In this document: one piece after another, positions 1 to 53,380 of the stretch
How positions within the stretch are numbered: position 1 is the first letter of the stretch
Layout: each line of letters starts with the position of its first letter
Assembly (NCBI GenBank): GCA_902760865.1
Contig: CACWID010000019.1
Coordinates: forward strand, 1 to 53,380
Direction of reading: 5' to 3'
Length of the DNA stretch: 53,380 bases
DNA from: an uncultured Bacteroidales bacterium
GTDB taxonomy: Bacteria > Bacteroidota > Bacteroidia > Bacteroidales > Muribaculaceae
Translations under genes and position numbers: made by a program
The notes under the pieces: generated by a model
The model's database searches: none
Seen by the model: the letters and a program-made list of their open reading frames with translations, nothing else
What the model was told of the DNA's origin: nothing

Positions 1-72
1 AATCCGAGCCAAACATAAAGATTGTTAAAAGTAAAGCTAGAACTTGGATTGCAACATAGAAGCTAAAGGTTC

Positions 73-88
73 CCGTGCGATAGCACGG
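73..88 (-). terminator. possible weak terminator hairpin
   Basis: CCGTGC and GCACGG form a 6-bp stem around a GATA loop, about 45 bases beyond the stop codon of the minus-strand barrel gene. There is no real T run after it on the minus strand, so this is only a candidate 3' end. The rest of 1-131 shows nothing recognisable. Confidence 0.3.
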
Positions 89-131
89 TTATATTACCGA
101 GTCGCAATGATGACACAGCCGGTGTTGGGCG

Positions 132-608
132 TCAGAAGGTGTATTTGAGGCCCAGGACGGTGACGGATTGGTTCCAGTCCTTGAGGATCTGGAAGCGCTG
201 CTCGGTGTAGAAGTGCATGCGCTCGTTGATGCGGTACTGCGCTCCGAGTCCGACGTTGGCGCCGCAGCGGTCAACAGAGGCATCTCCATGGTGAAGGTCG
301 GTCTTGATGTTGGCATAGGAGAAGCCGGCCATCGGGTAGATGGCAAAGGAGTGGCTCGTCGGGATGACGTAGTGGATGTTCATGTTGACGTTGAGGGCGC
401 TGATGCCGCCGTTCTTGAAGTAGTAGATGAACTCGGGGGCGAATCGCCAGTTCTGGATGGGCTCGATCTGAACCTGTGCTCCGAGTCCTGCGAGTGAGTG
501 CTTGCTGCCGTAGGCAAACTGGGCTCCCAGTGAGATGTCTCCGCTATCGGCGCTGGCGCCGAGGGTTGTCACGATGGCCACGATGGCCAGAAGGATGAAT
601 TTTCTCAT
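132..608 (-). CDS. outer-membrane beta-barrel protein (porin-like)
   Basis: A 158-residue protein with a clear signal peptide (MRKFILLAIVAIVTTLGASA, cleavage near residue 20) followed by alternating hydrophobic/polar beta strands and a C-terminal aromatic residue (LGLKYTF), the usual ending of an outer-membrane barrel. It resembles the small 8-stranded OmpW/OmpX-like 'outer membrane beta-barrel' proteins that are abundant in Bacteroidota. No enzymatic motif is visible, so the substrate or partner is unknown. It stands alone, with a repeat-containing spacer of about 330 bases upstream. Family placement rests on overall pattern, not on a specific motif. Confidence 0.7.
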   Translation of the reverse strand: MRKFILLAIVAIVTTLGASADSGDISLGAQFAYGSKHSLAGLGAQVQIEPIQNWRFAPEFIYYFKNGGISALNVNMNIHYVIPTSHSFAIYPMAGFSYANIKTDLHHGDASVDRCGANVGLGAQYRINERMHFYTEQRFQILKDWNQSVTVLGLKYTF

Positions 609-730
609 AATTCTATTGTTTTATTGGTTTACCCTGCTGGGCTAATGCGAATTACACGAGTAATATGTGATTGATTCATGTGAAATCGACAAGAATATTG
701 TGCTGATAGTCAACTCCTTCTATAAGATAG

Positions 731-830
731 GGGAGGTGGCGCGTAGCGCCGGAGGAGTATGATAAGCTACCGAAGCAAAACCTATAGTAGCATCAACGCC
801 CCCCGGCCCCCTCTTATCTAAGAGGGGGAG
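731..830. repeat. two-hairpin intergenic element, copy 1
   Basis: The 609-937 spacer holds this element. Hairpin one is GGCGC-GTA-GCGCC (738-750); hairpin two is CCCCCTCTT-ATCT-AAGAGGGGG (807-828), preceded by TCAACGCCCCCCGG. A second copy lies at 40857-40935, and a right-half fragment (CTTAGAGGGGGAG) at 881-893. Nothing else is recognisable in this spacer. Confidence 0.75.
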
Positions 831-880
831 TTGCTAACGCACTGATTGACAATTAATAATTTCGTCGAACTCATGTTAAT

Positions 881-893
881 CTTAGAGGGGGAG
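881..893. repeat. right-half fragment of the two-hairpin element
   Basis: CTTAGAGGGGGAG repeats the right arm of hairpin two of the element at 731-830. It lacks a left arm and looks like a truncated copy. Confidence 0.45.
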
Positions 894-937
894 CTAATTC
901 GTTGAATATCAATGAATATATCTTTATGCTCATGTTG

Positions 938-1939
938 TTAATTGTTTGTGGCTCGGGTGAGGATGCGGATGGCCTCGTCGAGGATGGCGTCATGGGTGCG
1001 GTCGTTCTCGTTCATGTCGATGCGCACGTCGGGCGCCACGCCGAACTCGGTCAGCCGTCCCTGGGCGTCCATGATCGGGCAGGAAGAGAAGCGCACGCGC
1101 CAGCCATTGGGCAGCTCGCTGGTGAAGGGCAGGCCGCAACCGCCGCCGGTGGTGTCGCCCACCACGGTCACCTGGTCAAGCCCCTTCATGATGGAGACGA
1201 AGTTGTTGGTGGCGCTGAATGAGCCGCGGCTGGCCAGCACCACGACGGGCTTGAGGTAGTGGATGTGGTTCTTGGCGGGCTCGTAGTAGTAGGGGTAGGG
1301 CTCGGACAGGTCGTTGTGGCCGGGTCCTGTCTTGTGGCTGATGTAGCCGGCGAGGGTCTTCCCGTCGATGAAGCGCGAGACAAGTTTCTCGACGTTGGTG
1401 AGCATTCCGCCGCCGTTGTCACGCACGTCGATGATGAGTCCGTCGGCGGTAGATAAGTAGCTCAGTATCAGGTCGAGGTTGCCCTCTCCGATGGTCGATG
1501 AGAAGGAGCCGTAGTACATGTAGCCGAAGTTGTCGGGCAGGATCTGGTACTTGATGCCCGAGGCCATCTTGTAGTCGAAGTTGAGATAGTGCTGGTCGAT
1601 GATGCGCTCGTCGTAGTTGACGGGCCACTGCTCCCAGATCCAGTACCGGGAGACGTCGTGGGTGGCGATGAGGTTGGTGTGGCCGTCGCGCAACTCCTTG
1701 AGCATGTCGCCGCAGATGTCGAACAACTCACGGTCGGTCATTTCGTTGGACACGCGTGCGCGGTAGCGGCGGTGCACCTCGTTCCAGTCCACCTGCTTGT
1801 AGTCGAAGAAGCTGTAGTGCTCGTCCATGATGGTCCAAAGGGCCTCGAAGTTGCCCACCTGGTCGTGCTCGAACTCGTCCTGCTCGGCACACCCACACAA
1901 CAGGACACAAACTACAAAGTATAGTGTTATTCTTTTCAT
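938..1939 (-). CDS. S41-family serine peptidase, lipoprotein
   Basis: A 333-residue protein. The N-terminus (MKRITLYFVVCVLLCGC) ends in a lipobox-like L-C-G-C with Cys17, so it is probably a lipoprotein. The middle and C-terminal parts match the C-terminal-processing peptidase (S41) fold: 'GLIIDVRDNGGG' is the typical strand after the PDZ-like part, and 'VVVLASRGSFSATNNF' carries the catalytic-serine region. Bacteroidota encode many such periplasmic or surface S41 lipoproteins with no known substrate. The start codon was chosen for the lipoprotein signal. It is followed upstream on the genome by the repeat cluster at 1951-2172, and no partner gene is adjacent. Confidence 0.85.
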   Translation of the reverse strand: MKRITLYFVVCVLLCGCAEQDEFEHDQVGNFEALWTIMDEHYSFFDYKQVDWNEVHRRYRARVSNEMTDRELFDICGDMLKELRDGHTNLIATHDVSRYWIWEQWPVNYDERIIDQHYLNFDYKMASGIKYQILPDNFGYMYYGSFSSTIGEGNLDLILSYLSTADGLIIDVRDNGGGMLTNVEKLVSRFIDGKTLAGYISHKTGPGHNDLSEPYPYYYEPAKNHIHYLKPVVVLASRGSFSATNNFVSIMKGLDQVTVVGDTTGGGCGLPFTSELPNGWRVRFSSCPIMDAQGRLTEFGVAPDVRIDMNENDRTHDAILDEAIRILTRATNN

Positions 1940-1950
1940 TGCCTTCTGAT

Positions 1951-2172
1951 TAAACTACGAATTCTACGATTTTATAAACTACGAATTACACGAATTATAC
2001 TAATTATTGGCATCCGCGCACATATTCTTATCGAATTTCACGAATTGCATCCGCTTACTGTCATAAACTACGAAATCCATGATTCTTATAAACTACGAAT
2101 TCCACGAATTATACTAATTATTGGCATCCGCGTACTTATTGTTTCGAATTTCACGAATGATCTCTTCATTTT
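1951..2172 (+). repeat. tandem GGCATCCGC-family repeats (83-bp unit type), locus A
   Basis: Starts of the word AAACTACGAA fall at 1951, 1975, 2065 and 2090; the last segment, 2090-2172, is a full 83-bp unit. The core GGCATCCGC occurs at 2008 and 2123, with a variant at 2046. The same 83-bp unit forms a five-copy array at 33991-34401. The array runs directly into the 3' end of the GxxExxY gene. Confidence 0.85.
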
Positions 2173-2207
2173 AAACTAGGATTTTGTGTAATTTGTAGTT
2201 TTGTTTC

Positions 2208-2597
2208 TCATTTGATTCGTTGTTTATCGATGTTGCAGAATCGTTCAGTTTTTAAACTTGTTTCTCCAAAGTTTGCGAGAATTCCCAACTCAAAGCCAGT
2301 AGCTTTCAAATAATTAATTACTTGAGCTTTCTCAACATCCGATAATCTGCTGAGAGCTTTCAACTCCACAATGATCTTATCGTAACACACAAAATCGGCG
2401 ATATAATCTTGCTGTAGAGGAATTCCTTTATAAAAAATCTTCAGACTGACTTCTCTCTTATATGGAATTCCATTTGCTATGAATTCACGTTCTAGCGCTT
2501 CCTGGTAAACTTTCTCCAGAAAACCGCATCCCAGTTCACGATGAACTGTCATCATGCATCCGATGATATCGTATGATTCTTTGGGATAAACTATCAT
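2208..2597 (-). CDS. GxxExxY-family protein, predicted PD-(D/E)XK nuclease fold
   Basis: A 129-residue protein of the family's usual length. The naming motif is G25-F-L-E28-K-V-Y31. A nuclease-like signature follows: D68 in 'IADFVCYD', E78-L-K80 in 'IIVELKAL', and Q92-V-I-N-Y96, the D / E-x-K / Q-x-x-x-Y order seen in PD-(D/E)XK enzymes. The biological role of the family is unknown to me. The gene is visibly AT-richer than the housekeeping genes and lies inside an inverted pair of intergenic repeats. A 21-codon C-terminal remnant of a paralogue is found at 34428-34493. All putative catalytic residues are present, so this copy appears intact. Confidence 0.88.
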   Translation of the reverse strand: MIVYPKESYDIIGCMMTVHRELGCGFLEKVYQEALEREFIANGIPYKREVSLKIFYKGIPLQQDYIADFVCYDKIIVELKALSRLSDVEKAQVINYLKATGFELGILANFGETSLKTERFCNIDKQRIK

Positions 2598-2612
2598 AGA
2601 TTCTAGAGTTTG

Positions 2613-2672
2613 CTTAATTCGTAATAATTAAGTGCGGATGCTAATTAGTTAAATTCGTGGAATTCGTAGTTT
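2613..2672 (-). repeat. inverted copy of the 83-bp repeat unit, 5' of the GxxExxY gene
   Basis: Read on the minus strand it starts AAACTACGAATTCCACGAAT and continues through a GCATCCGC core (2634-2641), as in the plus-oriented units at 1951-2172. It ends about 16 bases before the GxxExxY start codon, so it may also carry that gene's promoter. Confidence 0.8.
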
Positions 2673-2678
2673 AAGACG

Positions 2679-3443
2679 TCAGAGGGAGATGCCGAGGACG
2701 AGGGCGTGGGTGAAGTCGTGGACGTGGAGGTGGTTGACGGTCCAGTGCTCGAGGCGACTGCGGTAGCCCAGGCGCAGGGTCGTCTTGCCCAGGCGTAGGT
2801 CGGCGCCCAGGTAGTTGACCATGTCAAAACGGTTGCCCCACCAGCCCAGATGGGCGAGATTCTTGTGGTTGCCCAGGTAGATCTCGTAGTAGCTCTCGTC
2901 ATACTCGGGTGCGAAGAATGCGCCCGCCACGGGCAACTGCATCTGATAGCGCAGGGTGATGGGTTTGCGTCCCAGTCGGGTGTTGAACCAGGCCATGCCT
3001 GTCGCGCCCACGTTGGCATGGGCGCGCACGGTGACCGGATTGTTGCTGTTGACGGCGTTATAGACGATGCCGGCGCGCACCTGGGCCATCGGGCCGACCG
3101 AGAAGTTCAGCCGCGGATGGAGCACCCCCAACCAGGCGTGCTGCATGCTGAAGGAGATGTCGCCCATGAGTTTGTAGAGGTCGTTGTTCTGGGCCTTGTT
3201 CTCCACGTAGTTGTAGTCGGCCCCCACGCCGAGTTGCCACAGCCACTTGTGCTTTTTAGTCCAGCGGGTGGCCTCGAGGGAGAGGCCCAGGTCAAGTCCG
3301 TCGTAGGTGATGGGGGTGAGATAGCTGTCGTGGATCGAGGCATAGCCCGCGTCGAGCATGAGTGCCGACTGGTTGGGCAGCACCGCCGATTCGGGTATGT
3401 CGGCGGGTCGGGCCGCAACGGTCAGGCTGCAGCACAACAACAT
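2679..3443 (-). CDS. DUF3316-like outer-membrane protein
   Basis: From the ATG at 3443 this gives 254 residues. After a short hydrophobic start (MLLCCSLTVAA) the protein has barrel-like strands and ends 'HALVLGISL'. The passage 'SYLTPITYDGLDLGLSLEA' resembles the DUF3316 family of Bacteroidota envelope proteins. The open frame continues another 56 codons upstream, but that part runs through an intergenic repeat (3448-3487), so I prefer 3443. The resulting signal peptide is unusually short, so the start is uncertain and the repeat may have replaced the original 5' end. Function unknown. Confidence 0.65.
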   Translation of the reverse strand: MLLCCSLTVAARPADIPESAVLPNQSALMLDAGYASIHDSYLTPITYDGLDLGLSLEATRWTKKHKWLWQLGVGADYNYVENKAQNNDLYKLMGDISFSMQHAWLGVLHPRLNFSVGPMAQVRAGIVYNAVNSNNPVTVRAHANVGATGMAWFNTRLGRKPITLRYQMQLPVAGAFFAPEYDESYYEIYLGNHKNLAHLGWWGNRFDMVNYLGADLRLGKTTLRLGYRSRLEHWTVNHLHVHDFTHALVLGISL

Positions 3444-3447
3444 AATA

Positions 3448-3637
3448 AAAGGAAGACAATAAGTACAATAAATACTATGGCATCCGCGCCCGGTTTTAAA
3501 CGCTAATTTCGCGAATTCCACGAATTTAAATAATAAATACTTCGTGAAATCAGCGTAATTCGCGTAATTCGTATTAGCCCCGCAGGGAATGTGTCTGGAT
3601 AGCATTGTCATTATTGTATTTATTGTCTTCCCGTTAT
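3448..3637. repeat. MITE-like element with inverted ends in the DUF3316-parC spacer
   Basis: A roughly 30-bp sequence (AAAAGGAAGACAATAAGTAC...) at 3450-3478 recurs inverted at 3608-3637. Between them lie a GGCATCCGC core (3479-3487) and AATTCGCG/CGCGAATT words like those of the 83-bp unit. Further copies of the end sequence are at 43455-43494, 53192-53213 and 53234-53276. Confidence 0.65.
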
Positions 3638-3649
3638 CGTTGTGGATTG

Positions 3650-6403
3650 TTAGTCCTCGAAGGGGATGCGTTGCTGGCCGGTGAAGCTGTCGAGCACCTC
3701 ATCCTGGCTGATGCCGTCGGCAGGAGGCGTGTCGGCATCAGGCGTGGGTGTGTCATCGTCGGCAGGGGCGGGTTCCTCGACCGGATCCGGCTCACGAGGC
3801 TCGACCTCGGTGATGACGCTGACCTCCCAGTTGGTGACGCGGCGTCCCTTGGCCTTGAAGGTCTTGACTCCGATAAATTCTTCTGCATCAATGATGAACG
3901 GTTCTCTTGCCTCGTCGGCACCGCCCATCTTTACCTCGAAGCGCGGGCAGGGCTCATCGCTCAACAGCAACAGGCGCGATGCCGGGTTGGTACCGATAAA
4001 GCTCTGCTTCTTGGTGTTGTCCTCGAGGGTGAAGCGCTTGACGTAGGGGTGGCCCTGGTCCGCATCGTCGAGCACCGCCGTCCACACCTTGTCCGGCTGG
4101 AACTTCTCGATGCGCAGGATGCCCTCGTCATAGTGGTTGGTGGCCTCGGCGCTGGTGGTGTAGAACTCGCCGCTCTTCATGATGACCAGGATGCGGTCGT
4201 CGCCGCCGAACAGGCCCAGCGAACGGCCATGGCCCTCGTAGTTGATGCGCAGGATGTCCGGGTCGAACCACACCTCGCGGTCGCCCAGCGTGGATTGTCC
4301 CGCCTCCTTGAGCGAGATGCGGTGAACCTCGTTCTTGGTGACGATGTTGCCGCGAGCCTGCTTGCCCTTGATGGCCAGGTCGGCAAGGTTGACGTCAAAC
4401 TGCAGGATCTTCAGCCTGAATTTGGGTTTGAGGGTGATGCGCAGCACCTCGGCCTCGCCATTGGGGTTGGCGGTGAACCAGGTGATCTTGCTGCCCGGCT
4501 TGCCCTGGGTGATGTCGTACTCCTTGTCGCGGGTGATGCCAGTGACGGCAAAGCGCTTCATGTAGGTGGTGCCGCCGCGGCCGTCCAGGTACAATACATT
4601 ATATATTGTTCGGTCGTCCCCCTTCTTGAACACATTCAGGTAGATGATGTTCTTGCCGACGTAGATTTTTTCGGCCACCTTGACTACCTTGAACTTGCCG
4701 TCCTTGTAGAAGATGATGATGTCGTCGATGTCCGAGCAGTTGCAGACGAACTCGTCCTTCTTCAGACCCGTTCCGATGAAGCCGTCGGCGCGGTTGATGT
4801 AGAGCTTCTGGTTGGCCTCGGCGACCTTGCTGGCCACGATGGTGTCAAACTCGCGGATGATGGTCCGCCGCGGGTATTTGGCGCCATACTTGGTCTTCAG
4901 GCCCTTGAACCACTCGATGGTGTAGTCCGTCAGGTGGGCCAGCTTGTAGTCGATGTCCTTGATGCGCTCTTTTAGGCGTGCGATGTTCTCCTCGGCCTTG
5001 TCGCTGTTGTACTTGAGTATTCGCTTCATCGGAATCTCGAGCAACCGCAGCAGGTCATCCTGGGTGATTTCGCGGTAGAATTGCGGTTTGAAGGGCTTCA
5101 GTCGCTTGTCGATGTGCTTGAGGGCTCGCTCCTGGTCCTTGGCGTTCTCAAATTCCTTGTCCTTGTAGATGCGCTCCTCGATGAAGATTTTCTCCAACGA
5201 CACGCTGTGCAGCGACTCCATGGTCTCGCCGCGCTGTATCTCCAGTTCCTGGCGCAGGATGTCACGCGTGCGGTCCACGCTGTAGCGCAGCACATCGCTC
5301 ACCGTCAGGAACTGCGGCTTCTGGTCCTTGATGACACAGCAGTTGGGCCAGATGGAGATTTCGCAGTCGGTGAAGGCATAGAGCGCGTCGATGGCGATGT
5401 CGCTGCTCGTGCCCGCCTGCAGCGAGACGATGATCTCGGCCGTGGCGCTGGTGTTGTCCTCGACCTTGCGGATTTTGATCTTGCCGCGCTCGCCGGCCTT
5501 GAGGATGGACTCGATGACCGTGCCGGTCGTCTTGCCGTAGGGCACGTCCTTGACCAGCAGCGTCTTGTTGTCGAGCTTCTCGATCTTGGCGCGCACGCGC
5601 ACATAGCCGCCGCGCTCGCCGTCATTGTAGTGGCTCACGTCGATGTAGCCGCCCGTCTGGAAGTCGGGGTAGAGGTGGAACTCCTCGTCGCGCAGGTAGC
5701 TGATGGCCGCGTCGCAGACCTCGTTGAAGTTGTGCGGCAGAATCTTGCACGACAAGCCGACGGCGATACCCTCGGCACCCTGCGTCAACAGCAGCGGGAA
5801 CTTGGCGGGCAACGTCAGCGGTTCGCGCTTGCGGCCGTCATAGGACAGACCCCAGTCAGTGACCTTGGGGTTATAGACCGCATCGAGGGCAAACTCGCTC
5901 AGGCGGGCCTCGATGTAACGGCCGGCAGCCGCACCGTCGCCCGTGAGGATGTTACCCCAGTTGCCCTGGGTGTCGATGAGCAGCTCCTTCTGTCCCAGCT
6001 GCACCAGCGCGCTGTAGATCGAAGCGTCGCCGTGGGGGTGGTACTGCATTGTCAGGCCCACGATATTGGCGACCTTATTGAAGTGGCCGTCGTCGGCCTC
6101 CTTCATGGCGTGCATGATGCGTCGCTGCACGGGTTTGAAGCCATCCTCGATGTGCGGCACGGCACGTTCCAGGATGACGTAGGAGGCATAGTCGAGGAAC
6201 CAGTTCTCGTACATGCCGCTCAGTTGCAGTTTCTTATCTTTGGGTACCTGGTAGGTGGAGTGGGCCTGTGGCTCACCGCCGCCATCACCGCCATCCTCGA
6301 TGGAGGTATCGGTGTCGGCACTGGCATTGATGTCGTCTTGGGCATTGCCCTCGGCAGGCTCCTGCTGTTCCTGTCCTTCCAGTTCGTCGTCGTCTTTCTT
6401 CAT
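3650..6403 (-). CDS. parC: DNA topoisomerase IV subunit A (gyrA/parC type)
   Basis: A 917-residue type IIA topoisomerase A subunit. It cuts and rejoins DNA for decatenation, together with a B subunit. An acidic 45-residue N-terminal tail precedes the core (LSGMYENWFLDYASYVILER). The catalytic region 'GAAAGRYIEARLS' places the active tyrosine at Tyr163, and 'YHPHGDASIY' lies just before it. The C-terminal half is the beta-pinwheel-like region and ends in an acidic, proline-rich tail. The length and tails fit the Bacteroidota ParC type rather than a classical gyrase A. The usual partner gene parE is not adjacent here; the next gene upstream is an unrelated lipoprotein. A TAACTTTG -7 box sits at 6426-6433. 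Confidence 0.92.
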   Translation of the reverse strand: MKKDDDELEGQEQQEPAEGNAQDDINASADTDTSIEDGGDGGGEPQAHSTYQVPKDKKLQLSGMYENWFLDYASYVILERAVPHIEDGFKPVQRRIMHAMKEADDGHFNKVANIVGLTMQYHPHGDASIYSALVQLGQKELLIDTQGNWGNILTGDGAAAGRYIEARLSEFALDAVYNPKVTDWGLSYDGRKREPLTLPAKFPLLLTQGAEGIAVGLSCKILPHNFNEVCDAAISYLRDEEFHLYPDFQTGGYIDVSHYNDGERGGYVRVRAKIEKLDNKTLLVKDVPYGKTTGTVIESILKAGERGKIKIRKVEDNTSATAEIIVSLQAGTSSDIAIDALYAFTDCEISIWPNCCVIKDQKPQFLTVSDVLRYSVDRTRDILRQELEIQRGETMESLHSVSLEKIFIEERIYKDKEFENAKDQERALKHIDKRLKPFKPQFYREITQDDLLRLLEIPMKRILKYNSDKAEENIARLKERIKDIDYKLAHLTDYTIEWFKGLKTKYGAKYPRRTIIREFDTIVASKVAEANQKLYINRADGFIGTGLKKDEFVCNCSDIDDIIIFYKDGKFKVVKVAEKIYVGKNIIYLNVFKKGDDRTIYNVLYLDGRGGTTYMKRFAVTGITRDKEYDITQGKPGSKITWFTANPNGEAEVLRITLKPKFRLKILQFDVNLADLAIKGKQARGNIVTKNEVHRISLKEAGQSTLGDREVWFDPDILRINYEGHGRSLGLFGGDDRILVIMKSGEFYTTSAEATNHYDEGILRIEKFQPDKVWTAVLDDADQGHPYVKRFTLEDNTKKQSFIGTNPASRLLLLSDEPCPRFEVKMGGADEAREPFIIDAEEFIGVKTFKAKGRRVTNWEVSVITEVEPREPDPVEEPAPADDDTPTPDADTPPADGISQDEVLDSFTGQQRIPFED

Positions 6404-6425
6404 ATCATTATATGCGTTTTAACCT

Positions 6426-6433
6426 GCAAAGTT
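6426..6433 (-). promoter_or_regulatory. -7 box of the parC promoter
   Basis: TAACTTTG on the minus strand, 22 bases before the start codon, matches the Bacteroidota -7 consensus TAnnTTTG. No TTG was found at the right -33 spacing, so support is partial. Confidence 0.5.
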
Positions 6434-6524
6434 ACAAAAAAACGCTGATAACATAACGATGATGTGCTGAAAAGTTAGCGTTTTAGCGTTTTAAGGTGTG
6501 GAATAGCATGGGTATAGAGACAAG

Positions 6525-6562
6525 GAATGACACCCGCGGGTTTTGGACTGCGGGTGTCATTC
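6525..6562 (-). terminator. hairpin downstream of the lipoprotein gene
   Basis: GAATGACACCCGC (6525-6537) pairs perfectly over 13 bp with GCGGGTGTCATTC (6550-6562). It lies about 60 bases past the stop of the gene ending at 6621. No strong T run follows on either strand, so it may stabilise the 3' end rather than terminate. Confidence 0.55.
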
Positions 6563-6620
6563 GTTTCATTCTGTCAAATCTGCCGTCAGATAGGTTGTGC
6601 GGCAAATGAGTGACAATTTT

Positions 6621-7151
6621 CTATTTCTCGGTGGCGCGGGCCTTGAGGGCGCGGGAGACTGACTTGACTTCAGTCGTGGCCTTGGCATCCTCGTCGGGAG
6701 CTTTCAGCTTGGCGTCAGAGTCAGAGAGTTCCTTGCCGGGCTCGTAATAGTAGCCACCAGTGGGGCGATAGGCCGTGTAGGTGTAGAAACGGCTATCGGG
6801 TGACAAAATGAGGTAGCCATAATCATCGAATCCGTAGTAGAGGTACTCGGCATCGCCATCATAGTACCAGATGAACAGCCTGTTGCCGCGTGTCTCCCAA
6901 TCAAAATCTACATAATCCAGGCCAAAGACCGTATAGCAGGTGTATCGTCCGGTGTAGTTGCTATAGAAGTCGTAACGGACTGCATCACGCCCCCCAATCT
7001 CGTAGGTGCCATAGTAGTCGGTGCCGAACTCTGCAACCCAACTGCCGACGATGTCCTCAATATAGTAGGCCGAGCCCCAGTCGTGGTCATTGCACGAGCT
7101 CATGGAGAGCATCAGCAGTGACAGCATCGAAATAAAGTAAAACTTTTTCAT
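6621..7151 (-). CDS. lipoprotein of unknown function, tyrosine-rich
   Basis: A 176-residue protein starting at MKKFYFISMLSLLMLSMSSC; the lipobox (M-S-S-C) supports a lipoprotein and this start rather than an in-frame ATG 16 codons upstream. The mature part begins 'DIVGSWVAEFG', the opening of lipocalin-like or 'lipocalin family' small lipoproteins, and then has many Tyr, Asp and Gly residues in short beta strands. The last 45 residues are charged and probably disordered. I cannot assign a specific function. It has its own promoter at 7197-7229 and a hairpin after the stop. Confidence 0.7.
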   Translation of the reverse strand: MKKFYFISMLSLLMLSMSSCNDHDWGSAYYIEDIVGSWVAEFGTDYYGTYEIGGRDAVRYDFYSNYTGRYTCYTVFGLDYVDFDWETRGNRLFIWYYDGDAEYLYYGFDDYGYLILSPDSRFYTYTAYRPTGGYYYEPGKELSDSDAKLKAPDEDAKATTEVKSVSRALKARATEK

Positions 7152-7196
7152 AGCGCTATAGAGTTTAGAAATGTTAGTTTTTAGTTTATTAATCCG

Positions 7197-7229
7197 CAAA
7201 AGTAATCAAAAAAATGTAGATTTCAGCAA
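7197..7229 (-). promoter_or_regulatory. promoter of the lipoprotein gene
   Basis: On the minus strand TTG (7227-7229) is followed after 22 bases by TACTTTTG (7197-7204), matching the Bacteroidota -33/-7 layout. The start codon is 45 bases further on. Confidence 0.55.
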
Positions 7230-7243
7230 TTTTTTGTAGAAAA

Positions 7244-7277
7244 GCGCGTGCCACCGGTGTGATTGAGTGGCACGCGC
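7244..7277 (-). terminator. terminator after the barrel gene ending at 7315
   Basis: GCGCGTGCCA (7244-7253) pairs perfectly with TGGCACGCGC (7268-7277). On the minus strand the stem is followed by TTTTCTACAAAAAATT, a moderate T-rich tail. Confidence 0.6.
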
Positions 7278-7314
7278 CACCCGGAAATCACTTGATCAGC
7301 AAAGTCGTTGCCTC

Positions 7315-7998
7315 TCAGAAATTCACACCTATGTTTAACGTGAAGCACCCGTTGTGGGTATCGTCGAATTTGTCCTGCCCGATGTTGGCCAGGCCGATGT
7401 CGTAGCTGGCGTCAAGGTATAGCATGTTGAAGCCCACGCCGCATCCGATCTTGAGTCCGCCGTCAAAGCGGTTGAAGTAGCCGTCATCAAATGAACCGAC
7501 CGCCTTGTGCATGCCGTAGTTCTTGATGCTGCCGTCGGTCCCCAGGGCCAGGTAGCCGCCCGCGTAGGGCTGGATGCTGGTGTGGTTGCCGACGAAGTGC
7601 TTGTACTTGATGAGCAGAGGCACCTCCAGGTAGTTCAGGTCATAGGTGAACTTGTCTTGTCCAGAACCGCTCTTGCCGCCCTTCTGGGTATAGTAGAGTC
7701 CGGTTTCAAAGAACAGGGGAGCATGGTAGGTGAGCTGTGTGCCTGCAGCCAAGCCGATGTTCAGTCCAGACTTGATGCCGCTGCCATCCAGGGCGGGGCT
7801 CTCGCTGCTGACGTGGGAGGCGTTCAGGCCCACGCGCAAGCCGAAGTAATATCGATGCCAGCCCATATACTCATTGCCATGACGGCTGACGGTCTGTACC
7901 CGGGGCTGTGCAGGGCGTCCATACAGGCGACCCGGTTGAGCTACGGCAGACAGCGTCATAGCCATGCACAGGAGGGTGAAGATGATAGTCTTTTTCAT
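7315..7998 (-). CDS. outer-membrane beta-barrel protein (PF13568-like)
   Basis: A 227-residue protein with a signal peptide (MKKTIIFTLLCMAMTLSAVAQ) and a typical 'FGLRVGLNASHV...GLNIGLAAG...FFETGLYYTQKG' pattern. This is the hallmark of the porin-family/outer-membrane beta-barrel domain very common in Bacteroidota. The C-terminus 'GCFTLNIGVNF' ends in an aromatic residue, as expected for barrel insertion. Short basic, Gly/Arg/Pro-rich linker residues follow the signal peptide. Function and ligand are unknown. It is a single-gene unit bounded by a terminator on its 3' side. Confidence 0.78.
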   Translation of the reverse strand: MKKTIIFTLLCMAMTLSAVAQPGRLYGRPAQPRVQTVSRHGNEYMGWHRYYFGLRVGLNASHVSSESPALDGSGIKSGLNIGLAAGTQLTYHAPLFFETGLYYTQKGGKSGSGQDKFTYDLNYLEVPLLIKYKHFVGNHTSIQPYAGGYLALGTDGSIKNYGMHKAVGSFDDGYFNRFDGGLKIGCGVGFNMLYLDASYDIGLANIGQDKFDDTHNGCFTLNIGVNF

Positions 7999-8149
7999 AA
8001 TCGGTCATGTTTTAAAAGTTATCGTTTCTTGACGTTTAGACCTATCGATAAGGGTCGGGTTTAAACGCAAGAAACACCAAAACCGATGAGTCGTCACTAT
8101 CAAACGACCAAAGGCTCAAATCAACCGACTAAGCGTTGTGGAAAAAAGA

Positions 8150-9571
8150 CTATCTGAACTTGAGATAATAGATCAGTACCGCCATCAGCAACACGAAAAG
8201 GGTGATGATCCACACGGTATAGGGGCGGCGATACTTGCCCTGGTAGAGACGGTAGAACACAAAGAGTACGATCGGAACCATCAAGGGCTGGAAGGGCAAG
8301 ATGTAACGTGACATCGCGCCTCCCATGACATAGGCAATGGATGCATAGACGATGATGGGCCACCACATCCACACGCTGATGCTCTCCTGCCGGCGCCAAC
8401 TCATGAACAAGACGTAGAATATGGCCGTACCGCCAAAGAGATACCACCCGTAGCTCAGCCTTGAACATGCGCAAAGCAGGACGGGCACTTCTTTGGGGTA
8501 AACTAGGGGAATTGGGAAAGGCAGGGCAAACTGCAGGGCCATTGTCATGGGCAAGAGCAGTAACCGATGCCAGGGGGAATACAGGAAATAAAACCCAAGA
8601 ACACTGTGGTTGTAAGCTTTCTCGGGGTTAAAAGCACGTTGCATGTTCCAGCCGCCCTCGATCATCTCGGCGTGTTGGCCAAATGAATAGGCAGCAAAAT
8701 GGTTGCCCAGTAACATCAACAAGGCTACGCATATCAGCAGCCCCAGTGACATGGGCCAATCACGCCTCCAGTGCGGCAGTGTCATGACCAGTACTCCGGG
8801 AATCAAGAAATAGAGGAACGTTGTGCGAAAAAACGCCAATAGTAAACACGCAGTGACAAATATCACGATGTCGCGCCAGAGGTGGTGGCGCTCTTCATCG
8901 CAGGCAACCATCGATGACAGTGCATAGCCTGCCATCGTGAACGCCAGGAAGGTGGCTCCCTCTTTCAAGATGGTAACCCCAGAGACGAGATAGAAAGGTA
9001 GGAGGCACATGATCAACATGCCGCCCAGCATCAGTTTCTGGGATGACAGCGGAATGCGGCCCGAGAGCACGCGACGTGTCATCTTGCCGGTCAGCACCAC
9101 CGAGGCCAAGGTGAACATCATGTTCATGGCCTGCGGCCAGATAACATTGAGGCCCAATACCTTCCATAAAGCGATCATCATCAACGGCAATCCCGGAAAC
9201 GCACCGCTGCTGAACTCAACATTGTTGAAATCCCCTGTCATTGCCCACTTGTAATAGTTGCGGGCATCGCCACTCAAGTCGGGCCACTGTAACGAGTAGC
9301 CCTTAGGAGCAGACCATGACACCAGGCTGTCATAACCCACAATCGACATGAAGACAGCTATCAATAGCAATACGACATGGGGGGCGGTGCTGGTACCCCT
9401 GGCCTTCTTGAGCAGGAAAAGAGGAATCAAGTAGGCGGCCGAGTAGGCGACGGTGATGCGCACGCCATCGCCGAGGCCGAAGTGGCTAATTGCCACAATG
9501 GCGAGCACCGCAACGGCAATCACCTCGGCGAGCAGCAAAAACAATCTTGACTTTGTCAACCTCTTTCCCAT
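8150..9571 (-). CDS. polytopic membrane protein, possible GT-C glycosyltransferase
   Basis: A 473-residue protein with about ten hydrophobic segments, starting with an obvious membrane segment at residues 10-30. The first long external loop carries an acidic motif (DLSGDARNYYKW), and 'EFSSGAFPGLPLMMIALWK' follows. This arrangement, an acidic loop after the first membrane segments and many helices, is seen in GT-C/mannosyltransferase-like proteins that use lipid-linked sugars. The similarity is general, so this is a guess at family level. The gene stands alone with a well-formed promoter at 9615-9645. Confidence 0.6.
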   Translation of the reverse strand: MGKRLTKSRLFLLLAEVIAVAVLAIVAISHFGLGDGVRITVAYSAAYLIPLFLLKKARGTSTAPHVVLLLIAVFMSIVGYDSLVSWSAPKGYSLQWPDLSGDARNYYKWAMTGDFNNVEFSSGAFPGLPLMMIALWKVLGLNVIWPQAMNMMFTLASVVLTGKMTRRVLSGRIPLSSQKLMLGGMLIMCLLPFYLVSGVTILKEGATFLAFTMAGYALSSMVACDEERHHLWRDIVIFVTACLLLAFFRTTFLYFLIPGVLVMTLPHWRRDWPMSLGLLICVALLMLLGNHFAAYSFGQHAEMIEGGWNMQRAFNPEKAYNHSVLGFYFLYSPWHRLLLLPMTMALQFALPFPIPLVYPKEVPVLLCACSRLSYGWYLFGGTAIFYVLFMSWRRQESISVWMWWPIIVYASIAYVMGGAMSRYILPFQPLMVPIVLFVFYRLYQGKYRRPYTVWIITLFVLLMAVLIYYLKFR

Positions 9572-9614
9572 GAATTAATCACGCGTACCAGCAAATTAGC
9601 ACGGTAAAGTGCTA

Positions 9615-9645
9615 CAAAAGTATAGCTTTTCATCAGAATTGGCAA
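9615..9645 (-). promoter_or_regulatory. promoter of the polytopic membrane protein gene
   Basis: On the minus strand TTG (9643-9645) is followed after exactly 20 bases by TACTTTTG (9615-9622), 44 bases before the start codon. It fits the Bacteroidota consensus well. Confidence 0.65.
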
Positions 9646-9737
9646 TTTTTTTGTCGATAGCGTTTTATTTTTCGCCGAAAACATCTAATTTTGCCTTTGG
9701 CGAAGATGGACTGAGCCATAACATTTTTCAAAAAGTA

Positions 9738-9769
9738 TTTGATATTGTGCACTACTTGCACTACCTTTG
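9738..9769 (+). promoter_or_regulatory. promoter of the glycine-lipid operon
   Basis: TTTG (9738-9741), 20 bases, then TACCTTTG (9762-9769): a perfect match to the Bacteroidota primary sigma consensus. The glsA start follows 45 bases later. Confidence 0.72.
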
Positions 9770-9814
9770 TATGTTTAAATGAAACCTTCGGAATTTACCA
9801 GGGCTTGATATTAC

Positions 9815-10648
9815 ATGAGCTGCGAACCGATGAGAATAGATGTTGACCATGTGCTCAGGGCAAGACTGCCCCGGCACTATCGCTACATCCCGCGATTTGT
9901 CGTGCGGTGGCTTGAACGCATCATCTGTCAAGATAAGCTCAATGCCATTCTCGTCAAGATGGCAGGCAAAAACAGCGTTGATGCCGCCACTGCCGCCCTC
10001 GATGAGATGGGCATCACCATCGAATCCTCAGGCCTGGAAAAACTGCCCGAAGGCCGGTTCATGTTTGTCTCCAACCACCCCTTGGGCGGACTTGACGGAC
10101 TGGCACTCATCTCGCTGCTGGGCAACCGCTATGACCGCAAGATCAAGTTCATGGTCAATGACCTGCTCATGGCCGTTGAGCCCCTGCGCGGTGTGTTCCT
10201 GCCGGTGAACAAGTATGGCCGCCAGTCCCGTGCCAGTGCCACCCAGATCGAGGAAGCCCTGGCGGGTGATGAGCAGTTCATCACTTTCCCTGCCGGACTG
10301 TGCTCGCGCATGCAACCCGACGGCACTATTGCCGACCTGCCGTGGCAGAAGGCTGCCGTCGTACATGCCGTCAACTACAAGCGCGATATCGTACCCATAT
10401 ATTTTGATGCTGTCAATTCTCGATTCTTCTATCGCTTTGCCAAGTGGCGCAAGCGGTTGGGCCTGAAGTTCAACATCGAGCTGATCTTCCTGCCCAAGGA
10501 GATGATCAAGAAGAGTGGCAGCACGCTGCGCGCCGTCATTGGCGACCCCATTCCCTGGGACACGCTTGATGGCGCCCATCCCAAGCAGGAGGCTGCACGC
10601 CTCAGAGAGATAGTCATTAACATGTCGAAAACGCCACATAACCAATAA
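9815..10648 (+). CDS. glsA: glycine-lipid O-acyltransferase (PlsC-like)
   Basis: A 277-residue protein of the lysophospholipid acyltransferase superfamily. The acceptor motif appears as N87-H88-P-L-G-G-L-D94, and 'FITFPAGLCSR' is the later binding block (EGxRS-like). Together with the next gene it matches the GlsA/GlsB pair described in Bacteroides thetaiotaomicron, where GlsB N-acylates glycine with a 3-hydroxy fatty acid and GlsA adds the second acyl chain. The product is a glycine lipid and precursor of serine-glycine lipids. It is first in an operon of four genes, with a strong promoter and only 15 bases to glsB. Assignment to glsA rests on the pairing and motif. Confidence 0.8.
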   Translation: MSCEPMRIDVDHVLRARLPRHYRYIPRFVVRWLERIICQDKLNAILVKMAGKNSVDAATAALDEMGITIESSGLEKLPEGRFMFVSNHPLGGLDGLALISLLGNRYDRKIKFMVNDLLMAVEPLRGVFLPVNKYGRQSRASATQIEEALAGDEQFITFPAGLCSRMQPDGTIADLPWQKAAVVHAVNYKRDIVPIYFDAVNSRFFYRFAKWRKRLGLKFNIELIFLPKEMIKKSGSTLRAVIGDPIPWDTLDGAHPKQEAARLREIVINMSKTPHNQ

Positions 10649-10663
10649 TAACGAAAACGTCCT

Positions 10664-11602
10664 ATGGAACCTATTATCGAACCCATCCCCGTTGAACTCA
10701 TTGAGCAGGAGCTCACTCCCGAGCGCCTGTTGCGTCGCACCAATAAGGCCGAAAACGACATCTATGTGGTGAACGCCCACAACGCGCCCAACACGATGCG
10801 CGAGATCGGTCGTCTGCGCGAGGTGACCTTCCGCGCCGCCGGTGGCGGTACGGGCAAGGCGTGCGACATCGACGAGTTTGACCTGATGGATCCACCGTGC
10901 CAGCAACTGCTCGTGTGGAACCCTGATAAGCGCGAAATCATCGGTGCCTACCGCTTTATCTGCGGCTGGGACGTGAAGGTGGAAAACCGTGTGCCGCGCA
11001 TTGCCACGGGACACCTGTTCAACTTCAGCGAGCGATTCCTGAACGAAATCCTGCCCGTGACCATCGAGCTGGGACGCTCGTTTGTGCGTCCCGAATATCA
11101 ATCGACGCGCGAGGGAGTGCGTGCCCTGTTCGCCCTCGACAACCTGTGGGACGGCCTGGGCGCATTGACTATCATCTACCCCAAGGTCAAGTACATGTTC
11201 GGCAAGATGACGATGTACCCGAGCTACGTGCGCGACTGTCGCGACATGCTGTTGTGCTTCCTCAACCTCTACTTCAAGGATAAGGAGGGGATTGTGGTGC
11301 CCATCGACCCGCTGCCCGACACCCGCAACGACGATCCCGAACTGATGTCTCAATTTGTGGGCAACGACTTCCGCGAGGACTACAAGCGGCTGAACACCTT
11401 CATCCGCAATCACGGCATCAACATCCCGCCGCTGGTCAACGCTTACATGGGTCTGTCGCCCAAGATGTTATTGCTGGGCACTGCCATCAATCGTGAGTTC
11501 GGCGATGTGGAGGAGACGGGCATCCTCATCAACCTCGATGAGATTGCCGACGAGAAAAAGCGCCGCCACATCGACTCGTATCTGGCAAACATCGAACGAT
11601 AA
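10664..11602 (+). CDS. glsB: glycine N-acyltransferase for glycine-lipid synthesis (GNAT/OlsB-like)
   Basis: A 312-residue protein of the OlsB-like GNAT superfamily, which uses acyl-ACP to N-acylate an amino acid. Typical features are 'REIGRLREVTFRAAGGGTG' near residue 45, 'IIGAYRFICGWD', and 'TIELGRSFVRPEYQ', the acyl-carrier/CoA site. Length and motifs match the Bacteroidales enzyme that makes N-acyl glycine. As I recall, in B. theta glsB precedes glsA; here glsA comes first. The gene follows glsA by 15 bases and precedes a Wzi-like gene by 12, so the three are probably co-transcribed. Confidence 0.83.
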   Translation: MEPIIEPIPVELIEQELTPERLLRRTNKAENDIYVVNAHNAPNTMREIGRLREVTFRAAGGGTGKACDIDEFDLMDPPCQQLLVWNPDKREIIGAYRFICGWDVKVENRVPRIATGHLFNFSERFLNEILPVTIELGRSFVRPEYQSTREGVRALFALDNLWDGLGALTIIYPKVKYMFGKMTMYPSYVRDCRDMLLCFLNLYFKDKEGIVVPIDPLPDTRNDDPELMSQFVGNDFREDYKRLNTFIRNHGINIPPLVNAYMGLSPKMLLLGTAINREFGDVEETGILINLDEIADEKKRRHIDSYLANIER

Positions 11603-11614
11603 TCAGAACACATC

Positions 11615-13237
11615 ATGATGATAAAAAACGTCCTAACATCTTTTATCTTCGCTCTTACCTTGTGTTGTGCTATTGGCGCATCGGCACAGGTGCCAGCAGA
11701 CTCAACCCTCTATCTTGATTTCCAGAAAGATACTACTCAAGTTGCGGATGGTGTCGGCTGCATTCCTGACTTAAAATATAAGTTGGGCTTTTTTGCCAAT
11801 GCCGGCAACAGCGAATTGGCACCCTACTACATCAGTTCTAACTGCGGTGGCACCACCACCCAGCAGTACTCAGCCCTTGTCTATGCCGCTGCCAAGCTAT
11901 GGAACGGTTCCCCGCACAAGCGCTTCTCATGGGGCGCGGGGCTTGAAGTCTGGGGCGGTTATGCGTCTAGTGCCGGCTATCAGCGCTATGCGGGCAATGG
12001 GCAGTTTGAGGTGCAAAAGCAACATCCCGCACGGATATGGATTCAAGAAGCCTATCTCGCTGCCAATTACCGCAGCATCTTTGCCGTGGCAGGTCAGGCC
12101 CGCAAGGCTTCGCCTATCGTCAACGGCAAGTTGAGCAGCGGCGACCTCGTGTGGAGCAACAACGCCCGCCCGCCAGTGGGCCTGCGTGCCGGTTTCATCG
12201 ATTTCCAGAACATCCCGTTCACCAAGGGTTGGGTGCAGATTCAAGGTGAATTTGGCTACTTCCGCGAGTTGGACGACAAGTGGCTTGAGAACCACTATAA
12301 TTACTATAACCACTTCATTACCAAGGGCAAGTGGCTTCATTACAAAAGCCTGCACCTGCGCACCAACCCCAGTCAGCCTGTCGTGTTCACCATCGGCGCA
12401 CAATCGTCCTGCCAGTTCGGCGGCACGGCCGATTACTATTGGGACGGACAGGTGGAGCGGACCGTCAAGATGGATGCCGACGCGAAGGCCTTCTGGCGCA
12501 CGTTCATTGCAGGCAGCGGCGGCAATAGCGCAGGCGACTCGTTTGTCGAGGGTAACCACCTGGGCACTTGGGACATCGCGATTGAGGGGCACCTGAAAGA
12601 CGGTAAACTGCTGCGTGCCTACACCCAGTGGCTGTGGGAGGACGGTTCGGGCATCGGCAAGATGAACGGCTTTGACGGCCTGTGGGGCTTGGAATACCGC
12701 AATGTTGTAGGGCAGCCCTTGATTGATGGTGCTGTCATCGAATACATCGACTTCACCAACCAGAGCGGCCCTATCCACTGGACGCCCAATGACCATCCCG
12801 GCACGCCCATCATCAGCCACTCGTCGGGTGCCGATGATTACTACAACAACTACATCTACAATGGCTACCAGAGCCGTGGCATGTCCATCGGCTCGCCCTT
12901 TGTCAAGTCACCGCTCTACAACCAGGACGGCTACATGCGTTACCGTGACAACGTGCTGCGCGGTTTCCATGCCGCCATCAGCGGTTGGCTGCATGAGGAT
13001 TGGTCTTACCGTCTGATGGGCTCTTATCGCAAGGCTTGGGGAACTCCCCTGCTGCCACGGGTGGGTAGCGTCGATGACTTCTCGATGGCGCTCAATATTC
13101 AATACCACCCGGGACAGAAGTTCATGGGGTGGATGATCAATGCCACCGCGGCCATCGACCGCGGCAAACTCTACGGCAACAACTGGGGAGGCCAGTTGGG
13201 CATTACCTATAGTGGCAACTTTAATTTCAAGAAATGA
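11615..13237 (+). CDS. Wzi-family capsule-assembly-like outer-membrane protein
   Basis: A 540-residue protein with a signal peptide (first 25 residues, ending SAQ) and long beta-rich repeats with many aromatic residues, closing with 'GQLGITYSGNFNFKK'. The pattern (KLGFFANAGNSELAPYY, GLEVWGGYASS, IQEAYLAANYRSIF) matches the Bacteroidota branch of the capsule assembly Wzi family, a large outer-membrane barrel that in enterobacteria anchors surface capsule. Two ATGs are adjacent; either may start. It lies in the glycine-lipid operon and overlaps the next gene by four bases. No capsule synthesis genes are nearby, so its job here is unclear. Confidence 0.78.
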   Translation: MMIKNVLTSFIFALTLCCAIGASAQVPADSTLYLDFQKDTTQVADGVGCIPDLKYKLGFFANAGNSELAPYYISSNCGGTTTQQYSALVYAAAKLWNGSPHKRFSWGAGLEVWGGYASSAGYQRYAGNGQFEVQKQHPARIWIQEAYLAANYRSIFAVAGQARKASPIVNGKLSSGDLVWSNNARPPVGLRAGFIDFQNIPFTKGWVQIQGEFGYFRELDDKWLENHYNYYNHFITKGKWLHYKSLHLRTNPSQPVVFTIGAQSSCQFGGTADYYWDGQVERTVKMDADAKAFWRTFIAGSGGNSAGDSFVEGNHLGTWDIAIEGHLKDGKLLRAYTQWLWEDGSGIGKMNGFDGLWGLEYRNVVGQPLIDGAVIEYIDFTNQSGPIHWTPNDHPGTPIISHSSGADDYYNNYIYNGYQSRGMSIGSPFVKSPLYNQDGYMRYRDNVLRGFHAAISGWLHEDWSYRLMGSYRKAWGTPLLPRVGSVDDFSMALNIQYHPGQKFMGWMINATAAIDRGKLYGNNWGGQLGITYSGNFNFKK

Positions 13238-13665
13238 TGAAAAGGACATTATTATATATTTCGCTGTTGATCATGGTGGTTATGTCTCTGGGTAGCTGCA
13301 CCCGCAACCACGGCGACATCGGCATCTGGTTCGGCACGTGGCACGTTGAGCAGATCACTGCCGGTGGCACCCCCGTCAGCGTCGAGGGCGACTACTTCTT
13401 CCAGTTCCAGAACAAGGTGTTCAGGGTGTCAAAAGTCTATGGCCACGAACAACTGGTCGAGAGTTTCGGCATCTGGGATGAGAACGAGGAAATAGGCAAG
13501 ATGGCCGTCGACTTCCCTGACCCCACGGTCTATTATATCGAGATGCCCGGTTTGGAGGTCCATAATGAATTTACCATCACCCGCAATTCATCCAAGGAAA
13601 TCACCTTTTCCAAGAAAACCAATGATGGCATAGAATATGTGTACCGCTTGAAGAAGCAACCTTAG
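13234..13665 (+). CDS. small lipocalin-like lipoprotein
   Basis: A 143-residue protein with a lipoprotein signal (MMKRTLLYISLLIMVVMSLGSC). The mature part begins 'IWFGTWHVEQIT', the usual first strand of lipocalin-like Bacteroidota lipoproteins (DUF4847/lipocalin type), and then about eight short beta strands. Its start codon overlaps the stop of the Wzi-like gene (ATGATGA), which points to translational coupling and a shared envelope role. The ligand is unknown. Confidence 0.72.
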   Translation: MMKRTLLYISLLIMVVMSLGSCTRNHGDIGIWFGTWHVEQITAGGTPVSVEGDYFFQFQNKVFRVSKVYGHEQLVESFGIWDENEEIGKMAVDFPDPTVYYIEMPGLEVHNEFTITRNSSKEITFSKKTNDGIEYVYRLKKQP

Positions 13666-13743
13666 CGGAATGATTTTCAGTGACTCAAAACGTCAAAAAG
13701 CAGAAAAAAACTCGAGAAATCGATGAATTATTGAAAAAATTCC

Positions 13744-13751
13744 TATATTTG
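13744..13751 (+). promoter_or_regulatory. -7 box upstream of the zinc metallopeptidase gene
   Basis: TATATTTG matches TAnnTTTG, about 45 bases before the start codon. No well-spaced TTG is visible upstream, so support is partial. Confidence 0.45.
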
Positions 13752-13795
13752 CACTTTTTGAGGAAATAACTAACAACTAAATAACGATTATCATT

Positions 13796-14665
13796 ATGAA
13801 ACTTGAAGGAAGACGCGAAAGCGAAAATGTTGAAGATCGCCGTGGTATGGGCACAGGTGCAAAGATTGGCCTGGGCGGTATCGGCGGCCTGATTATTGCC
13901 GGACTGATCACCCTGCTGATGGGTGGCAACATCGGCGACGTGCTACAACAGGTGGGCGGCTCGGCTATCCAGACCGAAAACGGTCATGAGGCAACTGCCG
14001 AGGAAGAGGAACTCGCTGTATTTGCCAGCCAGGTGATTGCCAGCACCGAGGATGTCTGGGCCCAGATTTTCAAGGAGTATGGCATCGGCCAATATCCCCC
14101 TCCCACACTGGTACTTTACACGGGTGCCACCCAGACTGCCTGCGGTCAGGGTCAGGCTGCCATGGGCCCCTTCTATTGCTCGGGTGACCAGAAGGTTTAT
14201 CTGGACCTGGCTTTCTTCCAGACGATGGACAGGCAACTCGGCGTGAAGGGTGACAACTCCAGCCTCGCCAAGGCCTATGTCATCGCCCACGAAGTGGGAC
14301 ACCACATCGAGTATCTGATGGGTACCCTTGACCAGGCTCACCGCAAGATGCAGGCCACCAATCAGACCAACGCCAACAAGTACAGCGTTCGCCTGGAGCT
14401 GATGGCCGATTTCTATGCCGGTGTGTGGGCACACTACGAGAACCGCTACTTCAACTCTATCAGCGACAGGGACCTGCAAGAGGCTATCGACTGCGCTCAG
14501 AAGATCGGTGACGACTACCTGCAGAAGCGTGCACAGGGCTATGCACAGCCCGAGAGCTTCACCCACGGCACCAGCGCCCAGCGCATGAAGTGGTTCAAAC
14601 TCGGTTACCAGACCGGCGACGTGCGCCGCGCCACCACCTTCCAGGAGAGCGACGCCACCCTGTAA
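13796..14665 (+). CDS. neutral zinc metallopeptidase, YpfJ family
   Basis: A 289-residue protein with one membrane segment (about residues 20-42, glycine-rich) and an outer catalytic part. 'VIAHEVGHHIEYLMG' gives the HExxH zinc site at H165-E-x-x-H169, and 'RLELMADFYAGVWAH' supplies the third ligand region. The order 'MKLEGRRESENVEDRRG' + membrane segment + HExxH is typical of the PF04228 family (YpfJ/KPN_02809), whose substrates are unknown. The gene is monocistronic, with a -7 box upstream and a long hairpin downstream. Confidence 0.9.
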   Translation: MKLEGRRESENVEDRRGMGTGAKIGLGGIGGLIIAGLITLLMGGNIGDVLQQVGGSAIQTENGHEATAEEEELAVFASQVIASTEDVWAQIFKEYGIGQYPPPTLVLYTGATQTACGQGQAAMGPFYCSGDQKVYLDLAFFQTMDRQLGVKGDNSSLAKAYVIAHEVGHHIEYLMGTLDQAHRKMQATNQTNANKYSVRLELMADFYAGVWAHYENRYFNSISDRDLQEAIDCAQKIGDDYLQKRAQGYAQPESFTHGTSAQRMKWFKLGYQTGDVRRATTFQESDATL

Positions 14666-14687
14666 ACCACACTTTTCAGAATACGCT

Positions 14688-14733
14688 CCCAACAATTAGC
14701 AACGTCAATATCATGGCGTTGCTAATTGTTGGG
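14688..14733 (+). terminator. strong hairpin after the metallopeptidase gene
   Basis: CCCAACAATTAGCAACG (14688-14704) pairs perfectly over 17 bp with 14717-14733, with a 12-base loop. It is followed by A-rich, not T-rich, sequence. It is likely a 3' end or processing hairpin, lying 22 bases beyond the stop. Confidence 0.6.
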
Positions 14734-14833
14734 AATAATAAAAAAGTAGGTTATCATATGCCTGCGAGAATTACTATTGATTCTCGGGATTAATCATTTA
14801 ATAGGACAGGATATTTTTCAGAGCATTCACCAC

Positions 14834-16459
14834 ATGATAAAAGACTTTTTCAAAAAGATAGTTAATATACTTTTACTCCCATTCCGAGAGCACTTCATGT
14901 TGTTTCTCGTGTTATCGTTGTTAACGGCATTCGCTCACAGCGTCGGTTATTTTACTACTGTAAACTTTCTGATTTTCAGTTCATTTGTTGCAATCATCAT
15001 GCATTGCATCAGCCTTTCTTACATTGCCACGTTGCTTATTTCGTTGATTCGTAAGAAAGTGATCAGGAGAATAGTACTCGCAATCATTCTTATATATGTA
15101 GTCATTGACTTCATCGTCAATTTTTATTGTGCATTCTATCTGCATCTTCTGTTTGATAATGATGTCGCCTTGCTCATCAAGGAAACGGATCCCAGCGAAG
15201 CCGGTGAATTCTTCAGTTCTTTGGTTCCGGCATGGATTGTGCTGACTATTACGGGCGTTTTTGCGCTCATCATCTTGACCTGGTGGTTCATGAAGAAGCG
15301 CAACTTGAAGTTCAATTTAGGCAAGAAGGCCTCTGTCCTGGCATTGGGCATAGTCGCTATTTGTATGATGGGCAATCTGCGCGTATGGGAAGTTTGGGAA
15401 TTTGGACCTTTTAGTCCGATTCACACTTTTGCCCAGAATGACAATCCGTCAGATTTAAGGCTGTATTATACCCATCCGCAGCTTCAGTTTGATGAAAATC
15501 AAGAGCTTCCTACAAACATTGTTCTCATCATCGGTGAATCTTTTGGCCGCAGCCATAGTTCAATCTATGGTTATGAAAAGATGACCAATCCGCTGCTTAC
15601 CAAGCTCAAGGATGATCAATTGCTGTTCTACTTTGATAGCATTTACTCCCCGGCATCCCAAACGGCTAAGTCTCTCAGGTATATGTTGAGTACCTATGAT
15701 TTGCCTGACGAAGGTAAAGACAAAAAATGGTTTGAATACATATCGCTCATCGAGTTGATGGATGAATGCGGATTTGATTGTTATTGGTTTGGCAATCAGG
15801 GACGTGTCGGTGACCATAATGGACCGACCAGGGCTTATGCTCAAGCGTGTGATCATCAGTGGTTCTTGCAGAAGGACAACATCCTGGACCAGTCAGACGT
15901 CGTTTTAGTGGACTCAACGAGTCAGTACGTCAGTCAGATTAGCCACAAGAATCATAATTTCATTGTCTATCACATGAAAGGGTCTCATTTTGACTATAGC
16001 AAGCGATACCCGCCAGAATTTGCCCGCTTCACGGTGAATGACTATCCTTCAGATCCAGAAAACCATCGATTAGTGCTGTCCTCTTATGACAATTCGATTC
16101 TTTACAATGACTATATTGTAAACCAGCTCATGGCGTTTTTTAAAGACACCGAATCGATTATCATCTACCTTTCGGATCACGGGCAAGTCATGTATCGCAA
16201 CAGCAAAGATCCTGATTACTATGCTCATGGAAGAAAAGAGGACCCTGTTGATTATGCATGTGGCACCGAGATCCCGTTCTTTATTTATGCGTCGCCATTG
16301 TATCAGCAGAAACATCCTGAAATCATGGAGCGTATAAAATACCGTCAAGACCATCCAGAAAACTGGAACAGTGATGATCTTCCCTATTTTATTCTAGACT
16401 TGATTGGCGTCAAGGAAATCAATCATGAGGATATCCGTTCCAAATCAGTGCTGAATTAA
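14834..16459 (+). CDS. phosphoethanolamine-transferase-like membrane sulfatase-fold enzyme
   Basis: A 541-residue protein from the ATG at 14834 (an in-frame TTG 19 codons earlier is less likely). Five hydrophobic segments in the first 185 residues are followed by a periplasmic alkaline-phosphatase/sulfatase-like domain. 'IVLIIGESFGRSHSSIYGY' carries the metal-binding Glu, 'YSPASQTAKSLRYMLS' the probable nucleophile Thr, and 'YLSDHGQVMYR' the Asp-His metal site. This is the EptA/phosphoethanolamine transferase layout, suggesting modification of lipid A or another glycan. The gene is visibly AT-richer than both neighbours, consistent with horizontal transfer. It ends at a bidirectional terminator. 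Confidence 0.8.
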   Translation: MIKDFFKKIVNILLLPFREHFMLFLVLSLLTAFAHSVGYFTTVNFLIFSSFVAIIMHCISLSYIATLLISLIRKKVIRRIVLAIILIYVVIDFIVNFYCAFYLHLLFDNDVALLIKETDPSEAGEFFSSLVPAWIVLTITGVFALIILTWWFMKKRNLKFNLGKKASVLALGIVAICMMGNLRVWEVWEFGPFSPIHTFAQNDNPSDLRLYYTHPQLQFDENQELPTNIVLIIGESFGRSHSSIYGYEKMTNPLLTKLKDDQLLFYFDSIYSPASQTAKSLRYMLSTYDLPDEGKDKKWFEYISLIELMDECGFDCYWFGNQGRVGDHNGPTRAYAQACDHQWFLQKDNILDQSDVVLVDSTSQYVSQISHKNHNFIVYHMKGSHFDYSKRYPPEFARFTVNDYPSDPENHRLVLSSYDNSILYNDYIVNQLMAFFKDTESIIIYLSDHGQVMYRNSKDPDYYAHGRKEDPVDYACGTEIPFFIYASPLYQQKHPEIMERIKYRQDHPENWNSDDLPYFILDLIGVKEINHEDIRSKSVLN

Positions 16460-16492
16460 CGTCAGTTTGACGAGTTTATCGTGATTGCTAAA

Positions 16493-16525
16493 AATGGCCT
16501 TCAACACTATCTGTCGAAGGCCATT
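16493..16525. terminator. bidirectional terminator between convergent genes
   Basis: AATGGCCTTC (16493-16502) pairs with GAAGGCCATT (16516-16525). GTTTTATT follows on the plus strand and TTTTTAGC on the minus strand. It serves both the EptA-like gene and pgeF. Confidence 0.8.
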
Positions 16526-16545
16526 GTTTTATTATGGGGAAGTGA

Positions 16546-17334
16546 TTAGCGTTGATAGATGGCGGTGAAGGTGCGGCCGCTGTTGATGCCGAGGCGGCGG
16601 GCCGAGAAGAAGCGGTCGTGCTCGCAGCGTGAGCAGTGTTGCGACAGCACAATGTGACCCGATGACACTCCTGCAGCGATGAGGACGGCACGGTTGGCGG
16701 CACGCAGGTCGATGTGGGCTTTGCCTGTGGCGGTGTTGCGTTGGACGATGGCATCCATGTCGAAATTTGCCTTCTTGAAGGCTTGCACCACCTCGTCACC
16801 CACCTCGAAGCAGTCCTGACAGATGCTGGGCCCCATAGCCGCATGGATGCAGTCGGGACGGGCTCCCTGTCGGCACATCTCTTTGACGACGGCCTCGGCA
16901 ATGCGTCCCACCGTGCCTCGCCAGCCCGCGTGGGCAACAGCGATGACGCCAGCTTGTTCGTCGGCAAGGACAATGGGCACACAATCGGCCGTATTGACAC
17001 CGATAACTACACCCTTGAGAGACGTCACCAATGCGTCAACCCCGTCAAGGGCCGACTCTTGTTTATCAATGTCCAGCGAGCGGAATCGCTCGTCAATCAC
17101 CGCCACGCGGCACGAGTGGGTCTGCCGCGGCATGACGAGATCCTCCAGGTCAATGCCCAACTGCATGGCCAGTGCAATCCTTGAGTCCAGCACGCGCAGG
17201 GCGTCATCGCCCACATAGTCGCACAGGTTCACGCCAGAATAGGGGTTGCGGGCCACAACTGCTCCACGTGTTGTCGAGAACGCCTCCACGCCCTCAACCA
17301 GGCAATCAAAATCCAATTTTTCAAGTTCCATCAT
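16546..17334 (-). CDS. pgeF: peptidoglycan editing factor PgeF / laccase-domain purine nucleoside phosphorylase
   Basis: A 262-residue protein of the YfiH/LACC1 family. Zinc-site motifs are visible in the right order: 'PRQTHSCRVAV' (His), 'GVNTADCVPIVLAD' (Cys) and 'VAVAHAGWRGTVGRI' (His). Members act on purine nucleosides and, in E. coli, prevent misincorporation of non-canonical residues into peptidoglycan precursors. The second ATG (MELEKL) three bases later is an equally good start. Its -7 box (17340-17347) ends only six bases before the start, implying little or no leader. It is divergent from recF. Confidence 0.9.
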   Translation of the reverse strand: MMELEKLDFDCLVEGVEAFSTTRGAVVARNPYSGVNLCDYVGDDALRVLDSRIALAMQLGIDLEDLVMPRQTHSCRVAVIDERFRSLDIDKQESALDGVDALVTSLKGVVIGVNTADCVPIVLADEQAGVIAVAHAGWRGTVGRIAEAVVKEMCRQGARPDCIHAAMGPSICQDCFEVGDEVVQAFKKANFDMDAIVQRNTATGKAHIDLRAANRAVLIAAGVSSGHIVLSQHCSRCEHDRFFSARRLGINSGRTFTAIYQR

Positions 17335-17339
17335 GATGA

Positions 17340-17347
17340 CAAAGGTA
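17340..17347 (-). promoter_or_regulatory. -7 box of pgeF, almost at the start codon
   Basis: TACCTTTG on the minus strand ends six bases before the first ATG, so the transcript would have at most a few bases of leader. Confidence 0.55.
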
Positions 17348-17391
17348 ATAAATTATTCCCAAGCTATCGATAGAAATCGGAGAAAAAGAAG

Positions 17392-17399
17392 TATCTTTG
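17392..17399 (+). promoter_or_regulatory. -7 box of recF, almost at the start codon
   Basis: TATCTTTG ends five bases before the recF ATG, implying a leaderless or nearly leaderless mRNA. It is 44 bases from the divergent pgeF box. Confidence 0.55.
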
Positions 17400-17403
17400 C
17401 ATC

Positions 17404-18513
17404 ATGACACTGAACACTGCCACCATACTCAATTACAAGAATATCGCCGAAGCGCGGTTGGAATTCTCTCCCAAGCTGAATTGCCTGATCGGTAACAACG
17501 GCCAGGGCAAGACCAACGTGCTGGATGCCATCTACTACCTGAGCATGTGCCGCAGCTATGCCTCGACAGGCGACAACAGCGCCGTCATCCGCCACGGTGA
17601 GCCCTACATGATGCTGCAGGGCAGCTACACACGCTGCGAGACACCGCTCGAGGTGAGTGTCGCCCTGCAGCGCGGCAAGCGCAAGGTCGTGCGTCGCGAC
17701 GGCAAGGAATACCAGCGCCTGAGCCAGCACATCGGCTTGTTGCCCGTCGTGATGGTGTCGCCGATGGATTGGGACCTGGTGCGTGGCAGTGGCGACGAGC
17801 GTCGCCGTTTCATGGACCTGATCATCTCTCAGAACGATGCTGAGTATCTCGAAGCGCTCATCCGCTATAACAAGGCCGTTGAGCAGCGCAATGCCATGAT
17901 CAAGAAGGAGATGAGCGATCCGCTGCTCTATGAAACCGTCGAACAGGCCATGGCTCTGCACGCCAACCTCATACACGAGCGCCGCAGCCAGTGGACCGAA
18001 CGCTTCCTGCCCATCTTCATGCACTACTACAGTGCCGTGGCTGGCGACGGTGAGACCGTGAGCCTCCACTACAAGAGCCACCTCAACGACGGCACGATGG
18101 CCGACCACCTGGCCGCGACCCGCCAGCGCGACCTCATCCTGGGCTATACCACCCGCGGCATCCACCGCGACGACATTGAACTCATGCTCGACGGCTACCC
18201 CATGCGCCGCACGGGCAGCCAGGGCCAGTGCAAGACCTATACCATCGCCCTGAGGCTGGCGCAGTTTGATTTCCTCAAGGAGAATAACCCTGCTGTGCCC
18301 ATCCTGCTGCTCGACGACATCTTTGACAAACTCGATGCCGACCGCGTGGAGCGCATCGTCGATGTCGTGTCGAGCGACCGTTTCGGCCAGATTTTCATCA
18401 CCGACACCAACAGGACCCACCTCGACGAGATTGTCGCCCGCCACAGCGGCGGACACTGCCTGATGAGCGTCGAGGGCGGCAACGTGACGTTGCAGAAAGG
18501 AGGCCCCGCATGA
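17404..18513 (+). CDS. recF: DNA replication and repair protein RecF
   Basis: A 369-residue SMC-like ATPase that helps load RecA at single-strand gaps. Walker A is at residues 30-37 (G-N-N-G-Q-G-K-T). The ABC signature region appears as 'RRTGSQGQCKTY' and Walker B as 'VPILLLDDIFDKLD'. The N-terminus 'ILNYKNIAEARLEFSPKLN' is classical RecF, which fixes the start. The stop codon overlaps the start of the DUF721 gene (ATGA), a pairing common in Bacteroidota. Confidence 0.95.
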   Translation: MTLNTATILNYKNIAEARLEFSPKLNCLIGNNGQGKTNVLDAIYYLSMCRSYASTGDNSAVIRHGEPYMMLQGSYTRCETPLEVSVALQRGKRKVVRRDGKEYQRLSQHIGLLPVVMVSPMDWDLVRGSGDERRRFMDLIISQNDAEYLEALIRYNKAVEQRNAMIKKEMSDPLLYETVEQAMALHANLIHERRSQWTERFLPIFMHYYSAVAGDGETVSLHYKSHLNDGTMADHLAATRQRDLILGYTTRGIHRDDIELMLDGYPMRRTGSQGQCKTYTIALRLAQFDFLKENNPAVPILLLDDIFDKLDADRVERIVDVVSSDRFGQIFITDTNRTHLDEIVARHSGGHCLMSVEGGNVTLQKGGPA

Positions 18514-18800
18514 AACGCACCGAGGCCCGCAACATCGGTCAGATCATCAATGACCTGCTGCATCACGAGAACCTTGACGTCGCGCTCGATGAGCACCGCG
18601 CCAGTGCGCTGTGGCCTGATATCGTCGGCGACGGCATCAACCGCTACACCATCAGGCGCTATGTCAAGGATGGCGTGATGACGGTCTATCTGTCATCGGC
18701 GGCGCTCAAGAGCGAGCTGTCGCTTGTCAGGGCCAGCATCATCAGTCGCATCAACGAGGCCCTGGGCCGAGAAATCATCCGAGAAATCATCTTTAAATAA
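18510..18800 (+). CDS. DUF721 (DciA-like) protein
   Basis: A 96-residue protein with the DUF721 pattern: 'IGQIINDLLHHENLDVALDE', 'ALWPDIVGDGINRYT', 'VYLSSAALKSELSLVRASIISRIN'. Related DciA proteins assist the replicative helicase DnaB in many bacteria. The start overlaps the recF stop by four bases, implying coupled translation and a role near replication and repair. It is slightly shorter than typical DciA and has no C-terminal extension. Confidence 0.85.
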   Translation: MKRTEARNIGQIINDLLHHENLDVALDEHRASALWPDIVGDGINRYTIRRYVKDGVMTVYLSSAALKSELSLVRASIISRINEALGREIIREIIFK

Positions 18801-18804
18801 AATA

Positions 18805-18840
18805 TCTAGATGGTCTAGACAATCTAGAAAGACTAGAAAA
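18805..18840. repeat. 9-bp-period TCTAGANNN array
   Basis: TCTAGA begins at 18805, 18814 and 18823, with a variant ACTAGA at 18832: a strict 9-bp period with free three-base spacers. It fills the spacer between the DUF721 gene and the thioesterase. A longer array of the same design is at 47197-47268. Confidence 0.8.
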
Positions 18841-18853
18841 ACAGGTAATAACA

Positions 18854-19297
18854 ATGAACACCCACGCTATAGAAGCCCAATATCCTTTCAAGCGCAGCAC
18901 GAGCGTGCAACTGCGCTTCAACGACATCGATGCCCTGGGGCATGTCAACAACTCGGTCTATTTCCAGTTCTTTGACCTTGCCAAGACTGAATACTTCGCA
19001 GGGCTGGAGGTGAATGCCGACATCAACTGGTGCAAGCCCGCCATCGTCATCGCCAACGTGAACTGCAGCTTCCTCGTTCCCACGGTGTTCCAGGAACCCG
19101 TCGAGGTCTTGACCCAGTGTGCCCACCTGGGCAACAAGAGCCTGACGCTGCTGCAGCACCTCATCAACCGCGACACCCGCGAACTGAAGGCCACTTGTGC
19201 CACCGTCATGGTCAACCTCGACCCCGAGACCAACCAGCCGGCCCCGCTGCCCAAGGTGTGGCGCGACGCCATCGTCGCCTACGAGGGCCACGAGTAA
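18854..19297 (+). CDS. acyl-CoA thioesterase, hotdog (4HBT/FadM-like)
   Basis: A 147-residue single-domain hotdog protein. 'LRFNDIDALGHVNNSVYFQFFDLAKTEYF' is the 4HBT active-site stretch, with the catalytic Asp in N-D-I-D and the H-V-N-N motif. It likely hydrolyses an acyl-CoA; the substrate is not evident. It is the third gene of the recF group, separated by a TCTAGA array, and ends in a good terminator. Confidence 0.86.
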   Translation: MNTHAIEAQYPFKRSTSVQLRFNDIDALGHVNNSVYFQFFDLAKTEYFAGLEVNADINWCKPAIVIANVNCSFLVPTVFQEPVEVLTQCAHLGNKSLTLLQHLINRDTRELKATCATVMVNLDPETNQPAPLPKVWRDAIVAYEGHE

Positions 19298-19356
19298 ACG
19301 GCATCACCTCCTCCAAAAAAACGGACACTGCGCCATGCTGTAACTGCGCAAAAACA

Positions 19357-19384
19357 AACCGCCTTGACGGGCGGTTCTTTTTTA
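19357..19384. terminator. bidirectional rho-independent terminator
   Basis: AACCGCC (19357-19363) pairs with GGCGGTT (19370-19376), then CTTTTTTTAT on the plus strand; TGTTTTT follows on the minus strand. It ends the thioesterase gene and the convergent DUF3667 gene. Confidence 0.8.
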
Positions 19385-19401
19385 TAAGTAAAACGTTGTG
19401 T

Positions 19402-20406
19402 TTATTCTTTCTCTGCAGGGCTTTGTTTGGCCGCATTCAATTTCATTTCTTGACGAGTATTCCTGGTCGCCATCTGGTTGACCAAATAGCCCACGCCCAA
19501 AATCAGTGAAGCAATTAGCACATACAACAATGCCGCGCCATATCTTAACTGCTTAGCAAATTCAGGGCTGATTGTTGGGCCACCGGGTAATAATTCGCTG
19601 AAATCCACTGGGAATGACAAATATACAATGGCACCGCCTAACAACGAAACAAATGAGCCCACGACAGCTTGGCGCCATAGCGTTCCCCATAGACTGTAAC
19701 CAAACAATTGCCAGTAGACCACAACATAGTAGATCATAACAACGAATGTGGATATAGCTGACTCAAGTATCATGCTATACATCCCGATAAAGATCAAAAA
19801 AATGGATAACGTTACCTGGATAACAGCAAAGAAAACTTGTATGAAAAATCCTTGAGGCAAAGTGTGCCTAGTGTTGCGTGGCGAGTAGCGGAACATGATC
19901 CATGTAGGGAAAATAGCCAAAGCAGACATGCATAACAGCGTCCAACTATAATGCGCATTGACCCATTCATTGTAACCGCCGAGCGAAACGCCGCCACTCA
20001 CCTCAGTCAAATCCAGATTGATATGGAAAAGACCAGGAATGACCCAATAAAATATAAATGAGTAGATAACTGCTAGAATGAACAGCATCTTAACGGGCGG
20101 GAAACTCACCTGGCGCTTGCCGTTGATGTATTCATCAATCATGTAACCCGGCCGCACTAACAATTGCCACACGCTATAAATCAATGAGCGCGTGCCTAGG
20201 CCCCAGATGTCCATCACTCCCTGGTGGACACTGCGCCAGTTAATTTTTCCTTGATCGACCTTTTGGGAGCAACAGGGGCAGTAATTACCCACAAACCGGT
20301 GACCGCAACACTGGCAGACATGTTCCTCGGAACTGGTGATGTGAAAGGTGCTCGGGCTGCGTTGCCACTGCTTGAAACGCTGATATTTATCTTTAAGTTG
20401 TCTCAT
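19402..20406 (-). CDS. DUF3667 membrane protein, paralogue 1
   Basis: A 334-residue protein starting at MRQLKDKYQRFKQW, chosen because the two paralogues begin the same way (an upstream ATG adds 11 unaligned residues). A zinc ribbon (CQCCGH ... NYCPCCSQK) is followed by 'SVHQGVMDIWGLGTRS', an amphipathic stretch that in all three copies precedes 'GKRQVSFPPVKMLFI' and then several membrane segments. DUF3667 has no known function. The zinc ribbon faces the cytoplasm if the first membrane segment runs outward. Its base composition is AT-richer than the surrounding housekeeping genes. Confidence 0.82.
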   Translation of the reverse strand: MRQLKDKYQRFKQWQRSPSTFHITSSEEHVCQCCGHRFVGNYCPCCSQKVDQGKINWRSVHQGVMDIWGLGTRSLIYSVWQLLVRPGYMIDEYINGKRQVSFPPVKMLFILAVIYSFIFYWVIPGLFHINLDLTEVSGGVSLGGYNEWVNAHYSWTLLCMSALAIFPTWIMFRYSPRNTRHTLPQGFFIQVFFAVIQVTLSIFLIFIGMYSMILESAISTFVVMIYYVVVYWQLFGYSLWGTLWRQAVVGSFVSLLGGAIVYLSFPVDFSELLPGGPTISPEFAKQLRYGAALLYVLIASLILGVGYLVNQMATRNTRQEMKLNAAKQSPAEKE

Positions 20407-20505
20407 ATTCATTGAGTTGCAAGATTTCAAAATAATCAAAACCGAAAACCGAGAGACAGGAATCGAGGCTTTCTTTGCACAATGGCCGTCCTGCTCGTGT
20501 ATTCA

Positions 20506-21444
20506 TTACTTTCTGGCCTGAATGCGTGTCGCTATTCTGTTGATCACATGGCCAACGCCCAACACCATCAGGGGCCATAATAATAGGGCAATCCAACCCA
20601 TAATATAGCTAGTGGGGTTGCTAGGAGTGTCAACGAGTTTATTATTATATAACTCGGGGAATGCTATTAGCACTACAATGAACAGCGTAAAGAGGCCGCA
20701 GAGCAAGACAAATCCCTGCCGCCATAAAGTGCCCCACAAACTGTATCCGAAAAAATGCTTATAAACAATGACATAATAGATCATTACAGCAAAATTAGAT
20801 GAGAATGAGAGGATATCTGGACCGAAATAATCGAAGGGTGTGAACAGGAACTCCAACACAATTCCAATGACCTGCATAAACACCTGAAGGAAGAAGCCCT
20901 CGGGTATCGTGTGGCGCGTGTGGCGCGGCGAGTTACGGAACATGACCCACGTGGGAATGATGGCAAACGTCGCTATGATCAACATCGCCCAGCTGAGATG
21001 GCTTTTATACCAGAGATAAAACCCGTTGAGCTCGCCGAGGTCTTCCTCCCCACTTGACAAGTGGGCAATGTCAGGTAAAAACCAGTAAATCACAAACGAA
21101 TAAATCAGCGTGACGATGAAAAGCATCTTCACGGGCGGGAAACTCACCTGTCGCTTCCCGTCAATGTAGTCACTGATGACGTGACCTGGGCGCAACAGCA
21201 ATTGCCAGACGGAGTAGAGCAACGAGCGTGTCCCAAGGCCCCAGATGTCCATGACGCCCTGGTGTACGCTGCGCCAACAGATGCGGCTCGTATCTGCCTT
21301 TTGGGAGCAGATGGGGCAGAAGTTACCCGTGAAGTCATTTCCGCAGTTTTTGCAGTGTTGGACCTCATCCGACTTGAGATGATATTCATAGGGCTGCTTC
21401 TGCCACTGCTTGAAGCGCTGATATTTATCTTTGAGTTGTTCCAT
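20506..21444 (-). CDS. DUF3667 membrane protein, paralogue 2
   Basis: A 312-residue protein beginning MEQLKDKYQRFKQWQKQP. It has the zinc ribbon CKNCGNDFTGNFCPICSQK, the block 'SVHQGVMDIWGLGTRS', the 'GKRQVSFPPVKMLFI' motif and four or five membrane segments. The closing 'VGHVINRIATRIQ' parallels 'VGYLVNQMATR' in paralogue 1. It lies 99 bases upstream of paralogue 1 in the same direction, and all three copies probably arose by tandem duplication. Function unknown. Confidence 0.82.
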   Translation of the reverse strand: MEQLKDKYQRFKQWQKQPYEYHLKSDEVQHCKNCGNDFTGNFCPICSQKADTSRICWRSVHQGVMDIWGLGTRSLLYSVWQLLLRPGHVISDYIDGKRQVSFPPVKMLFIVTLIYSFVIYWFLPDIAHLSSGEEDLGELNGFYLWYKSHLSWAMLIIATFAIIPTWVMFRNSPRHTRHTIPEGFFLQVFMQVIGIVLEFLFTPFDYFGPDILSFSSNFAVMIYYVIVYKHFFGYSLWGTLWRQGFVLLCGLFTLFIVVLIAFPELYNNKLVDTPSNPTSYIMGWIALLLWPLMVLGVGHVINRIATRIQARK

Positions 21445-21550
21445 ATCCTAATGATTTACAGCATTTAATAAGTGTAAAAGAACAATCTTTTTTACCATTA
21501 GACGCATTGCTTTCCCCAAAAGCTACAACAAATGACCAAAAACTGAAGAA

Positions 21551-22576
21551 CTACTTTGTGCCATTGCCGTAACGCTCGGACCTTTGCTGTCGTCTGGCTT
21601 TGCGCGTGGCGATGCGGTTGATGAGGTAGCCCGTGACTATAGTCAGGGCTCCAAAGAAAATATAGAAGCCGGTCATGAAGCTATTAGCCGGCAACGTGTA
21701 CCCTGGGGCTATTTGGACGTCGGTGGTAAGTCCCATATAGAAAACCATATGCGCCATCAATAACCAATTACAATAAACAAAAATATAGACAAATGCCAAA
21801 CGCCACAAGGTGCCCCACAGGCCATAGCCAAACAGCTGCATGTAACCAATGATGTAGTAAGCCGTCACCACGATGTAAGAGATCGAGAGAATGGTCAGCT
21901 GCTTGAAAAGGAACCAGCACGGCAGCATCAACAAGAAGAGGGTCACTTGCAGGTCGGCAAAAAGGACTTGGATAAAGAACCCCTCGGGCAGCGTGTGCCG
22001 TGTGTGGCGCGGCGAGTAGCGGAACATCACCCATGTGGGGAAGATGACAAAGAAGGACAGTATCAGCATGGACCAACTGAAATGCGTCTCATACCATTCA
22101 TAAAACGGCTTGGACACATTAGTCATGTCTTGGCCCTTTTCTACAGTAAAACCAAGTTCGTGGTAATCAATGCTATATCCGAGGGCATGAAAGTCAGGCA
22201 ACAACCAATGGAAGATGATCGCATAGGCCACCGCGAGAATGAACAGCATCTTCATCGGCGGAAAACTCACCTGACGCCTGCCACTGATGTAGTCGCTGAT
22301 GAAGTAACCAGGGCGCCACAGCAATTGCCAGATACTATACAGAACAGAACGCGAACGCGAGCCCAGGCCCCAAATGTCCATGATGCTCTGGCGCACGCTG
22401 TGCCACCCGATGCGTCCCAAGTCTGCCCGTTGCGAGCAGGTAGGACAATAGCGGCCCGTGAAGGTGAGCCCGCAGTTGCAGCAGCGGTGCTCCTCCTCAC
22501 TCTTGACATATTGCATCGGCTCACGCTGCCAACGCTTGAAGCGCTCGTATTTTGCTTTTAATGATTGCCAATTCAT
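21551..22576 (-). CDS. DUF3667 membrane protein, paralogue 3
   Basis: A 341-residue protein, the most divergent of the three. It starts 'MNWQSLKAKYERFKRWQRE' and carries the zinc ribbon CCNCGLTFTGRYCPTCSQR and 'SVRQSIMDIWGLGSRS', with two extra residues (RS) before 'VLYSIWQLL'. It keeps 'GRRQVSFPPMKMLFI' and the closing 'TGYLINRIATRKARR'. It is first in transcription order of the three. The extra periplasmic loop of about 15 residues distinguishes it from the other two. Confidence 0.82.
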   Translation of the reverse strand: MNWQSLKAKYERFKRWQREPMQYVKSEEEHRCCNCGLTFTGRYCPTCSQRADLGRIGWHSVRQSIMDIWGLGSRSRSVLYSIWQLLWRPGYFISDYISGRRQVSFPPMKMLFILAVAYAIIFHWLLPDFHALGYSIDYHELGFTVEKGQDMTNVSKPFYEWYETHFSWSMLILSFFVIFPTWVMFRYSPRHTRHTLPEGFFIQVLFADLQVTLFLLMLPCWFLFKQLTILSISYIVVTAYYIIGYMQLFGYGLWGTLWRLAFVYIFVYCNWLLMAHMVFYMGLTTDVQIAPGYTLPANSFMTGFYIFFGALTIVTGYLINRIATRKARRQQRSERYGNGTK

Positions 22577-22680
22577 GATTAATCAATGGAGACACAAACT
22601 ATTCCACTGCAAAAGTATAGAAAAAACCATCATGAAACATTTTTCATCGCTCAAAAACTGAAAACTAGACGAGTATTTCG

Positions 22681-22688
22681 TACCTTTG
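22681..22688 (+). promoter_or_regulatory. -7 box of kdsD
   Basis: TACCTTTG lies 30 bases before the chosen kdsD ATG. CTG rather than TTG is found at the -33 spacing. Confidence 0.5.
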
Positions 22689-22717
22689 CAGGTCGAAAAC
22701 CATCTTATACCGATTTT

Positions 22718-23326
22718 ATGGACGTTAAACAATCAATGCAAGAAATACTGGAGGCCGAGAGCAAGGCCGTCCTTAACATACCCGTAACTGATGCCTACGA
22801 GGAGGCCGTGAACCTTATCGTCGAGCAGGTGAAGCACGAGGGTGGCAAACTCGTCACCTCGGGCATGGGCAAGTGTGGCCAGATTGCCGACAACATTGCC
22901 ACCACCTTCTCCTCGACAGGCATTCCCGCCATCTTCCTTCACCCCAGCGAGGCCCAGCATGGCGACCTGGGCGTCGTACAACCCCATGACGTGCTGTTGC
23001 TGCTGTCCAACTCGGGCCGCACCAACGAGATCTGTGCCCTCGTGTCGCTGGCCCACAACCTGTACCCGCAACTCAAGATTGTGGTTATCACTGGCAACAA
23101 GGACAGCGAGCTGGCCCACCTGGCCGACATCTGCCTGTGGACCGGCAACACCAAGGAAGTGTGCCCCCTGGGCCTGACCCCGACGACCTCGACCACGGTG
23201 ATGACCGTCATCGGCGATGTGCTGGTGGTCAACACCATGCGCGCCACGGGCTTCACTAAGGAGGATTATGCCCTGCGCCATCATGGCGGCTATCTAGGCA
23301 GCATCGCCAAGGGGACGAAGTATTAG
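22718..23326 (+). CDS. kdsD: arabinose-5-phosphate isomerase (single SIS domain)
   Basis: A 202-residue SIS-domain isomerase making D-arabinose 5-phosphate from ribulose 5-phosphate, the first step toward Kdo for lipid A-core. 'GKLVTSGMGKCGQIADNIATTFSSTG' and 'LHPSEAQHGDLGVVQPHDVLLLLSNSG' are the KpsF/KdsD motifs, and 'GLTPTTSTTVMTVIGD' closes the active site. It lacks the two CBS domains of E. coli KdsD, as known for the Bacteroides enzyme. The open frame extends 44 codons further upstream, but those have no family match and the promoter lies inside them, so I start at 22718. Confidence 0.88.
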   Translation: MDVKQSMQEILEAESKAVLNIPVTDAYEEAVNLIVEQVKHEGGKLVTSGMGKCGQIADNIATTFSSTGIPAIFLHPSEAQHGDLGVVQPHDVLLLLSNSGRTNEICALVSLAHNLYPQLKIVVITGNKDSELAHLADICLWTGNTKEVCPLGLTPTTSTTVMTVIGDVLVVNTMRATGFTKEDYALRHHGGYLGSIAKGTKY

Positions 23327-23327
23327 A

Positions 23328-23383
23328 TTAGTCGCTAGTCGCTAGTCATTAGTCACTAGTCATTAGTCGCTAGTCGCTAGTAT
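23328..23383. repeat. 7-bp-period array, word YTAGTCR
   Basis: Eight consecutive 7-mers of the form (C/T)TAGTC(A/G), starting two bases after the kdsD stop codon; the last unit is degenerate. It fills most of the spacer before the TPR-GDPD gene. Its TTAGTCA unit is the reverse complement of a unit in the array at 38493-38540. Confidence 0.85.
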
Positions 23384-23424
23384 TATAAAAACTTTTCAAG
23401 AGATAACTCAGATAACCCAAGAAG

Positions 23425-25203
23425 ATGAACTCGCTGCCCATCACCACCGCGCTGCCGCAGCTCAAGAATGACATGACCATCGCACGGGCACAAATGGCCG
23501 TGAATGGCACCATGCCGTCGTGCAAGGGACTCGATGATGCTATCGTCACCGAGATGCAGATGTGCTATATCGAGTACCTGATAGCCGACAAGCGCGACCT
23601 GGAAGCCGAGCAGGTCATTGAGGAGTTCATCTATGACGACGACCGCATGCAGCAGTTGCCCAAGCTCTATGCCGCTTGGCTCTGGCTGGCCCGCATGTCG
23701 TTGCTCATCGACAGCGGCAATCCCTCCCTGTCGCTGGGCGCCGCCGAGAATACCCTGCTCGTCCTCTCAGACCATCAGGGCAAGAAGAGCGAGGACTTCA
23801 ATGCCATCGTCGCCTCGCTGCTGTTCAACCTGGCGCTGGCCCATCACGGCATGGGTGACAACAGCCGCGCCGCCAAGGAGCTGACCAAGGCTCAGCAGAT
23901 ACTGGAGCGCCTGACCAAGCGCAACGACTCGCGCTTCTCGGCCATGCTCCTCATGGCCGTTGAGGCCTCGACCGAGGTCATCAAGTCCAAGACCAAGCAG
24001 ATGAACGTGCTGGCCCACTACCATAGCGCCAGCGAGCTGTATATGAGTGAACTCAACAGCGGCGACGCCAATGCCACCCGCACCGCGATGTCCAATCTGG
24101 TCGATACCCTCGGCAAGGAGGGAGACATCATGCTCGAGATGGGCAACGGCCGCAATGCCGTCAAATATTACACCAAGGCCCTGCGCTACCAGAAGAAGCT
24201 GGGCGACAAGATGGGCCTGCGTGACCTGGAACTGTCCATCGGCCTTGCCAAGGCCCTGATGCGACTCATCAACCGCCGTGCTGCTGCCGAGCAACTGCTG
24301 CGCTCCCTGCTGCCGCTGGCCCAGCGCCTGGACGCAACCGCCCAAGTGACCGAAATTCAAGATCTGCTCAATAACAAGAACAAAAACGTGAACATTATGA
24401 CACTGCTCAAGAGTATTTTCACTGTTGCCCTCATCGTTGTGGGAACCCTGAGTATGCAGGCCCAGCTCATCGTCGGGCATCGCGGCTCGCAATGGGGCGT
24501 GGAGAACACGCGTGCGGCCTTTATCAACGGCGCCAATGCTGGTGCCTGGGGACTGGAGTGTGACATCCGCGTGACCGGCGACGGCACCTTCGTCATCAGC
24601 CACGACAGCAACTACAAGCGCCTGGGCGGTCCGGAGACCCCGATTGCTGACATGACTACCGAGGCAGTCCTTTCTACCCGCCTGACCAGCAAGCGCCACG
24701 GCATCACCTATGCCGGCACGCCATGCACGCTGGGCGAGTTCCTCGACATCTGCAAGGAGTATAATGTCAAGCCCGTCGTCGAGGTCAAGGTGTGCAGCAA
24801 CATCCATAGCAATACCAAGGCCGAGAATGAGCCCGTCTTTGACGGCATTCCCGCCCTCATCAACCTCATTGACCAGAAAGGCCTCACCCAGCAAGTGGTC
24901 ATCATCTCGTTCATGCCCGGCGTCGTGGACTTTATTCATCGCCACTACCCTGACGTTACCGTCCAGGTGCTGGCTGGAGACAGCGATGGCCCCATCGACG
25001 AGTGGGTGGACTGGTGCATCGAGCACAATATGGACCTGGATGTCGTCCACACCATCATCACCAAGGCAGCCGTGGATCGCCTTCACCAGGCGGGTCTCAA
25101 GGTCAACGTGTGGACCGTGGACAAGGTGGAAGACTTTGAGCGCGTCAAGGACATGGGCGTTGACTACATCACCACCAATGCCCGTTTCCCCAAGGAATTA
25201 TGA
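23425..25203 (+). CDS. TPR-like protein fused to a secreted-type glycerophosphodiester phosphodiesterase
   Basis: One uninterrupted 592-codon frame. Residues 1-320 are all-helical with TPR-like repeats (LFNLALAHHGMGDNSRAAKEL, GNGRNAVKYYTKALRYQKKLG). Residues 325-347 form a signal-peptide-like segment starting at an internal ATG (24397): M-T-L-L-K-S-I-F-T-V-A-L-I-V-V-G-T-L-S-M-Q-A-Q. A GDPD domain follows: 'IVGHRGSQWGVENTRAAF', 'ECDIRVTGDGTFVISHD' and 'VEVKV' supply catalytic His and metal ligands. The second half alone (24397-25203, 268 residues) would be a normal periplasmic GDPD. So this is either a gene fusion by loss of a stop codon or two products from one frame. Confidence 0.75.
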   Translation: MNSLPITTALPQLKNDMTIARAQMAVNGTMPSCKGLDDAIVTEMQMCYIEYLIADKRDLEAEQVIEEFIYDDDRMQQLPKLYAAWLWLARMSLLIDSGNPSLSLGAAENTLLVLSDHQGKKSEDFNAIVASLLFNLALAHHGMGDNSRAAKELTKAQQILERLTKRNDSRFSAMLLMAVEASTEVIKSKTKQMNVLAHYHSASELYMSELNSGDANATRTAMSNLVDTLGKEGDIMLEMGNGRNAVKYYTKALRYQKKLGDKMGLRDLELSIGLAKALMRLINRRAAAEQLLRSLLPLAQRLDATAQVTEIQDLLNNKNKNVNIMTLLKSIFTVALIVVGTLSMQAQLIVGHRGSQWGVENTRAAFINGANAGAWGLECDIRVTGDGTFVISHDSNYKRLGGPETPIADMTTEAVLSTRLTSKRHGITYAGTPCTLGEFLDICKEYNVKPVVEVKVCSNIHSNTKAENEPVFDGIPALINLIDQKGLTQQVVIISFMPGVVDFIHRHYPDVTVQVLAGDSDGPIDEWVDWCIEHNMDLDVVHTIITKAAVDRLHQAGLKVNVWTVDKVEDFERVKDMGVDYITTNARFPKEL

Positions 25204-25220
25204 TTTAGGCTTTAGGATCT

Positions 25221-25262
25221 ATTCACTGTTAACTATTCACTGTTAACTGTTAACTATTCACT
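25221..25262. repeat. 7-bp-period array, word RTT(A/C)ACT
   Basis: Six consecutive 7-mers alternating ATTCACT and GTTAACT, ending six bases before the ribH start codon. Confidence 0.85.
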
Positions 25263-25268
25263 ATTATC

Positions 25269-25760
25269 GTGTCAACTGAACTGAATAAAACTGAGGGCGG
25301 TAGCGCCCTTCACACACTGCCCCATGTGGATGGTCTCACCGTGGGCATCGTCTGTGCCGAATGGAATGACCAGATTACAGGCGCGCTGTTGCAAGGCGCA
25401 CTCGACCTGTTCGAGAAAGAAGGGTACGAGGATATCACCGTGGCCCATGTGCCCGGCACCGTGGAACTGACCTATGGCGCAGCGCAGATGGCCCGTAGCG
25501 GCCGCTATGATGCGGTAATCATGATCGGCTGTGTCATCCGCGGCGGCACGCCCCACTTCGACTACGTCTGTGACAACGTCACGCAGGGCTGCGCCTATCT
25601 CAACGCCACCCAGCAGGTGCCCGTCATCTTCTGCGTGCTCACCTGCGACGACCTGCAGCAGGCTCTGGACCGCGCCGGCGGCGCCTTGTGCAACAAGGGT
25701 ACCGAGGCGGCCGAAGCCGCCATCAAGATGGCGCACTTTGCCCGTCGGGTTCAAGAATAG
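25269..25760 (+). CDS. ribH: 6,7-dimethyl-8-ribityllumazine synthase
   Basis: A 163-residue lumazine synthase, the penultimate step of riboflavin synthesis. 'VGIVCAEWNDQITGALLQGA', 'VPGTVELTYGAAQMA', 'IGCVIRGGTPHFDYVCDNV' (the catalytic His) and 'PVIFCVLTCDDLQQALDRAGG' cover the whole family pattern. Translation appears to start at GTG (25269); no ATG fits the conserved N-terminus better. It stands alone with no other rib genes nearby. The stop codon lies inside a 9-bp-period array shared with the convergent symporter gene. Confidence 0.93.
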   Translation: MSTELNKTEGGSALHTLPHVDGLTVGIVCAEWNDQITGALLQGALDLFEKEGYEDITVAHVPGTVELTYGAAQMARSGRYDAVIMIGCVIRGGTPHFDYVCDNVTQGCAYLNATQQVPVIFCVLTCDDLQQALDRAGGALCNKGTEAAEAAIKMAHFARRVQE

Positions 25761-25790
25761 TATTTATAGTGACTATAGTGACTATAGGGG
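25755..25790. repeat. 9-bp-period array, word NNATAGNNN
   Basis: Four 9-mers (GAATAGTAT, TTATAGTGA, CTATAGTGA, CTATAGGGG) from inside the last ribH codons to the symporter stop codon at 25791. A related array is at 27260-27322. Confidence 0.75.
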
Positions 25791-27149
25791 CTAGAAGTAG
25801 TTCTTCATCAGTTTCTTGACCCTGGGTGAGAGCGCGATGATGGTGAACATCGTGCATAAGGCCATCAGGGCGAAGGCGAGGTCCATGATGCTGACCATGA
25901 CCTTGAGCGGAATCATCGCTGCCACAACAATCATTGCCAGATAATAGTAGTTGTACCACTTGACATTGTGTGCGCCGAACAGGTAGTTGGTGCACTTCTG
26001 GCCGTAGTAGCTATAGGAGAACATCGTCGAGAATGCGAAGAAGAACACAATCGCCATCAGCAGCAGGTGACCGATGCCGGGCAACAGCTGTCCCCAAGCG
26101 CCCAGGGCAACGTACAGGCCCTTGGGATCGGTCAGGCCCACGTAGTTGCCGGCGATAATGATGGGGATGGACGTCAAGGTGCATACCAGGCCCGAGTCGA
26201 TGGCGGGGCCGAGCATGGCAATCAGGCCCTCGCGGATGGGGTCGGTGTTCTTGCTGGCGCCGTGCATCATCGAGGCGGTACCCACACCGGCCTCGTTGAC
26301 AAAGGCGGCACGCCTGGCGCCCGTGAGGGCCACGTAGGCGAAGGCTCCGAAGCCGGCCTTCATGTCGAAGGCACCCTCAAAAATCTGGCCGAACACACCG
26401 GGAATCTCCCTAAAGTTCATCGCCATGATGACAAGCACCATGATGAGGTAGAGCACTACCATGACCGGCACGATGCGCGAGGCAAACAGGGCAATGCGTT
26501 TGATGCCGCCCAGGATGACAGCACCCACGATGGCCACCATGATGAGGCCCATGATGAAGCGCAGCGTCAGTGTGTTCTCAATGCCCATGGGCGTGGTGAT
26601 GACCGTCGTAACGGACTCGACCAGCTGGTTGGCCTGCATGAAGCACAGTGTGCCCACGAGGCCGAAGATCGAGAATGCCACTGCCAGCGGCTTCCACTTG
26701 GCGCCGAGGCCCTGTGTGATGATGTACATGGGACCACCTTGGACCTCTCCGGCAGAGTCGCGACCCTTGTACATGATGGACAGCGAGCCCTCGAAGAACT
26801 TCGTCGCCATGCCCACCAGGGCGCTCACCCACATCCAGAAGACCGTGCCGGGTCCGCCGATTGACAGAGCAATGGCCACACCCGCGATGTTGCCCATGCC
26901 GACGGTGGCGGCAATGGCGCTCAACAGAGCCTGGACCGAGCTAATCTGTCCCGACTGCTTGCCCTGGTCGCTGGCCTGCTTGTCGCGCAGGACGCGCAGC
27001 GCCCGCGGCAATCGCCTGATAGACACCGCTCCCGAATACAGGAACAGGAATAATCCACCGCCAATCAGCAGAAAAAACTCCGGGTAACCGCAAACGGCGT
27101 CGCTGGCCGTCACAACCCAGTCACCCAACATATCAAGTATGTTTCCCAT
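25791..27149 (-). CDS. sodium:alanine/glycine symporter, AGCS family
   Basis: A 452-residue polytopic inner-membrane carrier with about ten membrane segments. The family signature 'GGPGTVFWMWVSALVGMATKFFE' (residues near 120) and 'VGMGNIAGVAIAL' are present, as are 'AFVNEAGVGTASMMHGASKN' and the C-terminal Arg/Lys tail. Such proteins import alanine or glycine with sodium (AlsT/DagA group). Substrate choice cannot be read from sequence. Its promoter -7 box is at 27184-27191. Confidence 0.9.
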   Translation of the reverse strand: MGNILDMLGDWVVTASDAVCGYPEFFLLIGGGLFLFLYSGAVSIRRLPRALRVLRDKQASDQGKQSGQISSVQALLSAIAATVGMGNIAGVAIALSIGGPGTVFWMWVSALVGMATKFFEGSLSIMYKGRDSAGEVQGGPMYIITQGLGAKWKPLAVAFSIFGLVGTLCFMQANQLVESVTTVITTPMGIENTLTLRFIMGLIMVAIVGAVILGGIKRIALFASRIVPVMVVLYLIMVLVIMAMNFREIPGVFGQIFEGAFDMKAGFGAFAYVALTGARRAAFVNEAGVGTASMMHGASKNTDPIREGLIAMLGPAIDSGLVCTLTSIPIIIAGNYVGLTDPKGLYVALGAWGQLLPGIGHLLLMAIVFFFAFSTMFSYSYYGQKCTNYLFGAHNVKWYNYYYLAMIVVAAMIPLKVMVSIMDLAFALMALCTMFTIIALSPRVKKLMKNYF

Positions 27150-27183
27150 AATACATTATATTCTTTATTATAGTTTAGCCGCC

Positions 27184-27191
27184 CAAAGGTA
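27184..27191 (-). promoter_or_regulatory. -7 box of the AGCS symporter gene
   Basis: TACCTTTG on the minus strand, 34 bases before the start codon. No well-placed TTG was found. Confidence 0.5.
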
Positions 27192-27259
27192 CGAAGAAGT
27201 TTTCAGTTCTCGGTGCTCAGGGGGGCAAGAATTTCTTGACAGCCTGGAGAACAGGGAAG

Positions 27260-27322
27260 AGATAGAAGCAATAGTTCCTATAGTGACAATAGTTGCTATA
27301 GTGGCGATAGGATTTATAGAAT
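27260..27322. repeat. 9-bp-period array, word NNATAGNNN
   Basis: Seven 9-mers with ATAG at a fixed place (for example CAATAGTTC, CTATAGTGA, CAATAGTTG, CTATAGTGG). It lies in the 290-base divergent spacer between the symporter and glgB, together with three 7-mers of AGTTTTC type at 27198-27218. Confidence 0.75.
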
Positions 27323-27400
27323 GGGTCGTTTTTGCAATCGTTTTCAGGGGGTTGTCTAGAAAAACTCGCGGGACGGGGCTATCAAATGGAAACTTTTTAC

Positions 27401-27408
27401 TACCTTTG
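27401..27408 (+). promoter_or_regulatory. -7 box of glgB
   Basis: TACCTTTG, 30 bases before the glgB start codon, matches the -7 consensus. No TTG at the -33 spacing. Confidence 0.5.
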
Positions 27409-27438
27409 CCTTGTAATCACCAATTTAACTGCGCGAAT

Positions 27439-29490
27439 ATGAGAAAGAAAAAAAATCTTGCTATCATCAACGACGATCCGTGGCTGGAACCCTACAGCGA
27501 CGCCATCAACGGCCGCCATCAGGATGCCGTGAACAAGATTGAGGAACTCACTGGCGGTACCGGCAACCTTGTCGAGTTTGCCAACGCCTATAACTACTAT
27601 GGCCTGCACCGCACAGCCGACGGCGGTTGGGTCTTCCGCGAATGGGCCCCCAATGCCACCGAGATTTATCTCATCGGGCAGTTCAACGATTGGCGTGAGT
27701 GCACGCCCTATCGGCTGAAGCGCCTGGACGGCGGCAACTGGGAAATCGTGCTGCCCGAGCGTGCGATGCACCATGGCGACCTCTACAAACTGCGTGTTCA
27801 CTGGCAGGGTGGGGAAGGCGAGCGCATCCCGGCGTATGCCACCCGCGTTGTCCAGGACGAGCAGACCTACATCTTTTCGGCCCAGGTCTGGTCCCCCGAG
27901 GAGACCTACGAGTTCAAGGTGAAAAAGTTTGTGCCGAATACCCGTCCGTTGCTCATCTATGAGTGCCACATCGGCATGGCCCAGAACCGTGAGGGCGTGG
28001 GCACCTACGAGGAATTCCGTGTCAACGTGCTGCCTCGCATCGTTGCTGACGGCTACAACGCTATCCAGATCATGGCCATCCAGGAGCATCCCTACTACGG
28101 CTCGTTCGGCTACCATGTGTCGAGCTTCTATGCCGCCTCGTCGCGTTTCGGCACCCCCGAGGAGCTGAAGCATCTGATTGATGATGCCCATGCCCAGGGT
28201 GTGGCCGTCATCATGGACATCGTCCACTCCCATGCCGTGAAGAACGAGGTCGAGGGCTTGGGCCGCTTTGACGGCACGGGCGACCTGTACTTCTATGGCG
28301 ACGACAAGCGCGAGCACCCCGCATGGGACTCGCTGTGCTTTGACTACGGCAAGAACGCCGTGCTGAACTTCCTGCTGTCCAACTGCAAATATTGGCTGGA
28401 GGAGTACAAGTTTGACGGTTTCCGCTTCGACGGTGTGACCTCCATGCTGTATTACAGCCATGGCTTGGGACAGGCCTTCGGCAGCTATGACGACTACTAC
28501 AACGGCGGTGAGGACACCAATGCCATCACCTACCTGACGCTGGCCAACGAGCTGATCCATGCCGTCAATCCCCATGCCATCACCATCGCCGAGGAGATGA
28601 GCGGCATGCCCGGCCTGGCACGCCCGTTCAAGGACGGCGGTATCGGCTTTGACTACCGCATGGCGATGGGCATCCCCGACTACTGGATCAAGACCATCAA
28701 GGAGCGCAAGGACGAGGACTGGAAGCCGACGTCCATCTTCTGGGAACTGACCAACCGTCGCGCCGACGAGAAGACCGTGTCCTATGCCGAGAGCCATGAC
28801 CAGGCGCTCGTGGGCGACAAGACCATCATCTTCCGCCTCATCGACAAGGAGATGTACTGGCACATGATGACCGATGACCATGACGGAACCGTGGACCGCG
28901 GCATGGCGCTGCACAAGATGATCAGGCTGGTGACCGCTTCGCTCATCAATGGCGCTTACCTCAACTTCATGGGCAACGAGTGGGGTCATCCCGAGTGGAT
29001 CGACTTCCCGCGCGAGGGTAACGGCTGGAGCTACAAGTATGCCCGCCGCCAGTGGGACCTTGTGGACCGTGAGGACCTCAAGTACCAGTTCCTGAACAAC
29101 TGGGACAACGACATGATTCACCTCATCGGAGGTGTGAAGAACTTCCAGAAACTGCCTGTGCGCAAACTGTGGGACAAAGACGACGACCAGGTGCTGGCCT
29201 ACATGCGCGGCGACCTCGTGTTCGTGTTCAACTTCAGTCCCACGCAGTCCCATGTGGACTACCCGATGCTGGCCCCCGAGGGCGAGTATCATGGTGTGTT
29301 TGACAGCGACGATGCCCGCTACGGCGGCTACGGCAACATCGACAGCAGCGTGAGTCACCTCACCGAGCACGACGGCCTGTATGCCGACGCCCACCTGGGC
29401 TGGCTCAAGCTCTACCTGCCCGCCCGCAGCGCCCAAGTGCTGCGGATGAAGGCCCCGCGTCGCCGTACGAAGTCTAAGCCTAAGGCCTGA
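27439..29490 (+). CDS. glgB: 1,4-alpha-glucan branching enzyme
   Basis: A 683-residue GH13 branching enzyme that introduces alpha-1,6 branches into glycogen. An N-terminal CBM48 region ('GGWVFREWAPNATEIYLIGQ') precedes the catalytic barrel: 'DIVHSHAV' near residue 260, 'FDGFRFDGV' with nucleophile Asp331, 'IAEEMSGMPG' with the acid/base Glu385, and 'YAESHDQALVG'. The pattern is the eukaryote-like type found in Bacteroidota. The frame is open for 100 codons upstream, but these cross the promoter and a tandem array, so I start at the ATG at 27439. A strong terminator follows. Confidence 0.92.
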   Translation: MRKKKNLAIINDDPWLEPYSDAINGRHQDAVNKIEELTGGTGNLVEFANAYNYYGLHRTADGGWVFREWAPNATEIYLIGQFNDWRECTPYRLKRLDGGNWEIVLPERAMHHGDLYKLRVHWQGGEGERIPAYATRVVQDEQTYIFSAQVWSPEETYEFKVKKFVPNTRPLLIYECHIGMAQNREGVGTYEEFRVNVLPRIVADGYNAIQIMAIQEHPYYGSFGYHVSSFYAASSRFGTPEELKHLIDDAHAQGVAVIMDIVHSHAVKNEVEGLGRFDGTGDLYFYGDDKREHPAWDSLCFDYGKNAVLNFLLSNCKYWLEEYKFDGFRFDGVTSMLYYSHGLGQAFGSYDDYYNGGEDTNAITYLTLANELIHAVNPHAITIAEEMSGMPGLARPFKDGGIGFDYRMAMGIPDYWIKTIKERKDEDWKPTSIFWELTNRRADEKTVSYAESHDQALVGDKTIIFRLIDKEMYWHMMTDDHDGTVDRGMALHKMIRLVTASLINGAYLNFMGNEWGHPEWIDFPREGNGWSYKYARRQWDLVDREDLKYQFLNNWDNDMIHLIGGVKNFQKLPVRKLWDKDDDQVLAYMRGDLVFVFNFSPTQSHVDYPMLAPEGEYHGVFDSDDARYGGYGNIDSSVSHLTEHDGLYADAHLGWLKLYLPARSAQVLRMKAPRRRTKSKPKA

Positions 29491-29507
29491 GACTTGACGT
29501 AATCAGA

Positions 29508-29548
29508 GCGGAAAATGTCAAAAAAATTGGCATTTTCCGCTTTTTTTT
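29508..29548 (+). terminator. rho-independent terminator after glgB
   Basis: A 14-bp stem with one G-U pair (29508-29521 with 29527-29540) and a run of eight T at 29541-29548. Confidence 0.9.
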
Positions 29549-29577
29549 GCCCAAACCCTAAAAAGCTTTTTGTCATA

Positions 29578-29609
29578 TTGGGATTGATGCAAAAGAATAG
29601 TTAATTTTG
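29578..29609 (+). promoter_or_regulatory. promoter of the dockerin-SusD gene
   Basis: TTG (29578-29580), 21 bases, TAATTTTG (29602-29609). The predicted transcript would carry a leader of about 135 bases, long for this window. Confidence 0.55.
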
Positions 29610-29641
29610 CCTATGAAAATGTATCGCGATTGAAGAAACGT

Positions 29642-29732
29642 ATTGCCCAGACCATGAAATCATCCTTATGGATTACCCGACGGGCAATTCAGTTCACGTT
29701 TCTCAAGTATAAATAGCCGCCATGGTGAACTG
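29642..29732 (+). promoter_or_regulatory. structured 5' leader before the dockerin-SusD gene
   Basis: Two stems are visible in the leader: ATTGCCC (29642-29648) with GGGCAAT (29682-29688), and CAGTTCAC (29690-29697) with GTGAACTG (29725-29732). The second stem ends 20 bases before the start codon. No known riboswitch is recognised. Confidence 0.4.
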
Positions 29733-29752
29733 CTCTGGCATTTTTAAGAAAT

Positions 29753-32563
29753 ATGGAAAAACGAAATCACCTACTCCAATCAATCATCGTATTGTTGGCC
29801 ATGTTTTGTGTGCCGGTAATGGTCATGGCCCAGGGCTTCAGTTCGCCTGCCGGCATATCGGAGGCCGACGATCAGACTACCGTTGCTGTCACGGCCGGTG
29901 TCAGGGCTCCTGCACTGGTGCCGCTGGATTCCCGCACTGGTGACGTGAATCTTGACGGTGCGATCAACATTAATGATGTTACCGACCTGATCAACATGCT
30001 CCTCAAGCACAATATTACCTCATCAGGCGACGTGAGTCAGGATGGCCAGGTCAATATCAATGATGTGACCGACCTGATTGATATGATTCTCAGGGGAGGC
30101 AACAAGTATGACATGACCGACGCCCTGGCCGCCCTCCACGAGGTTTATTACTCGATGCGATTGGCCGGCTGGTCCTCAACGGGCAATACCCATCAGTCCT
30201 TCGGCATCAGTGCCTTCAACCTGATGGCCGAGGTCATGGGCGACGACATGATCATGGGAGCCCAAGGTTCGGGCTGGTTCTGGTTTGATGCAGGTTATAA
30301 CGTGAAGACACGTTACACCAGCAGCGCATGGCGCAGCTATGATCTGTGGACAGCCTACTACACCTGGATTGCCAACGCCAATTACCTGTTGAGCGCCTGC
30401 CAGACGATGACTGGCACGGCAGCCGAGAAGAATTATGTCATGGGCCAGGCCTATGCCATCCGCGCCTACAGCTACTTCATGTTGGCTCAATCGTTTGCCC
30501 GCACCTACAAGGGGCACGAGAGTGACCCCTGTGTGCCTCTGTTCACTGGTACAGTCTGGAACGGCACAACTGCGGCGCTGCGCTCGACTGTAGCCCAAGT
30601 GTATGCCCAGATTGACGCCGACATCGCTCAGGCCGTCAGCTTGCTGAACGGCACCACCCAGTTGAATCCCGAGCACATGGGCTATGCCGTCGCCCTGGGC
30701 CTGCGTGCCCGCATTGCCCTAGTCAAGGAGGACTGGGCGACAGCCTATAACTCGGCTGTTGCCGCCATCAACGCCAGCGGCAAGAGTATTCAGAATGTGA
30801 ACGCTTTCGCTGGCTTGAACGATGTTACTGCCGGCAACGTCATGTGGGGCGCCGATATTCCGGAGCAAGAGTCCGGTATGTATGCATCGTTCTTTGCCCA
30901 TATGTCTGCTAACATCGCCTATGGCCAGCGCGCTCCCAAAATGATTTCGCTCTGGCTTTATAATAAGATGAGTAACACCGATGCCCGCCGTGCCTGGTGG
31001 AGGACCAATGATACCGGGGCTGGCCCCGCAGGCTATGTGCAGCAGAAGTTTAATGTGGTGCCCGGTACTGAATGGGAAGGCGACTACATCTGGATGCGTG
31101 TCGAGGAGATGTACCTCACCGCTGCCGAGGCTGCTTGCCGTCGAGGTCAGACGACCACAGCCAAGAATTACCTCAACAACCTGATGGCCAAGCGTGACGC
31201 CAGCTACAGCTGTTCCAAGACGGGTACCCAGTTGGGAGCCTTGACCACCGACGAGACCGGCTCGCTGCTCGAGGAAATCCTCATCCAGCGCCGCATTGAG
31301 CTGTGGGGCGAGGACGGACGCATCTACACCATCCGCCGCTTGCGTCAGGGCTTTGAGCGCACTGAAGAGAATGGTTGGCCTACTGGCCTCACGCTGCCGA
31401 ATAGGCATCTGCAAGATCCCGAGTCTTATGCATGGGTAATGACGCTTCCCCTGTCAGAATTCTACAATTATTACTCGAGATTGATTGAAAGTGTAGATCA
31501 GAATCCTATAGATGACTATCCTAGCGGCACTGTTGTCGATGTTGAACGCAATCCGCAGCACATTTCGATTGACGTCGCATCATTGAGCTATAGCATTTCG
31601 CCCAACGAGTTGTTGACCATTACGATACCCATCACTCGCCCGTCAGTGAGCAGTAAGCCCTACTATGCTTTGATCAGGTTTGGTAATACCTACGATTATG
31701 CCTATTTCGCTCCATATTCGCTCCAAGGTTATGCAATATTCAGTTACTCAAGAGATTATATAACCCATGAGACTTTGACTGTTTCGCTGACTGACATTGA
31801 GCAAGCCGTCGCTACTTCCAGCCAACGCACGTCGATGACGGTTGATATTACAGTTCTCAACAAGAATCCTGAGGGACAGCATATCTCATTTGAGACCGCT
31901 TCCCAGGAGCTGACGACAGAACAGAGTTATCTGTATAGTGTTCCCATTACCGTGACACGTGCCAAAACAACCGATAGTTATTCCGCCCACCTGTTTATTA
32001 CCGACGTCGACGGAAGCGAATACGATCAATGGGTTAATTTCGCTTCAGGAGAAAGTACAGCGACAATCTACAAATCTTTTTCTGAGATGGAATTAGGTCA
32101 TAGCTATTCACTCGTGTGCCGTCTTTCAGACGACGATATAGCCACTGGCAACCCCGCCCTGGGGCAACAGATCACGACAACCACGGTGACTGTGACCTGC
32201 ACGAGTAATTGGGAAGACATGGGCACTGGAGTTTACAACTCGCCGGATTTCTGGCAAGAAAGCTTGACTCGCGTTTTCCAGCGAAACAAAAGCAACCCCA
32301 ACATGTATCGCATCAAGGGTTTGTATAGCGACAACTATGACATCGTCTTTACCATTGAAGACGGAATGGTATATATTGAAGAACAACCATGCTTTATTTC
32401 TTCTTCTTACGGCCTCGTGTACATGCATGGCAACTTGGATGGGGTAGTAGGCACTGCCGGGCCTTATAATGCTGCAACAAAAACAGCCTCGTTGACTATT
32501 CGTTATTATGTTCCTGGTGTGGGCCAGTTTGGTACATTCCAAGATTCAATGACATTGCCCTAA
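29753..32563 (+). CDS. secreted SusD/RagB-like protein with N-terminal dockerin repeats
   Basis: A 936-residue protein. A signal peptide (cleavage near VMA-QG, residue 26) has no lipobox, unlike normal SusD lipoproteins. Residues 62-85 and 92-114 are two dockerin type I repeats (GDVNLDGAININDVTDLI and GDVSQDGQVNINDVTDLI), each with the Asp/Asn calcium-loop pattern. Residues about 120-580 match SusD/RagB: TPR-like helices with 'YVMGQAYAIRAYSYFMLAQSFA', 'RVEEMYLTAAEAACRRG' and 'EEILIQRRIELWGEDGR'. About 600-936 are beta-rich, with two similar 'HISIDVASLSYSIS / HISFETASQELTTE' modules and a final 'NWEDMGTGVYNSPDFW' domain. No SusC/TonB receptor is adjacent. Confidence 0.82.
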   Translation: MEKRNHLLQSIIVLLAMFCVPVMVMAQGFSSPAGISEADDQTTVAVTAGVRAPALVPLDSRTGDVNLDGAININDVTDLINMLLKHNITSSGDVSQDGQVNINDVTDLIDMILRGGNKYDMTDALAALHEVYYSMRLAGWSSTGNTHQSFGISAFNLMAEVMGDDMIMGAQGSGWFWFDAGYNVKTRYTSSAWRSYDLWTAYYTWIANANYLLSACQTMTGTAAEKNYVMGQAYAIRAYSYFMLAQSFARTYKGHESDPCVPLFTGTVWNGTTAALRSTVAQVYAQIDADIAQAVSLLNGTTQLNPEHMGYAVALGLRARIALVKEDWATAYNSAVAAINASGKSIQNVNAFAGLNDVTAGNVMWGADIPEQESGMYASFFAHMSANIAYGQRAPKMISLWLYNKMSNTDARRAWWRTNDTGAGPAGYVQQKFNVVPGTEWEGDYIWMRVEEMYLTAAEAACRRGQTTTAKNYLNNLMAKRDASYSCSKTGTQLGALTTDETGSLLEEILIQRRIELWGEDGRIYTIRRLRQGFERTEENGWPTGLTLPNRHLQDPESYAWVMTLPLSEFYNYYSRLIESVDQNPIDDYPSGTVVDVERNPQHISIDVASLSYSISPNELLTITIPITRPSVSSKPYYALIRFGNTYDYAYFAPYSLQGYAIFSYSRDYITHETLTVSLTDIEQAVATSSQRTSMTVDITVLNKNPEGQHISFETASQELTTEQSYLYSVPITVTRAKTTDSYSAHLFITDVDGSEYDQWVNFASGESTATIYKSFSEMELGHSYSLVCRLSDDDIATGNPALGQQITTTTVTVTCTSNWEDMGTGVYNSPDFWQESLTRVFQRNKSNPNMYRIKGLYSDNYDIVFTIEDGMVYIEEQPCFISSSYGLVYMHGNLDGVVGTAGPYNAATKTASLTIRYYVPGVGQFGTFQDSMTLP

Positions 32564-32589
32564 GGGCACTTGAGTCATCACCGTAAAGT

Positions 32590-32640
32590 AAGGATGGGTG
32601 CCCTGGCAAGGAGCATCCATCCTTATTTCTTTGCTTTGTT
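32590..32640. terminator. terminator between the SusD-like and U32 genes
   Basis: AAGGATGGGTGC (32590-32601) pairs with GCATCCATCCTT (32613-32624) with one G-U pair, followed by T-rich ATTTCTTTGCTTTG. It probably serves the plus-strand gene and perhaps also the convergent U32 gene. Confidence 0.65.
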
Positions 32641-32685
32641 CCCCATGGAATCGCGCTGGGAAGACATTCAAGACTTGTTGCGGGA

Positions 32686-33975
32686 TTACTCGCAGGGGGC
32701 GGGAGGATCGGCCGGCGATTGCTGGGCGTCTTTGGGGGTGACGGGGCGCCACAGGTAGAGTTTGTCGCTGGGGCGGATTTTCTCGGGGACGGCGATGGAG
32801 AAGTGCTCGCCCTTGACGGTCTTCTCGACGGGCTTGAGGTCCACGCGGATTTCCTCGATGGTCAAGGGGATGGCGCCCGTGGTGGGGCCGATGATCCATG
32901 CCTCGTCGCCGACGTGGAGTTCGCCGGCCTCCATGAGGAACTCGGCGACACCCAGCTTGCTGTAGTAGCGGATACCCTTGGCGGCATAGACTTTTACTCT
33001 GGTGGCACTGGAGCCGTACTTGGCCGACCACTCGCCCAGGCGCTGGCCCATGTAGTAGCCGTCCCAGAATCCGCGGTTGAAGACCTTGCCCAGGCGCTCG
33101 TTCCATTCGTTGATGCGCTCCTCGGTATAGGTGCCGCCACAGATGGCCCGCAGCGCTTCGTCATAGCAGCCGACGACGGTGCGGACGTATTCGGGACCTC
33201 GGGCACGGCCCTCAATCTTGAAGACGGTCACGCCGGCATCCACCATCTTGTTGAGGAAGTGGATGGTCTTGAGGTCCTTGGGCGACATGATGTATTTGTT
33301 CTCGATATTGAGTTCATCGCCGTTGACCAGGTCGGTGACGCGGTAGCCGCGACGGCAAATCTGGCGGCAGGCTCCGCGATTGGCGCTGGTGTTCTCCTGG
33401 TGCAGGCTCATGTAGCACTTGCCCGAGACCGCCATGCACAGGGCACCGTGGCAGAACATCTCCAGCCTGACGCGTTCACCATGGGGTCCACGAAGGTCAT
33501 TTTCTTCGATGAAATGGGTGATTTTGGTCACCTGTTCCAGGTTGAGTTCGCGGGCGAGGACCATGACGTCGGCCCACTGGCTGTAGTAGCGCACCGCCTC
33601 GCTGTTGCTCACGTTGACCTGGGTGGAGATGTGGACCTCCACGCCGATGGAGCGGGCAAACATGATGGTCGCCATGTCGCTGGCGATGATGGCGCTCACC
33701 TGGGCATCGCGTGCGGCGGTGACGATCTGGCGCATGTAGTCCATGTCCTCGTCATAGACGATGGTGTTGACCGTGAGGTAGCTCTTCATGCCGTGCTCGT
33801 GGCACCACTGGGCGATGGTGCGCAGGTCCTCGAGCGTGAAGTTGACGCTGGAGCGCGAGCGCATGTTCAGGCCCTCGATGCCGAAGTAGATGGCGTCGGC
33901 ACCGCCCTGGTGGGCGGCATACAGTGATTCCCAGGAGCCCACAGGGGCCATGATTTCAAAATCAGATCGGTTCAT
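32686..33975 (-). CDS. U32-family protein (TrhP/RlhA type)
   Basis: A 429-residue protein of the U32 'peptidase' family, whose studied members hydroxylate tRNA or rRNA bases using prephenate and an Fe-S cluster. 'EIMAPVGSWESLYAAHQGGADAIYFG' opens the barrel; the U32 signature is 'EMFCHGALCMAVSGKCYMS', followed by 'NRGACRQICRRGY', giving four conserved cysteines for a cluster. The N-terminus and length fit the TrhP branch (tRNA wobble uridine hydroxylation), but RlhA cannot be excluded. The gene starts beside the five-copy repeat array at 33991. Confidence 0.87.
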   Translation of the reverse strand: MNRSDFEIMAPVGSWESLYAAHQGGADAIYFGIEGLNMRSRSSVNFTLEDLRTIAQWCHEHGMKSYLTVNTIVYDEDMDYMRQIVTAARDAQVSAIIASDMATIMFARSIGVEVHISTQVNVSNSEAVRYYSQWADVMVLARELNLEQVTKITHFIEENDLRGPHGERVRLEMFCHGALCMAVSGKCYMSLHQENTSANRGACRQICRRGYRVTDLVNGDELNIENKYIMSPKDLKTIHFLNKMVDAGVTVFKIEGRARGPEYVRTVVGCYDEALRAICGGTYTEERINEWNERLGKVFNRGFWDGYYMGQRLGEWSAKYGSSATRVKVYAAKGIRYYSKLGVAEFLMEAGELHVGDEAWIIGPTTGAIPLTIEEIRVDLKPVEKTVKGEHFSIAVPEKIRPSDKLYLWRPVTPKDAQQSPADPPAPCE

Positions 33976-33990
33976 ATTCTAGTTCTTTTT

Positions 33991-34401
33991 AAACTACGAA
34001 TTACGCGAATTATACTAATTTTTGGCATCCGCCTACTTATTATTTCAAATTTCACGAATGGCCTCTACAGTTTAAACTACGAATTACATGAATTAAACTA
34101 ATTTTTGGCATCCGCTTACTTATTATTTCAAATTACACGAATGGCCTCTACAGTTTAAACTACGAATTACGCGAATTAAACTAATTTTTGGCATCCGCTT
34201 ACTTATTATTTCGAATTACACGAATGGCCTCTCCAGTTTAAACTACGAATTACGCGAATTAAACTAATTGGCATCCGCTTACTTATTATTTCGAATTACA
34301 CGAATGGCCTCTCCAGTTTAAACTACGAATTACGCGAATTAAACTAATTTGGCATCCGCCTGCTTATTCTTATCGAATTACACGAATGGCCTCTGCGTTT
34401 A
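33991..34401 (+). repeat. five tandem 83-bp GGCATCCGC-family units, locus B
   Basis: Units start at 33991, 34074, 34157, 34240 and 34320, with lengths 83, 83, 83, 80 and 82. Each begins AAACTACGAATTA, has GGCATCCGC in the middle and ends with CGAATGGCCTCTNCAGTTT or a close variant. The array runs into the GxxExxY remnant at 34402. It fills most of the 550-base spacer between the U32 gene and mutS. Confidence 0.92.
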
Positions 34402-34427
34402 AAACTAGTAATTTGTAGTTTTATTTC

Positions 34428-34493
34428 TCATTTACTTTGTTGTTTATTGATGTTGCAAAAGCGTTCGGTCTTTAAACTGGTCTCGCCAAAATT
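34428..34493 (-). pseudogene. C-terminal remnant of a GxxExxY gene
   Basis: On the minus strand 21 codons and a TGA encode NFGETSLKTERFCNI then NKQQSK, the counterpart of the last residues (109-129) of the intact protein at 2208-2597, with five changes. The noncoding tail (34411-34427) is also homologous to 2191-2207. The first 108 codons are missing; directly upstream the sequence continues as the inverted repeat end. About 13 differences over 82 bases separate the two copies by eye. Confidence 0.88.
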
Positions 34494-34520
34494 AGTCAAA
34501 TTCGTGTAATTCGTAGTTTA
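34491..34520 (-). repeat. inverted repeat end fused to the GxxExxY remnant
   Basis: Read on the minus strand it is AAACTACGAATTACACGAAT, then TTGACTAAT. This is the first part of the 83-bp unit, inverted relative to the array at 33991-34401, as at locus A. Confidence 0.8.
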
Positions 34521-34528
34521 TATTGTAA

Positions 34529-37150
34529 TTATCGTTCTTTCTTGCCGGTGAGGATGCCCTTGATGTCGTAGAGCTTGTTGAGGGCCTCGACGGGGGTGAG
34601 GTTGTTGATGTCGATGGTGAGGATCTCGTCGCGGATCTGGCTCAAGACGGGGTCGTCGAGCTGGAAGATGGAGAGCTGATAGCCCGAACGGCTGCTGGCG
34701 ACGTCTCCCAGGTCCTTGGTGATGGCGCTGCCTCCCTGGCTGTTGGCCTCGAGCTGCTTGAGTACCTCATTGGCGCGCTTGACGATGGTGGGCGGCATGC
34801 CGGCGAGCTTGGCCACGTGGATGCCGAAGCTGTGTTCGCTGCCTCCCTTGACCAGCTGGCGCACAAACACCACCTTGCCGTTGATCTCCTTGACGCTGAC
34901 GTTGTAGTTGACGATGCGCTTGAAGGACTTCTCCATCTCGTTCAGTTCGTGGTAGTGGGTGGCAAACAGCGTCTTGGGGTGAGTGGCATGCTCGTGGATG
35001 TACTCGACGATGCTCCATGCGATGGAGATGCCGTCGTAGGTGCTCGTGCCGCGTCCCAGCTCGTCGAACAGGATGAGGCTGCGCTGGCTCATGTTGTTGA
35101 GGATGGCGGCGGCCTCGATCATCTCGACCATGAAGGTCGATTCGCCGAGCGAGATGTTGTCGCTGGCGCCCACGCGGGTGAAAATCTTGTCCACGACACC
35201 GATGCGCGCCTGCTCGGCGGGAACGAAGCTGCCCATCTGTGCCATGAGGGTGATGAGTGCCGTCTGTCGCAGCAGTGCCGACTTACCGGCCATGTTGGGA
35301 CCGGTGATGATCATGATCTGCTGCTCGTCGTTGCTCAGGCGGATGCTGTTGGGCACGTAGGTCTCGCCCGGAGGCAGCTGGCACTCGATGACCGGGTGCC
35401 GGCCCATGGCGATGTCGATGTCCAGGCTGTCGTCGAGCACCGGGCGGTTGTAACGGTTCTCCATCGCCACGCGCGTCAGGGCGTTGAGGCAGTCGAGCTG
35501 TGCGATGATGGCGCTGTCGCTCTGGATGGCGGGGATGAACTCGGTGACGGCGGTCACCAGTTCGTTGAACAGCCGTGTCTCGATGATGAGAATCTTCTCC
35601 TCGGCACCGAGGATTTTCTCCTCATATTCCTTCAACTGCTGGGTGACATAGCGCTCGGCATTGACCAGCGTCTGCTTGCGGATCCACTCGGGCGGCACCT
35701 TGTCCTTGTGGGTGTTGCGCACCTCGATGTAGTAGCCGAACACGTTGTTATAGGCAATCTTCAGGCTGGGGATGCCTGTCTGGTCGCTCAGTTCGCGCTG
35801 CATGGCCACCAGGTAGTCCTTGCCGCTGCTCGAGATGTCGCGCAGCTCGTCGAGCTGGGCATCGACGCCGCGGCAGATGACGTTGCCGCGGTTGGTCTGG
35901 TTGGGCGCGTCGGGGTTGAGTTCGCGCTCGATGCGGTCGCGGATGCTGGCGCAGGGGTTCAGCTGCTCCCCGAGGCTGTTCAGCACGTCGCAAGCGGCCT
36001 GCTGGCAGTACTGCTTGATGGGCTCGATGGCCTGCAGTGCGCTCTTGAGCTGCACCAGTTCGCGTGGCGTGATGCGTCCCACGGCAGCCTTGGACGTGAG
36101 TCGCTCGAGGTCGCCGATGAGTTCCAGGCGCTCCTTGATGAGTTCGCGCCCGTCGGGGTCCCGCATGAAGTGCTCTATCACGTCGAGGCGTCGGTTGATG
36201 GCCTTGGCGTCCTGCAGGGGGAACAGCACCCAACGGCGAATCATGCGTCCGCCCATGGGCGAGATGGTACGGTCGATGACATCGAGCAGCGACTTGCCGT
36301 CGTCGCTCATGGGCGCCACCAGCTCCAGGTTGCGGATGGTGAACTTGTCGAGCCGCACATAGCGTTCGGCCTCGATGCGCGCCAGCGTGGTGATGTGTCC
36401 CAGCTGGGTGTGCTGGGTGATGTCCAGATAGTGGAGGATGGCACCGCTGGCGATGATGGCGTTGTCCATGCTCGAGATGCCGAAACCCTTGAGGCTGCGG
36501 GTCTCGAAGTGCTTCAGCAACCGATCGTTAGCAGCCTCGAGGGTGAATACCCAGTCCTCGAGGTCAAACGTCAGGTAACGCGACGAGAACGTCGCGGCAA
36601 AGCGCTGGCGGTTGCTGCGCTCGATGAGCACCTCCTTGGGCGAGAAATTGACCAGGAGTTTGTCGATATACTCCTCGTTGCCCTCGGCCGTGAGAAATTC
36701 GCCCGTGCTGATGTCCAGGAAGGAGACGCCCAGCATCTTCTTGCCGAAGTGGACCGCTGCCAGGAAGTTGTTCTCCTTGCGGTCGAGCATCGTGCCGCCC
36801 ACGACCACGCCGGGGGTCACCAGTTCGGTGATGCCGCGCTTGACGAGTTTCTTGGTCAGCTTGGGGTCCTCAAGCTGGTCACAGATGGCGACGCGCTTGC
36901 CCGCCCTGACGAGTTTGGGCAGGTAGGTGTCCAGGGCGTGGTGGGGGAATCCCGCCATCTCGGTAGCCGCAGCGGCACCGTTGCTGCGTCGCGTCAGGGT
37001 GATGCCCAGTATTTCGCTGGCAGTGACAGCGTCCTGCAGGTAGGTCTCATAGAAGTCTCCCACACGGAAGAGCAGTATCGCGTCGGGATGCTTGGCTTTC
37101 ATCGCGACGAACTGCTTCATCATTGGCGTATTGAGCGGGTCCTTAGCCAT
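34529..37150 (-). CDS. mutS: DNA mismatch repair protein MutS
   Basis: An 873-residue mismatch-recognition ATPase. The mismatch-binding F-x-E motif is in '[12 protein letters not shown]' (near residue 30). The ATPase domain has Walker A '[14 protein letters not shown]', Walker B '[16 protein letters not shown]' and '[12 protein letters not shown]'. The full length fits bacterial MutS1, so it is complete. There is no mutL nearby. Its -7 box lies at 37180-37187. Confidence 0.96.
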
Positions 37151-37179
37151 CTTTTTCTCTTGTGATTGGTTTTAACTTA

Positions 37180-37187
37180 CAAAGGTA
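37180..37187 (-). promoter_or_regulatory. -7 box of mutS
   Basis: TACCTTTG on the minus strand, 29 bases before the start codon. The -33 region is occupied by the AGTT 7-mer array and has no TTG. Confidence 0.5.
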
Positions 37188-37193
37188 GTAAAA

Positions 37194-37235
37194 AGTTTTC
37201 AGTTGGTAGTTGGCAGTTTTCAGTTTTTAGTTGAG
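37194..37235. repeat. 7-bp-period array, word AGTTNNN
   Basis: Six 7-mers: AGTTTTC, AGTTGGT, AGTTGGC, AGTTTTC, AGTTTTT, AGTTGAG. It lies in the divergent spacer between mutS and the next gene, directly behind the mutS -7 box. Confidence 0.8.
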
Positions 37236-37253
37236 GAGGAAGTATTTTATAGG

Positions 37254-37272
37254 GCCGCGACTGAGTCGCGGC
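37254..37272. repeat. small GC-rich palindrome
   Basis: GCCGCGAC-TGA-GTCGCGGC is a perfect 8-bp stem with a 3-base loop between the mutS-side array and the next gene. Its role is not evident. Confidence 0.5.
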
Positions 37273-37349
37273 ACGGGGGACCTTGATCATATCCTGCCAG
37301 AAGTGGGGGCTGTTTGTGGCAGGCATGGTTTTTGCTTTTTTGATGGGTG

Positions 37350-38504
37350 ATGTTTATCTATACATATACTGAAGCAGAGGGGTCCGAGTCACGCCGCGTG
37401 GCTGGGGAAATTGACCATGTGATGAAGCCTACCTTCGGCGACAGGCCTGGCGCCAACGGCCGTGAATATACGGGTCCGCGCCTGAGCGCAAGGATGCTGC
37501 TGGAGTATGAGGCTGCCCGCAATGAATTGCTCAACGGCATCATCACCCCCGAGATGGTCGAGCTGGTTGACATGGACAATTATGTCATCGGCATGAACGT
37601 GAAATCACCCTGTGGACTGACATTATGTCATGCGGTGCAAGGTTCCAATGTGCGAGCCCGCATCGACATCGAGGACCAGCACTTCCACCTGCAGTGGAGC
37701 GCGGCTCCGATGGAGATGATAGAACGTGGCCGCATCGTGGCATCGTCACAGGTGTTTCTGGAGCACGCAGCCGAGTGGAAAGAACAACTGGCTGCCGCCT
37801 TCAAGGCCGACAGCAAGGGCGTGAAAATGCGCAATATGACCCTGAACAACATTGATGCCTACCTGCAGCGCTACTTCGACGGCACGGGCATCACTTATTT
37901 TATGGACAAGCGCCATGCCGACGGTCATAAGGCCCGGTTGCTCATCCACCTGAACCGCTACAAGACGTTGGACCTGCCCATTCCCCACGACGACTTTATC
38001 AACCACCTGGACCTGGTGAAACCCTACATGGTGGAGTTTGCCTATATGGCCCGCGACGGACGTTTCACCGTTCGCGGCGAGGTGCGCGATGACTGGCAGC
38101 AGGCCCTGCCGCCCGAAGCCACTGAGGACGACGAGAAGCCGCAGCCCCAAGGTATCAAGGGATGGCTGCACCGTCTGCTCGACGGCAAGGGAGACCGGCC
38201 CGTCGAGGCACCTAAGAGCGAACTGCAGCAGCAGATAGACACCTACTTTGAGGGCAAGCGCTGGCAATATCACCTCGTCGAGGACGAGGAGAGCGGCCGT
38301 CGCGAGCTGCACATCAGGCTGAGCCGTGGCAAGTCCATGATCATCGACCTGAGCCAGGGCGGTGACATCGAGTCCCGCATCAAGCACGACATGGGCTACA
38401 TCCCGCGGCTGGCCGAGCTGGCCAAGCTGTTCCCCTACCGCCTGACCGGTCCCCGCAAGAAGGTGGAATGGATCACCGCACCCCTCAGCGAAACTAAAGA
38501 CTAA
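37350..38504 (+). CDS. unknown protein preceding the MoxR-VWA pair
   Basis: A 384-residue soluble protein that I do not recognise; no signal peptide or membrane segment. Two stretches look like divergent copies of one domain: residues 167-243 (NIDAYLQRYFDGTG ... ARLLIHLNRYKTLDLPI ... LVKPYMVEFAYM) and 295-370 (QIDTYFEGKRWQYH ... ELHIRLSRGKSMIIDLS ... YIPRLAELAKLF), joined by a charged linker (DDEKPQPQ). It is 37 bases upstream of the MoxR ATPase gene and probably its operon partner. A GTG three bases upstream of the ATG is a less likely start. Confidence 0.7.
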   Translation: MFIYTYTEAEGSESRRVAGEIDHVMKPTFGDRPGANGREYTGPRLSARMLLEYEAARNELLNGIITPEMVELVDMDNYVIGMNVKSPCGLTLCHAVQGSNVRARIDIEDQHFHLQWSAAPMEMIERGRIVASSQVFLEHAAEWKEQLAAAFKADSKGVKMRNMTLNNIDAYLQRYFDGTGITYFMDKRHADGHKARLLIHLNRYKTLDLPIPHDDFINHLDLVKPYMVEFAYMARDGRFTVRGEVRDDWQQALPPEATEDDEKPQPQGIKGWLHRLLDGKGDRPVEAPKSELQQQIDTYFEGKRWQYHLVEDEESGRRELHIRLSRGKSMIIDLSQGGDIESRIKHDMGYIPRLAELAKLFPYRLTGPRKKVEWITAPLSETKD

Positions 38505-38540
38505 TGACTAATGACTAAAACTAACAACTAAATACTACAA
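38493..38540. repeat. 7-bp-period array, word ACTAANN
   Basis: ACTAAAG, ACTAATG, ACTAATG, ACTAAAA, then ACTAACA, ACTAAAT and ACTACAA with one base of overlap. It begins inside the last codons of the upstream gene and stops two bases before the MoxR start codon. Confidence 0.8.
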
Positions 38541-38541
38541 T

Positions 38542-39618
38542 ATGGCTATCACCATCAACACCGGCGACCTCAAGACCATTCTCGAGACCACGCCATCGAC
38601 ACAGAACATCCTGCTCGTGGGAAAGCACGGCATCGGCAAGAGCGAAATCATCACCCGCCACTTTGAGGACCAAGGCATCCCCGTCATCGCCCTGTTCCTG
38701 GGGCAGATGAGTGACCCGGGCGACCTGATCGGTCTGCCCAACAAGGATGAAGCGACCGGCAAGACCGAGTTCATGCCGCCCTACTGGTTCCCCATGGACG
38801 ACAAGCCCGTGGTGCTCTTCCTAGACGAGATGAACCGCGCCCGTCCCGAGATCCTGCAGTCGGTCATGGACCTGTCGCTCAACCGCAAACTGGCAGGTCG
38901 CTCGTTGCCCCCCGGCAGCCGCGTCATCGCTGCCGTCAACGACGGTGAAGAATACCAGTTGACCGATCTGGACCCCGCTCTGGTGTCGCGCTTCAACGTC
39001 TATTTCTTCTCGCCGACAGTGGGCGAGTGGCTCTTCTGGGCCAAGCAGCACGATGTTGACCCTCGCGTGATTACCTTTATCGAGGAGCATCCCGACGAGC
39101 TCGAGAAGAACGTGGATATCAACAAGGGCACCTTTGACAAGACGCCCGACCGCCGTGCATGGGTTCGCGTGTCGGGTTTGCTCAAGAGCATGGCCATCAC
39201 CACCGACACCGACATGAACCGCCTGGCCAAGATGATCACCGGTGTTGTGGGTGCGAGGTCGGCATCCATGTTCATGCAGTCCCTGAACCAGTCGCGCATG
39301 CTCACCGCCCGCGAGGTGCTGAGCGACTTCGCCTCCTGCCAGGGCGACTTGGCGTCCTATACCATGCCGCAGATTGCCATCATCAACGAGGGCATCTACC
39401 AGGTGCTGGAACTGGGCGTGGACAAGCGGGCGACCGAGGCCGTCGGCCGCAACCTGGTGCGCTACATCCAGTGGATGCTGGGCAACGGCCGCCAGGAAGC
39501 GATAGCCCACTTCGCCTCCTTCTTTGAGAACGCGACCTATCCTAACGCCAACGCCTTCATCATGATGGATTGCCGCGAGGCGCTGCAGCTGATTAACGAG
39601 ATGATCAACGCCTTATGA
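38542..39618 (+). CDS. MoxR-family AAA+ ATPase
   Basis: A 358-residue AAA+ protein. Walker A is 'LLVGKHGIGKSEI' (residues 24-36), Walker B 'VVLFLDEMNRARPEILQ', and 'LVSRFNVYFF' contains the arginine-finger region. MoxR ATPases work with VWA-domain proteins in metal-insertion or protein-remodelling complexes; here the VWA partner follows with a four-base overlap (ATGA). The whole ATPase is present. What the complex acts on is unknown. Confidence 0.86.
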   Translation: MAITINTGDLKTILETTPSTQNILLVGKHGIGKSEIITRHFEDQGIPVIALFLGQMSDPGDLIGLPNKDEATGKTEFMPPYWFPMDDKPVVLFLDEMNRARPEILQSVMDLSLNRKLAGRSLPPGSRVIAAVNDGEEYQLTDLDPALVSRFNVYFFSPTVGEWLFWAKQHDVDPRVITFIEEHPDELEKNVDINKGTFDKTPDRRAWVRVSGLLKSMAITTDTDMNRLAKMITGVVGARSASMFMQSLNQSRMLTAREVLSDFASCQGDLASYTMPQIAIINEGIYQVLELGVDKRATEAVGRNLVRYIQWMLGNGRQEAIAHFASFFENATYPNANAFIMMDCREALQLINEMINAL

Positions 39619-40835
39619 CCGTCGGCGAGCGCATAAAGACCATCAGCCAGGACTGGTTCCTCACTGAGCCGCTCATCTTTGCCGTGCTGTGTACCCATGC
39701 GCTGAAGCGCAATGACAACATGGGGTGCGACATGCGTTGCGGCAAGGGACTCATCGAGTACAATCCCGAGCGTCTGGAGCACTTCGATGACCAGCAGCTG
39801 GCCCTTCGTCTCAAGGCCGAGGTGGTGCGCATCATCTTGAAGCATCCCTATCAGCGCCAGCCCTACAATCCCCGTCGCGACGTGATGCGCCTGTCGAGCG
39901 ACCTGACGCTGTGCGACAACCTGGAGGGCATGGATACCATCGGCCTGGAGCCTCCGGCAATCTTTGACGTGCCCCGTGACCAGGCCTTTGAACAGTACTA
40001 CTCGCTCATGGCGGGCAAGGTGATGCAGCTCGAGCAGGATGCCGACGGCGACGGCATGCCCATCGACATGGACCTGCCCGGCAAAACGCAGGGCGAGGGA
40101 GACAGTGACAGTAGCGGAGATGGCAGTAGCAACGGTCTGACCGACAGCCTGCTGGACGCCGACGCCGGGGCCTCGCTGTGGGAAGAAGACGAACTGATGA
40201 CCGAGAAGGTCAACCACGAGATTGAGACCGCACAGCGGTGCAACCAGTGGGGCTCGCTGGGCGGCGACCTGCGCGCACTCATCGAGAGTACACTGGTGAG
40301 CAAGCAGAACTTCCGTGCCATCCTCAGCCAGTTCCGCGCCAGCATCCTGAGTACCAAGCGCCACCTGACGCGCATGCGTCCCAACCGGCGTTATGGCTGG
40401 GATGCCATGGGCAGCCAGTATGCCTACAGCACGCGTCTGCTGGTAGCCGTTGATGTCAGCGGCAGCGTCCCCGACGAGGATATCAAGAAATTCCTTGCCG
40501 TCATCAACCGCTTCTTCAAGCAGGGCATCGAGAGCATCGAGGTCATCCAGTTTGACAGCAAAATCACTACCGAGAAGCCCTTGCTGCTCAAGCAGGCCGC
40601 CAACGGCATCCGCGTCATCGGTCGCGGCGGCACAAACTTCCAGCCCGCCATCGACTTCTACTACGAGCACGAGGAATATGACGGCCTGGTATTCCTGACC
40701 GACGGCTATGCCGCCGTCCCCAAGCTGCCCATCGACAAGCGCCACAAACCGCTGGCATGGATTCTGACCACGCAAGGCGGCAATGAGGACATGCTGAGGC
40801 CCCTGGGCCCCGTCGTCCGGATTACCGGCCTCTGA
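39615..40835 (+). CDS. DUF2201/VWA-like protein, MoxR partner
   Basis: A 406-residue protein. The N-terminal half matches the putative metallopeptidase part of DUF2201 ('EPLIFAVLCTHALKR', 'LRLKAEVVRIILKHPYQRQ'). A central acidic, Gly/Ser-rich linker (residues about 135-190) precedes a C-terminal VWA-like fold with a MIDAS motif 'VAVDVSGSVPDED' and 'VFLTDGYA'. The classical HExxH is not evident: E and H in 'EVVRIILKH' are seven apart. Start and stop overlap show coupling with the MoxR gene. A two-hairpin element follows downstream. Confidence 0.82.
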   Translation: MTVGERIKTISQDWFLTEPLIFAVLCTHALKRNDNMGCDMRCGKGLIEYNPERLEHFDDQQLALRLKAEVVRIILKHPYQRQPYNPRRDVMRLSSDLTLCDNLEGMDTIGLEPPAIFDVPRDQAFEQYYSLMAGKVMQLEQDADGDGMPIDMDLPGKTQGEGDSDSSGDGSSNGLTDSLLDADAGASLWEEDELMTEKVNHEIETAQRCNQWGSLGGDLRALIESTLVSKQNFRAILSQFRASILSTKRHLTRMRPNRRYGWDAMGSQYAYSTRLLVAVDVSGSVPDEDIKKFLAVINRFFKQGIESIEVIQFDSKITTEKPLLLKQAANGIRVIGRGGTNFQPAIDFYYEHEEYDGLVFLTDGYAAVPKLPIDKRHKPLAWILTTQGGNEDMLRPLGPVVRITGL

Positions 40836-40856
40836 GGCATCGGCACAGCGAGTAAA

Positions 40857-40935
40857 GTGCGCGTAGCGCAGGAGGAATTATTCTTCGGTAGCCTCAACGC
40901 CCCCCGGCCCCCTCTAAGATTAGAGGGGGAGTTGA
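40857..40935. repeat. two-hairpin intergenic element, copy 2
   Basis: Hairpin one is TGCGC-GTA-GCGCA (40858-40870); hairpin two is CCCCCTCTA-AGAT-TAGAGGGGG (40908-40929), joined by TCAACGCCCCCCGG as in copy 1 at 731-830. Both stems differ from copy 1 only by paired, compensatory changes. Confidence 0.78.
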
Positions 40936-40991
40936 GAATCAGTACTTTATTTGGATTCTTTGAGAGCTGAAGGTTTTCGGATTAACTACGG

Positions 40992-41037
40992 ATTACGCTG
41001 GTCAAACGAACAATTACATTCGTTTAACCAGCGTAAT
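40992..41037. terminator. long hairpin between convergent genes
   Basis: A 19-base arm (40992-41010) pairs with 41019-41037 at 18 of 19 positions around an 8-base loop. It lies between the VWA gene (+) and the aminotransferase gene (-). It has no T run, and its words (ATTACGCTGGT) resemble intergenic repeats elsewhere, so it may be a repeat rather than a terminator. Confidence 0.55.
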
Positions 41038-41065
41038 CTGCGTTATGTCGACTAGGCTGTCGTGC

Positions 41066-42259
41066 TTAGGCGAGCTTAGCGAGAGCGGCGGCGATGCGCT
41101 TGGCAGCCTCGCGCAGGTTCTCGTCACTGGTGGCGTAGCTCAGGCGGATGTAGCCTGGGCAGCAGAAGGCGCTACCTGCAACGGTGGCGACGTGTGCCTC
41201 GTTGAGCAAGTAGAGGGCGAGGTCGTTGTCATCGTTGATGACGGTCTCGCCAAACTTCTTACCAAAGTAATACTCAACCTTGGGGAACGCATAGAAGGCA
41301 CCATCGGGCATATTGAGCTCGAAGCCGGGAATCTCCTGCAGCAGACCGACGATGAGGTTGCGGCGGCGCTCAAAGGCAACGCGCATCTCCTCGACACAGT
41401 CTTGAGGGCTGTTATAAGCAGCCTCGGCAGCCTTCTGGGCGATTGAGGATACACCGCTGGTGTACTGACCCTGCAGCTTGGTGACGGCCTTGGCCACCCA
41501 GAGAGGAGCAGCGATGTAACCGATGCGGTAACCCGTCATGGCATAGGACTTGGAGACACCGTTGACAATGACCACCTGATCCTTGATTGCGTCGAACTGG
41601 GCCAACGACTCGTGCTTGCCCACATAGTTGATGTGCTCATAGATTTCGTCGGCGATGACCATCACGTTGGGGTGGCGCTCGAGCATCGTGGCGATAGCCT
41701 TCAGCTCGCCATAGGTGTAAATGGCGCCACTGGGGTTGCTGGGCGAGCAGATGACGATGAGGCGGGTCTTGTCGGTCATGACAGCCTCCAGCTCGTCGGC
41801 AGTCACCTTGAAGTTCTTCTCCATGCTCGAGGGCAACAGGATGTTCTTGCCTCCGGTCAGGTTGACCATCTGCATGTAGCTTACCCATGCCGGAGTGGGG
41901 ATGATGACCTCGTCGCCGGGGTTGACCAGTGCCATGATGGCGTTGCACAGCTCGTGCTTGGCACCGTTGCCGATGACAATCTGGTCGGGAGTATATTCCA
42001 AGCCGTTCTCGCGGCGCAGTTTCTCGCACACGGCCTGCCTGAGTGACAGGTAACCAGGCACGGGCGAATAGAAGGAGAAGTTATCGTCAACTGCCTGACG
42101 GGCAGCTGCCTTGATGTGGTCGGGGGTGAAGAAGTCGGGTTCGCCCACGGAGAGGTTGATCACGTCCACGCCCTGAGCGCGCAGCTCGCTGCTCTTCTGT
42201 GACATGGCCAGGGTGGCACTCGGTGCCAGTGCGTTGATACGGTCCGAAAGTCGGTTCAT
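41066..42259 (-). CDS. aspC: class I aminotransferase (aspartate aminotransferase type)
   Basis: A 397-residue fold-type I PLP enzyme. 'NLSVGEPDFFTPDHI' and 'NPSGAIYTYGELK' are family blocks, 'VIADEIYEHI' contains the PLP-binding Asp, and 'VNGVSKSYAMTGYRIGY' places the PLP lysine at Lys237. This is the aspartate aminotransferase of class Ib, common in Bacteroidota. A prephenate or other specificity cannot be ruled out. The promoter at 42372-42403 gives a leader of about 105 bases. Confidence 0.87.
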   Translation of the reverse strand: MNRLSDRINALAPSATLAMSQKSSELRAQGVDVINLSVGEPDFFTPDHIKAAARQAVDDNFSFYSPVPGYLSLRQAVCEKLRRENGLEYTPDQIVIGNGAKHELCNAIMALVNPGDEVIIPTPAWVSYMQMVNLTGGKNILLPSSMEKNFKVTADELEAVMTDKTRLIVICSPSNPSGAIYTYGELKAIATMLERHPNVMVIADEIYEHINYVGKHESLAQFDAIKDQVVIVNGVSKSYAMTGYRIGYIAAPLWVAKAVTKLQGQYTSGVSSIAQKAAEAAYNSPQDCVEEMRVAFERRRNLIVGLLQEIPGFELNMPDGAFYAFPKVEYYFGKKFGETVINDDNDLALYLLNEAHVATVAGSAFCCPGYIRLSYATSDENLREAAKRIAAALAKLA

Positions 42260-42371
42260 CGTTGTTAAGTTTTAAGTTTTTTTAGTTTCTAGTCCCCGGG
42301 TCTCTTGTCGCATCGGCTGGCTGTTGAAGCCCAGAGACTAATTATTCAGTTAATTAGTTGTAATCTTGTTG

Positions 42372-42403
42372 CAAAGGTAGCCAATTTTCCTGGAATGGGC
42401 AAA
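42372..42403 (-). promoter_or_regulatory. promoter of the aminotransferase gene
   Basis: On the minus strand TTTG (42400-42403) is followed after 20 bases by TACCTTTG (42372-42379). It starts just after the stop of the acyltransferase gene. Confidence 0.72.
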
Positions 42404-42405
42404 TT

Positions 42406-43371
42406 TTATTCGTCATTCGCAGTTTTCTCGACAACTCGTCCGCCGACGACCTTGAACCGTCGCTCAAACTCCTCGCGCGTCCTTTTCCATCGGTTGTGGC
42501 TCCACAGCCAGTACTGGGGCGCCCGGTTGATGGTCTGCTCCATGAGGCGGAAGTAGGTGTCGGTGAGTTCAAACTCGCCCATGGTCTCGGGCTCTCGGGT
42601 GATGACCTTGAACTCGCACTCGTAGCGTCCGCGTCCCACGCGCTGGACATCCACATAGACGACAGCCTGGTTCTGGGAGTGCACGATGCGCTCGATGCCG
42701 GTGAACACGGGCGTCTCCTGGTTGAGGAAGGTGAGCCAGTGGTGGATGTTGTGCCAAGTGGGCACCTGGTCATTGATATAGCCCAGGATGGTAGGACGTC
42801 CGTCGCGCTTGTTGCCCAGGATCCATCGGAGTGTCTCCTTCATCGAAACGCTGTCCGAGCCCATGCGTCCGCGGGTCTTCAGCACGACGCGGTTGATCAC
42901 CTCGTTCTCGAGCGGGTGATAGATCTGGCCCATTACTGAGTTGTTGGTGAGTAGCGGTCTCACCCACAGCACAAGCGAAGACACCCATTCCCAGTTGCCG
43001 TAGTGTCCCAGCAGCAGGGCGATGGACTGGCCGCTGTTGAGGATCTCGGCCACCTGCTCGCTGCCCTTGAAAGTCATGCGGCGCATGATGTTGCGGTCGG
43101 TGATGGAGGTATATTTCACGGTCTCGACCAAGATGTCGCAGAAGTGGCGGTAGAACTGTATGCGCAGCTGTTTGAGTTCCTCGTCGCTCTTGTCGGGGTA
43201 AGCGTTGCGCAGGTTCTTGCTGATGACGCGGCGACGGTAATGCAGCATATAGGCAATCACCAGAAACAGGATGTCGCTGAACAGGTAGTGCAGCCATAAC
43301 GGCAACAGCGACAGTCCGTACCACGTACCGTAAATCGCCCAAAAAGCTATGTCGTTGAGTATCTTTTTCAT
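42406..43371 (-). CDS. LpxL/HtrB-like lipid A acyltransferase
   Basis: A 321-residue protein starting at MKKILNDIAFWAIYG (an upstream ATG adds 18 residues that cross the promoter). One N-terminal membrane segment (about residues 12-40) is followed by the acyltransferase catalytic motif 'LLGHYGNWEW' (H-x4-E) and 'GYINDQVPTWHNIHHWLTF'. LpxL-type enzymes add secondary acyl chains to lipid A at the inner membrane. It ends 2 bases from the aminotransferase promoter and may be co-transcribed with it in part. Confidence 0.88.
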   Translation of the reverse strand: MKKILNDIAFWAIYGTWYGLSLLPLWLHYLFSDILFLVIAYMLHYRRRVISKNLRNAYPDKSDEELKQLRIQFYRHFCDILVETVKYTSITDRNIMRRMTFKGSEQVAEILNSGQSIALLLGHYGNWEWVSSLVLWVRPLLTNNSVMGQIYHPLENEVINRVVLKTRGRMGSDSVSMKETLRWILGNKRDGRPTILGYINDQVPTWHNIHHWLTFLNQETPVFTGIERIVHSQNQAVVYVDVQRVGRGRYECEFKVITREPETMGEFELTDTYFRLMEQTINRAPQYWLWSHNRWKRTREEFERRFKVVGGRVVEKTANDE

Positions 43372-43380
43372 TACCGACTG

Positions 43381-43412
43381 CGAAAGTACTACAAAAACTT
43401 CACAGCGGCAAA
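43381..43412 (-). promoter_or_regulatory. promoter of the LpxL-like gene
   Basis: TTTG (43409-43412) followed after 20 bases by TACTTTCG (43381-43388), a one-mismatch -7 box, ten bases before the chosen start codon. Almost no leader is expected. Confidence 0.6.
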
Positions 43413-43454
43413 TAAAAACCATCAAGCCCGCTGAAACACCTCACGTCAAGAACT

Positions 43455-43585
43455 AAAAAGAAAACAATAAGCACAATAATGACAAGGCCATCCGGACCAT
43501 AAAATAAAAGACAACTCAAACAACGGGCATCCGCACTCTTTTATAAACTACGAATTACACGAATTATACTAATTGGCATCTGTGC
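43455..43585 (+). repeat. GGCATCCGC-family repeats, locus C
   Basis: AAAGAAAACAATAAGCACAA followed by GGCCATCCGG (43486), then GGCATCCGC (43526-43534), AAACTACGAATTACACGAAT and GGCATCTGTG (43574). Part of the 480-base divergent spacer between the LpxL-like and BASS genes. Confidence 0.75.
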
Positions 43586-43651
43586 TATGGGTCTCACGCT
43601 AAGACGCTATGACGCTAAGGTTTAATATATTATGCCGTTATGCCGGCCCTT

Positions 43652-43673
43652 GAGACGCAAGATTTTGCGTCTC
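43652..43673. repeat. GAGACGCAA palindrome
   Basis: GAGACGCAA-GATT-TTGCGTCTC, a perfect 9-bp stem, in the same spacer. Similar palindromes are widespread in Bacteroidota intergenic DNA in my recollection. Confidence 0.55.
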
Positions 43674-43836
43674 TACAGGGATCGACGGAGAGGTTTCAAG
43701 CAAGGGGCGAAGGTTCTTGATTATTGGTGGTGCCGTTTAGGTCAAAAGGCAATCCATCTTGAAAAAGCCGACTTGACATTTTCGGAATATCGACAAAAAC
43801 ATTTCCGGGATTTCGACATAAGTGCTGAAATTGCAG

Positions 43837-43844
43837 TAATTTTG
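43837..43844 (+). promoter_or_regulatory. -7 box of the BASS-type transporter gene
   Basis: TAATTTTG, eight bases before the start codon at 43853. No -33 TTG at the right spacing. Confidence 0.45.
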
Positions 43845-43852
43845 CGGGCGCT

Positions 43853-44824
43853 ATGAAGACCATCATTACTTTTTTGAAGAATTGGACGTTGCCCAGCGCG
43901 ATTGTGTCGGGCACGGTCATCTATCTGATATTCTATTGGGTGCGGGCCTTGGACCCGGTGAGCGAGGTGATGGAGCCGATATTCGACACTATCCTGCCGC
44001 TGTTCATGAGCCTGATCCTGTTCACGACGTTCCTGCGTGTGGATTTCCACAAGATGCGTCCGGCGATGTGGCACCTGTGGGTGTCGGTGTTCCAGGTGGC
44101 GCTGGTCATCCTGCTGGTGGCGCTCATCATCGGCTTTGACATGAAGGGGAAGGATCTGATTCTGATGGAGGGCATCCTGACGTGTGTCATCTGCCCCGGA
44201 GCCAGTGCGGCCCCCGTGGTGACGGGCAAGTTGGGCGGCAATCTGGAGACGATGACGAGCTATGTGTTCCTGTCCAACATTGTCACTGTGTTTGCCGTTC
44301 CAGTCGTTTTCCCGTTGATTGACAACGATGTGGATATCAGTTTCTGGGCCGCCTTCTGGATGATCATGTACAAGGTGTTCCTGGTGCTGGTGCTGCCGCT
44401 GATTGCCGCCTATCTGGTGAAGCACTACCTGCCGCGCGTGCAGCAGCGGCTGGTGGCCATCCAGGACCTGTCGTTCTACATGTGGGGCATCTCGCTGACC
44501 ATTGTCACGGGTTGCACGGTGAAGAACATCATCAACAGCGGCGCCCCCCTGGTGTTCCTGCTGACCATCGCCATCGTGTCGCTGCTGATCTGCCTGGCGC
44601 AGTTCGCCGTGGGACGGTATATCGGGCACTTCTTCGGCACGGTCATCGAGAGCGGTCAGGGCCTGGGGCAGAAGAACACCGCCTTTGCCGTGTGGATCGC
44701 CTATACCTACCTGAGTCCGCTGTCGGTGGCCGGGCCGGGCTGCTACATCCTGTGGCAGAATGCTATCAACAGCCTGGAAATCTGGCATCACCGCAAACAG
44801 CAAGAATCTCGCGCTAAGGTTTAA
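43853..44824 (+). CDS. bile acid:sodium symporter (BASS)-type transporter
   Basis: A 323-residue inner-membrane protein with about nine to ten hydrophobic helices. The pattern 'DTILPLFMSLILFTTFLRVDF', 'ICPGASAAPVVTGKLGG' and 'TAFAVWIAYTYLSPLSVAGPG' resembles BASS carriers, whose crossover motif here reads C-P-G-A-S-A-A-P. Substrates of bacterial members range from bile acids to organic anions, so none is assigned. It is followed by a cluster of GGCATCCGC repeats. Confidence 0.72.
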   Translation: MKTIITFLKNWTLPSAIVSGTVIYLIFYWVRALDPVSEVMEPIFDTILPLFMSLILFTTFLRVDFHKMRPAMWHLWVSVFQVALVILLVALIIGFDMKGKDLILMEGILTCVICPGASAAPVVTGKLGGNLETMTSYVFLSNIVTVFAVPVVFPLIDNDVDISFWAAFWMIMYKVFLVLVLPLIAAYLVKHYLPRVQQRLVAIQDLSFYMWGISLTIVTGCTVKNIINSGAPLVFLLTIAIVSLLICLAQFAVGRYIGHFFGTVIESGQGLGQKNTAFAVWIAYTYLSPLSVAGPGCYILWQNAINSLEIWHHRKQQESRAKV

Positions 44825-44854
44825 AAAACAACTGATTAGTCTGAATTTTCTGAG

Positions 44855-45000
44855 GGCATCCGCATACTTTTATAAACTACGAATTACGCGAATTAGACTG
44901 ATTGGCATCCGCGTCCTTTAAATGAACTACGAATTGCGCGAATTAGACGAATTGGCATCCGCGTACTTGATTTTTTCGAATTTCACGAATTGGCATCCGC
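44855..45000 (+). repeat. GGCATCCGC-family repeats, locus D
   Basis: Four GGCATCCGC cores at 44855, 44904, 44954 and 44992, separated by AAACTACGAATTACGCGAAT-like or TTCGAATTTCACGAAT words. The units are shorter (38-50 bp) than the 83-bp type. They fill the spacer between the transporter and the PaaI-like thioesterase. Confidence 0.85.
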
Positions 45001-45040
45001 GTTTTGGGCTTTATTCTAAGGCGCTAAGAAATATATAAAG

Positions 45041-45517
45041 ATGAAGAAATTGATTAATCCATATCTTGAGAAGGAGGGGTATAATTGTTTTGGGTGTAGC
45101 CCTGCGAACCCTATCGGCCTGCATCTGGAATTTTGGGAGGACGGTAAGGACGTGGTTACCACCTGGTCGCCCTGCGTCAACTACGACGGCTGGGTTGAGA
45201 CCTTGCATGGCGGTATCATCAGTACGCTCATCGATGAATTGGCCAACTGGGTGCTTTCGCGCCGCCTGCAGGCCGCAGGAGTCACCACCAAACTGGAGGT
45301 GAAATTTCGCCGTCCTGTCTCAACTCGTGACCCGCAGATTACCCTGCGCGGCCACATCACGGGTAACGTAAAGAATTTCTACACCGTGCATGTTACCCTG
45401 CATGACAGCGAAGGTCGCCTGTGTGACGAGGGCGATGTCACCTACTGCATGTTCGACAAGGAGCGTTCCCGCGCGATGGGCTTCACCGCCTGCCTTACCG
45501 AAGACGAGGTGTTGTGA
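45041..45517 (+). CDS. PaaI-type hotdog thioesterase
   Basis: A 158-residue hotdog-fold protein. 'HGGIISTLIDELANWVL' is the PaaI-family active-site helix, preceded by an N-terminal Cys pair 'NCFGCSPANPIGLHL' seen in the family's zinc-free branch. It probably hydrolyses an acyl- or aryl-CoA thioester. The start at 45041 (MKKLINPYL) fits family starts. It is followed by a short GTGATTA array. Confidence 0.84.
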   Translation: MKKLINPYLEKEGYNCFGCSPANPIGLHLEFWEDGKDVVTTWSPCVNYDGWVETLHGGIISTLIDELANWVLSRRLQAAGVTTKLEVKFRRPVSTRDPQITLRGHITGNVKNFYTVHVTLHDSEGRLCDEGDVTYCMFDKERSRAMGFTACLTEDEVL

Positions 45518-45534
45518 TTAGTGATTAGAGATTA
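45514..45534. repeat. 7-bp-period array, word GTGATTA
   Basis: GTGATTA, GTGATTA, GAGATTA, starting inside the stop codon of the thioesterase gene. It is a short example of the 7-bp class. Confidence 0.6.
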
Positions 45535-45558
45535 GTGGGATTGGAGCATTGACGGCGC

Positions 45559-46683
45559 TTAGCCACGCTGGGTGATCAGGCGGGCGGCGGTGGTGGTGCA
45601 GACGTTGGTGCCGAGGCGGTCGGCGAGGCGGCGGTAGCCGTCGAGCATGGCGGTGCGCTCGCGGGTGTCACCTAATAGGACGGACAGCTGCTCGTCGATG
45701 CTGTCGATGGTGCAGAGGTGCATGAGGAGCTCGGGAATGACGGGCTCGTCGGTGATGAGGTTGGGAAGGGTGACGTATTTTCCAGAAAGCAGTTTTCGGT
45801 AGAAATTATAGGACCACTTGCTGCCGTTGAAGCGGTAGCAGGCGACTTGTGGTGTGCCTAGCAAGGCCGTCTCGAGGGTGGCGGTGCCCGAGGTGACCAA
45901 TGCGGCACGGGCGTGGTGGACCAAAGGGTAAGTTTGGTCGCGCAGCACGGGAATTGCCTTGCCGGCCATGACCTCGCGGTAGAGATTGTCATTGATGCTG
46001 GGGGCGCCGGCAATGACGGCCTGGTACTCGGGATGACGTGCCGCAGCCTCGATCATCAAGGGCAGATTGTCGCGGATTTCACGGACGCGTGAACCGGGCA
46101 CGAGAGCGATGACGGGTCGGTCAGATAGGCCGTTTTCTTCGATGAAATGGGCAAAATCGGGAAAATCCTTGCTGGCTTGAGCTACCTCCTGGACGGTGGG
46201 ATTGCCGACGTAGGTCGCCTGGTAGTTGTGCTCGCGGTACCAGTCGGGTTCGAAGGGCAGGATGCAGTACATGTGGTCCACATAGCGACGGATGTCACGC
46301 ACTCGCCACTGCTTCCAGACCCACACCTTGGGAGAGATGAAATAGTGAACAGGGATGCCCAGGTTGTGGGCATACTTGGCTATCTTGAGGTTGAACGAGG
46401 GGTAGTCTATCAGGATGATGGCGCCAGGTTGCCACTCGTCGATGGCCCGTCGCGCTGTGCCCATGAAACCGAGAATCTTGCCCAGGTGCTTGATGACATC
46501 GGCAAACCCCATGTAGGCCATGTCGCGGTAGTGGATGATGGGCTGACTGCCCGCCTGGGCCGCCATGAGGTCGCCTCCCAGGAAATGGAACTGAGCCTGC
46601 GGGTCCAGCTGCTTGAGCGATTGGATGAGGTGTGAGGCATGTAGGTCGCCCGAAGCCTCTCCGGCGATGAGGAAGTATTTCAT
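45559..46683 (-). CDS. lpxB: lipid-A-disaccharide synthase
   Basis: A 374-residue GT19 glycosyltransferase that joins UDP-2,3-diacylglucosamine and lipid X. 'MKYFLIAGEASGDLHASHL' (N-terminal nucleotide fold), 'YFISPKVWVWKQWRVRDIRRYVDHMYCILPFE', 'VPGSRVREI' and 'ALVTSGTATLETALLGTPQVACY' are the LpxB motifs. Its start overlaps the folA stop by four bases (ATGA), so the two are co-translated although unrelated in pathway. Confidence 0.94.
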   Translation of the reverse strand: MKYFLIAGEASGDLHASHLIQSLKQLDPQAQFHFLGGDLMAAQAGSQPIIHYRDMAYMGFADVIKHLGKILGFMGTARRAIDEWQPGAIILIDYPSFNLKIAKYAHNLGIPVHYFISPKVWVWKQWRVRDIRRYVDHMYCILPFEPDWYREHNYQATYVGNPTVQEVAQASKDFPDFAHFIEENGLSDRPVIALVPGSRVREIRDNLPLMIEAAARHPEYQAVIAGAPSINDNLYREVMAGKAIPVLRDQTYPLVHHARAALVTSGTATLETALLGTPQVACYRFNGSKWSYNFYRKLLSGKYVTLPNLITDEPVIPELLMHLCTIDSIDEQLSVLLGDTRERTAMLDGYRRLADRLGTNVCTTTAARLITQRG

Positions 46684-47177
46684 GGCTTGCGGCGTTTGAG
46701 GGTGATGAAATCGAACTCGTAGGCATTCTTGTGGTCGCTCTTGTGGTGCTCGCGGCTCACCTCCTGCCAGTCGTCCATGTCGATGGCGGGGAAGAAGGCG
46801 TCGGCGCTGGCCCAGCGGGCATGGATGCGCGTCAGGTGCAGTACATCCACCAGCGGCAACGACTGCTCATAGACCTGTGCTCCGCCGATAATGAAGATCG
46901 TGTCGGTCTCGGCAGCCGCGATAGCGTCCTCGAGGCTGTGTACCACCGTCACGCCAGGGTATTGCCAGCCGGCGTTGCGGGTGATGACGATGTTCTGGCG
47001 GCCGGGCAAGGGGCGGCGCGGGAACGACTCGAAGGTCTTGCGGCCCATGACGATGCTGTGCCCCATGGTCACTTCCTTGAAGTGCTTCATGTCGGCGGGC
47101 AGGTGGCACAATAAGTCGCCCTGGCGCCCAATGGCACCATTCTCGTCGATTGCTACTATCGCATGGATGGATTTCAT
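46680..47177 (-). CDS. folA: dihydrofolate reductase
   Basis: A 165-residue DHFR producing tetrahydrofolate. 'HAIVAIDENGAIGRQGDLLCHLPADMKHFK' holds the Met20-like loop and substrate Asp, 'IVMGRKTFESFPRRPLPGRQNIVITR' the NADPH loop, and 'FIIGGAQVYEQSLP' the C-terminal block. It lies between thyA and lpxB in one direction; with thyA it recycles dihydrofolate. The 124-base spacer to thyA is filled with a 9-bp and then a 7-bp array. Confidence 0.94.
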   Translation of the reverse strand: MKSIHAIVAIDENGAIGRQGDLLCHLPADMKHFKEVTMGHSIVMGRKTFESFPRRPLPGRQNIVITRNAGWQYPGVTVVHSLEDAIAAAETDTIFIIGGAQVYEQSLPLVDVLHLTRIHARWASADAFFPAIDMDDWQEVSREHHKSDHKNAYEFDFITLKRRKP

Positions 47178-47196
47178 GTTGACTCGATTTTTGTTC

Positions 47197-47268
47197 TCTA
47201 GATGCTCTAGATATTCTAGATGCTCTAGATAATCTAGATTTTCTAGATAATCTAGATTTTCTAGAACT
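47197..47268. repeat. 9-bp-period TCTAGANNN array (8 copies)
   Basis: TCTAGA starts at 47197, 47206, 47215, 47224, 47233, 47242, 47251 and 47260: exactly nine bases apart. The three-base spacers are TGC, TAT, TGC, TAA, TTT, TAA, TTT and ACT. Same design as 18805-18840. Confidence 0.92.
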
Positions 47269-47270
47269 GC

Positions 47271-47301
47271 TAACTCCTAACTTCTAACTCCTAACTCCTG
47301 A
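47271..47301. repeat. 7-bp-period array, word TAACTCC
   Basis: TAACTCC, TAACTTC, TAACTCC, TAACTCC and a partial unit, following the 9-bp array without a gap of more than two bases and ending at the thyA stop codon. Confidence 0.8.
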
Positions 47302-48096
47302 CTACACTGAAACCTCGCCCTTGATGGCGGGCCAGGGGTCGTAGCCCTCGAGGGTGAAGTCCTCGTACTTGTAGTCGTCGATGCTCTTGACATCGGGATT
47401 CAGGACCATGCGGGGCAGGGGACGCGGTTCGCGCGAGAGCTGCTCCCGGATCTGGTCGAAGTGGTTGCGGTAGATGTGGGCATCGCCGAAGGTGTGGATG
47501 AACTCACCCGGCTCGAGGTCCGTCACGTGGGCCACCATCATCAACAGCAGCGCATAGGAGGCGATGTTGAACGGCACGCCCAGGAAGAGGTCGGCGCTGC
47601 GCTGGTAGAGCTGGAGGCTCAGTTTGCCGTCGGCCACATAGAACTGGAACAGCGAGTGGCACGGCGGCAGCTTCATGGTAGGCACCTCGGCTACGTTCCA
47701 CGCGCTGACCATGATGCGTCGGCTGTCGGGGGTGTTCCTGATTTGGTCGATGACCTGAGCAATCTGGTCGATGGTGCCGCCGTTGCCGTCGGGCCAGGCA
47801 CGCCACTGGCTGCCATAGACGGGCCCTAGGTCGCCGTTCTCGTCGGCCCACTCGTTCCAGATGCGCACGCCGTGCTCCTGCAGCCAGCGCACGTTGGTGT
47901 CGCCGCGCAGGAACCACAGCAGTTCATAGATGATGGACTTGAGGTGCACCTTCTTGGTCGTGAGCAGCGGGAATCCGTCGGCCAGGTTGCAGCGCAACTG
48001 GTAGCCGAACACACTGCGCGTTCCGGTTCCCGTGCGGTCTTCCTTGTCCACGCCGTGCTCCATCACATGTCGCACCAGGTCAAGATATTGTTTCAT
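47302..48096 (-). CDS. thyA: thymidylate synthase
   Basis: A 264-residue ThyA. '[20 protein letters not shown]' opens it; the catalytic '[14 protein letters not shown]' places Cys146, the same number as in E. coli. '[20 protein letters not shown]' (phosphate and folate sites) and the C-terminal '[15 protein letters not shown]' are complete. It converts dUMP to dTMP, consuming methylene-tetrahydrofolate that folA recycles. Spacers on both sides are tandem arrays. Confidence 0.96.
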
Positions 48097-48130
48097 TTTA
48101 GTTTCTAGTTTTTAGTCCCTAGTTTCTAGT
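48096..48130. repeat. 7-bp-period array, word YYYTAGT
   Basis: TTTTAGT, TTCTAGT, TTTTAGT, CCCTAGT, TTCTAGT, beginning with the last base of the thyA start codon (minus strand) and ending three bases before the stop codon of the DUF2752 gene. Confidence 0.8.
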
Positions 48131-48133
48131 TGT

Positions 48134-48511
48134 TTACCAGTTGAAGATGTTGCGCAGCAGCCACCAGATGAGTACCATGGCCAGGAAGAGCCAGATGAGC
48201 AACGGCGCGTTGAGGCGGGCATACAGGCGCGGATTGCGTGTGCGCCGCGACTCGGCGTAGAGGCACAGGCAGATCCAGGGGATTGCCACGAACAGCATCG
48301 CGTTGTACCTGAAAGACCCGGCTATATCGCCGTGCAGCAGGGCGTGGAAGGCGCGCTGGGAACCGCATCCGGGGCACTTGTAACCCGTTAGTTCCAGGTA
48401 GGGGCACTGCGGGAAAACGCTTGACTGTGACGGGTCCAGCGCAAAATAGATAGGGCCGAGCGCCAGCAGCAGAACGGCGGCCAACACTATGAGAAGCGGG
48501 CGAAGCCTCAT
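48134..48511 (-). CDS. DUF2752 membrane protein
   Basis: A 125-residue protein with three membrane segments (about residues 5-25, 65-85, 100-120). The family motif 'GYKCPGCGSQRAFHALLHGD' holds two cysteines in C-P-G-C-G and a conserved Arg-Ala. DUF2752 has no established function. It sits 15 bases after a CD225/GYF gene, a pairing often seen in Bacteroidota in my recollection, and leads into thyA. Confidence 0.84.
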   Translation of the reverse strand: MRLRPLLIVLAAVLLLALGPIYFALDPSQSSVFPQCPYLELTGYKCPGCGSQRAFHALLHGDIAGSFRYNAMLFVAIPWICLCLYAESRRTRNPRLYARLNAPLLIWLFLAMVLIWWLLRNIFNW

Positions 48512-48526
48512 GCCGAGCCGAACAGA

Positions 48527-49078
48527 CTACATCGACATGCCCATCGAGAAGCTCTTGATCATCAGTGCCAAGGGTACATAGAGGAGGCCCAAGATGATGG
48601 TGATGATGCACCACCATGCACCCGTCTCGCTGGCCCGCTTGGCGCCCTCGATGTCACCCTCGTTGTACTTGCGGCTCACCTTGAGCGCATAGACGATGGC
48701 GACGATTCCGGTGGGGATGCAGCAGAGCACGGTTGTGATGATGGCCCACACCAGGTTGGTGGGCGGGCAGGGCTCAGAGGCAGCCGGTTGTGTGCCGGCA
48801 TATTGCGGCTGCTGGTAGGGCTGTGCGGGCTGCTGGTAAGGCTGTCCTGTGACAGTCTCGCTCTGTCGGGGAACTTCGGGCTGGGCAGCGGGCTGCTGCG
48901 TGGTGGGCGCTCCGGCCATTCCATAGACACCCTGCAACTCAGGAAGTTGGGTGATTTTTACCCAGTCGGTGAGTCCCTCGCGCCAGACGTAGGCCTCGTC
49001 GGTGAGTCCCATCTGTTTCATGCCGTCCAGGTCCACGGGGCCCGACTGCACACCTTTATGGTTAATCCAATAATTCAT
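48527..49078 (-). CDS. GYF-like plus CD225/dispanin membrane protein
   Basis: A 183-residue protein. Residues 1-48 form a GYF_2/DUF4339-like domain (NYWINHKGVQSGPVDLDGMKQM ... YVWREGLTDWVKI). A Gln/Pro-rich low-complexity linker with repeated YQQPQ words (about residues 60-105) follows. The C-terminal CD225 region has two membrane segments around a reentrant 'CCIPTGIVAIVYALKVSRKYNEGDIEGA' motif. Such proteins are membrane-associated, but their bacterial function is unknown. It is first in a run of five same-strand genes down to lpxB. Confidence 0.84.
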   Translation of the reverse strand: MNYWINHKGVQSGPVDLDGMKQMGLTDEAYVWREGLTDWVKITQLPELQGVYGMAGAPTTQQPAAQPEVPRQSETVTGQPYQQPAQPYQQPQYAGTQPAASEPCPPTNLVWAIITTVLCCIPTGIVAIVYALKVSRKYNEGDIEGAKRASETGAWWCIITIILGLLYVPLALMIKSFSMGMSM

Positions 49079-49108
49079 AACGTTAGTAGAATGATGTTGC
49101 TATAAGTC

Positions 49109-49139
49109 GCAAAGATAGTATAATTTTGGAAGATATCAA
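49109..49139 (-). promoter_or_regulatory. promoter of the CD225-DUF2752-thyA-folA-lpxB run
   Basis: On the minus strand TTG (49137-49139) is followed after 19 bases by TATCTTTG (49110-49117), about 31 bases before the start codon. It is the only good promoter seen upstream of thyA. Confidence 0.68.
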
Positions 49140-49229
49140 TAAATAACCTTCTAAAACAGCGTCATGCGAGGACAAATTGCCTTCAGGCGCCGACGGCAAT
49201 GAAATAATTGTGTTTTTCTTTTAATTTGA

Positions 49230-49259
49230 ACGTCCCTCGAGCAGAACGGCAAGGGACGT
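49230..49259 (-). terminator. hairpin after the phospholipase gene
   Basis: ACGTCCCT (49230-49237) pairs with AGGGACGT (49252-49259), 17 bases after the stop on the minus strand. The tail (TCAAATTAAAAG) is only weakly T-rich. Confidence 0.45.
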
Positions 49260-49275
49260 GAGGTGGCGACGGGGG

Positions 49276-50118
49276 TCAGAAGTCGCTGAAGAAGCGGGGG
49301 CGGATGAGGAGGCCGATGCGCAGGCGTGAGTGGTACTGCTTGTAGTCCATCATGCACTCGCCGTAGCCGTTGTAGTACTGGAGCATGATGAACTGGTTGG
49401 AGTTGTGGTTGATGCGGAAGCCCAGCTGGACGATGGTGTTGAAGTTCAAGTCCCAGCCCTTGCGCTTGACCAGAGTCATGTCGAGCACCCACTTGTTGTC
49501 GTTGCTGATGGCTTGGAAACCAGCCTGGTAGATGCCGCTGTAGCGGAGGATGTCGCGGTTGTACTTGCCGTCGACGATGGGTATCCAGTACTTGGCGTGG
49601 GCCATGAGCTGCGGAGAGATATAGGCCTCGCCGGCCCATGAAATCTTGTTCCAACTGCGTGACTTGGTGCCGTCCTTGCCATTGGATTCATGCTCGAACA
49701 TCACGGTCACCTTGCCCACCAGCTTATTCTTCATGATGATGTGCCTGGACAGGCCGATACCCGGGTTGAAGTTCAGGTCGTGGAATGGCAGCGAGTTGCG
49801 GAAGACGTGCCAGATGGCCTTCTGGGTGTAGAACAGGTAGAGGTAGGAGTGGAAGGGCAGCACACTCTTGGTGAGGCGCTGCTGGAAGCTGACTTGGAAT
49901 TTGACGTCGCTGTTGTAGGCGTCAGGCGTGCCGCCGAGGACCGTGCCCCCGACGAAATAGGTGTCCTTGTAGAGGCTGAAATAGGGCCTGCTGTCCAGTT
50001 CGGCACGGATACTGTCGGCCACTTCCTGGCTTGATTTTTCGACAGTAACAATCTGTGCACCAGCCGAGAGGCTCACCCCGATGCAGCAGGTTATCAATAT
50101 CAGTAGATGTCGTATCAT
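49276..50118 (-). CDS. pldA: outer-membrane phospholipase A (OMPLA)
   Basis: A 280-residue protein with a signal peptide (MIRHLLILITCCIGVSLSAGAQ). The catalytic region 'FEHESNGKDGTKSRSWNKI' matches E. coli OMPLA (H-x-S-N-G ... S-R-S-W-N), giving His143, Ser145 and Asn157. Beta strands and the C-terminal 'RPRFFSDF' complete the 12-stranded barrel. The enzyme hydrolyses phospholipids in the outer leaflet of the outer membrane. The reading frame stays open further upstream, but that part overlaps DUF554 in another frame and is not coding. Confidence 0.9.
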   Translation of the reverse strand: MIRHLLILITCCIGVSLSAGAQIVTVEKSSQEVADSIRAELDSRPYFSLYKDTYFVGGTVLGGTPDAYNSDVKFQVSFQQRLTKSVLPFHSYLYLFYTQKAIWHVFRNSLPFHDLNFNPGIGLSRHIIMKNKLVGKVTVMFEHESNGKDGTKSRSWNKISWAGEAYISPQLMAHAKYWIPIVDGKYNRDILRYSGIYQAGFQAISNDNKWVLDMTLVKRKGWDLNFNTIVQLGFRINHNSNQFIMLQYYNGYGECMMDYKQYHSRLRIGLLIRPRFFSDF

Positions 50119-50152
50119 GATAGTAATATAGTAATGGTAGTGCTTTGATTGG

Positions 50153-50160
50153 CAAAGGTA
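50153..50160 (-). promoter_or_regulatory. -7 box of pldA
   Basis: TACCTTTG on the minus strand, 34 bases before the start codon. Confidence 0.5.
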
Positions 50161-50201
50161 TAAAAAAACCGGAATATCAGCGCATGGCGGGCGCGGAATA
50201 T

Positions 50202-50894
50202 TTAGCCGATGAGCCACATGAGCATGAACCACAGGGGAGGGACGGCCAGTGCCGGCAGCATGTTGAGCACATGGCAATCCTTGATGCGCAGCAGCGACAA
50301 GCCCGAGCCCGTGATCATCAGTCCGCCGACGATGAGCAGTTCGGCCATCAAGGCCTCGCTGACCGCCTCGCTGGATAACATGGCCACCATATAGAACATG
50401 CCCTGCCACAGGAACAGAGCCGGCGCCGCCAGCAGCATGCCGATGCCGTAGGTCGAGCCGAAGATGGTGGCCGTCACCAGGTCGAGCGTGGCGTTGGTGA
50501 ACAGGAAAGTGTGGTCGCCCTGCAGCGCGCTGATGACGGGTCCCAGCATCGACAACGGACCGATGCAATAGACCAGTGTCGCCGTCGCCAGGCCGTCGGC
50601 CAGTCGGTTCTCGGCACCGCCCTTGCTCCGCCGTTTCACCAGGCGATGAAACCTGCCGTCGATGTCGAGCGCCACACCCGCGACGCTGCCGATGGCCATC
50701 GCCGCGATGAACAGTACCGGGTACTGGCTCTTGGGGAGGTTGGTGACCACGGCATTGAGTCCGATGGCGAAGCATGCCAGGCCCAGCGCGTCGTAGAGCA
50801 CATTCTTGTATTTCTCCTTGATGCCCTTGTGCAGCGCCACGCCGATGAGCGTTCCCGCAACAATGGTGCAAGTATTGACAATTGTTCCAATCAT
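50202..50894 (-). CDS. DUF554 membrane protein
   Basis: A 230-residue inner-membrane protein with about seven membrane segments. The family pattern is seen in 'IGTIVNTCTIVAGTLIGV', 'DALGLACFAIGLNAV', 'YCIGPLSMLGPV' and 'STYGIGMLLAAPALFLWQG'. DUF554 proteins are sometimes called YdfK and have no settled function, possibly transport. It lies between pldA and the divergent GH89 gene. Confidence 0.88.
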   Translation of the reverse strand: MIGTIVNTCTIVAGTLIGVALHKGIKEKYKNVLYDALGLACFAIGLNAVVTNLPKSQYPVLFIAAMAIGSVAGVALDIDGRFHRLVKRRSKGGAENRLADGLATATLVYCIGPLSMLGPVISALQGDHTFLFTNATLDLVTATIFGSTYGIGMLLAAPALFLWQGMFYMVAMLSSEAVSEALMAELLIVGGLMITGSGLSLLRIKDCHVLNMLPALAVPPLWFMLMWLIG

Positions 50895-50948
50895 GACAGG
50901 TTTCTATAGAATTTGACCCACAAAAATACATAAAAAAAGCACTCGGGC

Positions 50949-50979
50949 TTGTGCCGAACGGATTATATCGTTAAATTTG
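50949..50979 (+). promoter_or_regulatory. promoter of the GH89 gene
   Basis: TTG (50949-50951), 20 bases, TAAATTTG (50972-50979): a good match to the -33/-7 consensus, about 25 bases before the start. Confidence 0.7.
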
Positions 50980-51008
50980 CATTTGATAAACCAGAAGAAA
51001 TGGCTATT

Positions 51009-53189
51009 ATGGCAAAGCGATTGATAACAATAATCGGTGTGATGTCGGTGTGGCTCGTTGCCCTCTGCGGCACAAGTCAGGACGTGGAGCAGGCCCGTTT
51101 GCTGGCCTCACGTTTGTCCCCTTCGCTGTCGGGGCAGGTGGAGTTTGAACTCATCGAACCGGCGCAGGGCAAGGACGTGTTTACGCTTGAGAGCCGTGGA
51201 GGCAAGGTGGTGATCGGGGGAAACAATGCCAACTCGATGGCCGTGGGGCTGAACCGCTACCTGAACCGTTACTGCAAGGTGACTGTATCGTGGTATGGGG
51301 GCAAGCTGGACCTGCCAGCCGAGTTGCCGACGGTTTCCGTCGCTGAGCGGGTGACGGCCAGGGTGCCGCAGCGCTTCTTCCTGAACTACTGCACGTGGGG
51401 CTACACGATGCCCTTCTGGGGCTGGAAGCAGTGGGAGCGCTTCATCGACTGGATGGCGCTCAACGGCGTGAACCTGCCGCTGGCCATCACGGGGCAGGAG
51501 GCCGTGTGGTATAACGTGTGGACCAGCCTGGGCATGAGTGACGAGCAAGTGCGCTCCTACTTCACGGGTCCGGCTTACCTGCCGTGGCACCGCATGGCCA
51601 ACATCGACGGCTGGTGCGGCCCGCTGCCGATGGAATGGCTGGAAGGGCAGAAGGCCCTGCAACGGCGCATCGTGGAGCGCGAGCGTGCATTGAACATGCG
51701 TCCCGTGCTGCCCGCCTTTGCCGGCCATGTGCCGGGCCAGTTGCGAGAGCTGTTCCCCAAGGCCGACATCCAGGCGTTGGGCGATTGGGCCGGCTTTGAA
51801 GAGCGATACCGCACCTTCTTCCTCAATAGCGAGGATCCGTTGTACAGCCGCATCCAGCGCATGTTCCTTGAGGAGCAGACGCGCCTGTTCGGCACCGACC
51901 ACATCTACGGTGTCGACCCGTTCAACGAGGTGGATCCGCCGAGTTTCGAACCCGATTATCTGAATAAGGTGTCGCAGCACATCTATGAGAGCCTGACAGC
52001 CGTTGACCCTGATGCCGAGTGGCTGCAGATGGCGTGGTTCCTCTATTACCAGCGCAAGGACTATACCCGAGAGCGTACGCGTGCCATGCTGACGGGCGTG
52101 CCCCAGGGCAAGATGACGATGCTGGACTATTACTGCGAGTACAAAGAGATGTGGCGTGAGCATGACGGCTTCTACGGGCAGCCGTTCATCTGGTGCTATC
52201 TGGGGAACTTCGGCGGCAATACCAACGTGCAGGGCCGCGTCAAGGAGGCCGGCGAGCGCATCGAGCGGGCCTTGCAGGAGTGCGGAGACAACCTCGTGGG
52301 CATCGGCTCGACGCTGGAGGGACTGGATGTGCAGCAGTTCCCCTATGAGTACATCCTCGAGAAGGCCTGGGACTATGGCAAGAGCGACGAGCAGGTCATC
52401 ACCGAGATTGCCGACCGCCATGCCGGGCGTGAGAGTGCGCCCGTCCGTGAGGCTTGGAGGTTGCTCTATGACAAAGTGCTGGACATCAGGCCCGACCTCC
52501 GTGCCGCGCCGCTGCCGTGTTCTTACCCCGCGCTGGGTAAGGAGGGCCGCCCTGTCCAGTATGACCCGCGTGACCTGCTGGCCGTGTGGGACTTGTTGCT
52601 GCAGCAGGATGCCGTGACGACTGACGCCATGACCATCGACCTCATCTGGGTGGGCCGTCAACTGCTGGGCGACCTGTTCCTCGTCGAGAAGCAGAAGTTT
52701 GATAAGGCCTTCCTGAATGGTGATAAAGCGACATTTTTCGCCGAGAGCGATCTGTTGTTTGAGTTGTTGTCTGACCTGGACAACCTGAACAGCCACCATC
52801 CCCAAGCCACACTCGGAGAGTGGCTGCGTCAGGCTCGTGCCCTGGGGAAAAGCCCAGAGGTCAAAGACTACTATGAGATGAATGCACGCCGCCTGATAAC
52901 CACTTGGGGCGGTCGCCTGAACGACTACGCGTGCCGCAACTGGAACGGCCTCATGTGGGACTACTACGGCAAGCGTTGGGAGAACTACATCCGTAATGTT
53001 ACTGTCGCGGTGTTCTCGGGCAAGGACTTCGACGAGGAGGCCTTCCGTACCGCAACGGACCAGTTCCAGGAAAAATGGGTCACCTCACACGAAGAAATCA
53101 TCTGTGGCACGGCCGAGGAGGACGTCCTCAGCCACTGCCGAAGCCTCCGCGAGAAGTATCGTCAGCAACTTGACGCCTGGATGCCCTGA
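51009..53189 (+). CDS. GH89 alpha-N-acetylglucosaminidase
   Basis: A 726-residue protein with a signal peptide (MAKRLITIIGVMSVWLVAL); an ATG nine bases upstream is possible. An N-terminal small domain (residues about 20-100) precedes the catalytic barrel: 'NYCTWGYTMPFWGWKQWERFIDWMALNGVNLPLA' is the NAGLU signature, 'VDPFNEVDPPSF' and 'GIGSTLEGLD' hold the two catalytic Glu, and an all-helical C-terminal domain follows. It removes terminal alpha-GlcNAc, as on gastric and other mucins or heparan-like glycans. It is likely periplasmic or surface-exposed and fits a mucosal gut organism. Members elsewhere often carry extra carbohydrate-binding modules; none are present here. Confidence 0.92.
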   Translation: MAKRLITIIGVMSVWLVALCGTSQDVEQARLLASRLSPSLSGQVEFELIEPAQGKDVFTLESRGGKVVIGGNNANSMAVGLNRYLNRYCKVTVSWYGGKLDLPAELPTVSVAERVTARVPQRFFLNYCTWGYTMPFWGWKQWERFIDWMALNGVNLPLAITGQEAVWYNVWTSLGMSDEQVRSYFTGPAYLPWHRMANIDGWCGPLPMEWLEGQKALQRRIVERERALNMRPVLPAFAGHVPGQLRELFPKADIQALGDWAGFEERYRTFFLNSEDPLYSRIQRMFLEEQTRLFGTDHIYGVDPFNEVDPPSFEPDYLNKVSQHIYESLTAVDPDAEWLQMAWFLYYQRKDYTRERTRAMLTGVPQGKMTMLDYYCEYKEMWREHDGFYGQPFIWCYLGNFGGNTNVQGRVKEAGERIERALQECGDNLVGIGSTLEGLDVQQFPYEYILEKAWDYGKSDEQVITEIADRHAGRESAPVREAWRLLYDKVLDIRPDLRAAPLPCSYPALGKEGRPVQYDPRDLLAVWDLLLQQDAVTTDAMTIDLIWVGRQLLGDLFLVEKQKFDKAFLNGDKATFFAESDLLFELLSDLDNLNSHHPQATLGEWLRQARALGKSPEVKDYYEMNARRLITTWGGRLNDYACRNWNGLMWDYYGKRWENYIRNVTVAVFSGKDFDEEAFRTATDQFQEKWVTSHEEIICGTAEEDVLSHCRSLREKYRQQLDAWMP

Positions 53190-53191
53190 AT

Positions 53192-53276
53192 GATAAAAGG
53201 AAGACAATAGCTCTTGGAATTAAAACAATTCAAGATAAAAGGAAAACAATAAATACAATGAATACAAGGCATCCGC
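53192..53276 (+). repeat. direct repeat and GGCATCCGC core after the GH89 gene
   Basis: GATAAAAGGAAGACAATA (53192-53209) recurs as GATAAAAGGAAAACAATA (53234-53251), the latter leading through AATACAATGAATACAA to GGCATCCGC (53268-53276). The remaining bases to 53380 contain TTGACA and a T-rich stretch that may be the start of a promoter for a gene beyond the window. Confidence 0.7.
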
Positions 53277-53380
53277 GCTCTTGACTCGTCCTAAAATTTT
53301 TTGACAGATTTTTCTTTATTTTCCTACACAAGACGGGTAATGCTGAGCCGTCATTGTTGGCGCTAAAGTCTGTTGGGGGC

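Follow-up and report, generated by a model that had tools for sequence, protein, structure and literature searches.

The window, i.e., the whole stretch of 53,380 nucleotides that was analysed (contig C19 of a draft genome of 3.35 Mb), was found to contain a gene for a predicted GxxExxY nuclease between inverted arrays of short words, followed at a distance by a second copy of this unit that has lost most of its gene. The features of the two copies were as follows.

1956-2160, plus strand: arrays of the 3'-side arm of the gene, with two degenerate copies 114 nt apart (1961-2029 and 2075-2143)
2208-2597, minus strand: GxxExxY / PDDEXK_3 gene for a predicted nuclease of 129 aa (E28, D68, E78, K80, Q92, Y96)
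2615-2674, minus strand: inverted 5'-side arm of the gene
2634-2674, minus strand: main 5' arm within the preceding feature, with the words TACGAATT/CACGAATT/AACTAATT, then GCATCCGC
33971-34396, plus strand: five tandem 83-nt units on the 3' side of the deleted element, spaced 83/83/83/80
34408-34493, minus strand: remnant of the same GxxExxY gene (its last 21 codons with the stop and the 3' flank), with 85% DNA identity to 2188-2273
34488-34527, minus strand: inverted arm on the 5' side of the deleted element, directly adjoining the remnant

In profile searches, the window protein matched TIGR04256 (GxxExxY) with an E-value of 8.8e-43 and 145.4 bits (cut-off 35) and PF13366 (PDDEXK_3) with an E-value of 2.6e-40 and 137.8 bits (cut-off 22), the latter being its sole Pfam match at E<=0.001. 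The D68, E78, K80, Q92 and Y96 residues were found at the positions given in the preliminary description; among 28 homologues, E78 was invariant and the other four were nearly so. E28, D68, E78 and K80 were intact in 160 of 164 GxxExxY proteins, which bears out the conservation of D68/E78/K80 expected in that description and, together with the alpha-beta core fold, corresponds to the PD-(D/E)XK pattern. The predicted structure (pLDDT 94.2) was matched to 4ic1 by Foldseek and VIA. By sequence, no solved structure lay nearby, the best E-value being 0.11 for an unrelated enzyme and that of 4ic1 being 0.61. From its sequence and its modelled fold, the GxxExxY protein is predicted to be a PD-(D/E)XK nuclease, which differs from Cas4 SSO0001 (4ic1), lambda exonuclease, the restriction-endonuclease-like 3ijm and Hjc in having a minimal core of ~125 aa. 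The median dN/dS was 0.080 in 159 pairs with gene identity >80%, a value that indicates strong purifying selection on the GxxExxY genes.

The inverted flanks of the window gene had a score of 38.5, the mean of the shuffles being 9.8 (z 18.5). Tandem copies of an 83-bp repeat had been described on the 3' side of the gene; copies were present there, but they were degenerate and were not arranged in tandem, and the true 83-nt tandem array (33971-34396) was located 32 kb away. The copy said to lie 16 bases before the start was indeed inverted, but the main arm begins 36 nt upstream, with a weaker inner extension beginning 17 nt before the start codon. The dispersal of the 83-bp family was confirmed by 64 matches at 39 places of the genome, with several window spacers among them. 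The stretch 33971-34527 is a second copy of the whole window unit from which most of the gene has been deleted, and its remnant translates as NFGETSLKTERFCNINKQQSK up to the stop. Both the remnant and the inverted arm beside it had been missed before.

For the flank test, the 250 nt upstream of a gene were compared with the reverse complement of the 250 nt downstream, against dinucleotide shuffles. The source genome contained eight GxxExxY genes, all of which had inverted flanks (z 8.4 to 18.5), with a different sequence at each. Across many phyla, archaea included, inverted flanks with z>5 were found in 117 of 167 GxxExxY loci (L087, L112 and L131, with short flanks, were also left out of this test). 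The layout likened to REP repeats and their RAYT gene, with a nuclease replacing the transposase, is therefore supported well beyond the window locus. The relatives, mostly congeneric, had z>5 in 74 of 90 loci (30/35 and 44/55); their search gave 104 matches, of which 91 went to the flank test (L157 was too short) and the remaining 13 were fragments, contig-edge pieces, broken copies or matches below the cut-off. From the pattern scan, the best 80 of 587 named loci were taken, 77 being testable, and z>5 was found in 43 of the 77 (44 under another shuffle set); these loci represented Bacteroidota, Proteobacteria, Planctomycetota, Verrucomicrobia, Acidobacteria, Chloroflexota, Cyanobacteria, archaea and others. 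Among the archaeal loci, L089 (z 8.4) and L104 (z 8.2) were inverted, and L081 (z 0.7) had no inversion. In the phylum-wide sample, where the best match per genome was taken, 21 of 30 loci were inverted; 18 of the 20 stretches of one set were tested there, 15 of them having z>5. GxxExxY matches were found in 152 of the 296 genomes sampled in the phylum, in 149 of them over the cut-off.

As a control, 257 neighbouring ORFs of the same stretches were scored, and only 5 reached z>5; of these positives, L178 is a four-helix-bundle gene and L132 looks like one. Chance, or simple AT-rich repeats near genes, could have been suspected since the arms are AT-rich and degenerate, whereas in 124 of the 167 loci the observed score was reached by none of 100 dinucleotide shuffles. 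This explanation was refuted by the shuffle and neighbour controls, and we give it practically no credence. The expectation that GxxExxY genes in related genomes are flanked by these repeats stood in part: inversion was enriched in comparison with the neighbours, but the 83-bp family was not common to all. Fifty of the 167 loci were below z 5. Of 27 loci with z<2, 25 retained intact catalytic residues and only L064 and L205 had lost them, so that a general rule by which catalysis is lost along with the arms was not supported.

With the window protein as a tblastn query, matches were found in 0 of 50,697 phage records and in 8 of 72,556 plasmid records. The search of IMG/VR, which started from short peptide patterns that divergent copies could escape, gave no contig for alignment A2 and one contig for alignment A4 (L311, inverted flanks, z 12.9). 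Phage carriage of GxxExxY elements was rejected on the scans of the phage records and IMG/VR. Five of the eight plasmid records provided loci, of which L268 (z 8.0) and L269 (z 6.0) were inverted, and those of Treponema (L270, 0.4), Sphingomonas (L271, 0.4, between fabD and fabG) and Fusobacteria (L272, 1.5) were not. GxxExxY and four-helix-bundle genes were also seen ~1-3 kb apart in G000:C42, G001:C66, G008:C96 and G024:C4.

The arms were found to be arrays of a short word recurring every 9-10 nt. In 100 arms the autocorrelation peaked at lags 9-10, with an identity of 0.39 at lag 9 and 0.35 at lag 10 against 0.29 in shuffled arms. The C(A/G)C(A/G)(A/G)AG-type words (CACAGAG, CGCAAAG, CACGGAG) went with GLLESVYE-type proteins across phyla, the GAATTA/GGATTA words with the lineage of the window protein, and the GACAAC or GACAATAA words with GLNESCYQEGL proteins; further pairings of word and lineage were also seen. 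The repeat had been taken for one 83-bp family, a view that had to be given up as the protein lineages have iterated words of their own; a universal 83-bp family at all GxxExxY genes was rejected, the words being locus-specific. In 111 loci (z>5, arms up to 130 nt), protein identity was correlated with word similarity (Mantel rho 0.278), compared with 0.019 when the words were reversed (permutation sd 0.029, maximum 0.080 of 500). Judged by these comparisons, the word follows the protein lineage in a fixed orientation relative to the gene. Word sharing among relatives could partly reflect shared descent. The orientation of the arrays had no link with GC skew (16/31 regions), by which a replication-strand bias as a sign of single-strand transposition was rejected, and a weak link with the coding strand (rho 0.46, p 0.005).

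The gyrA-like, DUF3316 and S41 peptidase genes were found together in 27 of 30 genus-level loci. The DUF3316-S41 spacer contained a GxxExxY element in the window and in G006, whereas in G024 the element was present in the neighbouring spacer instead, with a 90% identical protein. The DUF3316-S41 spacer of G020 contained a 16-residue GxxExxY remnant; by eye, both arms without a gene were found there in G018, gene-less inverted AACAAC elements in several other relatives, and short, array-free spacers in more distant congeners. An element whose inverted ends measure 30 nt was present between radA and an FAD-protein gene in a record of B. finegoldii. Both genes were present in 17 of the 30 loci compared (the stretches of the other 13 were without the FAD gene), and in 16 of the 17 relatives the spacer was 9-144 nt long and without such an element. 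The comparison of relatives for empty sites, as proposed in the preliminary description, thus did find element-free spacers, which were too diverged for the exact junction or a target-site duplication to be read. In G298, the same spacer contained a different GxxExxY gene, with a frameshift, flanked by inverted arms. The presence of two different GxxExxY elements in this one short spacer downstream of radA, in two relatives (L268 and L283), hints at a preferred target.

Gene-less derivatives were also found. For the arm of L007 there were 46 genomic matches, among them six sets of close inverted pairs; five of the six pairs were folded, and all five formed DNA hairpins (z -3.3 to -10.3). Some of these hairpins shared their loop sequence, and they therefore look like copies of one miniature element. 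The gene-less element and the solo arrays of the window were the following.

3445-3637, no strand assigned: gene-less nested element, with an outer inverted ACAATAA pair (3445-3485 / 3597-3637) and, by eye, an inner inverted pair of CGAATT words
23329-23381, plus strand: array of a 7-nt word (TAGTCGC) of the four-helix-bundle kind
41018-41044, minus strand: solo array of the L003 family (CGCTGATTA), a weak match
43455-43619, plus strand: solo arrays of three families, L007 (ACAATAA), L001 (ACGAATTA) and L151 (CGCTAAG)
44827-45000, plus strand: solo arrays of two families, L002 (CTGAATAA) and L001, with GGCATCCGC joining them
53237-53276, plus strand: solo array of the L007 family, then GGCATCCGC

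A copy similar to the nested element was seen by eye in another spacer of G048 (L243). On a rough ORF map, 30 of the 32 array hits of the window were intergenic; the other two lay within the start of ORF 2679-3611 (DUF3316 protein), which seems over-extended through the nested arrays at 3445-3611, and this may explain some short extra protein hits. Lone arrays of the four-helix type were present at 23329-23381 and, as weak matches, at 38493-38520 and 48096-48130. The GGCATCCGC sequence occurred 15 times in the window, always on the plus strand (e.g., at 2009, 2123, 34024, 44904 and 53268), against a chance mean of 1.04; it joins arrays of differing families, and 134 of its 161 copies in 41 stretches were in the local majority orientation. 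A 47-nt repeat at 787-833 and 40888-40934 (89% identical, with an internal inverted repeat) is not of the word-array kind. Outside the source genome, the 83-bp family had 13-28 matches in each of G007, G009, G017 and G021, where the closest intact GxxExxY proteins found were at most 48% identical to the window protein. Among 41 genomes, the 83-bp and L007-type arrays were also present where no close cognate gene was found, and a strict dependence of array on gene received no support; draft genomes and old relics may account for such arrays.

At one site in the genus g212, at least 50 of 249 genomes (source genome included) aligned over all or nearly all of the flank-element-flank query, and the gene was present in all 35 of the matches retrieved and read. 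The outer word CCAC[A/G][G/A]ATT had four main versions in 35 species with simple occupied spacers, a set that leaves out the element-free L387 and L388, L389-L396 (spacers >600 nt) and L362 (a duplicate of L350). The same nine-letter outer word was found at both ends in 28 of the 35 species, and the two arms of a species agreed at 22.1 of 28 positions, compared with 18.5 when the pairing was shuffled (sd 0.46, maximum 20.0 of 5000). In the 60 species pairs whose flanks were most alike (identity 0.906-0.944), the genes were 85-99.7% identical where the word version was the same and only 69-74% identical where it was different. Over 41 rows, the word version required 12 changes on the flank tree and 5 on the gene tree, which indicates that gene and arms move as a unit. 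The shuffled mean on the flank tree was 18.1, so that the word version is clustered there and much of its inheritance would be vertical. The number of changes was 12 on the tree of the nearest 120 nt of each side, 14 on that of the far part, 15 on the left-gene tree and 10 on the right-gene tree, the forks of the flank trees being weakly supported; these counts leave room for very short recombination tracts at the site.

In six aligned pairs, the agreement mostly resumed at GCCAC...GTGGC, where or close to which the swap ended. It is well supported by these alignments that the gene and both arms travel together, with the boundaries of the unit at or close to the arms. Just beyond the 3' end, some 70 nt of non-coding DNA were almost identical in L363 and L399, and the length of the outer 3' spacer differed within L375/L385 and L367/L404. 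In L391, a new-type element adjoined what appears by eye to be a 3' arm left over from an element of the old type. A membrane-protein-like gene was seen by eye in L390 (G789) and L389 (G877), in the spacer that is used by GxxExxY elements elsewhere; that of L390 was flanked by inverted TTTAAAG arrays, and L389 also contained an apparent decayed GxxExxY element.

Such exchange may be read as homing or allele replacement, in which the nuclease cuts a different resident element or an empty spacer and repair, with incoming homologous DNA as the template, swaps in its own copy, without new sites being reached. This reading fits the observation that entire elements were exchanged repeatedly at one site while the outer flanks were preserved, and also the leftover arm of L391. 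However, window-type elements occupy different spacers in G024 and the window, the unit is present twice in the window, and copies without the gene are scattered; movement to new sites is therefore needed, and homing by itself seems somewhat unlikely.

The locus could also be that of a domesticated nuclease, with arms that serve as terminators, as stems for RNA processing or as autoregulatory sites, and with exchange being the ordinary recombination of a useful locus. This would agree with the strong purifying selection, with the presence of the element-bearing query at one site in so many genomes of one genus, and with the absence of the window protein from the phage records and its rarity in the plasmid records. 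Against it, the nearest 120 nt of flank were not dragged along by the exchange, and deleted, nested and solo derivatives exist. In the window, no Rfam family was matched, which also speaks against it and by which the arrays were rejected as a known RNA family. We consider domestication distinctly unlikely.

The four-helix-bundle genes (TIGR02436, S23-like) of the same genomes (L208-L237) were found to have inverted word arrays in 23 of 30 cases (z>5). Their arms had a period of 7 nt, with an identity of 0.59 against 0.31 at lags 7 and 14 in 21 arms, taken from 21 of the 23 loci. As these genes do not encode nucleases and have the same architecture, the nuclease may not be the mover; the parallel, which was unexpected, gives the finding a broader scope and makes it less certain that the nuclease must be the mover. 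The arms might be mobilised by another shared enzyme or a host process, the GxxExxY protein, like the four-helix protein, being cargo or a word-binding accessory. Besides the two unrelated protein families, this passenger reading would accommodate the third gene, the membrane-protein-like ORF between the inverted arrays of L390 (by eye), and the solo arrays without a close cognate gene. It is opposed by the co-divergence of the words with the GxxExxY lineage in a fixed orientation, by the word period, which is set apart by the kind of protein (9-10 nt versus 7 nt), and by the conserved catalytic residues. On balance, we regard it as unlikely.

The preferred reading is that the GxxExxY gene and its flanking arrays are probably one small genetic element (~0.46-0.6 kb where measured) that is moved by its own nuclease. 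The architecture and its generality, the co-divergence, the presence and absence at syntenic spacers, the exchange as a unit, the derivatives and the purifying selection, as established from sequence comparison, are the ground for it. The co-divergence suggests that the nuclease recognises its word; it would bind several copies in one arm and the mirrored copies at the other end. The nuclease would then cut at or near the ends of the element, and by repair or integration the unit would enter an intergenic spacer or replace a resident element, the DNA step being either transposition or a homing-like cut and repair. Gene-less arm pairs (hairpins of ~90 nt) might be spread in trans, in the way proposed for REPINs and the RAYT transposases. 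By such cutting and DNA transaction, the nuclease would spread or maintain the repeats. More tentatively, and with a confidence slightly short of even, the GxxExxY elements (words every 9-10 nt) and the four-helix-bundle elements (words every 7 nt) may be the first two families of a mobile-element class not recognised so far. In this class, an iterated short word would be read by a very small protein, word and protein would drift together, and residents would give way to elements with another word specificity. A large part of the short repeats between the genes of Bacteroidota, as well as the CACAGAG, CGCAAAG or heptamer arrays in other phyla and archaea, would then be debris of the class.

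GxxExxY is a very common family, and its words form much of the intergenic repeat DNA of the window. If the preferred reading is true, short repeats would have a new way of spreading in bacteria and archaea, carried by a unit whose single gene encodes a nuclease and which co-diverges with the word on its flanks; such units may explain many of the scattered repeats of bacterial genomes. The nucleases with their matched, differing words are a natural series, in which specificity is directly testable.

Insertion sequences and MITEs are bounded by terminal inverted repeats, with a single gene, insertion between genes and derivatives that are deleted and non-autonomous. The GxxExxY element resembles them in its terminal inverted repeats, single gene, deleted derivatives and intergenic placement; it differs from them in matching only PDDEXK_3 / GxxExxY, with no recognised transposase or recombinase, and in having arms that vary at nearly every locus. 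Among the papers listed from the open PMC literature, no link of GxxExxY, TIGR04256 or PF13366 to repeats, and no account of such an element, was found in the titles and the opening parts of abstracts. In the portions of the papers at hand, GxxExxY is present once beside a CRISPR-like reverse transcriptase (PMC8934634) and once in a gene table of algal viruses (PMC12085832), and PF13366 occurs in PMC9756366.

The 23S rRNA intervening sequence with S23 is, in the available part of its source, a one-gene element of ~0.43 kb with inverted-repeat borders, which is excised from the RNA by RNase III (PMC4990558). It is similar in its single gene and inverted borders, and S23-type proteins are encoded in the parallel four-helix elements; it differs in location, since the window and syntenic GxxExxY elements examined sit in spacers of protein genes. 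An rRNA intervening sequence was rejected for the window element, which lies between protein genes, encodes GxxExxY and has no Rfam match. Intergenic heptamer arrays, e.g., TAACTGA, have been reported with a patchy distribution in Beggiatoaceae, Cyanobacteria and Bacteroidetes, with an abstract that finds no transfer mechanism evident and a text from which the terms 'four helix', 'S23' and 'nuclease' were absent (PMC4679880). With their period of 7, as given there, these arrays are nearer to the four-helix kind than to GxxExxY, and elements of the GxxExxY type offer a concrete hypothesis for such short-word arrays.

The REP/RAYT system, as far as the accessible parts of its descriptions go (PMC2817692, PMC3116915), has a gene between two inverted extragenic repeats; the REPs are dispersed as inverted doublets that form hairpins and also as mosaics, and the repeat diversifies along with the protein. 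The RAYT protein is a tyrosine transposase of the IS200/IS605-like kind, whereas the REPs themselves are GC-rich palindromes headed by GT(A/G)G (PMC2817692, PMC3116915). The GxxExxY gene likewise lies between inverted extragenic repeats that are also dispersed and that co-diverge with the protein, and its gene-less inverted arm pairs form hairpins in the manner of REPINs. In contrast, its protein is a predicted PD-(D/E)XK nuclease and not a tyrosine transposase of the IS200/IS605 type, and its arm is an array of an iterated word complementary to the opposite arm and not a GTAG-headed palindrome. As a probable small, repeat-bounded mobile element, the GxxExxY element has a fair chance of deserving a class of its own beside these systems.
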